Below are positions 1 to 43,258 of a stretch of 43,258 nt of DNA, one piece after another. A program made the translations under genes and the position numbers. The notes under the pieces were generated by a model, which did no database searches, was not told the DNA's origin, and saw only the letters and a program-made list of their open reading frames with translations. Every line of letters starts with the position of its first letter. The stretch's first letter is position 1. Origin of the DNA: a bacterium CG_4_9_14_3_um_filter_65_15 (GTDB lineage: Bacteria; Krumholzibacteriota; Krumholzibacteriia; LZORAL124-64-63). The stretch spans positions 1 through 43,258 of the forward strand of contig PFVX01000088.1 of assembly GCA_002790835.1 (NCBI GenBank), in the 5' to 3' direction.

Positions 1-191
1 CAACTCCTTTCATGCCAGGCTTTTCGGGTTTTTTCAACTACAAAAATGGTGTTCCTTTCGCTTGATTTGGGCCTAGATCGGGTTTTCCTGGGCCCAGCGG
101 ACGAAAATTGTCCTTGCCACGGGCCGGATCGCTTATTTCCTTTTGTCCTCGACCCGGACAACTGGAGTTCACGCGAAAAGGCGCTGAAAAG

Positions 192-407
192 ATGAAAAGC
201 AACATCCATCCCGAGTACGTCGACTGCCAGATCACCTGCCTGTGCGGCAATGTGATCAAAACGCGCTCGACCAAGGCCAAGTTGAACGTCGAGATCTGCT
301 CGAATTGCCACCCGTTCTTCACGGGCCAACAGAAGATCATCGACACCGCCGGCCGCGTGGAGCGGTTCCGCAAGCGGTACGAGAAGGTCAACTACGGCAA
401 GAAGTGA
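192..407 (+). CDS. rpmE: 50S ribosomal protein L31 (zinc-binding type)
   Basis: This 71-residue protein is a structural component of the large ribosomal subunit. It begins MKSNIHPEY and carries the L31 signature, with four cysteines (C16, C18, C36, C39) placed as in the zinc-binding C+ paralogue, followed by HPFFTGQQK. The ATG at 192 was chosen over an in-frame ATG at 108 because the protein then has the normal family length and starts on the conserved N-terminus. GAAAAG just upstream is a weak ribosome binding site. A hairpin at 458-488 closes the transcript. The order rpmE, DUF1385 gene, prfA, prmC, murA is a recurrent bacterial arrangement, which supports all five calls. The C+ form suggests that no zinc-starvation paralogue is needed here, but that is an inference. 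Confidence 0.96.
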
Positions 408-457
408 TGCTCGCCGCGGGCACGCTGCCCGTAGGTGGATGCAGGTATAGCGCAAGA

Positions 458-488
458 GGGTGCAGGGTCGATTTCCCCGCACCCTTTT
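458..488 (+). terminator. Rho-independent terminator after rpmE
   Basis: GGGTGC (458-463) pairs with GCACCC (479-484). An inner GGG/CCC stem extends the hairpin across one mismatch, and TTTT follows at 485-488. It sits 50 bases after the L31 stop. It also argues against starting the next gene at the ATG at 460, which would lie inside the hairpin. Confidence 0.7.
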
Positions 489-528
489 CGTATTCACAGG
501 ACCGGCCGCGACGGTCCCGGAGAGGTCC

Positions 529-1575
529 ATGAACGACACCGATACCCAGACAGACAGGACGCCGGAAATCCGGCAGACGGCCGACCCCCAGGTGGCCATC
601 GACCAAGCCCGGGAACTGGACCTGGCGGTCGGCGGGCAGGCGCTGATCGAGGGCGTGATGATGCGCAGCCCCCAATACCTGGCCATGGCGGTCAGGACGC
701 CCGAGGGGCGGATCGTGGTGCGGAAGAAGATCTTCAAGAGCATCGTGCGCCGGTTGCCCTTCCTGAACATCCCGGTGTTGCGGGGAGGAGTGTTCCTCAT
801 CGAGACCATGGGGGTGGGCATCGACGCCTTGATGTTCTCGGCCGACCAGGCCATGAGCGACGATCGCGTGGAACAAAAGGAGGGCTCGTCCTGGAAGGAC
901 AAGCTCATGATGTGGGGAACCATCGCCTTCTCCTTCGTCCTGAGCATGGGGATCTTCTTCTACGTGCCCATCCTCCTGACCGACCTGATCGTGCCCGCGA
1001 CCGCCGGGAGCATGTCCTGGAACCTGGTGGACGGCGTGATCCGGGTGCTCTTCTTCGTGCTGTACCTGTGGGGGATCAGCCTGATGCCCGACATGCGGCG
1101 GGTGTTCCAGTACCATGGTTCCGAACACCTGGGGATCCACGCCTTCGAGAACGGCCGGCCGCTGACGCCGGAGGGTACGCGTGGCTTCACCACCCTGCAC
1201 CCGCGCTGCGGAACCAGCTTCCTGTTCTTCGTGATGTTGATCTCGATCTTCGTGTTCACCCTGCTGGGGAGGCCCGAGAATATCGGCGACCGCCTGCAAC
1301 GGCTGGCTTTCGTGCCGGTGATCGGCGGGCTGGCCTACGAGGCCATCAAGCTCTCCGGCAAGTACGGCAAGGCCTGGTTCCTGCAGCCGGTGATCTTCCC
1401 GGGGTTGATGCTGCAGAAGATCACCACCAAGCGGCCCGACGACAGCCAGCTGGAAGTCTCGATGGCCTCGCTGAAAGCGGTGCTCACCCCCGAGGCTGAC
1501 GATTTCAAGGAGAAGATCTACTACGAGATGTCCGATGCGCCGGTCGCTGCGGAACCCGCAGGAGACCCGGCATGA
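529..1575 (+). CDS. DUF1385 (YqhQ-like) membrane protein
   Basis: This 348-residue protein belongs to the DUF1385/YqhQ family, described in Firmicutes as a putative metal-dependent membrane enzyme. Its biochemical role is not settled. Family hallmarks are visible: [12 protein letters not shown] at about residues 35-46, HGSEH at 196-200 (usually HGAEH) and HPRCGT from 224. Hydrophobic segments lie near 132-155, 170-187 and 230-246, so it should be an inner-membrane protein with the His/Cys motifs close to the membrane face. The ATG at 529 is preferred over 460 because GGAGAGG precedes it with good spacing and the upstream start falls in a terminator. Its stop overlaps the prfA start as ATGA (1572-1575), which implies translational coupling. 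Confidence 0.9.
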
Positions 1576-2651
1576 AAGCGAACGTGGAAGCCCTCCGTGA
1601 ACGCTACCGGGAGCTGGGCGAACAGCTTTCGGACCCCGAATCCCTAAAGGACCAGGGCCTGTATCGTCGGCTCGCCACCGCCCACAAGCGGGTGGGGCGA
1701 CAGCTGAAGGTGGGCGAGCGCTGGCTGTCGGTCGTCACGCAAATCGAAGAGAACAGGGCCCTGCTCAAGGGCGAGAGGGATCCCGACATGCAGGCCATGA
1801 TCAGGGAGGACCTGGAGGCCCTGGAGGTCGAGCTGGAACCGGCCACGGCGGCGCTCGAGGAGGCCCTGCTGCCCCACGACCCCAACGACGACCGCGACGC
1901 CATCCTGGAAATCCGAGCGGGCACCGGCGGCGACGAGGCGGCCCTTTTCGCCGATGACATCGCCCGCATGTACATGCGGTACGCCGAGCGCCAGGGCTGG
2001 AAAACCGAGATGATCGACGCCACCGAGGGCACGGCCGGGGGCTTCAAGGAAGTCATCTACGCGGTGCGCGGCGACGGCGCGTTCGGGATCCTGCGCTGGG
2101 AAAGCGGCGTGCACCGGGTCCAGCGGGTGCCGGCGACCGAAAGCCAGGGGCGCATCCACACTTCGGCGGTGACGGTGGCGGTGCTCCCGGAGGCCGAGGA
2201 AGTGGACGTGGAGATCAAGGACGCGGACCTGAAGATCGACGTCTATCGCGCCCAGGGGCCCGGCGGCCAGTCGGTGAACACCACCGACAGCGCCGTGCGC
2301 ATCACCCACCTGCCCACGGGCATCGTGGCGCAGTGCCAGGACGAGAAGTCCCAGCACAAGAACAAGGCCAAGGCCCTGGGTGTGCTGCGTTCGAGGATCC
2401 TGGAGGCGGCCATCGCCGAACAGGAGGCCAAGATCGCCGCCGAGCGCAAGAGCCAGGTCGGCACCGGCGACCGCAGCGCCAAGATCCGCACCTACAACTA
2501 CCCCCAGAGCCGGGTGACGGATCACCGCATCGGGTTGACCGTCCACAACCTGGATGCCATCATGGCCGGTGACCTGGACGCGGTGGTGGAAGCCATTCTG
2601 GCCTACCGCCGCGAGGAAGCCCTGGCAGTGACGCGCAAGGCGGACGGGTGA
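1572..2651 (+). CDS. prfA: Peptide chain release factor 1
   Basis: This 359-residue class I release factor recognises UAA and UAG stop codons and triggers peptidyl-tRNA hydrolysis. The stop-codon tripeptide is PAT (187-189, inside [11 protein letters not shown]), which identifies RF1 rather than RF2. The catalytic GGQ is at 231-233, followed by the family-typical [13 protein letters not shown]. The length matches the family. Translation is probably coupled to the DUF1385 gene through the ATGA overlap. prmC, whose product methylates the GGQ glutamine, follows 46 bases downstream. Because RF1 reads UAG, its presence agrees with UAG being a working stop in this genome, which bears on the amber codon at 23492. 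Confidence 0.98.
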
Positions 2652-2697
2652 CGGGCCGGCCGACGGTTCCGTTGCGCGGACGTTCCCGGATTTCGGC

Positions 2698-3606
2698 ATG
2701 ACCAGCGCCAAACCCCAGCAGACCGTACGCGACCTCATCCTGGCCACCTCCGGGTACCTGGAGGACAAGGGTGTGGAATCCGCGCGCATGGAGGCCGAGC
2801 GCCTGCTGGCCGACGTGCTGGGGCTGGCCCGCATCGAGCTGTACTTCCAGTTCGACCGCCCGGTCCTGGGCCCCGAGCTCGACCGTTACCGCGACTTCGT
2901 GCGGCGCCGCGGCTCCGGCGAGCCTATGCAGACCATTCTGGGCGAGACCGAATTCTACTCCCATGTCTTCAAGGTGCGGCCCGGGGTGTTCATCCCCCGC
3001 CCGGAGACCGAACGGTTGGTGGAGCTCGCCGTGGGGCTGATCTCCCCGCCGGATCATCGCCTGCTCGCTCCCGTGGCCGTGGAGATCGGGTGCGGAACGG
3101 GAGTGATCGGGGTGTGCCTGGCCCTCGATGTGCCCCGGCTCGTGGTCGAAGCGGTGGACGTCAACCCCGCCGCGGTGGAATTGACGCAGGACAACGCCCA
3201 CGCCGCGGGGGTGGGCGCGCGGGTTCACGTGCACCAGGGCAGCCGGTTCGATCCCCTGCCGGAGCACCTGCGGGGCACGGTGGATCTGCTGGTCAGCAAC
3301 CCGCCTTACATCCGCACCGCGGAGATTGCGGGCCTGCAGACCGAGGTGCGGGACCATGATCCCCACACCGCCCTGGACGGCGGCGCCGACGGTCTGGATT
3401 TCTATCGCGCCCTGGCCCACGGAATGGGACCCTGGCTGCGGCCGGGCGGCGCCATCGCCCTGGAGATCGGGGCGGACCAGGGGCAGGCGGTTGCCGAGAT
3501 CCTGGGCGTTTCCGGCGCCAGGGACGTGGAAGTTCACCAGGATTATGCGGGGCGGGACCGGGTGGTCATCGCCCGGATGCCCGACACGGAGGACGACAAT
3601 GGATAA
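2698..3606 (+). CDS. prmC: Release factor glutamine methyltransferase
   Basis: This 302-residue protein is the PrmC/HemK methyltransferase that modifies the glutamine of the release-factor GGQ motif using S-adenosylmethionine. The N-terminal helical domain ends in FIPRPETERLVE, which is diagnostic for PrmC. The SAM loop is EIGCGTG at 129-135, and the substrate-binding NPPY is at 201-204. The gene follows prfA in the classical pairing. Its last codons overlap murA by eight bases, so the two genes probably share a transcript. Nothing appears missing or degenerate. Confidence 0.96.
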   Translation: MTSAKPQQTVRDLILATSGYLEDKGVESARMEAERLLADVLGLARIELYFQFDRPVLGPELDRYRDFVRRRGSGEPMQTILGETEFYSHVFKVRPGVFIPRPETERLVELAVGLISPPDHRLLAPVAVEIGCGTGVIGVCLALDVPRLVVEAVDVNPAAVELTQDNAHAAGVGARVHVHQGSRFDPLPEHLRGTVDLLVSNPPYIRTAEIAGLQTEVRDHDPHTALDGGADGLDFYRALAHGMGPWLRPGGAIALEIGADQGQAVAEILGVSGARDVEVHQDYAGRDRVVIARMPDTEDDNG

Positions 3607-4855
3607 GTTCGTGATCCAGGGACCCACGCCGCTGCAGGGCGACCTGCGGGTCAGCGGAGCCAAGAACGCCGTGCTGCCCCTGATGGCGGCCTCGCTGCTG
3701 GCCCGTGGCGAATCGATCATCGACAACGTGCCCGACCTGCAGGATGTGCGCTTCTTCATGACCCTCCTGGATGGTCTGGGGGCGCGGTGCGTGCTGGACG
3801 GCCACCGCCTGAGCATCGACACCGCCGGGGTGAACAAGTGTTCGGCACCCTACGACCTGGTGCGCAAGATGCGCGCGAGCATCTACGTGCTGGGGCCGTT
3901 GCTGGGCGCGCGCGGCGCGGCGCGGGTCTCCCTGCCGGGCGGCTGCGCCTGGGGACCGCGTCCGGTGAACCTGCACCTGGAGGGCATGACGGCCCTGGGC
4001 GCGGACATCGAGCTGGACGAGGGCTACATCCAGGCCTCGTCCGCGGGGCGCCTGCGGGGCGGGCATTTCCGCTTCGAGCCCTCCTCGGTGGGCGGCACGG
4101 CCAACGTGCTCATGGCGGCGGTCCTGGCCGAGGGCGAGACGGTCCTGGAGAACTGCGCGGTGGAGCCCGAGGTGACGTGCCTGGTCGAGGCCCTGGTGGA
4201 GGCTGGCGCGCGCATCGAGGGGTTGGGCACGACCACCCTGCACATCACCGGGGTGGGTGAGATCGCGCCCCTGCGCCACGCCGTGATCGCCGACCGCATC
4301 GAGGCCGGCACGATCATGGCTGCGGTGGCCATGGCCGGCGGCGCCGTGCGATTGCTGGGCGTCGACTGCGAGCACCTGCACCCGGTGACGGGCGTGCTGC
4401 GGGAGATGGGCTGCGGGATGCGCGAGGGCAGGGGCACCCTGGTCATCGAGTCGGTGGGCCGGCCGCGCGCGGTGGATGTCAGCACCCGGCCCTATCCCGG
4501 ATTTCCCACCGACTTGCAGGCCCAGGTCATGGCGGTGTGCTCGGTGGCCGAGGGCACCAGTTTCATCACCGAGACCATCTACCCCGACCGCTTCACCCAC
4601 GTGCCCGAACTGGTGCGGCTGGGGGCTGATATCCGCGTGGATGGCTCGCGGGCCACGGTCTTCGGCGTGCCCAACCTGACCGGCGCCCCGGTCATGGCCA
4701 CGGATCTGCGCGCCTCGGCGGCCCTGGTGCTGGCGGGCGTGGCCGCCGAGGGCACGACCACGGTCAACCGCGTCTACCACATCGACCGGGGGTACGAACG
4801 CATCGAGGAACGCCTTTGCGCGCTGGGGGCGAAGATCGAGCGGACAAAAGAGTGA
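3599..4855 (+). CDS. murA: UDP-N-acetylglucosamine 1-carboxyvinyltransferase
   Basis: This 418-residue cytoplasmic enzyme transfers enolpyruvate from PEP to UDP-GlcNAc, the first committed step of peptidoglycan synthesis. The start MDKFVIQGPTPLQG at 3599 matches the family N-terminus; the frame stays open further upstream only because it overlaps prmC. Lys22-Asn23 in SGAKNAVLPL and Cys116 in GGCAWGPRPVNLHLEG correspond to the catalytic residues, and Cys at the active loop predicts normal fosfomycin sensitivity at target level. The gene overlaps the prmC stop by eight bases and ends the housekeeping run. It is followed by a promoter region for the kinase gene. Confidence 0.97.
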   Translation: MDKFVIQGPTPLQGDLRVSGAKNAVLPLMAASLLARGESIIDNVPDLQDVRFFMTLLDGLGARCVLDGHRLSIDTAGVNKCSAPYDLVRKMRASIYVLGPLLGARGAARVSLPGGCAWGPRPVNLHLEGMTALGADIELDEGYIQASSAGRLRGGHFRFEPSSVGGTANVLMAAVLAEGETVLENCAVEPEVTCLVEALVEAGARIEGLGTTTLHITGVGEIAPLRHAVIADRIEAGTIMAAVAMAGGAVRLLGVDCEHLHPVTGVLREMGCGMREGRGTLVIESVGRPRAVDVSTRPYPGFPTDLQAQVMAVCSVAEGTSFITETIYPDRFTHVPELVRLGADIRVDGSRATVFGVPNLTGAPVMATDLRASAALVLAGVAAEGTTTVNRVYHIDRGYERIEERLCALGAKIERTKE

Positions 4856-4892
4856 TCACTCCCCTTGGACACGGTCCGAAATCGGGCCAGCG

Positions 4893-4922
4893 TTGACCTC
4901 TATCACGATTTCGTGATATGTT
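4893..4922 (+). promoter_or_regulatory. Promoter for the kinase gene with an 18-bp inverted repeat inside it
   Basis: TTGACC (4893-4898) and TATGTT (4917-4922) are separated by 18 bases and make a sigma-70-like promoter, with transcription expected about 20 bases before the ATG at 4951. The perfect inverted repeat TATCACGATTTCGTGATA (4901-4918, 8-bp arms, 2-bp centre) fills the spacer and touches the -10 element. A protein bound there would block RNA polymerase, so this reads as an operator. I cannot name the regulator. Confidence 0.6.
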
Positions 4923-4950
4923 CCCCCCATCGCCAGGGGACGGGGGGCCC

Positions 4951-7506
4951 ATGATTGGCAGGCAGGTATCCCACTATCGCATCGTGTCGTACCTGGGTGG
5001 CGGTGCGATGGGAAAGGTCTACAAGGCCGAGGACACCCTGCTGAAACGGGCGGTCGCCCTCAAGTTCCTGATCCCCGGACTCACCGATGACGCCGATGCC
5101 CGCACCCGCTTCATGCAGGAAGCCCAGGCTGCGTCCTCCCTCGATCACCCTCATATCGGCACCGTCCACGAGATCGCCGTCACCGATGATGGGACGTGGT
5201 TCATCGCCATGGCCTGGTACGACGGCGGTACCCTCAAACAAAAACTGGAATCCGGTCCCTTGGAGACCCACCGGGCCGAGTCGATCGCTCTCCAGGTGGC
5301 CCAGGGCCTTTCCCACGCCCACCGGCGGGGGGTCATCCACCGGGATATCAAGCCGGCCAACCTCCTTTTCACCAACCGAGGGGAAGTGAAGCTTGTCGAT
5401 TTCGGGCTGGCACGCCTGGCCAACAAAGCCCACCTGACCAAGGCGGGGACCGTGATGGGCACCGCGGGATACATGGCCCCGGAGCAGGCCCGGGGCGAGG
5501 AGGTCGGGCCCGAGGCGGATGTCTGGTCCACGGGCGTGATCCTGTTTGAGATGCTTACGGGGAGACTACCATTCCGCGCCGGAAGCAACCTGGAGCTGTT
5601 GCACGAGGTTTTGCAGGGACGCAGCGAACCCCTGCCTGAACAGGCGGGGGCCGAGCACTTGCGGTCGGTCATCGCACGCTGCCTGGACCGTCGACCGGAG
5701 CAGCGGTTCCCCAATGGCGAGGAGCTCGCCCGGAGCCTGGGCGGCAGCGGACCGATCTCCCGGGATTCCGGTCTCACCCAGACCCTGCGCCGGATGTCTG
5801 TGCGGCGCTGGGCCCACCGCCGTTTTCCCTTTGCCGGTCTGTTGGTGTTGTCCCTCGTCCTCGCCGCAGCCTGGGGCGGCTTCCTGAAGCTGCCCGGCTT
5901 CGGAGGTGGCCTGGGCAAACGGGGCGTGGCCGTGCTGCCCTTCAAGCTCATGGGGCAGGATGAGGCGGCCTTCGAATTCGGCCAAGGCCTGAGCTGGACC
6001 CTGGCCGACCGCCTCAGCCGTCTGGAGAAATCCGATCCCGACTTTTGGGTCGTGGAACCCGGTCTGGTCCAGAATGCCGAGCTGAAGGATCGCCAAAACG
6101 TCCAGAGTTCGTTCGGGGTCACCAGGACCATCGACGCCGCGGGACACCTGGAGGGGCGAAGGGTGACGATGCTGGTCACCTATTTCGACAGCCGTCATGA
6201 CCGACAGGCCACCCGGGAATTCCGGGATGATCTTGCCAATCTCAGCACCTGGCAGAAGGACCTGGCGACCTGGCTGGCGGGAATCCTGGGTCTGGACCGG
6301 AAACAGGAGGGTTCCTGGGATCTGTTTTCCGGGTGCACCACGGTTCCGGAGGCCTTCGTGTCTTGCCAGCGGGGAATCGGGCGAATGCTTGTTTCGAAGG
6401 AAAAGGAGGACCAACAGGCTGCCTTTGCCTTCTTCGCCCACGCGGTCGAGCTGGATTCATCCTACGCCATGGCCTGGGTCGGTCTGGGACGAACCCTCTG
6501 GCGCCTGGAGAAGGATCGGGGGGAAGATAGCCTGGCCAGGGTCCGCGAATTCCTGGAGAAAGGAGCCGACCTGGACAGGCAATCCGCCTGGCCCTTGGTC
6601 TATCTCGGCCAGATGGAGGAGGGAAGGGGAGACGATGCTGCGGCCCTGGATGCCTACCGCCGGGCCCTGTCCCGCGATCCGGTCCACCCCTACACCCTGA
6701 AGACCATGAGCAACCTGCAGCAACGGCTGGGACATGGAGGCGAAGCCGAGGCGACCCTGCAGAGAATGGTCGCCGCCAGGCCGGGGGACATCAGGGCCCT
6801 GGCCAGGTTGGGCATCTTCTCCTATGGGGAATCGCGTTTCCGGGAGGCGGAGGACTTGTTCCGCTCCCTGATCGACATTGCCCCGGGCAGCGCCCCCGGC
6901 CTGTCGCTGCTCGGAGCGGTGCTGTTTGAGACGGGCAAATTCGATGAAGCCGAGACCATGTTCCGCAGGTCGCTGGCCATCAAACCGTCCTTCGCCGGTT
7001 ACTCCAACCTGGGCACCCTTTGCTACTACAACAGCAGCTTCCAGGACGCCGTCGAGATGTTCCGCAAGGCCCTGGACCTCAAGGACAGCGACTACCGGAT
7101 CTGGATGAACCTGGCCGAAGCCTACATCTGGACCCCGGGGAGCGAGGATTCGACCCGGACCGCCCTGCAGCGGGCCCTCGAGCTGGCCGAAGCCGAATTG
7201 ACCGGGTCAGGTGGACAGGACATGCTGGTTTCGGACATCGCATCCATCCGGGCCAATCTTGGCCAGCGGGACCGGGCCGCGAAGATGCTGGAGGATCTGG
7301 CCACCCGGACCCACCTGCCGGCCGAGGTCATGTTCGGCATGGCCGACACCTACGAGAAAATCGGCGACCGGGAGTCGGCGCTGACCTGGCTCGAGCGGGC
7401 CGTGTCCCGGGACCTCTCCCTGAAAAAGGTGAAATTCTATCCCGGCCTGAGAAACCTGCGTTCCACCGAACGGTTCAGGAAACTCCAGGCCACTTACACA
7501 GAGTAG
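4951..7506 (+). CDS. Membrane Ser/Thr protein kinase with TolB-like and TPR regions
   Basis: This 851-residue Hanks-type kinase is anchored in the inner membrane. The kinase domain (about 9-270) has GGGAMGKV in the glycine loop, Lys38 in VALKFL, HRDIKPAN with Asp132 and Asn137, DFG at 150-152 and an APE within GTAGYMAPEQ, so it should be active. One transmembrane segment lies near 292-311. The extracytoplasmic part starts with GVAVLPFKLM (about 325), a module seen beside TPRs in bacterial kinases and adenylate cyclases. Several TPR-like repeats follow from about 480 to 830. The ATG at 4951 was chosen because the earlier in-frame start overlaps the promoter. A small unknown gene follows 27 bases downstream, and an FHA-phosphatase gene converges on the pair, suggesting a kinase/phosphatase circuit. 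The signal sensed is unknown. Confidence 0.93.
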   Translation: MIGRQVSHYRIVSYLGGGAMGKVYKAEDTLLKRAVALKFLIPGLTDDADARTRFMQEAQAASSLDHPHIGTVHEIAVTDDGTWFIAMAWYDGGTLKQKLESGPLETHRAESIALQVAQGLSHAHRRGVIHRDIKPANLLFTNRGEVKLVDFGLARLANKAHLTKAGTVMGTAGYMAPEQARGEEVGPEADVWSTGVILFEMLTGRLPFRAGSNLELLHEVLQGRSEPLPEQAGAEHLRSVIARCLDRRPEQRFPNGEELARSLGGSGPISRDSGLTQTLRRMSVRRWAHRRFPFAGLLVLSLVLAAAWGGFLKLPGFGGGLGKRGVAVLPFKLMGQDEAAFEFGQGLSWTLADRLSRLEKSDPDFWVVEPGLVQNAELKDRQNVQSSFGVTRTIDAAGHLEGRRVTMLVTYFDSRHDRQATREFRDDLANLSTWQKDLATWLAGILGLDRKQEGSWDLFSGCTTVPEAFVSCQRGIGRMLVSKEKEDQQAAFAFFAHAVELDSSYAMAWVGLGRTLWRLEKDRGEDSLARVREFLEKGADLDRQSAWPLVYLGQMEEGRGDDAAALDAYRRALSRDPVHPYTLKTMSNLQQRLGHGGEAEATLQRMVAARPGDIRALARLGIFSYGESRFREAEDLFRSLIDIAPGSAPGLSLLGAVLFETGKFDEAETMFRRSLAIKPSFAGYSNLGTLCYYNSSFQDAVEMFRKALDLKDSDYRIWMNLAEAYIWTPGSEDSTRTALQRALELAEAELTGSGGQDMLVSDIASIRANLGQRDRAAKMLEDLATRTHLPAEVMFGMADTYEKIGDRESALTWLERAVSRDLSLKKVKFYPGLRNLRSTERFRKLQATYTE

Positions 7507-7533
7507 ACCTCAACCCTTGGCAGGAGGTATCCC

Positions 7534-7887
7534 ATGATCGGCAATCCCTACCCGGAACCGGTGGTGTTCAGGCATGACAGAAACGAATCCCAGGGGGAGA
7601 TCTTCCGCGCCGAGCCCGGCGTCCTGGCGTTGAATCGGGGCCAGGCGGTCACCCTTCACCATGAGGGCGAACAGGGGGGCGTGGTGTTCATTCCCTACCC
7701 CGATATCTTCGAGGAGAAGGGGTACGTTCACCCCCTGGTGAAGACCCCGGAGGGATTCCGGCTGGTGCTGCACGTCCGCGAGGACGCGCCCCGCGGCAAG
7801 GGGGAATTCGACTACGCGGTATTCAGCCACGATCTGAAGAGGTTCGCTGTGGGGAATTCCCCGCCGCGGATGATCCTGGAGCCCTGA
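7534..7887 (+). CDS. Small protein of unknown function, co-transcribed with the kinase
   Basis: This 117-residue protein was not recognised. It has a strong ribosome binding site (GGCAGGAGG ahead of the ATG) and begins 27 bases after the kinase stop, so it is very probably in the same operon. It has no signal peptide and no membrane segment. The sequence is mostly predicted beta strand, with a conserved-looking C-terminal half that includes FDYAVFSHD and a terminal NSPPRMILEP. This outline resembles small all-beta sandwich or cupin-like proteins, but no motif confirms that. A role as substrate or partner of the kinase is plausible from position alone. Confidence 0.75.
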   Translation: MIGNPYPEPVVFRHDRNESQGEIFRAEPGVLALNRGQAVTLHHEGEQGGVVFIPYPDIFEEKGYVHPLVKTPEGFRLVLHVREDAPRGKGEFDYAVFSHDLKRFAVGNSPPRMILEP

Positions 7888-7905
7888 GTCCCTCGGCCGG
7901 CCCGG

Positions 7906-9477
7906 TCAGGAGGGGGTGCGGCGCAGGAGCATCAAGGTCACGTCGTCGGACGGGGGGTTTCCTTTGAGGAAATCCCTGACGGAGGAGAAAGCCTCATCGC
8001 AAATCCGGTCCAGGGGCCGGCCTTTCCCGGAGGCCAACGTATCCCGGAGGGTCTGCAGGCCGAGAAAGTCCTCGCCGTCCAAGGTGGCCTCGGGAATCCC
8101 GTCGCTGAAAAAGGCGAGCAGGTCACCGGGTTCGAGGGTGGCCTGTTCCATGATCCATTGGGAATCAGGCAGCAGGGCGACCGGCGGCCCCGTCGGGCCC
8201 AAGCGGTCGAGGCGTCCGTTGGCGCGGGCGATCAGCGGCGGCTCGTGCCCCGCATTGACATAGGTCAACGCGCCGGTCTCCGGATCCAGCTCCCCGAGGA
8301 ACAGCGTGATGAACTGCTCGGGCGCCAGGTTTTCCCATAGCTGGCGGTGGATGAGGTTGACGATGGCGTCGACCTGGCTGCTGATCTCCCCGAGAGTTGA
8401 TATCAACAGCATGCAGGCGGACATGGCTAGGGCCGCGGGTATGCCCTTGCCGGCCACGTCGCCCACCGCCACGAGCAGGGTGTCCCGGTTGCGTGTCATG
8501 GCGTGGTAGAGGTCCCCGCCCACGGCACGACACATATCCAGCCGGGCATGGAGTTCGTAGCCGGAGACGATGGGCAGGGCAGAGGGCAGCAGGGCGCGTT
8601 GGATGCGCGAGGCGGTCGCCAGTTCTCGATCCAGGCTCCGGTTGTGCAGCTTGACGCCCACCGCGTTGGCGGTGGCCGTCAGGATCTGGAGCTCGACCTC
8701 ACCGAAGAAGGTTCCGGGTTGGGCCGTGTCCACGTAGAGGATGCCCCGCACGCGGCGGTTGTCGAACAGGGGCACAGCCATGGCCGAACAGAGGTTCAGG
8801 GCCAGCATGCTTTCGCTGGGCGGCGAACTGGCCTCGCGCACGTCGCGCAGCAGGACGCTGGTGCGTCCGGCCATGACCCTGCTGACGATGTTGCTGCTGA
8901 GCAGGACATCGGCGGTGGCCTCTTTCGTTCTGGTCCAGGACCCGACCTTCTCCAGGGTCGTGCCCTCGCCGCTGTCCTCCAGCATGACGATCCGGTCGGC
9001 GCTCACCAATTCGGATATGAAGGCGCAGGCCTTGTCCTCGAGGCTGTCGTCCTCGGCGGTAAGCAGTTCGAACAGCCCGGACAGGGCGCCCATGATGCGG
9101 GATCCGGCCGCGGGGCTGACCCCGCTGGCGGGATCGTAAGTGCCGTGGATCGTCATATTATCCGCGTTATCCTGAGGGGAAGCGGGGTCAAGGGACCTGC
9201 GCAGGGTGACTCCTCCGAGAATCAGCGTTGATCCAGGGGGAACCTCGAGCTCACCCTGGGCGGGCAGGATGGGTGAGCCGTCCAGTTCCGTCCCGTTCAG
9301 GGAACCCAGGTCGGAGACGAACAGCCGGGATCCGTCCACCCGCAGCCGGGCGTGGCGGCCGCTGACCTGGGGGTCGGTGAGTCGGACGGAGGATTGGGGG
9401 GCGCGACCGACGAGATGGATGCCGTCGGCCAGCTTCAGAGGTGTGGTGTGCCCGCCTTGTTCGATGATCAGGTCCAT
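7906..9477 (-). CDS. FHA-GAF-SpoIIE/PP2C family serine phosphatase
   Basis: This 523-residue cytoplasmic protein has three modules. An FHA domain (about 20-95) shows VGRAPQSS, SGRH and GSLNGTEL, the phosphothreonine-binding residues. A GAF-type sensor domain covers about 135-275. A SpoIIE/RsbU-type PP2C phosphatase (about 300-520) retains the metal-binding aspartates in VGGD (near 322), VGDVAGKG, SDG and SDDVT, so it should be catalytic, although the usual DYYD is DLYH. The start at 9477 is preferred because GGAAGG lies nine bases upstream. The gene converges on the kinase operon, and an FHA domain would let it read kinase-made phosphothreonine. Targets could be the kinase, its substrates or an anti-sigma antagonist. 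The target is inferred, the domains are seen. Confidence 0.92.
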   Translation of the reverse strand: MDLIIEQGGHTTPLKLADGIHLVGRAPQSSVRLTDPQVSGRHARLRVDGSRLFVSDLGSLNGTELDGSPILPAQGELEVPPGSTLILGGVTLRRSLDPASPQDNADNMTIHGTYDPASGVSPAAGSRIMGALSGLFELLTAEDDSLEDKACAFISELVSADRIVMLEDSGEGTTLEKVGSWTRTKEATADVLLSSNIVSRVMAGRTSVLLRDVREASSPPSESMLALNLCSAMAVPLFDNRRVRGILYVDTAQPGTFFGEVELQILTATANAVGVKLHNRSLDRELATASRIQRALLPSALPIVSGYELHARLDMCRAVGGDLYHAMTRNRDTLLVAVGDVAGKGIPAALAMSACMLLISTLGEISSQVDAIVNLIHRQLWENLAPEQFITLFLGELDPETGALTYVNAGHEPPLIARANGRLDRLGPTGPPVALLPDSQWIMEQATLEPGDLLAFFSDGIPEATLDGEDFLGLQTLRDTLASGKGRPLDRICDEAFSSVRDFLKGNPPSDDVTLMLLRRTPS

Positions 9478-9571
9478 GTCGGCCGACCTTCCGGTCCGGG
9501 AAGGGCGAATCATGCATCGTGCTGTCAGCATATCACCGCCGGGACCGTTCGGGCAAGGTCGCACCTTCGAT

Positions 9572-10024
9572 TCAGCCACCTCCCCTGATGGCGTTGACCA
9601 TCTGGTCGAGCTGCTGCAGGAAAAGGGACCGGTCCTTGGCGGAAAACGGCGGTGGGCCGCCCAGCATGACGCCCTGGTCGCGGAGCCGGCTGAGCAACTG
9701 GCGGGTGGCCAGGGCGCCGGACACATTGTCGTCGGTGAACGGTTTGCCGGAATGCCCGAGCACGCGAGCGCCCTTGTCCAGGCAGCGGGCGGCCAGGGGG
9801 ATGTCGCCTGTGATGACGATGTCATCCTCGCAGGCATGTTCAGCGATCCAGTTGTCGGACTCGTCGAGCCCCTTATCCACAACCACCAGCTTGATTTCGC
9901 CCTCGCCGGTGATGCGCATGTGGCTGTTGGCCACCAGGGTCACCGGCAGGCCGTAGCGCCGGGCGACCTTGTAGACCTCGCTCTTGACGGGGCAGGCATC
10001 GGCGTCGACGTAGATATGGAGCAT
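9572..10024 (-). CDS. UPF0178 (YaiI/YqxD, DUF188) family protein
   Basis: This 150-residue cytoplasmic protein belongs to the UPF0178 family, which has a PIN-like fold and an uncharacterised role. It starts MLHIYVDADACPVK, the diagnostic N-terminus with paired aspartates, continues with VVDKGLDESDNWIAEHA and VITGDIPLAARCL, and ends in a GGPPPFSAKDRS-type tail. AGGGAAG upstream on the minus strand is the ribosome binding site. It lies 94 bases before the phosphatase gene on the same strand and could be transcribed with it, though nothing links their functions. Confidence 0.93.
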   Translation of the reverse strand: MLHIYVDADACPVKSEVYKVARRYGLPVTLVANSHMRITGEGEIKLVVVDKGLDESDNWIAEHACEDDIVITGDIPLAARCLDKGARVLGHSGKPFTDDNVSGALATRQLLSRLRDQGVMLGGPPPFSAKDRSLFLQQLDQMVNAIRGGG

Positions 10025-10358
10025 GGGTCTTCCCTGGAAATGTCGACGGAGATTGAACGGGCACGGCCCAGTCTAACGGGGGCATGCCCCCGGGACAAGG
10101 TGAAGGGGTGGGGACACGGGGCGCCGCTCATCATCAGGACCAGCCCATGCATTGGGCGGTTCACCACACAAATGAATGAGGGTGCTGCTTATGGGGATCG
10201 TGCAGGCGGGGAAATTGACGTATCGTGCTTTCGGCCCCTGACGCCCGGGGTAGGGGGCATCATTGTTCAAATACCGCGACACCTTTCCGGTCCAGGCTGG
10301 CTATGCTATCTTTCAGTTCCATCACCACTTTGACCCGGAGCCGGAACGGCTGGATCCC
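10025..10358 (+). other. Intergenic region between UPF0178 gene and selB
   Basis: This 334-base gap holds no gene I can support. It contains a perfect 16-bp palindrome CGGGGGCATGCCCCCG (10077-10092). No T-run flanks it on either strand, so it is not a clear terminator. I looked for a selenocysteine tRNA next to selB and found no acceptor, T-arm or TCA anticodon pattern. No convincing -35/-10 pair stands out. A TATGCT at 10302-10307 lacks a good partner. Confidence 0.5.
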
Positions 10359-12278
10359 ATGACCACTCCCACCCGCCACTTCATCCTCGGCGCCGCCGGC
10401 CATGTCGATCACGGCAAGACCGCGTTGATCACCGCGTTGACCGGCACCAACACCGACCGCCTCAAGGAAGAGCGCGACCGCGGCATCAGCATCGAGCTGG
10501 GTTTCGCGGAACTGGACCTGGGCGGGGGCATTCAGCTCGGCGTGGTGGACATGCCGGGCCACGAGCGCTTCGTCAAGCAGATGGTCTCCGGCGCGGGCGG
10601 GGTGGACCTGGCCTTCCTGGTGATCGCCGCCGACGAGGGGGTCATGCCCCAGACCATCGAGCACCTGGGGATTCTCGACAGCCTGGGTGTGCGCAGCGGC
10701 GTGGTGGTGGTGTCCAAGACCGATATGGTCGACGAGGATTTCACCGCCGTGGTGACCGAGGAGGCGCGCGAGCTGGTGGTGGGCACTTTCCTTGAGGGTA
10801 AGCCCGTGGTGGCGGTGAGCGCCATCAAGGGCACCGGGCTGGAGGAACTGAAATCCGCCCTGCGCGCCGAGGCCGAAGCCTTGCCCGTGCGCGCCGAACT
10901 GGGCGCGTTCCGGTTGCCCGTGGACCGGGTTTTCACACTGCCGGGCGCCGGGGTGATCGTCACCGGAACCTGTTGGAGCGGGTCGGTGGGTGTGGGCGAC
11001 CGTCTGCAGGCCGAGCCGGGCGCCATGCCGGTGCGGGTGCGCGAGGTGCAGGTCCACGGACGGAGGGCCGAACGCGGGGCCTCGGGCCAGCGCCTGGCCC
11101 TGGCGCTGCACGGGGTGAAGAAGGAGGATCTTCAGCGCGGCCATCAGATCATCGCCCCCGGAGGCGCCACCGTGACCCGCCGGCTGGACATCCGCGTCAA
11201 CCTCATGTCGCATTACCGGGGGGGCGTGCGGAACCGACAACGGCTGCACGTTCACCACGCCGGGCGTGAGGTCCTGGGGCGCATCGTGCTGATCGACGAG
11301 CCGCAACTGGGCGAGGAGACCGGGCCGCGCACGGGTCTGGGGCAACTGCACCTGGAGGACGAACTGACCTGCGCCCGCGGCGACCGTCTGGTGCTGCGTT
11401 TCTATTCCCCGGTGGTGAGCATCGCCGGCGGGGTGATTCTCGACCCCGTGCCGCGGCCCCACAAGCGATTCGACGCGCAGGTGATCGAGGCCCTGGGGAT
11501 CATGGAGAATGGCGATCCGGAGGCTCTTTTCCGCCAGCGGTTGCAGCAAGCCGGCTTGGCCGGCTTGGCTCTGGGCGATGCCCTGGGTATGCGGGATGAT
11601 CCGGAAGCGCTCCCGGTGGGCAATAGACTGTACCATCGCGCGCTGGCCGAAGACCTTTCGCGCCGCCTCGCTGGGCTCGTTGCCGATTACGCTTCGCGAT
11701 ACCCCCTGCGAATGGGCGTGCCCAAGGAGGAGGCCCGCCGCAAGTGCCGCTTCAAGGGCGGGCCCAACGAATGGAACGCCCTGTGCGCGAGCCTGGAACC
11801 GGGCGCCCCCTGGGTGGTGGTGGGCGACCGCATAGGGCCGTCGCCCGACGGCCCTTCCCTGAGCCCGGGGCAACAGAAAGCGCTGGCCCATGCCGTCGAA
11901 GACCTGCAATCCTGCGGCCTGGAGTGGCCGGGCCTGGAGGGGTGGGCCGAACAATCGGTCGCGTTGCGCGGGGCCGCGACCGATCCCGCACTGAAGGATT
12001 TCACCCCGGCGGAGGTGACGCGCTGGTTGGTGGATCATGGCCATGCCGTTGCCGTCAGCAACGAGTATATTGTCCCGATCGACGCCCGCGAGCGCCTGAT
12101 CGGGCAGCTTCGCGAGTACTTCGCCAACAACGAGGAATTGTCCTTCAAGGAATTCCGTGAGCTCAGCGGCCTGTCCCGCAAACTCGGCATTCCCCTCCTG
12201 GAACACCTGGACCAGGCGGGGTTGACGGTTCGCCGCCAGGATGTGCGGGTGGCGGGTCCGGCCCTGGAGTCTTCATGA
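10359..12278 (+). CDS. selB: Selenocysteine-specific elongation factor
   Basis: This 639-residue GTPase delivers selenocysteinyl-tRNA to UGA codons marked by a SECIS element. The G domain shows GHVDHGKT (14-21), DMPGHE and SKTD. Beta-barrel domains follow (LPVDRVFTLPGAGVIVTGT marks domain II). The C-terminal third is a series of winged helices ending in ELSGLSRKLGIPLLEHL, as in SECIS-binding SelB. The ATG at 10359 gives the usual MTTPTRHFILG N-terminus. The stop overlaps the ispG start as ATGA. No selA, selD, tRNA-Sec or selenoprotein is in the window, so those must lie elsewhere. The pairing with ispG looks positional. Confidence 0.96.
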   Translation: MTTPTRHFILGAAGHVDHGKTALITALTGTNTDRLKEERDRGISIELGFAELDLGGGIQLGVVDMPGHERFVKQMVSGAGGVDLAFLVIAADEGVMPQTIEHLGILDSLGVRSGVVVVSKTDMVDEDFTAVVTEEARELVVGTFLEGKPVVAVSAIKGTGLEELKSALRAEAEALPVRAELGAFRLPVDRVFTLPGAGVIVTGTCWSGSVGVGDRLQAEPGAMPVRVREVQVHGRRAERGASGQRLALALHGVKKEDLQRGHQIIAPGGATVTRRLDIRVNLMSHYRGGVRNRQRLHVHHAGREVLGRIVLIDEPQLGEETGPRTGLGQLHLEDELTCARGDRLVLRFYSPVVSIAGGVILDPVPRPHKRFDAQVIEALGIMENGDPEALFRQRLQQAGLAGLALGDALGMRDDPEALPVGNRLYHRALAEDLSRRLAGLVADYASRYPLRMGVPKEEARRKCRFKGGPNEWNALCASLEPGAPWVVVGDRIGPSPDGPSLSPGQQKALAHAVEDLQSCGLEWPGLEGWAEQSVALRGAATDPALKDFTPAEVTRWLVDHGHAVAVSNEYIVPIDARERLIGQLREYFANNEELSFKEFRELSGLSRKLGIPLLEHLDQAGLTVRRQDVRVAGPALESS

Positions 12279-13366
12279 CCACGAACAAGAGCCAAACTCC
12301 CGGCGCGGTGTGCGCGCCGCGTCGCGTCACCCGGCAGATCGATGCCGGCGGGATAACCATCGGCGGCGATGCTCCCGTGCGTGTGCAGAGCATGACCACC
12401 ACGGTGACCGGGGACGTTCAGAAGACCCTTGAGCAGATCCGTGAACTGGCCACCGCGGGCGCAGAACTGGTGCGCGTGACGGTGAACGACCAGGCCGCGG
12501 CCGATGCCCTGCCGCGCCTGATCGCCGAGAGCGGCGTGCCCCTGGTTGCGGACATCCACTACGACCACGGCCTGGCCCTGGCCGCCGCCCGGGCGGGCAT
12601 CGCCAAGCTGCGCATCAATCCAGGGAATATCGGCAGCCGCGACCACGTGCGCGCGGTGGCCGAGGCGGCCGGAGAGCGGGGCATCCCCATCCGCATCGGG
12701 GTGAACAAGGGCAGTCTGCACCGTCGCTACGAGGATCTGGCGGCCCTGGATCCCGCCGGTGCCCTGGTCAAGAGCGGCCTGGATGAGGTGGAGGCCCTGG
12801 CCGAGGTCGGTTTTACCGACGTTGCGGTGAGCCTCAAGAGCAGCGACCCGCGGGAAGTGGTGGCCGCGTGCCGCCGCTTCGCCGCGAAATCCGACGTGCC
12901 CCAGCACCTGGGGGTGACCGAGGCCGGCACCCTGCTGGCCGGCACCTCGCGTTCGGTGGCCGCCATGTCGGTGCTGCTGGCCGAGGGCATCGGCGACACC
13001 GTCCGCATCTCCCTGGCCGATGATCCCGTGCACGAGGTGACCGCGGCCTTCCACATGCTGCAGGCTTTGGGCCTGCGCGAAGGCTTCGCGCGCGTCGTGG
13101 CCTGCCCCACCTGTGGCCGCGTGGAGGTGGATGTGGTGGCGTTGGCCACGAGGGTGGAAGAACTGGCCAAGGATCTGCCCCCGGACCGGGTGGTCTCGGT
13201 CATGGGCTGCATCGTCAACGGGCCGGGCGAGGCCAAGGCCGCCGACCTGGGCATCGCCGCCGGCAAGACCAAGGTCGCCATCTACCGCAAGGGTGTTTTG
13301 CACCGCAACATTGCCAAGGAGGACCTGGAAGAGGTGCTCCTGGAGGAGATCGAGCGGTTGAAATAG
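12275..13366 (+). CDS. ispG: 4-hydroxy-3-methylbut-2-en-1-yl diphosphate synthase
   Basis: This 363-residue [4Fe-4S] enzyme catalyses the penultimate step of the MEP isoprenoid pathway, reducing the cyclic diphosphate MEcPP to HMBPP. The short, single-barrel bacterial form is seen: VQSMTTT near the N-terminus, a TIM-barrel region with KLRINPGNIG and GVNKGSL, and the cluster ligands C277 and C280 (ACPTCGR) and C312 in MGCIVNGPGE, where Glu319 is the other conserved ligand. It overlaps selB by four bases and is probably translationally coupled. The organism therefore uses the non-mevalonate route. Confidence 0.97.
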   Translation: MTTNKSQTPGAVCAPRRVTRQIDAGGITIGGDAPVRVQSMTTTVTGDVQKTLEQIRELATAGAELVRVTVNDQAAADALPRLIAESGVPLVADIHYDHGLALAAARAGIAKLRINPGNIGSRDHVRAVAEAAGERGIPIRIGVNKGSLHRRYEDLAALDPAGALVKSGLDEVEALAEVGFTDVAVSLKSSDPREVVAACRRFAAKSDVPQHLGVTEAGTLLAGTSRSVAAMSVLLAEGIGDTVRISLADDPVHEVTAAFHMLQALGLREGFARVVACPTCGRVEVDVVALATRVEELAKDLPPDRVVSVMGCIVNGPGEAKAADLGIAAGKTKVAIYRKGVLHRNIAKEDLEEVLLEEIERLK

Positions 13367-13488
13367 AGATGACCCCGCGATGAGTACGATTTTCCTTTAG
13401 TCTGCCGGTAAAATGTCGATGTCCTTCTCGGAATATGCATCCCCGCCACGGACGGCGGCGCACTCGCAACTGCATATCGGGAAGGACC

Positions 13489-14670
13489 ATGGCCTATTCG
13501 CCCGCACAAGACACCTTGACACACCCCGGTGCCGAGGTCCTCACGTCTTCGGAGGTCAGCCGCCTGCAGGCCCTTCAGGCCTTCAACGCCAAGCTGGTCT
13601 GCATGAACGTGGACGATTCCTCGTACCAGGAAGTGATCAACGGCCTGCATCGGGTGCTGGGATACGATGCCTGCGCCCTGCTGCTGGCTGACCCGGAGAC
13701 CGGCGACCTGGTGCTCAAGGCCTCGCATGGATATCCGGACCTGGATCCGGGCCTGCGTCTTTCCAGCGATGATCCGATCAGCGTCCACGCGCAGGCCTAC
13801 AGCGAGGAATACCTGGTCAACATCGACAACCTCTTTACCGCCGTCGGCTGCAAGCCCCTGGACAAGAGTTTCGGCAGCAACCTGATCCTGCCCATCAGCG
13901 GCAATCGAGGTCCGCTGGGCGTGATCGATTTCGCCAGCCGCGCCGTCGAGACCTTCGACGCCCGCGAGATCAGCATGTGCAGCATGCTGGTTGACCAGCT
14001 CACGTACTCCCTGGAGAACATGCGCCTGGTGGGCGAGCTGAGCAGCAGCCGCGATGCCGTGATCCGCGGCATGGCCCTGCTGGCGGAAATCCGCGACAAC
14101 CACATCAAGGGTCACCTCAACCGCATCTGTGCCTATGCCGGCTACCTGGCCGGCTGCCTGCAGGAGCGGCCGGGTTTCCGCGAAGTCACCCCCGCCTTCA
14201 TCGAGATGATCCAGCGCGCGGCGGCCCTGCACGACGTGGGCAAGGTCGGGATTCCCGATTCCATTCTGCTGAAGCCCGGCAAGCTGACCGAGGCCGAGTT
14301 CGGCGTCATGCGTTCCCACACCGTGCTGGGCGCGGAGCTGCTGGAAGACCTGATGGCGGATTTCGGAAGCTACGGCATGATCATCATGGGACGGGACGTG
14401 GCGCGGTATCACCACGAATGGTGGGACGGCAACGGTTACCCTGCCGGAGTCGCCGGGCTGGACATTCCCCTGTCGGCTCGCATCGTGGCCATCACGGATG
14501 TGTACGACGCCCTGACCAGCAAGCGGGTCTACAAGGACGCCTGGAGCTTCGAGGATACCAAGGCGGAGATGGTGTCCAAGTCGGGCATCCAGTTCGACCC
14601 CGAACTCCTGGAGATCTTTCTGGCGAAGCCCCGCAACCTCGAACGCATCGCGAAGAAATATCCCGATTGA
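13489..14670 (+). CDS. GAF and HD-GYP domain cyclic-di-GMP phosphodiesterase
   Basis: This 393-residue cytoplasmic signalling protein has an N-terminal GAF-type sensor (about 20-190) and a C-terminal HD-GYP domain (about 195-385). The catalytic HD pair is H248-D249 in HDVGKVGIPD. The HHEWWDGNGYP motif (308-318) contains the GYP signature, so hydrolysis of c-di-GMP is expected. The ATG at 13489 follows GGGAAGGA with good spacing, and an in-frame ATG 54 bases upstream adds only an unconserved tail. There is no membrane segment. It stands alone between ispG and a convergent gene. Confidence 0.93.
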   Translation: MAYSPAQDTLTHPGAEVLTSSEVSRLQALQAFNAKLVCMNVDDSSYQEVINGLHRVLGYDACALLLADPETGDLVLKASHGYPDLDPGLRLSSDDPISVHAQAYSEEYLVNIDNLFTAVGCKPLDKSFGSNLILPISGNRGPLGVIDFASRAVETFDAREISMCSMLVDQLTYSLENMRLVGELSSSRDAVIRGMALLAEIRDNHIKGHLNRICAYAGYLAGCLQERPGFREVTPAFIEMIQRAAALHDVGKVGIPDSILLKPGKLTEAEFGVMRSHTVLGAELLEDLMADFGSYGMIIMGRDVARYHHEWWDGNGYPAGVAGLDIPLSARIVAITDVYDALTSKRVYKDAWSFEDTKAEMVSKSGIQFDPELLEIFLAKPRNLERIAKKYPD

Positions 14671-14682
14671 TTATTGCCGAGT

Positions 14683-16119
14683 TCAGTTCGTGACGACGCC
14701 GTCGGCGATGCCCGGTTCGACCATCAGTGAATTTTCCCGCAGACAGACAGCCAATCCCGGCGCGGCCTTGCGCGGTTTGCGCACGTAACGGCGCTCGGTC
14801 CAGATGACCGGAACCAGTCCGGCGTGGCGGGCCTTGCTGTGCAGGGCGGCCAGGGAGGCGGCGCGGGCCAGAACGCCGCGCGGAACCTGATCCGGCTTGC
14901 CCTCGGTGCGCAGGATGACGTGGCTGCCGGATACGCCCTGGGCGTGCAGCCAGATGTCCCTGGTGTGGCTGGCGCGGTGGGTCAATTCGTCATTTTCGCG
15001 GTTGTCGCGGCCCACCCACACTTCCCAGCGGTCATCGATGAGGTAGCGTCGGAAGCGGCGCGCGGGTTGTTCGGGGCCATAGGGCGAGCGGCCGCGCCCC
15101 GGCCGACGGCTCCGGTCGGGCAGCAGGTCGGGATGCCGCTGGGCCAGATCCTGCAGGGCGGCCAGCTTTGCCAGCGGCTCACCGGCGCATGCGTCCACTT
15201 CCCGCTGCAGGGCGGCCGCCTCATCCCGCTCGGTCTCGGCATCCAGGAGCCGGATGCGGATGACTTCGCGGCCTTTTTCCGCCTTGCCCGCCCGCTTGAA
15301 CCAACGGGAGAGATTGGCCGAAGCCGAGAGGGCTGGATCGAGATCGATGTGGAGCGGGGTGCCGTGGCGCAGGTCGGGGACATCCAGCTTGTCCTGCCCG
15401 GAGACGAGTTCGTGCAGGTGGGCGGCCAAGGCCTCGGCTTTGCGGCGAAATTCCTCGCCGCGGTCGGCAACGGCCAGATCCCGCGCCAGGTTGTCGGCCA
15501 GTCGCTGGGCGCTTTGCAGGCGACGACGCAGCCCGCCACCGAGCCGGCGCTCCAGGTCATCGGCCAGATGGAGGGCGAGCATGTCCGGCGCGGATTCGTC
15601 GCCATCCGGATCGGGGACCTCGGCCAGAGGGTTCGCCAGATCGCTGCGCCGCGGCAGGTGGGTCAAACGATCGGTCGGCGGGCGGTGCTGGGCCCACAGC
15701 AGGCGGTCGCCGGTGCCCACCAGGGCCAGGTTGCCGCGGGCGCCGTACTGCTGCTGCATCAGGGCGAGCGGTTTTCCGTCGGGGCCGGTCAACTGCAGGA
15801 CGACAACCCGGTCGTCGGCGAGAACCCGGCAGGCGGTCAGGGTGCAGTCGCTCAGCAGGCTGCCCAGGGGGTGGTCCTTCCGGGGCTTCAGGGCGGCGTG
15901 GATCGGTTCGGGCAGGCGGCCGGATTCCAGCAGGCCCAGCCGGCAGCCGGGCCGATTCACCAAAAGCAGGGAGAGGCGGTCGTCTCCGGCGACCAGCAGG
16001 CGCACCCAGCCCTCACCGGCGACGGCCCGATGCAGGAGGCGCCCGGCCAGCGCGGCGTCCCACTGCGCTGACAGGGCGCACAGACGATCCCAATCTTCCT
16101 GGCGCCCTGTCCGGTTCAT
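14683..16119 (-). CDS. NFACT/Rqc2 (RqcH-like) ribosome quality control protein
   Basis: This 478-residue protein belongs to the NFACT family, whose bacterial member RqcH binds split 50S subunits carrying stalled peptidyl-tRNA and adds C-terminal alanine tails for degradation; fibronectin-binding names for it are historical. The N-terminal region (LRLLV/LSLLLVNRPGCRLGL-like strands), a central helical coiled segment (about 190-330) and a C-terminal NFACT-R (DUF814) domain with the pattern DIWLHAQGVSGSHVILR are visible. It is somewhat shorter than most RqcH proteins, mainly in the middle. It lies three bases downstream of a small outer-membrane-type gene on the same strand. I am confident of the family, less so of the exact activity. 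Confidence 0.87.
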   Translation of the reverse strand: MNRTGRQEDWDRLCALSAQWDAALAGRLLHRAVAGEGWVRLLVAGDDRLSLLLVNRPGCRLGLLESGRLPEPIHAALKPRKDHPLGSLLSDCTLTACRVLADDRVVVLQLTGPDGKPLALMQQQYGARGNLALVGTGDRLLWAQHRPPTDRLTHLPRRSDLANPLAEVPDPDGDESAPDMLALHLADDLERRLGGGLRRRLQSAQRLADNLARDLAVADRGEEFRRKAEALAAHLHELVSGQDKLDVPDLRHGTPLHIDLDPALSASANLSRWFKRAGKAEKGREVIRIRLLDAETERDEAAALQREVDACAGEPLAKLAALQDLAQRHPDLLPDRSRRPGRGRSPYGPEQPARRFRRYLIDDRWEVWVGRDNRENDELTHRASHTRDIWLHAQGVSGSHVILRTEGKPDQVPRGVLARAASLAALHSKARHAGLVPVIWTERRYVRKPRKAAPGLAVCLRENSLMVEPGIADGVVTN

Positions 16120-16122
16120 GGC

Positions 16123-16614
16123 CTAGAACAACGAGTAGCCCATGGTGAACTTGAAATCCGGGCTATCGATGATGCCCAGGCGGATTTCCCACAACATGGT
16201 GTGCCCGTTGGAGAGGTTGTGCGAGACGCCGGCGATGCCGCTGACGCCCAGGTCGGTGTCGGAACCGGAATGGGGACCGTCGATGATGTTGAACGACAGG
16301 CTGCCGCCGCCGTACGACTGCCAGGGCGGCGAGACCAGTTCGGTGGAGCGGTAAAGCACGTCGCCGTTGAGAGTGACAATGGTGAACTCATCACCCACGC
16401 CGATCTCGAAGCCGGGCACCAGGGCGATGGAGGGGGCCAGTTCACCCCAATCGGAGTGCATTCCGAAATGGAACTGGCTGATCGAGCCCCATGAGGTCAC
16501 TCCCGCGCGGACGCCGATCGGATGGTGGGCCAACGGGGTCTGGGCGGCGCCGGGCAGGGCCCAGGCAGCCGCGAGGACGGATAGCAAGAGGGTGGTGAGG
16601 GTCTTCCGTGACAT
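16123..16614 (-). CDS. Secreted, probable outer-membrane beta-barrel protein
   Basis: This 163-residue protein has a clear signal peptide (about 1-24, ending LPGAAQ). The mature part alternates polar and hydrophobic residues in strand-like stretches with many glycines and ends in MGYSLF. A terminal aromatic after alternating residues is typical of barrel proteins inserted by BAM. I do not recognise the family. It is the first gene of a two-gene minus-strand unit with the NFACT gene three bases downstream. Its start is divergent from yicC across a 179-base GC-rich gap. Confidence 0.72.
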   Translation of the reverse strand: MSRKTLTTLLLSVLAAAWALPGAAQTPLAHHPIGVRAGVTSWGSISQFHFGMHSDWGELAPSIALVPGFEIGVGDEFTIVTLNGDVLYRSTELVSPPWQSYGGGSLSFNIIDGPHSGSDTDLGVSGIAGVSHNLSNGHTMLWEIRLGIIDSPDFKFTMGYSLF

Positions 16615-16793
16615 GGCAGCCTTCCTTGGTAGTGCCGGGGATCCGTTTGTGGAACCAGGTTACTCCATACGCGCCGCGGCGGCAACGGTTCCCGGCCCGG
16701 CCTTGCCCGCGGCGTGCCCAACCCTTAGAATTGCCGCACTCCGCCGCACGGCGGCCCAGCCCACCCCGCGGGGGATGACCAGGGAGGATGACC

Positions 16794-17675
16794 ATGCTCA
16801 GCATGACCGGTTTCGGCGGAGGCGAGGGCCAGGCGGGCCCCGTCACCGTGGCGGTCGAACTCCGATCCGTGAACCACCGCTTCCTCGACGTGAGCCTGCG
16901 CCTGCCGGGACCGCTGCAGATCTACGAGCTCGAGATCCGCAAATTTCTCAAGGACACCCTGTCCCGCGGCCGCGTGAGCCTGGCCGCAACCCTGACGGTG
17001 GAAAACGCCTCAGCCACCGCCACGCTGGACGACGTCCGGCTGGATCAGGCCGTGCGCATGCTGCAGGCCGCGGCCGCACGCCTGGAAAAGGTGACCGGAC
17101 AGCCCCAGCCGTTGACCCTGCGCGAACTGGTGGCCGTACCGGATCTGTTCCGGGCAGACGATTCGGGCCTGGAGCCGGAGCAGCTCAAGAAGGCCCTGAT
17201 GGATGGCCTGCAGGCTGCCCAGGTCGCCCTGGTGCAGATGAAGGCGGCCGAGGGCCTGGCCCTGGTCACGGAAATGAACCAGCGACTCGACACCCTGGAC
17301 GTGCTGCTGGAAAAGGTGCGCGGTCTGGCCCCCTTGGCCGCCCAGGAGGTCAAGACGCGCCTGGAAACCCGCCTGGCCGAGATCCTGGACACCCAGCTCG
17401 ACCCCCAGCGGCTGGCCCAGGAAGTGGCCATGCTGGCGGACAAGGCCAACATCAACGAGGAGTGCGAGCGCCTGGGTATCCACATCGCGGCCTACCGGCA
17501 GGCCCTGGTCGAGGGCGGGCAGGTGGCCAAGCGGCTGAACTTCCTGCTGCAGGAGATGCACCGCGAAGTGAACACCATGGGCAGCAAGACCAACCTCATG
17601 GACATCACCCAGACGGTGATCGCCATGAAGGACGAGGTCGAGTCCCTGCGCGAGCAAATCCAGAACCTGGAATAG
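16794..17675 (+). CDS. yicC: YicC family endoribonuclease
   Basis: This 293-residue protein belongs to the YicC/YloC family, shown in E. coli to be an RNA-degrading enzyme. The N-terminus MLSMTGFG, the segment ELRSVNHRFLDVSLRLP and the C-terminal MHREVNTMGSKTN are family hallmarks. ATG at 16794 is preferred over the in-frame ATG at 16788 because AGGGAGG ends immediately before the latter, leaving six bases to the former. gmk follows nine bases downstream, the usual pairing. Confidence 0.95.
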   Translation: MLSMTGFGGGEGQAGPVTVAVELRSVNHRFLDVSLRLPGPLQIYELEIRKFLKDTLSRGRVSLAATLTVENASATATLDDVRLDQAVRMLQAAAARLEKVTGQPQPLTLRELVAVPDLFRADDSGLEPEQLKKALMDGLQAAQVALVQMKAAEGLALVTEMNQRLDTLDVLLEKVRGLAPLAAQEVKTRLETRLAEILDTQLDPQRLAQEVAMLADKANINEECERLGIHIAAYRQALVEGGQVAKRLNFLLQEMHREVNTMGSKTNLMDITQTVIAMKDEVESLREQIQNLE

Positions 17676-17684
17676 GAGACCGGC

Positions 17685-18224
17685 GTGATCATCCTGATCA
17701 CCGGGCCTTCGGGCGCGGGCAAGAGCAGCTTCATCAGGGAACTGATGGCCCAGGATCCGCGCCTGGCGTTCTCCGTCTCCACCACCACCCGGCCCATGCG
17801 GACTGGTGAGGCCGACGGTGTGGATTACGATTTCGTGGATGACGCCGCGTTCGACCGTCTGCTGGCTGCGGACGGGTTCGTGGAGTGGGCCCCCGTGCAC
17901 GGATGCCGCTACGGCACCACCAAGCACCGGTTGGCCGAATTGACCGACGCCGGGCGCATCCCCGTGCTGGATGTCGACGTGCAGGGCGGAGTGAACGTCA
18001 TCGACCTGTACGGGGACGATCTGGTGTCCGTTTTCCTGTTTCCCCCCTCGTGGGAGGAGCTGGAGCGGCGTCTGCGCTCTCGGGGCACCGACAGCGACGA
18101 GGCCATCGCCGGCAGGCTGATGACCGCCCGCAGCGAGGTGACCTTCGCTCCGCGTTACCGCCACTGGATCGTCAACGACGACCTGCAGGCGGCGGTGGCG
18201 AAAATGCGCGCGATCATCGGGTAA
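17685..18224 (+). CDS. gmk: Guanylate kinase
   Basis: This 179-residue enzyme phosphorylates GMP to GDP. The P-loop GPSGAGKSS (7-15), the GMP-binding STTTRPMRTGE and DVDVQGG are all present, although it is slightly shorter than the E. coli enzyme. It starts with GTG, supported by TAGGAG about six bases upstream and only nine bases after yicC. In many bacteria rpoZ and coaBC follow directly; here a protease gene lies between them. Confidence 0.94.
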   Translation: MIILITGPSGAGKSSFIRELMAQDPRLAFSVSTTTRPMRTGEADGVDYDFVDDAAFDRLLAADGFVEWAPVHGCRYGTTKHRLAELTDAGRIPVLDVDVQGGVNVIDLYGDDLVSVFLFPPSWEELERRLRSRGTDSDEAIAGRLMTARSEVTFAPRYRHWIVNDDLQAAVAKMRAIIG

Positions 18225-18266
18225 ATCCCAGAAAAACTCTATGAAATTGCCAATATGTTTAATTAA

Positions 18267-18296
18267 TTGACCATTCCCCATGTGATCCTGTAGGAT
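18267..18296 (+). promoter_or_regulatory. Promoter for the secreted metalloprotease
   Basis: TTGACC (18267-18272), an 18-base spacer and TAGGAT (18291-18296) lie in an unusually AT-rich gap after gmk. Transcription would begin about 60 bases before the protease ATG at 18362. The element makes the protease gene a unit independent of yicC-gmk. Confidence 0.5.
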
Positions 18297-18361
18297 TTGA
18301 TTCGAGATGGTCACTACGACCTGGGAGGGGAGTAAAAACCATCATCCTTAGGGAGCTCGCC

Positions 18362-20113
18362 ATGGTGAAGTTTCTGCACCGCAGCCTATTATGCCTTTTC
18401 ACCCTGTCCCTGTTGTTCACGGTCGCCGGTGCCACCGCGGATGTCGCTTATCTCAACGACAAGGGGCAGACCGTCGTGGGTCCCCGTTGCGGTATTCGAA
18501 CCCCCGCCCCCATGGAACTGGAACGGAATGCCCTGGCGGTCGAGCGGCTGCTCGAGGCCGGGTTCGCCATGGAGAAGGCGATCGTGACGATTCCGGTGGC
18601 CGTTCACGTCGTGCGCCTGGACGACGGAAGCTGTGACGTGACCGACACTCAGATCGCGGATCAGATGATCGTGCTGAACGACGCGTATGCCGGGTACGGC
18701 TTCCAGTTCTCGCTTGCCAGCGTGGACCGGACCGACAACACCAAGTGGTCCACCCACCGCTACGGCAGTGTGAACGAGCGACGGATGAAGGAAGCCCTGG
18801 CCATCGATCCGGCCCACAACTTCAACCTGTACTTCTGTAATATCGGCGGCGGCCTGCTGGGCTACGCCACGTTCCCGGACATGTACCCCGAGGACAGTTA
18901 CATGCACGGGGTGGTGGCCTTGTACGCCAGCGTCCCCGGTGGTGCGGCGGTGCCCTACGACGAAGGCGACACCGTGACCCATGAAGCCGGTCACTTTCTC
19001 GGTCTGTATCACACCTTCCAGGGCGGCTGCACGGGCGGCGACTACATCGACGACACCGAGCCCGAAGGTGAGCCCGCCTACGGGTGCCCCGAAGGCCGCG
19101 ACACGTGTGTCGGCGGCGACGTGGACCCGATCCACAACTTCATGGACTATGTCGACGACTACTGCATGTACGAGTTCACCCACGGCCAGGCCGTGCGCAT
19201 GGACCAGCAGATGACGCTGTACCGTCCGACCATGATGGGCGGCAGCACGGGCACGGCGCCGACCGCTTCGTTCAGCGGCACGCCGACCGGCGGCGAGTAC
19301 CCGCTGGCCGTCCAGTTCACCGACCAATCGGCGGGCGCGCCGACGAGCTGGAGCTGGACCTTCGGTGACGGCGGCACCTCGACGGCCCAGAGCCCCAGCC
19401 ACACCTATAACGCGGCCGGCAGCTACACCGTCAACTTGGTCGTCGCGAACGAGTACGGTTCCGATACGCTGACCCGGACGGCCTACATCAACGTCACCGA
19501 GCCCGGCACGGGCGGAGGCGGCATGCACGTGGCCGATATCGTGGTAACGCGGGTCCTGAGCGGCCGCAAGTACTACGGTCAGGCCACGGTGACCATGGTC
19601 GACGACGGGGGCGCACCCGTTTCCGGCGCCACGGTCGGCGGCCTGCTGAGCGGTGACGGCACCGAAGCCCTGAGCGGCGTGACCGGCACGGACGGCTCGG
19701 TGACCCTGCGGAGCGCGAGGAAGTACTACGGTACCAACGAGTTCTGCTTCGAGGTCACGGACGTCGGCGGCACGTTGGCCTACGTGGCCTCCGCCAACGT
19801 GGTGACCATGGCCTGTGAAAGCGGGGACGTGTTCCGCCGGAACGAAACAGCCCAGACCGGGATCTGGGGCGTCAATCCCAACCCGTTCAACCCGGTCACG
19901 GTGGTCGATTTCCACATGGCCCGGGGGGGACAGGCCTCCGTGCGGATCTACGATATGAGCGGCAGGCTGGTGGAGACCCTGTACGATGGGTTCCTGGGTG
20001 CGGGTCTGCGCTCGTTGACCTGGGATGCCAGCAGCCAGGCCAGCGGCATCTACTTCTGCGAGTTCCAGGTGGGTGACCTGGTCGAGACCCGGAAGCTGAC
20101 CCTGCTCAAGTGA
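18362..20113 (+). CDS. Secreted M43-type metalloprotease with PKD and C-terminal sorting domain
   Basis: This 583-residue exported protein starts with a signal peptide (about 1-26). The catalytic domain carries HEAGHFLGLYH (H207, E208, H211, H217), the zinc-binding HExxHxxGxxH of metzincins, with a Met-turn in NFMDY (M261). Its cysteines and order fit the pappalysin-like M43 family. A PKD domain follows (about 300-380, with WTFGDGGTS), then an Ig-like region. The final 75 residues begin NPNPFNP and contain SVRIYDMSGRLVETLY and ASGIYFCEF, the FlgD-like Ig/type IX-like sorting domain of FCB-group bacteria. It should act at the cell surface or outside. It is flanked by its own promoter and terminator and separates gmk from rpoZ. 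Confidence 0.9.
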   Translation: MVKFLHRSLLCLFTLSLLFTVAGATADVAYLNDKGQTVVGPRCGIRTPAPMELERNALAVERLLEAGFAMEKAIVTIPVAVHVVRLDDGSCDVTDTQIADQMIVLNDAYAGYGFQFSLASVDRTDNTKWSTHRYGSVNERRMKEALAIDPAHNFNLYFCNIGGGLLGYATFPDMYPEDSYMHGVVALYASVPGGAAVPYDEGDTVTHEAGHFLGLYHTFQGGCTGGDYIDDTEPEGEPAYGCPEGRDTCVGGDVDPIHNFMDYVDDYCMYEFTHGQAVRMDQQMTLYRPTMMGGSTGTAPTASFSGTPTGGEYPLAVQFTDQSAGAPTSWSWTFGDGGTSTAQSPSHTYNAAGSYTVNLVVANEYGSDTLTRTAYINVTEPGTGGGGMHVADIVVTRVLSGRKYYGQATVTMVDDGGAPVSGATVGGLLSGDGTEALSGVTGTDGSVTLRSARKYYGTNEFCFEVTDVGGTLAYVASANVVTMACESGDVFRRNETAQTGIWGVNPNPFNPVTVVDFHMARGGQASVRIYDMSGRLVETLYDGFLGAGLRSLTWDASSQASGIYFCEFQVGDLVETRKLTLLK

Positions 20114-20141
20114 TAGGGAACGGCTAGTCAAGCCTTCCTGT

Positions 20142-20174
20142 GGCCCCGGGTGCGAGCCCGGGGCCCGGTTTCTT
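20142..20174 (+). terminator. Strong hairpin terminator after the metalloprotease gene
   Basis: GGCCCCGGG (20142-20150) pairs perfectly with CCCGGGGCC (20157-20165) around a six-base loop. It is followed by a T-rich stretch (TTTCTT at 20169-20174) after three bases. Confidence 0.7.
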
Positions 20175-20208
20175 GACCGGCCGCCGGAGGGTGTCTCTGG
20201 GCCGAATC

Positions 20209-20237
20209 TTGCATTTTTTTCGATAATCCCCTATAGT
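20209..20237 (+). promoter_or_regulatory. Promoter for rpoZ-coaBC
   Basis: TTGCAT (20209-20214), a 17-base spacer that includes a T-tract, and TATAGT (20232-20237) form a good sigma-70-type promoter about 80 bases before the rpoZ ATG. The spacer contains CGATAATCCCCT (20221-20232), repeated exactly at 30651-30662 in another promoter region. Confidence 0.65.
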
Positions 20238-20320
20238 TTGGCGGTTGCAGAAGGTGCGGCCGGTTCTCGGTTTGGGATCCGTCCGTCCGTCGTTTTCCCT
20301 TCGATCGCGAGGAAAGCCGC

Positions 20321-20560
20321 ATGACCTACATTCCGCGCAACAAGGTGACCGACCTGATCCCCAACAAATTCGAGGCCATCAAGATCATCGCACTGGAGGC
20401 GCGACGCCTCAACGAGCGCGCCCATACCTTCAACGTGCAGATCCCCGGCAAGATCACCACTCTGGCGGTGGATCGCCTGATCAACGGGAGGGTCGAATAC
20501 TTCGACGCCAAGGAACGCGCCCGTAAACTGCGCCTGGAAAGGGAGCAGGAAGAGGAGTAG
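20321..20560 (+). CDS. rpoZ: RNA polymerase omega subunit
   Basis: This 79-residue protein fits the omega subunit, which assists assembly of the beta-prime subunit. IPNKFEAIKIIALEARRLNE is the conserved N-terminal block, followed by a charged C-terminal helix. The position between gmk and coaBC, with coaBC starting three bases after its stop, is the standard neighbourhood. Sequence similarity alone is modest, as is usual for omega, so the gene order adds weight. Confidence 0.88.
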   Translation: MTYIPRNKVTDLIPNKFEAIKIIALEARRLNERAHTFNVQIPGKITTLAVDRLINGRVEYFDAKERARKLRLEREQEEE

Positions 20561-20563
20561 CCC

Positions 20564-21835
20564 ATGGCCCGCGCCGACACCGCGGCTCCCCGGATCCTGC
20601 TGATGGTTACCGGCGGCATCGCCGCGTATAAAAGCTGTTTCCTCGCCCGCCTGCTCCAGCAGGCGGGCTTTTGCGTGCGCGCGGCCATGACCCCGGCGGC
20701 CACGCGTTTCGTGGGACCGGTGACCCTGCAGGCGCTGACCGGCCAGCCGGTGGCCACCGACCTGTGGGGGGAAGGCCAGAGCGAGCCCTTAGACCACATC
20801 GAGTATGCCCGCTGGGCGGACATCGCGGTGGTGGCCCCGGCGACGGCGGACATCCTGGCCAAGGCCGCCTGCGGCATCGCCGACGACATCGTCTCCACCC
20901 TGCTGGTGGCCTTCGAAGGCAAGCTGGTCCTGGCCCCGGCCATGAACGACGCCATGTGGCGGCACCCGGCCACCCAGGCCAACTGCGCCACCCTGCGTGA
21001 CCGCGGAGCGGTCCAGGTGGGGCCGGGCGAGGGCTGGCTGGCCTGCGGCACCACCGCGCCGGGACGCATGAGTGAGCCCGAGGAGATTTTGCAGACCGTG
21101 CGCGAGGTGGCCGCCTCCCTGCCGCCTCGCCGGGTCGAGACCCCTTGCGAACCCGATTTCTGGCACGGCCGCAGCGTGGTGATCACCGCCGGGCCCACCC
21201 ATGAGCCCATCGATCCGGTGCGCTACGTGGCCAACCAAAGCACTGGCCACATGGGATACGCCCTGGCGGGCGAAGCCGCTCGCCGCGGCGCCAAGGTGAC
21301 GCTGATCTCCGGCCCGGTGGAACTGCCGGCGCCTCGCGGCCTGTCCGGTTTTCGGGCGGTGACAACGGCGGCTGAGATGGCCGAAGCGGTGACTGCAGCC
21401 CTGGAAGAGGACCCCCAGTGGCTGATCATGGCCGCGGCGGTGTCGGATTTCGCGCCCCAATCGCGGGCCGAGGGCAAGCTCAAGAAAGAGGACCTGGGCA
21501 CGGGATGGTCGCTCCAGATGACCCGCAGCCCGGACATCCTGGGCGAGGTCGTGCCGAAAGTCGCGCCCGAGCACCTGAAGGTGGTGGGTTTCGCCCTGGA
21601 GACCTCCGAGGTCGAGGAGCGCGCCCAGGCCAAGCTGCGGGCCAAGAACATGGACTACATCGTGGCCAACAATCCCACGGCCTCAGGCTCCGGCTTCGGG
21701 CCTGTGGATCACGAGATCCTGCTGCTCGGCGAGCAAGGTCTGCTCTGGCGGAGCGAATCGATGCCCAAAGCCCGGTTGGCCGCCAGTCTGCTGGATCGAT
21801 TGGCCGCGCGCGAGACCGGAGGATCGGCCAAGTGA
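20564..21835 (+). CDS. coaBC: Bifunctional phosphopantothenoylcysteine decarboxylase/synthetase
   Basis: This 423-residue flavoprotein performs two steps of coenzyme A synthesis, joining cysteine to 4-phosphopantothenate and decarboxylating the product. The CoaC half (about 1-190) has VTGGIAAYKS, PAMNDAMWRHPA and the substrate-recognition ACGTTAPGRMSEP. The CoaB half (about 200-420) shows ITAGPTHEPIDPVRY, NQSTGHMG and VANNPTASGSGFG. It is preceded by rpoZ at three bases, and its stop overlaps the GTG start of the next gene. Confidence 0.96.
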   Translation: MARADTAAPRILLMVTGGIAAYKSCFLARLLQQAGFCVRAAMTPAATRFVGPVTLQALTGQPVATDLWGEGQSEPLDHIEYARWADIAVVAPATADILAKAACGIADDIVSTLLVAFEGKLVLAPAMNDAMWRHPATQANCATLRDRGAVQVGPGEGWLACGTTAPGRMSEPEEILQTVREVAASLPPRRVETPCEPDFWHGRSVVITAGPTHEPIDPVRYVANQSTGHMGYALAGEAARRGAKVTLISGPVELPAPRGLSGFRAVTTAAEMAEAVTAALEEDPQWLIMAAAVSDFAPQSRAEGKLKKEDLGTGWSLQMTRSPDILGEVVPKVAPEHLKVVGFALETSEVEERAQAKLRAKNMDYIVANNPTASGSGFGPVDHEILLLGEQGLLWRSESMPKARLAASLLDRLAARETGGSAK

Positions 21836-22734
21836 GCGACGCGGCGCAATATCGGGCCCTGGTCGGGGATCTGCTCACCTGGTTGCGGCAGAATGAAACC
21901 CCGCAGGGCGCCTGGTATTGGGACGAAGACCCCGCACCGGTTGTCGAGCCCCCCGCAAAGGAGGCGGTTGCTCCCAAGGCTCCTGCCGCTCCTGCCGCCA
22001 CCGTGTCCGATGCGGCCCCCGACTCCCCGGATGACGACCCCTTTGCCGCCGAATGCGAAGCCTTCGTGGCCGCCGCCATGGAGCGGATCGGCAGCCACCG
22101 CGCCGAATCCGAAGCCCTGCCCGGCCTGGAGGAAACCGCGCCGCCTGCCGACCCTGCGTCCGCCCTGGACGCCCTGCGGCAGGAGGTCCTGCCGTGCATC
22201 GCTTGCGGCCTGGCCGAGACACGCAAGAACGTGGTGTTCGGTTCGGGCAGCGCGCGGGCCGAGCTCATGATCGTCGGTGAGGCGCCCGGCCGGGACGAGG
22301 ACATCCAGGGGCAGCCCTTCGTGGGCCGCAGCGGTCAGCTGCTGACGAAGATCCTGGCGGCCATCGGCCTAAGGCGCGACGAGGTCTACATCGGCAACAT
22401 CCTCAAATGCCGACCGCCCGACAACCGCGACCCCCTGCCGCCGGAAGTGCTGGCCTGCGAGCCGCACCTGCGCCGGCAACTCGCCATCATCCGTCCGCGG
22501 CTGATCTGCTGCCTGGGCCGGGTGGCGGCCCAGACGCTGTTGCGAACATCCACCTCGCTGACCCGCTTGCGCGGCGAGGTGCACTTCTACGGGGATATCC
22601 CGGTGTTGGCGACCTTCCACCCGGCATATCTGCTGCGCAATCCCGCCGCCAAGCGCGACGCCTGGAACGATGTGCGGATGATGAAGGCCCTGATGGAGGC
22701 CCTCGCGGCCGCCGATCCGGGAAGGGGGGCCTGA
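21832..22734 (+). CDS. Family 4 uracil-DNA glycosylase (iron-sulfur type)
   Basis: This 300-residue enzyme removes uracil from DNA. The glycosylase domain (about 115-295) shows GEAPGRDEDIQGQPFVGRSG (from 149), NILKCRPPDNRDP and HPAYLLRNPAAKRD, all typical of family 4 and phage SPO1 polymerase-like UDGs. C122 and C125 (PCIACGL) with later cysteines should hold the [4Fe-4S] cluster. The first 110 residues are acidic and Ala/Pro-rich, an N-terminal extension common in bacterial homologues. The GTG at 21832 overlaps the coaBC stop (GTGA); the frame stays open further upstream only because it overlaps coaBC. Confidence 0.93.
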   Translation: MSDAAQYRALVGDLLTWLRQNETPQGAWYWDEDPAPVVEPPAKEAVAPKAPAAPAATVSDAAPDSPDDDPFAAECEAFVAAAMERIGSHRAESEALPGLEETAPPADPASALDALRQEVLPCIACGLAETRKNVVFGSGSARAELMIVGEAPGRDEDIQGQPFVGRSGQLLTKILAAIGLRRDEVYIGNILKCRPPDNRDPLPPEVLACEPHLRRQLAIIRPRLICCLGRVAAQTLLRTSTSLTRLRGEVHFYGDIPVLATFHPAYLLRNPAAKRDAWNDVRMMKALMEALAAADPGRGA

Positions 22735-22735
22735 T

Positions 22736-24097
22736 ATGGCCCACCTCGGCCGGCTGCTGATCATCGATGACGACCTGGATTTCTGTTCCGATCTGGCGAT
22801 GGTGTTTTCGTCCCGCCTGTCCACCGCTGTCGCCCATGACGGACCTTCCGGTCTGCGCTTGGCCGAGGAAAGCGGCGCCGACGTGGCGCTGCTGGACGTG
22901 GGATTTGCCCACGGCGGGATGGACGGCCTGGAAGTCCTGGAACGACTGCGTACCCTGGACAAACCGCCGGTGGTGATCATGCTGTCGGGAGCCAAGGACA
23001 TGCAGACGGTGGTCCAGGCGATCAAGGCGGGAGCCTACCACTACATGGTCAAGCCCGCCGACGTGTCCCAGCTCGACAACCTGATCAACAAGGCCCTGGA
23101 GGATCGCCTGAGGCTCAACCAGCTCCAGGCTATGCAGGACGAGGTGAACCGCCTGACGGGCAACTTCATCGCCGGCGATGACAAGACCTACGCCCTCCTG
23201 GAACGCATCCGCAAGGTCGCTCCCACCGACACCACCGTGCTGATCACCGGTGAATCCGGGGTGGGCAAGGAGATGGTGGCCCGGCGTATCCACGCCGAGA
23301 GCCGGCGCCGGGACAAACCCATCCTGAGTCTCAACTGCGGCGCCATACCGGCCGAGCTCATCGAATCGGAGATCTTCGGGCATACCCGCGGGAGCTTCAC
23401 CGGCGCGGCCACCGCCCGGGTGGGCAAGCTGGAACAGGCCGCGGGGGGGCATCTCTTCCTGGACGAAATCGGCGCCAGCCCCGACCCCCTGTAGATCAAG
23501 CTGCTGCGCGCCCTCGGCGAGGGCGTGTTCACGCGCCTGGGGGAAAACCGGGAAATTTCCATGACCTGTCGCATCATGGCGGCGACCAACGACGATCTGG
23601 AAGATGCCGTCGCGGCCGGGAGCTTTCGGGACGCCCTGTACTTTCGTCTGAACCGCTACCGCCTGGAAATTCCCCCGCTGCGTGAGCGCCCGGGGGATGT
23701 CGAGCCCCTGGCCCTCCATTTCCTGTCCTCGTACTGTTTGCGCTTCCACAAACAGATCGATGGGTTCTCCCCTGCGGCCATGGCGGCCCTGCAGCGGGAT
23801 CCCTGGAAGGGCAACGTCCGTGAGTTGAAAAACCGCATCGAGACCGCGGTCATCGAAAGCGAGAGCACGACCCTCACCCTGCGGGACATCCAGAAACGGG
23901 GTCGTCCCTCCGGCGCGTTGGCGAAGACCCGGTACAAGGAGGCCATGGCGGATTTTCAGCGCGAATTCTTTACGGCCCGCCTCCAGGAGGCCGCCGGAAA
24001 CGTGACCCACGCGGCCGAGAATTGCGGCCTGACTCGGCAGCAACTTCAGAAGAAACTGACTCAATTTGGTATTTCGGCAGAAGAATTTAGACCCTAG
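22736..24097 (+). pseudogene. NtrC-family sigma-54 response regulator interrupted by one amber codon
   Basis: Read through, this is a complete 453-position NtrC-type activator. The receiver (1-120) has D11-D12-D13, phosphoacceptor D54 and K106. The AAA+ domain has GESGVGKE (K178), GSFTGA in place of GAFTGA, and FLDEIG. A Fis-type helix-turn-helix ends the protein. Codon 253 (23492-23494) is TAG and falls where relatives carry glutamine before the KLLRAL segment, so CAG to TAG is the simplest change. The frame is intact on both sides and both halves keep family motifs. The truncated 252-residue product would retain the receiver and Walker motifs but lose the rest of the ATPase and the DNA-binding domain. 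Recent mutation, assembly error or suppression are all possible. It starts one base after the UDG stop. Confidence 0.88.
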
Positions 24098-24529
24098 ACG
24101 CAGTTTTCCGGAATTTTTCCCCCGCTTGGGGCCTCTTTTTTGAGGCACTAGAAACTCCTTCATGTCCAAGGAGTTAGGGGATTTCGACCGTCTTAGGTGC
24201 CTCAAAATTGACTCACTCAAGGCCCCCTTGGATACGGGATTACTTAACTCTTGAAATCATAACGACTTCATGAAGTCCGGGTTAAGAAATCTTAAGAAAT
24301 TTTCTTATTTTGGACCGTTCCATGCAATATCCCATGGGGGATCGGAGGGTGATGCCAAGCGTTCGGGCACTCGGCTCGCGTCCACTCTATGACAAAGGGT
24401 ATTGGACCGACTGTATGGCGACCGGAATTGGGGCGTGAGCTGGTCTTGCGGGGGTCGAACCGGCCGACGGGGAATCTGGGCGAGGTTCTCTGACTGGTCA
24501 TCGACCGCCGCGTCCCCAAGGAGGGGGCC
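24098..24529 (+). promoter_or_regulatory. AT-rich structured intergenic region with candidate operators
   Basis: No gene is visible in these 432 bases, but there is dense symmetry. GCCTC (24131-24135) and GAGGC (24142-24146) form a hairpin with a T6 loop. TTTTGAGGCAC (24138-24148) is also the exact complement of GTGCCTCAAAA (24197-24207), so the two pairings exclude each other. Between them AACTCCTT (24153-24160) pairs with AAGGAGTT (24168-24175). CAAGG/CCTTG form a tight hairpin at 24218-24230. GACTTCATGAAGTC (24264-24277) is a perfect palindrome. TTAAGAAAT occurs twice in tandem with a 10-base period (24282-24301). ATCCC/GGGAT form another hairpin at 24329-24342. The first 200 bases are much richer in A and T than the flanking genes. 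Confidence 0.6.
24364..24380 (+). promoter_or_regulatory. Candidate sigma-54 (-24/-12) promoter
   Basis: CGGGCAC, five bases, then TCGCG places GG (24366-24367) and GC (24378-24379) exactly ten bases apart, as the sigma-54 consensus TGGCAC-N5-TTGC requires, with mismatches at the first T and the second T of TTGC. The palindrome at 24264-24277 would be centred about 120 bases upstream of the expected start, a normal distance for an NtrC-family activator site. GG-N10-GC arises by chance in GC-rich DNA, so this is tentative. Confidence 0.3.
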
Positions 24530-24901
24530 ATGTCTGGGGGGAATTCCCAGGTTTTCCTGGTGGGGATCAGCGACGAACTCGTTCGGGAACTGGCTCACAG
24601 GCTGGGTTCGGACTGTCCGGCGATCCTCATTCGAACCGTGGATGACTTTCCCTTGATCTGGAGCCATAGCGATGGCGTGGTCCTGATGATCGATACCCGC
24701 GAAGAGCCATTATCTCCCCACATGCCCGATCTGGCCCGCCGCCTCCTGGCGCGCGGCTTCCGTGTCATCCGTCTGGCCCACGATACGGGCGGTCTTTCGG
24801 GTGTTTGGGACAGCCGGGTCCTGCATCTGCCGTGGGGTGTGCGGCAAAAGGTGCTGCTGTCTGCGATGCTTCGTCAGGCCGCGGCCGAGGCGAAATCCTG
24901 A
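24530..24901 (+). CDS. Small degenerate receiver-like protein, function unknown
   Basis: This 123-residue protein follows a strong AAGGAGGGGG ribosome binding site. No family was recognised with certainty. Strand-helix alternation fits a receiver fold: VFLVGIS, DELVRELAHRL, AILIRTV, then VVLMID with an aspartate at the phosphoacceptor position, FRVIRLA and VLHLPW. The lysine normally before the proline of the last strand is a leucine, and the serine/threonine after strand four is missing, so classical phosphorylation chemistry is doubtful. It sits downstream of the broken sigma-54 regulator and the structured gap, on the same strand. A pseudo-receiver acting by protein contact is my inference. 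Confidence 0.7.
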   Translation: MSGGNSQVFLVGISDELVRELAHRLGSDCPAILIRTVDDFPLIWSHSDGVVLMIDTREEPLSPHMPDLARRLLARGFRVIRLAHDTGGLSGVWDSRVLHLPWGVRQKVLLSAMLRQAAAEAKS

Positions 24902-24910
24902 GACTCCGCC

Positions 24911-26359
24911 TCACTGCCCGATGAGCACGGGCATCCCCATCCAGGGCCAGATCTTCCACACGAACAGGGCCAGGACGGCCAGCAGCATGAGGCTTGGCGG
25001 TATGCCGTAGAGGAAGAATTCCCGCGTCCGGAACTGACCGCTTTCGAAGGCGATGGCGTTGGGCGCGGCGCCGACCAGCAGCATGAAGGGCATGCCGGCG
25101 GCGGCCAGGGCGGCGAACATGACGATTTCGGGCTCGACGCCGATGAACCGCGCCATGACCAGGGCCACCGGCAGGGTGATGGCGATGGCGGCCACGTTCA
25201 TGATGAAGTTGGTCATCACCAGCACGAAGAACGCGATCCCCATGATGAACACCAGCCAGGGCGCTTGTTTGAACCAGGACAGCCAGCCGATGGCCAACCA
25301 CTCGGCCGCGCCGGTCTGCCAGAGACAGAATCCGATGCTCATGGCGCCGCCGAACAGCAGCACGATGTTCCAGGGCACCGCTTCGAGGTCCTTGATGTTG
25401 AGGATGTCGAGCATGAAGAAGAGCATGACCGCCGACAGGATGATGGCGCTTTTGTTGATGTGACCCAGGGCGGGCACGAAGGCGCGCAGGCTCAGGGCCG
25501 CAACCACCGCGACGGTGATGACGAGGGTGGCCAGCTCCCGTTTGGTCATCCGCCCCAGTTGATCGGCCAACCCGCGGGCCTTGGTCTTCAGGCCGGGCAG
25601 CCGCGTGCGTTCGGGGGGAAAGGCCAGGCAGACGTAGCCCCACAGCAGAATCACCATCAACGCGCCCAGGGGCAGCATGAAGCGGGTCACCTCGAAGAAC
25701 GAGATCTCCTGGCCGGTCAACTCCTTGAAAAACCCGATGGCCACGGCGCCTCGCGCGGCGCCCAGCAGGGTGATGATGGATCCTGCGCCCGCGGTCCAGG
25801 CCATGCCGATGAACAGGCCCTTGCCGAAGACGGTCCGGTGCCCGGCCGGCTCGTACAGGCCGTGGACGACCAGCAGCAGGGGAAACAGGGCGGCGGCCAC
25901 GGCGGTGTGGGCCATGAAGAGGGTCAGGAAGGACGTCAGCCCGAAGGCGCCGAGGTAGATGAGGCGCGTGTCCTCGGAGATGTGCGACAGCACGAGGAAG
26001 GCCAGGCGCCGGGTCAGGCCCGTCTTGATGAAGGCCGCGCCGATGAGCAGGGAGCCGAAGATGAACCACACCGAGGGATCCATGAAGTCGGTCAAGGCGG
26101 TGCGGGAGTCCCGGATCAGCCACAGCGACTGGACCACTCCGATGCCGATGGCGGTGATGCCCACGGGCACGACCTCGAACACCCACCAGATGCCCGCCAG
26201 CAGGAATAGGCCCAGGGCGGCCTTGCCCTCGTGGCTGAGCAGGACGGGGTTGCCGTGGGGGTCGGTCACGGGAGGGAAGTCGGGAGCGGCCAGGATGACG
26301 ATGAAGGTGCCCAGGCCGAACAGGAAAGGGATGAGGCGTTTTCGCGAGCGAAAAATCAT
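24911..26359 (-). CDS. SLC13/DASS family sodium-coupled anion transporter
   Basis: This 482-residue inner-membrane protein has about a dozen hydrophobic segments and the DASS outline: a cytoplasmic N-terminus, WVFEVVPVGITAIGI, a first hairpin with FMAHTAVAAALFP and a second with MTNFIMNVAAIAITLP, followed by GAAPNAIAFESG. Relatives move dicarboxylates, citrate or sulfate with sodium. The two SNT substrate/sodium motifs of well-studied members read AHT and MNV here, so substrate or coupling may differ. Its ATG overlaps the stop of the methyltransferase gene by four bases, so the two are one operon. Confidence 0.9.
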   Translation of the reverse strand: MIFRSRKRLIPFLFGLGTFIVILAAPDFPPVTDPHGNPVLLSHEGKAALGLFLLAGIWWVFEVVPVGITAIGIGVVQSLWLIRDSRTALTDFMDPSVWFIFGSLLIGAAFIKTGLTRRLAFLVLSHISEDTRLIYLGAFGLTSFLTLFMAHTAVAAALFPLLLVVHGLYEPAGHRTVFGKGLFIGMAWTAGAGSIITLLGAARGAVAIGFFKELTGQEISFFEVTRFMLPLGALMVILLWGYVCLAFPPERTRLPGLKTKARGLADQLGRMTKRELATLVITVAVVAALSLRAFVPALGHINKSAIILSAVMLFFMLDILNIKDLEAVPWNIVLLFGGAMSIGFCLWQTGAAEWLAIGWLSWFKQAPWLVFIMGIAFFVLVMTNFIMNVAAIAITLPVALVMARFIGVEPEIVMFAALAAAGMPFMLLVGAAPNAIAFESGQFRTREFFLYGIPPSLMLLAVLALFVWKIWPWMGMPVLIGQ

Positions 26360-27282
26360 GCGGCTCCGTGGTCCCTTTCAGCGGCCCTGCGGCGGGTGAT
26401 CACCAGGGGGAACTCCAGCTGGGGATCGACGCCCGTGACCGGCGGATGACGCATCGGCTCGATGAGGCCGCAAGCGGCCAGCATGGCGTCGAGATCCTCG
26501 TCGCTCCAACCCTGGTGACATTGGCAATACTCCTGGAGGTTACCTGAATCGATCTCCAAGATCCAGTGCGCATGGGATTCGGTGACCGCATCGGCATGCC
26601 AGACGAAATCCTGAAGCCAAAGATGAGGCTGGTCGCTGAATGGCGAACGGCGGACCAGGTCCCAGGTGGAGTCGCCGTCGGTGACGAACTGGTCCAGGGG
26701 CTGGTACTCCAGGACGAACAGGCCGCCCGGGCGCAACAGCGCCGCCAGAAGGGCGATGATGCCGGGGACCCTGGCCGCGGAAAACCCGTGGAAGTCGCCG
26801 AACCACCAGGTCACCGCGTCGAAAGGCACGCCGAACGTTTCGGCCGGATCTGCGGGAAGCTGGGTCAGATCGAGGTCCAGAAACCGGCAATCGAGGTTTT
26901 GTTCCGCCGCGATCCGGCGCGCGTACTCCAGGGCGGCCGGCGCGATGTCCAGGCCGGTGCTGTGGTGGCCGCGGCGAGCCAGCTCGTGGCCGTAAAGGCC
27001 GGGCCCACAACCGACGTCCAGGATGCGCCAGGGGCCGGGGTGGCCGGGCAGCAGGGCGCCCATGGTCTGCAGCAGCCAGTCGACGTGGGCGGTGACCACC
27101 TCGGGCCGCCGGGTGCCCCGGTCGGTTTCCGGATCCAGATGGACCTCCAGCATGCGGCGGCTGAATTCGGGGTCTGACCAGGGAATGGGCGCGGGGCCGG
27201 ACCACGGCCGCATATGCTGCCGGGCCTGGTCGATGCGACGCAGGGCGCGGGTGTGCTTGTTGGCGAACGGCGACAGCCGCAT
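26356..27282 (-). CDS. Class I SAM-dependent methyltransferase
   Basis: This 308-residue cytoplasmic protein has a Rossmann methyltransferase core. The SAM-binding LDVGCGPGLYG lies at 88-98, the acidic end of strand two at TGLDIAP, a motif II region at FDAVTWWFGD, and LLRPGGLFVLEY marks motif III. The last 100 residues form a cap with several Trp and His residues, likely involved in the substrate site. The substrate is unknown. GGAG lies about nine bases ahead of the start. It is the first gene of a two-gene operon with the DASS transporter, so its substrate might be a small organic acid or a related molecule, but this is weak inference. Confidence 0.85.
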   Translation of the reverse strand: MRLSPFANKHTRALRRIDQARQHMRPWSGPAPIPWSDPEFSRRMLEVHLDPETDRGTRRPEVVTAHVDWLLQTMGALLPGHPGPWRILDVGCGPGLYGHELARRGHHSTGLDIAPAALEYARRIAAEQNLDCRFLDLDLTQLPADPAETFGVPFDAVTWWFGDFHGFSAARVPGIIALLAALLRPGGLFVLEYQPLDQFVTDGDSTWDLVRRSPFSDQPHLWLQDFVWHADAVTESHAHWILEIDSGNLQEYCQCHQGWSDEDLDAMLAACGLIEPMRHPPVTGVDPQLEFPLVITRRRAAERDHGAA

Positions 27283-27586
27283 GGTCGATGACTCCGCGCA
27301 GGGACAGGTTTGGTGCGAGCGAGTTATCCCCAGCCCGGCAGGCGCGGCAGGCGCGCGGCGCCCCGTCTGGAATGGGGGATTATGGGGATTCCCTCACGGG
27401 TTTTCCACCGAGAATCGGGATTATCCCCGGGTTTTTCTCCACCGCGGACGAGTTGTCCCGTGAGTTGTCCCCCCATTGTCCACAGGATTGTGGGCGGATG
27501 AGGGCGGGGAAGTTGGGGAATCGCCGTGGGCATGGTAAATTCATGAACCGAACCGCAGCCAGGACGATAGAGGATAGGCTTTGGAA
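27283..27586 (+). promoter_or_regulatory. Divergent intergenic region with DnaA-box-like repeats upstream of dnaB
   Basis: Within 161 bases seven 9-mers resemble the DnaA box TTATCCACA on the same strand: TTATCCCCA (27324), TTTTCCACC (27401), TTATCCCCG (27421), TTCTCCACC (27435), TTGTCCCGT (27453), TTGTCCCCC (27465) and TTGTCCACA (27476). The last three are spaced 12 and 11 bases, close to one helical turn. CGGGTTTTCCACCG (27397-27410) recurs as a near copy at 27428-27444. The region separates the divergent methyltransferase and dnaB genes. It could control dnaB, titrate DnaA or be part of a replication origin. No AT-rich unwinding element is obvious. Confidence 0.45.
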
Positions 27587-29044
27587 ATGAAATCCCAGCA
27601 GCACCAACCAGGCACCGCCGCAGCTGCGGCCGAGGAGCGGCGCGACCTGCATGCGGCCTTCGGCTACGATCAGTTGCCGCGGGACCGGCGCCCGCCGTAC
27701 AGCGAAGAGGCCGAACATGCGGTGCTCGGGGCGGTGATGGTGGATCGCGAGGCCGTCGGGCTGGCCCGCGAGCGGGTCACGCACTCCGATTTCTACCGCC
27801 TGGAGCACCAGATCACCTTCCGGGCCATGTGCCGCCTGTACGAGAACGACCAGGCCATCGACCCCATCACCGTGGCGGACATGCTGCAGAAGTCGGCCGA
27901 GGACTTCCTGGACAAGCGGCAGTTGCAGGCCCTGCGCGACCGCGACCTGTTGGACCTGGTGGGCGGCATGGATTTCCTCATCGATCTGGCCGGCATGATG
28001 GGCACCGCGGCCAACGTGCTCTTCCACGCGGGCATCGTGCGCGAGAAGTCGGTGCTTCGGCACCTGATCTCGGTATCTACCGGCATCGCGGGCGAGGCCT
28101 ACGAGGGGCGCGATGACGTCGAGGCCATTCTGGACCGGGCGCAGGGACGCATCTTCGAGATCAGTGAGCAGTCCGAGACCGAGGGCTTTTCGGGCGTCGA
28201 ACGCATCGTGCCCAAGACCTTCAAGTCCATCGAGGAAGCCTTCCAGAACAACTCCGACGTGACCGGGTTGCCCACCGGTTTCAAGGAGATGGATCGCAAG
28301 ACCGGCGGACTCCAGAAGGCCGATCTGGTCATCCTGGCCGCGCGTCCCTCCATGGGCAAGACCTCGCTGGCGCTGAACCTGGCCTACCACGTGGCCGTGA
28401 ACGAGGGCAAGTCGGTGGGTATCTTCAGCCTGGAGATGAGCCGCGAGCAACTCGTCATGCGGATGCTCGGCAGCAGCGCGGGGTTCAACCTGCACAACCT
28501 GCGGCGGGGCAAGCTGCGGGCCGAGGACTGGCCGCGGCTGACGGCGGCCTGTGAGCAGCTCTCGAAGGCGCCCATCTTCATCGACGACAACAGCGGCATC
28601 TCGGTGCTGGAGATGAAGGCCAAGGCCCGGCGCCTGAAGCAGCAGCACGGTCTGGACATGGTCATCATCGACTACCTGCAGCTGATGAGTTCGCCCGGGC
28701 GGCAGGAGAACCGGCAGCAGGAGATCTCCAACATCAGCCGGAATCTCAAGGGAATGGCCAAGGATCTGAACGTGCCGGTGCTGGCCCTGAGCCAGCTTTC
28801 GCGCGGCGTCGAGGCGCGCACCGAGCACCGGCCCATGCTGAGCGACCTGCGTGAGTCCGGCGCCATCGAGCAGGACGCCGACCTGGTGCTGTTCATCTTC
28901 CGCGAAGAGGTCTACAAGCCGGACGACGAGAGCGTCAGGAACATGGCCAAGATCATCATCGGCAAGCAGCGCAACGGACCCATCGGCGAATTCGATCTGC
29001 ACTTCCACAAGGAATTCACGCGCTTCGCCGACCTGGCGCGGTAG
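27587..29044 (+). CDS. dnaB: Replicative DNA helicase
   Basis: This 485-residue hexameric helicase unwinds DNA at the replication fork. The N-terminal primase-interacting domain (about 30-140) begins PPYSEEAEHAVLGAVM. A linker leads to the RecA-like domain with Walker A PSMGKTS (K258), FSLEMSREQL and Walker B VIIDYLQLM, and the C-terminal LRESGAIEQDADLV and GKQRNGPIG. No intein interrupts it. ATG at 27587 follows AGGATAGG by eight bases; a TTG six bases earlier is a less likely start. The upstream DnaA-box-like array is notable because DnaA loads DnaB. Confidence 0.97.
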   Translation: MKSQQHQPGTAAAAAEERRDLHAAFGYDQLPRDRRPPYSEEAEHAVLGAVMVDREAVGLARERVTHSDFYRLEHQITFRAMCRLYENDQAIDPITVADMLQKSAEDFLDKRQLQALRDRDLLDLVGGMDFLIDLAGMMGTAANVLFHAGIVREKSVLRHLISVSTGIAGEAYEGRDDVEAILDRAQGRIFEISEQSETEGFSGVERIVPKTFKSIEEAFQNNSDVTGLPTGFKEMDRKTGGLQKADLVILAARPSMGKTSLALNLAYHVAVNEGKSVGIFSLEMSREQLVMRMLGSSAGFNLHNLRRGKLRAEDWPRLTAACEQLSKAPIFIDDNSGISVLEMKAKARRLKQQHGLDMVIIDYLQLMSSPGRQENRQQEISNISRNLKGMAKDLNVPVLALSQLSRGVEARTEHRPMLSDLRESGAIEQDADLVLFIFREEVYKPDDESVRNMAKIIIGKQRNGPIGEFDLHFHKEFTRFADLAR

Positions 29045-29153
29045 CCGATCCCGCTGGTCCGCTGATCCGGCGCACTGTACAATCGCCGGGTTCGCCGGAA
29101 TTCAATTTCGACTCGCGATGCGGGCTCATCCCGGACAAGGAACCAGAGCGTCC

Positions 29154-30557
29154 ATGATCTTTCTCGGCGTGTGCGGTGTGTTGCTGGGCTGGTTTTCCCT
29201 CCTGCAAATGACCGGCGCCATTTCCGGGTCCGCGGGAGAAGTCCTGGGCTCCGCGGGAGTGGCGTGGCTCTCCTGGCCCTGGTGGGCGAGCCTGCCGGTG
29301 GGACTGGCAGGCGCGGGCCTCGGGGTGTTCGCCCTGGGCCGCAGCGCCTGGGCGCGGGAACTGGTGGATCCGGGCCGCGGCGATCAGGCCCGGTGGCGGC
29401 GGCGGGCCTTCGCGCTGGTGCTGGTCATCCTGCTGGGACATGTCGCCCAGCTGGAGGCGTTGGAGTGGAGACACCTCGCCGAGCGCGAAACCGACTTCAA
29501 GTACTTCCACACCGCAGCGCAGGCCTGGGGCCAGGGTGAGGACATCTTTGCCGCCACCTCCGGGTTGTATTTCTACCCTCCGGTCTTCCAGGTCCTGTTT
29601 TTTCCTCTGTCCTTGCTGCCGGTCGGGGTGGCCAGTCTGGTCTGGCTGTGGCTCAAGCTGATCATCCTGCTGGATGCCCTGCGCCGGGTCGAAAAATTCC
29701 TGCGGTGCTACCTGGCCACACCCGCGGTGCGCCAAGCTTTCCTGTTCGGGATCCTTTTCGTCACCGGTCGCTTCTGGCTTGCGGATCTGGCTTACGGCAA
29801 CACCAACATCCTGATCACCTGGCTGGTGATCCTCGTGCTCACCGCCGAGGACGACCCGCCCTGGATTTCCGGAGTCGGTCTCGCCCTGGCCGCGGCCCTG
29901 AAGGTCGTGCCGGGTCTGCTGATTGTCCCCCTGGTATTGCAGAAACGCCGGCGCACGCTGGCCTGGGCAGGCTTGGCGCTGGTGGTGCTGTGTGCGGCGC
30001 CCATGTTCAAGGGGCCGGCGGTGGGCTTGCAGGCGTGGGAATCCTACTATCGGGTGGGGGTGACGGACAAGCTGGCCGAATCGTTGGCCCAGCCGGACAA
30101 CCAGTCGTTGCGGGGATTCTGTGAGCGGTTGCTGCCGGGTCGCGTGGATACCGCCAAGGCCGTCTGGGCCCTGTTGTCATGCGCCCTGGTGGGCTGGGCC
30201 GGCTGGTTGACCCACCGCACGCGGAAATCCGGTGGGGGGCGGCTGGCGCTGGCCATGTGGCCGGGAGTGATCCTCGTGGTCAGCCCCGGAAGCTGGGTGG
30301 TGCATTATATCGGGGTCATGCTGCCGGCGGCGGCGATGCTGGCCTTGCTGATGGACCTGCGGGAGCGGTCCCGGATCCTGCTGGCCATCTTCGTCCTGGC
30401 GAACCTCGCCTGGACGGTGTCGGGGTGGAGCCGCTGGTCGGTGCGACACTCCATCGCAGAGAGCTGGTTTCTGATCGCCCTGTTGATGGTGCTGGGGGCG
30501 CTGGGTATGAAGGCGCTGGGCGTTGGAGTGTTTGGGCAATTCCGACGGGAGCGATGA
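29154..30557 (+). CDS. GT87/DUF2029-type membrane glycosyltransferase
   Basis: This 467-residue protein has about ten transmembrane helices and fits the DUF2029 (GT87) polyprenol-phosphate-sugar-dependent mannosyltransferase-like family. The first periplasmic loop carries ETDFKYFHTAAQAWGQGEDIF, matching the family pattern of an acidic residue followed by a tyrosine-rich stretch, and YFYPPVFQVLFFPLSLLP follows. Further marks are GNTNILITWL and AAALKVVPGLL. The start at 29154 gives a proper first membrane helix; an ATG at 29118 is possible. AAGGA lies about a dozen bases upstream. It is monocistronic between dnaB and a short gene. Acceptor and sugar are unknown. Confidence 0.85.
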   Translation: MIFLGVCGVLLGWFSLLQMTGAISGSAGEVLGSAGVAWLSWPWWASLPVGLAGAGLGVFALGRSAWARELVDPGRGDQARWRRRAFALVLVILLGHVAQLEALEWRHLAERETDFKYFHTAAQAWGQGEDIFAATSGLYFYPPVFQVLFFPLSLLPVGVASLVWLWLKLIILLDALRRVEKFLRCYLATPAVRQAFLFGILFVTGRFWLADLAYGNTNILITWLVILVLTAEDDPPWISGVGLALAAALKVVPGLLIVPLVLQKRRRTLAWAGLALVVLCAAPMFKGPAVGLQAWESYYRVGVTDKLAESLAQPDNQSLRGFCERLLPGRVDTAKAVWALLSCALVGWAGWLTHRTRKSGGGRLALAMWPGVILVVSPGSWVVHYIGVMLPAAAMLALLMDLRERSRILLAIFVLANLAWTVSGWSRWSVRHSIAESWFLIALLMVLGALGMKALGVGVFGQFRRER

Positions 30558-30627
30558 TCCGGTCCGGGAGCGAGCGCACCGGTCCCGGCACGCCAAGGAC
30601 AATTCTTTCCTTTTCCGTTGAAAACCT

Positions 30628-30657
30628 TTGATCAATCTCCAGGGTTTTCCCGATAAT
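30628..30657 (+). promoter_or_regulatory. Promoter for the 69-residue secreted protein gene
   Basis: TTGATC (30628-30633), an 18-base spacer and GATAAT (30652-30657) precede the ATG at 30702 by a normal leader length. CGATAATCCCCT at 30651-30662 is identical to 20221-20232 in the rpoZ promoter region. Confidence 0.5.
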
Positions 30658-30701
30658 CCCCTGGTCCTTGAGGTTGAAACCCGGCAGGAACGGAGTTTTC
30701 C

Positions 30702-30911
30702 ATGAAACGCAAAATCGGGATGTTGTTGATCCTGGGAGTGCTTCTGGGGGCGGTGCAGGCGCAGGCCTTCGACAAGGAGCGGAAGGGATTCGTTTTGGGC
30801 CTGGGTCTGGGGTTCGGTCAGGGCAAGCTGAAGGCATCGGCCGGAAGCCTCGAGACTTCGGTGGACGCCATGGGCGGGGCCACGCTCACGGTCAGCTGGT
30901 TGGCCTACTGA
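30702..30911 (+). CDS. Very short secreted protein, possibly a truncated outer-membrane barrel protein
   Basis: This 69-residue protein has a good ribosome binding site (CGGAG seven bases before ATG) and a signal peptide of about 22 residues ending AVQAQA. The mature 47 residues begin FDKERKGFVLGLGLGFGQGK, a pattern common at the first strand of larger outer-membrane barrel proteins, and then end after VSWLAY. It could be a deletion remnant of such a gene, or a genuine miniature protein, since it has its own promoter and a strong terminator 18 bases after its stop. Confidence 0.65.
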   Translation: MKRKIGMLLILGVLLGAVQAQAFDKERKGFVLGLGLGFGQGKLKASAGSLETSVDAMGGATLTVSWLAY

Positions 30912-30929
30912 GTCGGATTCGACAGGAGA

Positions 30930-30965
30930 AAAAAGGAACACCCGCATCGGCGGGTGTTCCTTTTT
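30930..30965. terminator. Bidirectional Rho-independent terminator
   Basis: A 16-bp stem pairs AAAAAGGAACACCCGC (30930-30945) with GCGGGTGTTCCTTTTT (30950-30965) around a four-base loop. The A-tract and T-tract flanks let it terminate the short plus-strand gene and the convergent minus-strand gene ending at 30981. Confidence 0.9.
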
Positions 30966-30980
30966 GTTCCGAGCAGAGAC

Positions 30981-31475
30981 TCAGTGATTGTGTCCTTCGT
31001 GGCCGCCCATCATCGCAGCCATCTCGGTCTTGTCGCGCTTCACCAGCTCATGGAGCTTCTGCACCACGTCCGGGTTGTCGGAGGTGTAGAGGAAGATGGT
31101 GGCGGCATCCCCGTTGACCTCTTCCATCTTGACCCCGGTCATCAAGAGCATGCCGAATTCCTTGCAGCGGCCGCACATTTCCAGCGTCATGGGGTTCACC
31201 TTGCCGGACTGGATCTTTGCGCCCAGTTCTCCCATGGCGGCGCCGGCCGCGGCGAAGGCCTCCATGTATTCGGGCTGGACGGTGATGATCTCGATACTCC
31301 CATTGGCGACGGGATGGGTCTCCCAGGTGCTGTGTTCCAGCAGGCCGGGCCGGGAGCTCAGGTTCTTGCAGAAGGCACAGTGGTCGAAATCGAACCAACC
31401 GGATTCGGACTTGTCGGCCGCCAGAGCGGGCACGGCCAGGGCGGCCATGAGGGCGATCACAATCAGTTTGCGCAT
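30981..31475 (-). CDS. Secreted protein with two CxxC motifs and a His-rich tail, function unknown
   Basis: This 164-residue protein starts at 31475 behind AAGGAG. A signal peptide of about 20 residues ends PALAA. The mature part has CAFC (33-36), CGRC (101-104) and a C-terminal GGHEGHNH. Paired CxxC motifs plus a His tail suggest metal binding (copper, zinc or heme-related) or a thiol-disulfide function in the periplasm. The FDFDHCAFCKN context does not match the thioredoxin WCGPC site. I do not recognise the family. It stands alone, divergent from the MBL-fold gene, and ends at the shared terminator. Confidence 0.7.
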   Translation of the reverse strand: MRKLIVIALMAALAVPALAADKSESGWFDFDHCAFCKNLSSRPGLLEHSTWETHPVANGSIEIITVQPEYMEAFAAAGAAMGELGAKIQSGKVNPMTLEMCGRCKEFGMLLMTGVKMEEVNGDAATIFLYTSDNPDVVQKLHELVKRDKTEMAAMMGGHEGHNH

Positions 31476-31603
31476 GGGGCGACTCCTTGAGATGGTGATG
31501 GGGGAACGAGTAGGATATCGGAGGAATCCTGGTTCGTTCGGGGTGATCGAGGAAATACTACCAAAAAACGAGGGATTTCCCAATCCGCAGGTTCGGAGGG
31601 AAC

Positions 31604-32563
31604 ATGAATAAGCTTCCTGGGACGAAACAGTCGCACACCCTCTCCCTCATCGACCTCGACCAGGAGTTGCCCGGCCAGCGCCGGTTCATCAGCTGCTGGG
31701 CAGGCACGGCGGGCGATGTGACCTTCGTGGTCGACCCGGGCCCGCCGGCCACCGCCGACCGGCTCATCGCCGTCCTGGCGCAACGGGGGCTCGAGCGGCT
31801 GGACTTCATCCTGCTGACCCACATCCATCTGGACCACGGCGGCTGCACCGCGCGGGTGCTCGAACGCTGGCCCGCAGCAAGGGTGATCTGTCACCCGCGG
31901 GGCCGGGCGCATCTGGCCGACCCCGGGCGGCTGTGGCGGGGATCGCTCCAGGTGCTGGGCCGCAAGGCGGAGGTGTACGGGGAGCCGCCGGCGGTGCCCG
32001 AATCGGCTCTGGGCACGTATGAGGAGGCCGCCGCGGCGGGCATCACGGTCATCGAGACTCCCGGCCACTCCCCGCATCACATTTGCTTCGCCGTGGGGGA
32101 CGATTTGTTCCTGGGCGAGGCCGCCGGCACCTTCAGCACCCTGGGCCTGGGACCCGATACGCCGGATTACTACCTGCGGCCCGCCACACCGCCGCGGTTC
32201 GATCTGGAGGTAGCCCAGGGTTCGTTGCGACGCCTGCTCGCCCTCGATCCCCTGCCCGGAGCGCTGCGCTTCGCCCACCACGGCAGTTTCAGCGGCGATG
32301 GGAGCGCCTTGCTCCAGGCGGCGCACGACCAGTTCGCCCTCTGGGTCGATGTCTGTCGGGATGTGGCGATGGGCAATGGGGGCGTCCCCGCCGATGCCGG
32401 CGCGCCGCAGCACGCTTCCCTGCTCGACGCCATCACGGCCGAGCTGAACCGCCGCGACCCTCTGTACGCCCACGGCGCAGCGCTGCCGGCGGACATCCGC
32501 GAACGCGAGGCCGATTTCACGCGTCAGTCGCTGCGTGGCATGTTGGGCTACCTGCGTGCCTGA
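31604..32563 (+). CDS. Metallo-beta-lactamase fold hydrolase
   Basis: This 319-residue cytoplasmic protein has the MBL fold. THIHLDHGG supplies H73, H75, D77 and H78 of the dinuclear metal site, ETPGHSPHH supplies the next histidine, and LFLGEAAG carries the bridging acidic residue in a variant form. Features such as VVDPGPP before the HxHxDH motif are common in this superfamily. GGAGGGAAC just before the ATG is a good ribosome binding site. The substrate cannot be told from sequence; a thioesterase, glyoxalase or lactonase-like role is possible. Confidence 0.85.
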   Translation: MNKLPGTKQSHTLSLIDLDQELPGQRRFISCWAGTAGDVTFVVDPGPPATADRLIAVLAQRGLERLDFILLTHIHLDHGGCTARVLERWPAARVICHPRGRAHLADPGRLWRGSLQVLGRKAEVYGEPPAVPESALGTYEEAAAAGITVIETPGHSPHHICFAVGDDLFLGEAAGTFSTLGLGPDTPDYYLRPATPPRFDLEVAQGSLRRLLALDPLPGALRFAHHGSFSGDGSALLQAAHDQFALWVDVCRDVAMGNGGVPADAGAPQHASLLDAITAELNRRDPLYAHGAALPADIREREADFTRQSLRGMLGYLRA

Positions 32564-32584
32564 CGTTCGCAGCGGGGGCTTCCC

Positions 32585-33340
32585 TCACTCCTTCTTTTCC
32601 ATGAACGTCTTGAAGATGTCGATGGGGATGGGGAACAGCGTGGTGCTGTTGTTCTCCGAGGCCACTTCCACCAGGGCCTGCAGGTAGCGCAACTGCAGGG
32701 CGGTGGGGTGCTTCTCGATGACCTGAGCCGCGTCGCTCAGCCGCTGGCTGGCCTGGAATTCGCCGTCGGCGTGGATGACCTTGGCCCGCCGTTCGCGCTC
32801 GGCCTCGGCCTGCTTGGCCATGGCCCGCTTCATCTCCATGGGCAGGTCCACGTCCTTCATTTCCACCGTGACCACCTTGATTCCCCAGGGGTCGGTGGCC
32901 TCGTCGAGGATCTGCTGGACCTCGAGATTCAGCTTGTCCCGCTTGGAGAGCAACTCGTCCAGTTCCGCCTGGCCGACCACCGACCGCAGGGTGGTCTGGG
33001 CCATCTGGCTCGTGGCGAAAAGGAAGTCCTCCACCTCGATCACGGCCTTGTTCGGCTCGACGACCCGGAAGTACAGCACGGCGTTGACCTTCACCGACAC
33101 GTTGTCCCGGGTGATCACGTCCTGGGGCATGACGTCCATGGCGATGGTGCGCAGGCTCACCTTCACCATGCGCTCGATGAAGGGGACCAGGATGATCAGA
33201 CCGGGCCCGCGTTCGCCCACGAAGCGGCCCAGGCGAAAAACCACACCCCGCTCGTATTCCCGCAGGATCCGCAGGCTGTTGGCCAGGACGAACAACACCA
33301 GGAAAATGAAGATCAAAGGAAACATGTACATCACGGTCAA
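32585..33340 (-). CDS. Slipin/stomatin-like band 7 (SPFH) protein
   Basis: This 251-residue membrane protein has one N-terminal hydrophobic hairpin (about 5-22) and an SPFH/band 7 domain. [34 protein letters not shown] and the later [21 protein letters not shown] are slipin signatures. The C-terminal helix, rich in Ala and Glu, supports oligomerisation into membrane scaffolds. It lies seven bases downstream of an nfeD-type protease gene on the same strand, the classical operon in which the protease cleaves the slipin C-terminus. Confidence 0.93.
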
Positions 33341-33347
33341 CTCCTTG

Positions 33348-34688
33348 TCAGGGCTTTCCGGTTCGCGGCTCGGCGGGTTCGACCCGGACGATGCGCTCGG
33401 CCACCGCGACCACCCGGGCGGTCGCGTCCTTGGCCAGGGGGATCGGGGATTCGGCGTGCCAGATCTCCCCGTGGACGACCACCTTGCCCGCCCCGGCCGG
33501 TCCGATGGGGACCACCACGCGGCCGGTTTCGCCCACCAGGGCCTGCAGACCGGTGGTCGCCGGCCGCCGCTGGGCCCGCACGGCCAGCCACACGCACAGC
33601 AGGAAGAAGCCGGCGAACGCGGCGAGGGTGGGGATCATGACCCGCAGGCTGACCCGGGCCCACGGCTCGGGCGAGGCGAAAAGCATGAGCGAGCCGAGCA
33701 CCAGGGCCGCCACCCCGCCGATGGAAAGGGCGCCGTGGCTGGTGATCTTGATCTCGAGGATCAGCAGGACCACGCCCAGCAGGATCAGGGCGGCGCCGCT
33801 GTAATCCACCGGCAGCGCCTGGAAGGCGAACAGCGCGAGCAGCAGGCAGATGCCTCCGATGATGCCAGGGGCGATGGCGCCGGGATTGCTGAACTCGAAG
33901 AACAGGCCGTAGATGCCCAGCATCAGCAGGAAGTAGGCGACGTTGGGGTTGGCGAGGGTCTTCAGGAATTTTTGCCGGGCGCCGGGTGGGCGGGACCGGA
34001 CGGTCATCGTCTCGGCCGGCAGGGTGGTCACGTCTCTGTCGAGAACGACCGTACGGCCCCGCAGGCTGTCCAACAGGGCGGGCAGGGTGGGCGCCATCAG
34101 GTCGATGACGTCCTCGGCGAGGGCCTGCGCTGCCGTCAGGTTCAACGCCTCGGTGACGAACAGACGGGAGGTCTCGGGGTTGCGGCCGCGTTGGGCTGCG
34201 ATGCTGGCGATGTAGGCCGCGGCGTCGTTCTCGACCTTGTGCGCCATGGTGCTGTCCATGGCGCCGCCCATCATCTGGACCGGGCTGGCCGAACCGATGT
34301 TGGTGCCTGGGGCCATGGCGGCCACGTGTGCGGCGACGGTGATGAAGGCCCCGGCGCTGGCGGCGCGGCTGCCGCCCGGGCCGACCCAGACGACGACCGG
34401 GACGGCAGAGGCCAGCACGGCCTTGATGATGTCCCGCATGGAGGAGTCCAGGCCGCCGGGCGTGTCCAGCTGGATCACGACGGCGGTGGCCCCCTCGGCG
34501 GCGGCGCGCGTGATACCCCCCGCCAGGTATTCGGCCGCGATGGGAGTGATGGGGCCCTCCCAGGTCAGTCGGTCAACGGTGGCGGAAACGGCGGGAACGG
34601 CCAGGACGATGATCAGAAGAAGGGAGCCTAGGGGGGGCTTCGGTGTCTCCTGCATGAAACGGCGGCGATTGGTCGGGCGGCGTGGCAT
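33348..34688 (-). CDS. NfeD-type membrane-bound ClpP-class serine protease
   Basis: This 446-residue protein has an N-terminal hydrophobic segment (about 20-36), a ClpP-class protease domain (about 42-230) and a C-terminal NfeD part with four or five membrane helices and a soluble OB-fold domain at the end. Ser111 (in AASAGAF) and Lys151 (in AHKVEND) match the Ser/Lys dyad of the 1510-N family. [12 protein letters not shown] precedes the nucleophile as expected. The start at 34688 has GGGAG upstream. The slipin gene follows at seven bases. The gene is divergent from mlaE. Confidence 0.93.
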
Positions 34689-34834
34689 GGTCGGCTCCCT
34701 TCCCCCGGCTGCGACCGTGGCCTCTGGAAGGTCCACCCCGGCAGTATACACCATAATCCCGGGTATTCCAGCGTTTCCGCGGTCATGGCGCGGCGATAGA
34801 CTTATCCGATTCGGGGAAGTATATTTCGCGGACC

Positions 34835-35626
34835 ATGACCACAATGTTGGAAAGCATCGGCCGGAGCGTCCTTTCGTCGCTCCGAGGCTCGGGGCGGGGC
34901 ACCTTGTTATTGTGCGCCACCCTCGGCGATCTGCGCTATGCGTGGCGCATGCGCGCCGAGATCCTGAACCAGATGCAGGTGGTGGCCGTGGGCTCGTTGC
35001 CCCTGGTCATCGTGACCTCCATCTTCGTGGGCGCGGTGACGGCGGTGCAGGCCGTCTACCAGATGCAGGCCTACGTGCCCATGAAGTTCCTGGGCACGGT
35101 GATCTCCAAGAGCGTGTTCATCGAGCTGGGGCCGGTGCTCATGGCGCTGGTCGTGGGCAGCCGGTTGTGCGCCAACTACGCCGCCGAACTGGGCACCATG
35201 AAGGTGACAGAGCAGATCGACGCAATGAACATCATGGCCATCGACCCGGTGCGGTACCTGGCCATGCCCCGCTTCCTGGCGGCGATCTTGATGATCCCCG
35301 TGATCACCATCTTCTGTGATACCATCGCGATCGTCGGCGGCTACGTGGCCTCGGTGGTGACGCTGGATGTGACCAGCGGCACCTTCATCGAGGGCCTGCG
35401 CATGTTCTACAAGGACAGCGACCTCCTGGGCGGCCTGATCAAGTCGTTCATCTTCGGGGGGATCATCGCCATGAGCGGGATCTACTTCGGATTCAACACC
35501 GAGGGCGGCGCCGAGGGCGTCGGCCAATCGGTGATGCGTGCGGTGGTGGGCAGCTGCCTGAGCATTCTGGTGGCGGACTACCTGCTGGCCATCGTCCTGT
35601 TCCAGATTGTCTTCAAGGGCAGCTAG
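34835..35626 (+). CDS. MlaE/YrbE-type ABC lipid transport permease
   Basis: This 263-residue inner-membrane protein is the permease of an MCE-type lipid transporter that moves phospholipids between the inner and outer membranes. The family pattern is clear: LPLVIVTSIFVGAVTAVQ, FLGTVISKSVFIELGPVL, AELGTMKVTEQIDAM and the final helix with LVADYLLAIVLFQ. The ATPase gene starts six bases later and the MCE protein gene follows, giving a compact mlaE-mlaF-mlaD order. TATATT at 34820-34825 lies only nine bases before the ATG, so the transcript may have little or no leader; this is tentative. Confidence 0.94.
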   Translation: MTTMLESIGRSVLSSLRGSGRGTLLLCATLGDLRYAWRMRAEILNQMQVVAVGSLPLVIVTSIFVGAVTAVQAVYQMQAYVPMKFLGTVISKSVFIELGPVLMALVVGSRLCANYAAELGTMKVTEQIDAMNIMAIDPVRYLAMPRFLAAILMIPVITIFCDTIAIVGGYVASVVTLDVTSGTFIEGLRMFYKDSDLLGGLIKSFIFGGIIAMSGIYFGFNTEGGAEGVGQSVMRAVVGSCLSILVADYLLAIVLFQIVFKGS

Positions 35627-35632
35627 GGAGCC

Positions 35633-36457
35633 ATGGAAACGTCGAACTCCACCGCCGTCCCCATGCCGCCGCCGCCGAACATGCGGCTGGGCGACCCGTC
35701 CACCCATGACGGTGTCGCGATGCAGGGCGTGAGCAAACGGTTCGGCGATATGGTGGTGCTGGACGAGTGCGACCTGCTGGTCAACAAGGGCGAGACCCTG
35801 GTGATCATCGGCCGCAGCGGCGAGGGCAAGTCGGTGCTGCTGAAGAATCTGGTGCGTTTGCAGGAACCCGACGCAGGCGGCATCTGGGTCGAAGGCCGGG
35901 AAGTGACGGGCATGGAACCGCCGGACCTGAGGGAGCTGCGCAAGGATTTCGGCTTCCTGTTCCAGGGCGCGGCCCTGTTCGACTCCATGACCATCTGCGA
36001 GAACGTGGGGCTGATGCTCAAGGAGCACACAGATTGGGACCGGGAACGGATCCGCGCGCGGGCCTGCGAGTGCCTGGCCCTGGTGGGCCTGGATGACGCC
36101 GACGACAAGCTGCCCAGCGAGCTGAGCGGCGGCATGAAGAAGCGGGCCGGACTGGCGCGGGCCATCGTGATGCAGCCGCAGTACATTCTCTACGACGAGC
36201 CGACCACGGGCCTCGATCCCATCACCGGCGACGCGATCAATGACCTGATCCTCAAGCTGCAGCGGGAGCTGGGGGTCACGAGCATCGTCGTCACCCACGA
36301 CATGGCCGGCGCCTTCAAGATCGCCAACCGCATCGCCATGCTGAACCGGGGCAAGATCGTTTTCACCGGAACGGTGGAGGAAATCCAGGAGACCAGCCAT
36401 CCGCTGGTCAGGCAGTTCATCGAGGGCCGCGCCGACGGTCCTCTGGGTGTGTTTTGA
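35633..36457 (+). CDS. MlaF-type ABC transporter ATP-binding protein
   Basis: This 274-residue ATPase powers the lipid transporter. Walker A is GRSGEGKS (60-67), the signature is LSGGMKKRAGLARA, Walker B is ILYDEPTTGLDP and the switch histidine is in VVTHDM. The GEGKS form and LFQGAALFDSMT are typical of MlaF rather than other ABC proteins. The first 25 residues are a proline-rich extension of unknown role. Its start is six bases after mlaE, and its end overlaps a possible GTG start of the next gene. Confidence 0.95.
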   Translation: METSNSTAVPMPPPPNMRLGDPSTHDGVAMQGVSKRFGDMVVLDECDLLVNKGETLVIIGRSGEGKSVLLKNLVRLQEPDAGGIWVEGREVTGMEPPDLRELRKDFGFLFQGAALFDSMTICENVGLMLKEHTDWDRERIRARACECLALVGLDDADDKLPSELSGGMKKRAGLARAIVMQPQYILYDEPTTGLDPITGDAINDLILKLQRELGVTSIVVTHDMAGAFKIANRIAMLNRGKIVFTGTVEEIQETSHPLVRQFIEGRADGPLGVF

Positions 36458-36494
36458 ACGGGCCGTCGCGGCGGCCGGGATCGAGAGCCGGAAT

Positions 36495-37400
36495 ATGAAC
36501 GAATCCAAGGGCAGGATAACGGAAGTCCAGGTCGGCGTGCTGACCATCGCGGCGGTGGCGGTGCTCATCGTGGGCATGATGTGGTTCAAGAACCTGGACT
36601 TCACGCGGGGCAGCGTGACCTATTTCGTCGATTTCCCCCGGGTCGAGGGCATGCAGGCGGGCGACCGCGTGCAGGTGCGGGGTATCCGCATGGGTGAAGT
36701 GCAGGGCCTGGCCATGCTGCCGGAAGCGGTGCGCGTGGAGATTATGGTCGAAGGCGAGACCCCGCTGCGCGAGGACGCCGAGATCACCCTGGGCGAGAAG
36801 GGCATCGTGGGCGAGGTCGTGGTCGACGTCGAGCCGGGGACGACGGGCAAGGTTGTTCCCCCCGGCTACGTCTTCAAGGGCCGCACCGCGGGGACCATCG
36901 CGGCGATGACCGACGCGGCGGGCGCCGCCCTGGCCGAGATGCGCACCCTGACGGGGCAGGTCACCGATCTGGTCACCGAGATTCGCGAGCAGGGCAAGGT
37001 GGTCGAGACCATGGCCCAGGCCAACGAGACCCTGGACAAGGTCGATGAGATGCTCAACGAGAATCATCCCAAGATCCAGGCGATCCTCGAGAACCTGGCC
37101 CAGTCCACCAGCGATCTGCGGGACCTGTTGGCGTCGGGTGTCATCGATTCGACCCTCAACCGCACCTCGACGACCATGGCCACCGCCGACGACCTGCTGG
37201 CTTCCCTGGACCAGTCGGCCACGCGCCTGTCGGCCATTCTGGATGACCTCGACAGCGGCGAAGGCACCGCCGGCAGCCTGCTCAAGGACCCGGCCCTTTA
37301 CGCCCGCACCGATTCGACCCTGACCGCGGTTCAGCGCCTGCTCGACGAGATGCGCCGGAACCCCAAGAAGTACTTCAAGTTGAACCTGTTGGATTTTTGA
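36495..37400 (+). CDS. MlaD-type MCE domain protein
   Basis: This 301-residue protein has one N-terminal membrane helix (about 11-29), an MCE domain (about 38-115, with RVQVRGIRMGEVQ and EGETPLREDAEITLG) and a long helical C-terminal region with repeated small and polar residues, typical of MCE proteins that form a hexameric ring or needle in the periplasm. The C-terminal SGEGTAGSLLKDPALY pattern recurs in FCB-group MCE proteins. ATG at 36495 was chosen because the helix follows directly; a GTG at 36447 overlapping mlaF is an alternative. It completes the lipid transport operon. Confidence 0.93.
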   Translation: MNESKGRITEVQVGVLTIAAVAVLIVGMMWFKNLDFTRGSVTYFVDFPRVEGMQAGDRVQVRGIRMGEVQGLAMLPEAVRVEIMVEGETPLREDAEITLGEKGIVGEVVVDVEPGTTGKVVPPGYVFKGRTAGTIAAMTDAAGAALAEMRTLTGQVTDLVTEIREQGKVVETMAQANETLDKVDEMLNENHPKIQAILENLAQSTSDLRDLLASGVIDSTLNRTSTTMATADDLLASLDQSATRLSAILDDLDSGEGTAGSLLKDPALYARTDSTLTAVQRLLDEMRRNPKKYFKLNLLDF

Positions 37401-37428
37401 CCCCGAGCAACCCCGTGGGAGGCACGAC

Positions 37429-37944
37429 ATGAATGCGGATCCGAAGAAGGAAGCCATGATCAAGGTGGTCAAGGACGCGGTGATGGTGGAGGTCAAGGGC
37501 CAGCAGCTGTACAGCCACGCGGCCACCGAAGCCGTGGACCCCGCAGCCAAGGCCATGTTCGAGATGCTGGCCAAGGACGAGGACGACCACGTGCGCATCC
37601 TCATGACCCAGTACAAGAGCCTGATGTCCGACGGCAAGCTGGACCTGAGTGAAGTCCACCCCGCCGCGGTGGACCACGGCTCGCAGGACGTGATCAGCGA
37701 CGAGTTCAAGAAGTCCATCAAGGGCGGCAAGTTCGAGATGGCCGTCATCGGCATCGGCTGCGACCTGGAGAACAAGGCCATCGCCTACTACAAGAAGCAC
37801 GCCGCCGAGACCGACGACGCGGAGCTCAAGCAGCTCTTCACCTGGCTGGTCGAGTGGGAAGACGGGCACCTGGAGCAGCTCATGGAGCTGGAGAAGATGT
37901 ACCAGGACGCGTACTGGGCCGATCAGGGATTCTCGCCGATGTAG
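37429..37944 (+). CDS. Ferritin-like (rubrerythrin-type) diiron protein
   Basis: This 171-residue protein is a four-helix ferritin-like domain. Diiron ligands can be assigned: E21 in VMVEVKG, E51-x2-H54 in DEDDH, E114 in DLENKAIAYY and E144-x2-H147 in EWEDGH. There is no C-terminal rubredoxin domain, so it is the short erythrin form, expected to act in peroxide or iron handling. It has a GGGAGGC ribosome binding site and lies 28 bases after mlaD, probably in the same transcript. Immediately after its stop the composition changes and the same frame continues into a decayed sorting domain. Confidence 0.9.
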   Translation: MNADPKKEAMIKVVKDAVMVEVKGQQLYSHAATEAVDPAAKAMFEMLAKDEDDHVRILMTQYKSLMSDGKLDLSEVHPAAVDHGSQDVISDEFKKSIKGGKFEMAVIGIGCDLENKAIAYYKKHAAETDDAELKQLFTWLVEWEDGHLEQLMELEKMYQDAYWADQGFSPM

Positions 37945-38172
37945 GCACCGACCTCGGCCCGGCTTCAAAAGTTGTTCCTCGGGATCCCGGGATTTCGGAT
38001 CAGAGGTCGCCTCATTCGCTTGCTTGTTGATACCCTTTTGCCCGCAGGAGAGTACACCGAAACCTGGAACGGGAAAAGTGGTCAAGGAATAGCAGTTGCA
38101 AGCGGTGTATACCTCGTGCGGACGCAAGTCGGTTCCCATTCAGTACTCAAACGCATCACCTTATTGAGGTAG
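37945..38172 (+). pseudogene. Orphan C-terminal FlgD-like/type IX-like sorting domain remnant
   Basis: About 60 residues match only the end of the secreted-protein sorting domain: RGRLIRLLVDTLLPAGEY, ETWNGKS, ASGVYLVRT and a final LLR. The catalytic or cargo part is missing, the first strand is degraded, and no ribosome binding site or convincing start exists (a TTG at 37972 opens the frame). It is in the same frame as the ferritin gene, separated only by that gene's TAG stop. The likely origin is a deletion that removed a larger secreted-protein gene and left its tail. It precedes a foreign-looking secreted protein gene by six bases. Confidence 0.65.
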
Positions 38173-38178
38173 CACATC

Positions 38179-39378
38179 ATGATGGCCATTGCGGTTGTTT
38201 CCCGATTTATTGTGGGGGCATTATTGTCGCTGATTCTTTTCAGTCCGCCTGGTTACGGAAGATCCTGGCGGGTCGAAAAGGATGGGTCCGGGGATTTTGC
38301 TGTGATTCAAAATGCCGTCGATGCGGCGGCGCCGGGCGATACGGTTGTGGTTGGGCCGGGGAGGTATGAAGATAAATCCGTACTCTCTTGCATAAGCTCA
38401 CCTGAGTTTGCCTATATTAACGTTCAATGTGAAGATTTGACTTTGATTGGGTCAGGGGCCAGCCAGACAATTGTTGGCCCCGAGGATGGGGTTGGCCAAG
38501 TCCCGGGATACCCGGTTGGTGTTTTTGCGTCCTCCTCGTGTGGATTTCATGTGTTGGAAATAATGAATATTCGAATTGAAAACATCTGGACCTCTGTTTA
38601 CATCGGGCTTGGAAGTAAGGTTACTATTTCGGAATGTGAGTTTGGTGGTGGGGAGGCTGGAACAAATTCCAGTTGTGATTCAATGCTGGTGAGAAATTGT
38701 GAATTTGGCCAGACTGTGGGCACTCGAGACCAGGTTATTTCTTATTATCAAACGTTTCTAAAATTAGACAACTGCAGATTTGCTCTGAGTGGCCGCCAGG
38801 TGCATGTCCAGGTTCAGGGAACGCCCCGTGCCGAAATCCTCAATTGTGAATTTGTAGGCGGTTTTGGGGGGGTGAATATTGTCCAGGGTGGGCGCGCAGC
38901 AATCCATAATAATCAGTTTTCTGACCAAGATGGATTTGGGATTGCTGTCGGATCCACTGGAGGTTGTGTTGCTTCTGTTCGGGATTGTGAATTTTCCGGG
39001 CAGTATGTGGCTTTTCGGCAAGACGGAGGGAATAGTGTCTGGGAAGTTGAGAGCACGACGGTTACCGATGTTCAGGTTGGAACGTTGGCTTTTGGTAGCC
39101 TGAATGGCGGATACATCCGGGACTCCATCCTTGCCAAGGGCGAACGTTATGTCGTTTTGGACTACTTGGGGCTGAAATCCTCCGCAACCGAACCCATCCA
39201 TTTCGACATGACCGACAACTGGTGGGGAACGACGGATCCCGACAGCATTCAGGCGTTGATCTTCGACTACAACGACGACCCTGCCAGCGGCTACATCATC
39301 GACTGGCAACCCTTCAAGAGCGAACCCGTGCCGACCGAGAAGAAGTCTCTCGGTTCGGTCAAATCCATGTTCCGCTGA
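38179..39378 (+). CDS. Secreted right-handed beta-helix protein of foreign composition
   Basis: This 399-residue protein has a signal peptide (about 1-27) and then DGSGDFAVIQNAVDAAAPGDTV, the standard entry to pectin-lyase-like beta-helix domains in exported FCB-group proteins. Repeated short strands with motifs such as VTISECEFGG, LVRNCEFGQ, LKLDNCRF, EILNCEF and SVRDCEF form the helix rungs. NWWGTTDPDSIQ closes it. There is no C-terminal sorting domain. Most of the gene is much richer in A and T than its neighbours (line 38401-38460 has 26 G/C of 60; a leuS line has 40 of 60), but the last 200 bases return to host-like GC-rich codons. Transfer followed by recombination is likely. Substrate is unknown. 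Confidence 0.82.
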   Translation: MMAIAVVSRFIVGALLSLILFSPPGYGRSWRVEKDGSGDFAVIQNAVDAAAPGDTVVVGPGRYEDKSVLSCISSPEFAYINVQCEDLTLIGSGASQTIVGPEDGVGQVPGYPVGVFASSSCGFHVLEIMNIRIENIWTSVYIGLGSKVTISECEFGGGEAGTNSSCDSMLVRNCEFGQTVGTRDQVISYYQTFLKLDNCRFALSGRQVHVQVQGTPRAEILNCEFVGGFGGVNIVQGGRAAIHNNQFSDQDGFGIAVGSTGGCVASVRDCEFSGQYVAFRQDGGNSVWEVESTTVTDVQVGTLAFGSLNGGYIRDSILAKGERYVVLDYLGLKSSATEPIHFDMTDNWWGTTDPDSIQALIFDYNDDPASGYIIDWQPFKSEPVPTEKKSLGSVKSMFR

Positions 39379-39455
39379 CTTTACGACGACCCCAGTTGCA
39401 AAGGTGACACAGGCACTCGGCAAACGGATTCACACACAGCACGAAAAGGACCACG

Positions 39456-41873
39456 ATGGCCTACGACCCCGCACAGATCGAACCCCGCTGGCAGCGCTAC
39501 TGGGACGAGCACAATACCTTCGCCGCGGCCGACGGCGCAGGTAAGCCCAAGTACTACGTGCTGGACATGTTCCCCTATCCCTCGGGCAACGGCCTGCATG
39601 TGGGGCATCCGGAGGGCTACACCGCCACCGACATCGTGGCGCGCTACAAGCGCATGAACGGGTTCAACGTGCTGCATCCCATGGGCTGGGACAGCTTCGG
39701 CCTGCCGGCGGAGAACCACGCCATCAAGACGGGCACCCATCCGCGCGAAACGACGCGCCGGAACATCGCCAACTTCAAGCGCCAGTTGAAGATGCTGGGG
39801 TTCAGTTTCGACTGGGACCGCGAGGTCGCCACCAGCGAACCCGACTACTACCGCTGGACCCAGTGGATCTTCACCAAGCTGTACGAGCAGGGGTTGGCCT
39901 ACGAGGGCGAGATGGCCGTGAACTGGTGCCCGGCCCTGGGCACGGTGCTGGCCAATGAAGAGGTGAAGGACGGCCTGAGCGAGGTGGGCGGCCATCCGGT
40001 GGTCCGCAAGCCCATGACCCAGTGGATGCTGAGGATCACCGCCTACGCCGAGCGGCTGCTGGAGGATCTGGACGAACTGGACTGGCCTGAGTACATCAAG
40101 GATCTGCAGCGCAATTGGATCGGCCGCAGCGAGGGCGCCGAGGTCGATTTTCCCGTGCAGGGCAGCGAGCGCAAGCTGCGCATCTTCACCACCCGGCCCG
40201 ACACCATGTTCGGGGCGACCTACATGGTCATCAGCCCGGAGCATCCGTGGGTGGGCGAGCTGACCACCGACGACCAGCGCGCCGCGGTCGAAGCCTACCG
40301 GCGCGAGGCCGCCGGCAAGAGCGACCGCGACCGGCAGATCAGCAAGGAGAAAACCGGCGTTTTTGCTGGCAGCTACGCCGTCAATCCGGCCACCGGCGCG
40401 GCCATTCCCATCTGGGTGGCCGACTACGTGATGATGGGCTACGGCACCGGCGCGATCATGGCCGTGCCCGGCCAGGACGAGCGCGACTGGGAATTCGCCG
40501 AGGTCTTCGACCTGCCCATCCTGCGCACCGTGCAGCCGCCCGCCGATTTCGACGGCAAGGCCTTCACCGGCGACGGCCCCGCCATCAACAGCGATTTCCT
40601 CGACGGCCTGGAGGTGACCGAGGCCAAGGCGCGCATGATCGACTGGCTCGAGGACAAGGGCCTGGGCGAGCGCAAGGTGAACTACAAGCTGCGCGACTGG
40701 CTGTTCAGCCGTCAGCGATACTGGGGCGAGCCGTTCCCGCTGCTGAAGTTCCCCGATGGCTCCATCCGCCTGATGGGCGAGGACGAGTTGCCGCTGACCC
40801 TGCCCGCGGTCGACAAGTACGAAGCCGCCGGCACCGGCGAGGGGCCGCTGGCCACGGTCACCGAGTGGGTCGAGGTGACCGACCCGGTGACGGGCAAGCC
40901 CGCCCGCCGTGAGACCAACACCATGCCCCAGTGGGCGGGTAGCTGCTGGTACTACCTGCGCTTCATCGATCCGCGCAACAGCGAGCGCGCCTGGGATCCC
41001 GAGAAGGAAAAATACTGGATGCCGGTGGACCTGTACCTGGGCGGCACCGAGCACGCGGTGCTGCACCTGATGTACGCCCGCTTCTGGCACAAGGTGCTGT
41101 TCGACCTGGGGCTGGTGTCGACGAAGGAACCGTTCAAGAAGCTGCGCAACCAGGGCATGATCCTGGGGGAGAACGGCGACAAGATGAGCAAGAGCCGCGG
41201 CAACGTCGTCAACCCCGACGACGTGATCGCCGAGCAGGGCGCCGACGCCCTCAGGCTGTACCTCATGTTCCTGGGCCCGCTGGAGCGCGACAAGCCGTGG
41301 AACACGACCGGCATCGACGGCGTGCGCCGCTTCCTGGAGCGCATGTGGCGGCTGTACTGTGACGAGGAGGATGGCCTCTCGCCGCAGGTGCAGGATGTGG
41401 CGCCGAACGAGGACCAGCTGCGCCTGCTGCACAAGACGATCCACGCGGTGACCACCATGACCGAGGATCTGCGCTTCAACACCGCCATCAGCCAGATGAT
41501 GGTCTTCGTCAACGAGATGACCGGCATGGAAGCGCGCCCGCGCGCGCTGCTGGAGAGCTTCGCGCTGCTGCTGGCACCCTACGCGCCGCATCTGGCTGAG
41601 GAGCTGTGGTCCAAGCTGGGCCATGGCGAGACCCTGGCCTGCGCGCCGTGGCCCGCATACGACGAGCAGTACCTGGTCGAAGACACCATCACGGTGGTGG
41701 TGCAGGTGAACGGCAAGGTGCGCGACCAGCTCCAGATCGCCCGCGACGCCGACCCCGAAGACGTCAAGGCCGCGGCCCTGGCCCTGGAAAAGATCGGGCA
41801 GTGGACCGAGGGCAAGACCATCGTCAAGACGATCTACGTGCCGGGCAAGCTGGTCAGCGTGGTGGTGAAGTAG
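39456..41873 (+). CDS. leuS: Leucyl-tRNA synthetase
   Basis: This 805-residue class I synthetase charges tRNA-Leu. The HIGH-type motif is HVGH (48-51, in [13 protein letters not shown]), the KMSKS motif is at 576-580 ([10 protein letters not shown]), and the editing domain (CP1) is present between them with the TTRPDT site. [15 protein letters not shown] is diagnostic. The C-terminal VNGKVRDQL domain is intact. AAAAGGACC before the ATG serves as ribosome binding site. The GC content is back to the chromosomal level. The stop is followed within 20 bases by transposase remains. Confidence 0.98.
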
Positions 41874-41891
41874 ACACTCCGGCCGTGTTGC

Positions 41892-42629
41892 GTCAACAGC
41901 CATGTCCATTTCCATGTGCTGGCGACCGACGGCGTGTTCGCCGCCGGCGAGGACGGCGGGGCGGTCTTTCATCCGGCGCTGGACCTCGACACCGCCGATT
42001 TCGGCGCCGTCCAGGCGGCATCGCCGAAGGCGGGATCGCGTAGCGATTCCACATGCGCCACCGCGGTCTGCGTTGGCTGCTGCGCCACGGGCATCTGGAT
42101 GACGAGGCGGTCCACATCCAGGATACCCCCGACCACGCCGGCGGCTGGTCGGTCGACGCCTCGGTCACGGTTCCAGGCTGGGACCGACAGGGGCTGGAGC
42201 GACTGGTCCGCTACTGTGCCCGGCCGCCGCTGAGCCAGGAGCGGCTCGGGAGGTTGAACCAGGAGCAGCTCGTCTACCATCTCCGTAAACCGACCGCCGA
42301 CGGTCGCACCGAACTGGTCCTGTCACCGCTCGAGCTGCTGGACCACCTGGCCCAGTTCGTTACCCCGCCGCGGGTACACAAACACCGCTGAATGCCTGCC
42401 GCTGGTGTGTCCGCACTGCGGCACCCCGATGCGGATCATCGCCTTCGTGCTGGATCCGCCGGCCATCGAGCGGATCCTGCGTCACATCGATGAGCCGACG
42501 GAGCCGCCGGTGGTGCTGCCGGCGCGGTCGCCGCCTCAGGGGGAGTTCGTGTTCAACCAGGATGCTGGAGCGGACGACTGGCCGGATCTGGACCAAGCGA
42601 CCGGCTGGCCGGGCGATCCCTGGGATTGA
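41892..42629 (+). pseudogene. Decayed IS91/IS801-type (HUH, Y2) transposase
   Basis: Three fragments match the C-terminal half of IS91-family transposases. The first (41892-42016) contains NSHVHFHVLATDGVF, which includes the His-x-His of the HUH motif. A frameshift and an in-frame TAG (42041-42043) lead to the second (to 42391), with GLERLVRYCARPPLSQ and LSPLELLDHLAQFVTPPR. About 100 residues are then deleted, and the third fragment (to 42629, one frame over) starts LVCPHCGTPMRIIAFVLD and ends in the acidic tail. The N-terminal half is absent. The element abuts the leuS stop and is inactive. Confidence 0.8.
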
Positions 42630-43202
42630 ATCTACCGCGCAGAGGAAGCACCGGCATCGCCGCCGAACAGAGCGGCCGGTGCGTCGGTGCGTCAGCGCCG
42701 GGGTTGGATCGGACTGTAAGGCGCGGAAATCGCGTCATTGGGCGGTGTGGAGGGAATGGATGTCGACAACGGGTGGTCGATGTGGGAGAATTTGGGGGAG
42801 AAAAAGAGGGGATCCCGGCCTGGGAGGGTGGACTATGCGGTTGAAATTCCTTCCGCCCCAATCATCAACCAGCAGGCTGACGGTTCAGCTTGCCAACCGA
42901 TGGAAGTTTGACTCGGATTGATTATTTGGTAGCGACAGCCGTTTTCCAACGTTTTAGCACTTTTCAAATGCTCGGATTAATGCAATTAAGTGGTCTAGTT
43001 TTCATTCCCCCCTCGCTGCCGCCGCGGCCGCGTACGCGTCCACAATGCCCCCCGACTTTATCCTCCCGTTCAAGTCTGGCAACGGACACGCCGTCTCCAT
43101 GAGAATGTGCTTCGCCTCCGGGCCGCTAAGCGCCGGACGAATACTGAACATCAATGCCAGAACGCCGGTAAGGGCCTGCGATTATATAAGTGTCGCAAGT
43201 AA
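42630..43202 (+). other. Gene-free region between transposase remnants
   Basis: I support no gene in these 573 bases. Codon structure is broken on both strands. The short open frames lack ribosome binding sites and recognisable motifs. About 42900-43000 is richer in A and T than the chromosome around it. A tandem GGTGCGTC pair occurs near 42680. It most likely contains decayed ends of insertion elements, but no terminal repeats could be paired by eye. Confidence 0.5.
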
Positions 43203-43258
43203 TCATTGCGGACGCGGCTTAATGGTGTAGTTCCAGTCGCCATGAAAATCGTCGCGTA
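43203..43258 (-). pseudogene. C-terminal tail of an ISAzo13-type transposase, cut by the window end
   Basis: On the minus strand the last 54 bases read RDDFHGDWNYTIKPRPQ and a TGA stop. DFHGxWNYT close to the C-terminus is a recognisable ending of ISAzo13-family DDE transposases. Only 17 residues are in view, so I cannot say whether the gene is intact to the right of the window. It may be a complete partial gene rather than a pseudogene. Confidence 0.5.

Follow-up and report, generated by a model that had tools for sequence, protein, structure and literature searches.

The region upstream of dnaB

The window analysed here is a stretch of 43,258 nucleotides from a bacterium of the Krumholzibacteriota, and corresponds to one contig (C66) of a 94-contig, 3.39-Mb assembly. 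Within it, the gene for the replicative helicase, dnaB, and a divergent gene for a SAM-dependent methyltransferase are separated by a gap of 298 bp (27283-27580), inside which sits a row of 9-mers resembling the DnaA box TTATCCACA (Table 1). The start codon of dnaB is TTG, and the start of its protein (M/L-E-M-K) is conserved. The methyltransferase is uncharacterised; almost all of the family loci read have it next to the array, and it is a possible co-target since the array reaches close to its start, box A lying 42 bp upstream. An Rfam search of the window returned no match to a structured RNA, and no plasmid relatives of the intergenic DNA were found.

Table 1. Genes, promoter elements and 9-mers around the gap, in window coordinates
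Feature	Position	Strand	Distance from -10 (bp)	Sequence and remarks
SAM-dependent methyltransferase gene, divergent from dnaB	26356..27282	-		PF13649
Box A	27324..27332	+	209	TTATCCCCA (1 mismatch), DnaA-like
Degenerate slot	27380..27388	+	153	TTATGGGGA
Box C	27401..27409	+	132	TTTTCCACC, DnaA-like
Box D	27421..27429	+	112	TTATCCCCG, DnaA-like
9-mer off the lattice	27435..27443	+	98	TTCTCCACC (2 mismatches); neighbouring slot 101/102
Weak box	27453..27461	+	80	TTGTCCCGT (4 mismatches)
Box E	27465..27473	+	68	TTGTCCCCC (3 mismatches), DnaA-like; paired with F, 2-bp gap
Box F	27476..27484	+	57	TTGTCCACA (1 mismatch), DnaA-like
Candidate -35	27513..27518	+		TTGGGG; 17-bp spacer to -10; by reading the sequence
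Inferred dnaB promoter, extended -10	27533..27541	+		TGGTAAATT; TGnTAnnnT, constant spacing to box F among genomes
dnaB, replicative helicase	27581..29044	+		TIGR00665 541 bits, PF03796, PF00772

A consensus promoter scan flagged neither the candidate -35 nor the extended -10, and it is through conservation that the -10-like element is taken as a putative promoter, from which transcription of dnaB would start near 27548. The candidate -35 is a weak match, and relatives carry a similar TTGGGG, or TGACA.

DnaA-like boxes were defined as having two or fewer mismatches to TTATCCACA, and a second pattern, TTNTCC, was also counted. By these rules the + strand of the gap holds five boxes and seven TTNTCC matches and the - strand none of either, with means of 0.21 and 0.40, respectively, in the shuffled gap and none of 10,000 shuffles reaching the observed counts. 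Every other 298-bp stretch of the window holds at most two boxes and at most four TTNTCC matches. The matches upstream of the dnaB promoter are thus beyond chance, and form a dense cluster of DnaA boxes outside oriC, made up in the window of weak boxes, the best of which have one mismatch to TTATCCACA. The original prediction had described seven same-strand 9-mers in 161 bases, the last three spaced by 12 and 11 bases, together with a duplicated CGGGTTTTCCACCG unit. All seven were confirmed in position on the + strand, as was the spacing of the last three (gaps of 3 and 2 bp), while the duplication proved approximate, the second copy being CGGGTTTTTCTCCACCG and 3 bases longer.

Conservation and phasing of the boxes among relatives

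Among the close relatives of DnaB that carried a name, most came from Candidatus Krumholzibacteriota assemblies. The conservation sample comprised 30 dnaB upstream regions, from the window and from relatives (Candidatus Krumholzibacteriota), the genomes being metagenome assemblies. Boxes with two or fewer mismatches averaged 4.8 on the sense strand, 0.63 on the other strand and 0.41 in shuffles, and same-strand enrichment was individually significant (P<0.005) in 28 of the 30 regions. Boxes are therefore conserved at the orthologous dnaB promoter, and in about 12 relatives (L046, L048, L051, L026 and L058, for example) they include perfect copies of TTATCCACA. The slot of box F is occupied by TTATCCACA in many relatives and that of box D in L046, L051 and L058, and the slot of box A (209-211) is also occupied in L046, L048, L049, L051, L052 and L058. 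The degenerate slot of the window is filled at 153-155 in relatives by TTATCC-type boxes, TTATCCCCG or TTATCCACC, and the slot of the weak box at 27453 is occupied in several. Where a RhuM-family gene (PF13310, 384 bits; L047:1770-2948, genome G002) separates the dnaB promoter from dnaB, the array is displaced further upstream behind this gene, and its spacing to the promoter is still 58 bp. One locus remains an exception, the array being absent from the 829 bp upstream of dnaB on a 3.9-kb contig (L043, genome G020).

None of 55 dnaB upstream regions from other phyla had two boxes at one mismatch or fewer, and five further families of the same class (f2, f3, f4, f6 and f7) did not have the array. 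Family f5, also of this class, encodes a DnaB that is about 50% identical, and with anchors placed by eye its members range from L145, with TTATCCACA, CTCTCCACA and TGCTCCCCA at 69, 58 and 47 bp from the -10, through L033 and L034, with weaker boxes near the lattice slots and a partial fit, to L147, which fitted the lattice poorly.

A gapped multiple alignment of the upstream regions was smeared because of their length differences, and was replaced by anchoring without gaps, first on the last box and later on the -10. Box-to-box distances of 11, 20, 21, 33, 44, 55, 75, 77 and 88 bp recur across genomes, and the last box is followed downstream by a conserved extended -10 (TGnTAnnnT), sought 40-115 bp beyond the box chosen as last. 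In six genomes (L037, L040, L041, L044, L050 and L054) the last box was reassigned, after a first look, to a weaker one nearer the promoter; in L037 and L040 this nearer box fails the mismatch rule, and the nearest counted box is at 68-69. Measured from the -10, almost all of 129 boxes in 23 genomes fall on a lattice of about 10.9 bp, with slots at 47, 57/58, 68/69, 80/81, 90-92, 101-103, 112/113, 122/123, 132-134, 143-146, 153-155, 199, 209-212 and 220-222 bp. For a period of 10.9 bp the 129 boxes gave R=0.84 (maximum of a random-position control, 0.29), a value inflated, like the other statistics, by the relatedness of the genomes, which is corrected in part by retaining 10 genomes whose linkers are dissimilar (R=0.82). 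This R=0.82 was never matched in 5,000 trials in which the anchor was slid randomly per genome, and the plain two-mismatch rule (107 boxes) gave R=0.85. Genomes lacking a clean -10, which stood outside the anchored set, had boxes at 57-58, 68-69, 80, 102-103 and 112-114 with anchors placed by eye.

The distance from the last box to the -10 is mostly 57-58 bp, and is 47 bp, one turn shorter, in L048, L052 and L026; in L018 there is an additional box at 45 bp. Median pairwise identity over the 47-bp linker is 34%, and the distance from the -10 to the start codon varies widely. The helical phasing that had been proposed for the boxes ahead of dnaB is thus borne out by the lattice and by its conservation in relatives, which is far stronger than the single sequence could have told.

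DnaA, the origin and other boxes in the genome

The DnaA protein of this genome is intact, its Bac_DnaA_C domain scoring 96.6 bits, and RDHSTV in its domain IV aligns with RDHTTV in 8btg_A, a DnaA chain of solved structure. Domain IV is predicted to be of the kind that recognises TTATCCACA, which is also the sequence of the boxes at oriC. The gene lies on contig C32 in the order yidC-rnpA-dnaA-dnaN-recF-dciA, where yidC, rnpA, dnaN and recF were named by eye from their translations, and it is accompanied by three perfect TTATCCACA boxes just upstream, by AT-rich DNA (GC down to 27% per 30 bp upstream of dnaA) and by the cumulative-skew minimum of the contig. The likely oriC comprises L004:4699-4803, with these three boxes, and L004:6293-6513, and may be bipartite; about eight weak boxes were seen in the dnaA-dnaN interval. 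Just after recF lies a gene for a DciA-type helicase loader (L004:8883-9278, PF05258). The cumulative skew of the window has no minimum at 27.4 kb, and no AT-rich unwinding element was found in the window beside the array, the lowest value being 47.5% GC per 40 bp. Neither a skew minimum nor dnaA or another usual origin neighbour was found at the array. In a relative assembled in four contigs (G015), the skew in the sampled stretches was too weak to place the origin.

Exact copies of TTATCCACA number six in the 3.39-Mb genome, including the three at oriC. One further copy stands alone in the window at 9873-9881 (+), and two adjacent TTATCC 9-mers (9158-9175) are found 700 bp before it. The pair TTNTCCNC with a 2-bp gap occurs four times in the genome, at dnaB, in the dnaA-dnaN interval, in intergenic DNA on C90 and inside a gene on C3, and across relatives the dnaB promoter is its most recurrent location. 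Pair hits on C3, C84 and C93 were set aside as lying inside coding frames and resembling chance or coding repeats; that on C93 (L191:1500-1532) is a false match to a tandem 12-bp repeat, TTTTCCCCGTCG, in a coding frame. A second conserved cluster of DnaA boxes was seen in six genomes (L188:1369-1520, on C90 near 8147-8165 of this genome; also L196, L214, L215, L218 and L219) in the interval flanked by the genes for an M20 peptidase and an ACP-HpcH/HpaI fusion. In several of these a 2-bp-gap pair is followed by another box some 131-133 bp beyond it, and in L188 an AT-rich stretch lies between the boxes.

Regulation of dnaB by DnaA as the favoured explanation

We consider it probable, from the arrangement of the DNA, that the 161-bp element binds DnaA and serves as a regulatory array for the dnaB promoter, most likely an activating one. 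Binding of DnaA, its cooperativity and ATP dependence, the sign of its effect and its role in the cell cycle are all matters that we infer. DnaA would occupy the same-strand boxes head-to-tail on one face of the helix, with one slot every 10.9 bp or so. The E-F pair would be the anchor, and the array ends some 28 bp short of the -35. Box F, centred near -68, is fixed and in phase, a position resembling that of activators which touch polymerase from upstream, and from there DnaA could influence RNA polymerase at the putative TGnTAnnnT promoter. Transcription of dnaB would then be set by DnaA, most likely being raised as active DnaA climbs before initiation, and the supply of helicase would track the initiator that loads it.

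Activation would seem about twice as probable as repression, and is favoured because of the position of the array upstream and of precedents in two other groups. In M. tuberculosis and M. smegmatis, one of the five strongest DnaA sites lies ahead of dnaB, and in M. tuberculosis a mutant DnaA with reduced binding at this site is accompanied by under-expression of dnaB (PMC7738170). In Caulobacter crescentus, dnaB is reported among DnaA-dependent genes with predicted upstream DnaA boxes (PMC8203912, citing Hottes 2005). A link between DnaA and dnaB, which the original prediction took to be undescribed for this kind of lineage, is new for this lineage and not in general.

An alternative to which we give a smaller though real share of belief, and which overlaps with the favoured reading, is that DnaA bound at the array represses dnaB, or has the divergent methyltransferase gene as its main target. 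DnaA is capable of repressing as well as activating (PMC8203912), and both the closeness of box A to the methyltransferase start and the retention of this gene in nearly all family loci would suit such a role. However, the array ends before the dnaB -35 and -10, leaving both uncovered, its phase and its spacing are both tied to the dnaB -10, and known cases indicate that dnaB expression depends on DnaA.

It is improbable that the array is a site for DnaA titration or nucleotide exchange, like the DnaA-box clusters of B. subtilis, datA or DARS, lying by chance beside dnaB, transcription of which would not be its target. A row of many weak same-strand boxes does suit cooperative binding of ATP-DnaA, and a cluster away from dnaB exists in the one between the M20 peptidase and ACP-HpcH/HpaI genes. 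A sink, however, needs no promoter phase, and here the last box keeps its distance of 57/58 bp, or one turn less, through a nearly random linker. This fixed phase and distance through a drifting linker make a pure DnaA sink, as the original prediction had partly envisaged, less likely. Slimmer still is the chance that the sites belong to another regulator with a motif resembling TTNTCCMC; in GC-rich genomes many boxes are TTGTCCCC rather than TTATCCACA, but lower-GC relatives hold perfect TTATCCACA in the same slots, and TTATCCACA also marks oriC. That the array is the chromosomal origin or part of one, as the clustering of boxes had led the original prediction to consider, is ruled out for practical purposes by the location of dnaA, the three perfect boxes, the AT-rich DNA and the contig skew minimum on C32 and by the want of skew minimum and AT-rich stretch at the array.

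Regulation of dnaB by DnaA, the reading preferred here, has several partial parallels. In E. coli oriC, low-affinity arrays are made of head-to-tail weak boxes with 2-bp gaps and bind ATP-DnaA cooperatively; the dnaB array differs from these in having no unwinding element and in lying away from the origin, upstream of a promoter. DnaA of E. coli also prefers pairs of boxes with a 2- or 3-bp gap, and such double boxes share with the present ones both these gaps and the pairing of a strong box with a weak neighbour (PMC11317965), but they are a single pair whereas the dnaB array has several slots over about 165 bp. The parallel with mycobacteria is drawn on the location of the site and on dnaB expression, the site there being annotated at Rv0057 in a different phylum. 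Caulobacter shares predicted DnaA boxes upstream of dnaB with the present case, and in the passages of PMC8203912 consulted a same-strand, promoter-locked lattice is not described. Nor was a promoter-locked lattice of this kind found described in the open-licence literature, or anything for Krumholzibacteriota. Thus, while control of dnaB by DnaA is already known elsewhere, the long promoter-locked lattice appears to be new.

A more tentative extension, which we hold as possible but rather doubtful, is that DnaA forms one continuous head-to-tail filament over about 15 helical turns, and that dnaB output reads active DnaA in a graded or switch-like manner. If true, this would place initiator activity and helicase supply on one dial, and an uncultured phylum would have maintained, over deep time, a circuit dedicated to linking initiator and helicase.

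The array offers a natural, sequence-only case for distinguishing DnaA in the role of transcription factor from DnaA at an origin, because the spacing to the promoter is kept to about 1 base while the linker drifts. Taken with Caulobacter and mycobacteria, it suggests that control of the replicative helicase gene by the initiator recurs in distant phyla, and the encoding of the DciA loader beside recF raises the question of whether bacteria of this kind are limited in initiation by their supply of dnaB.
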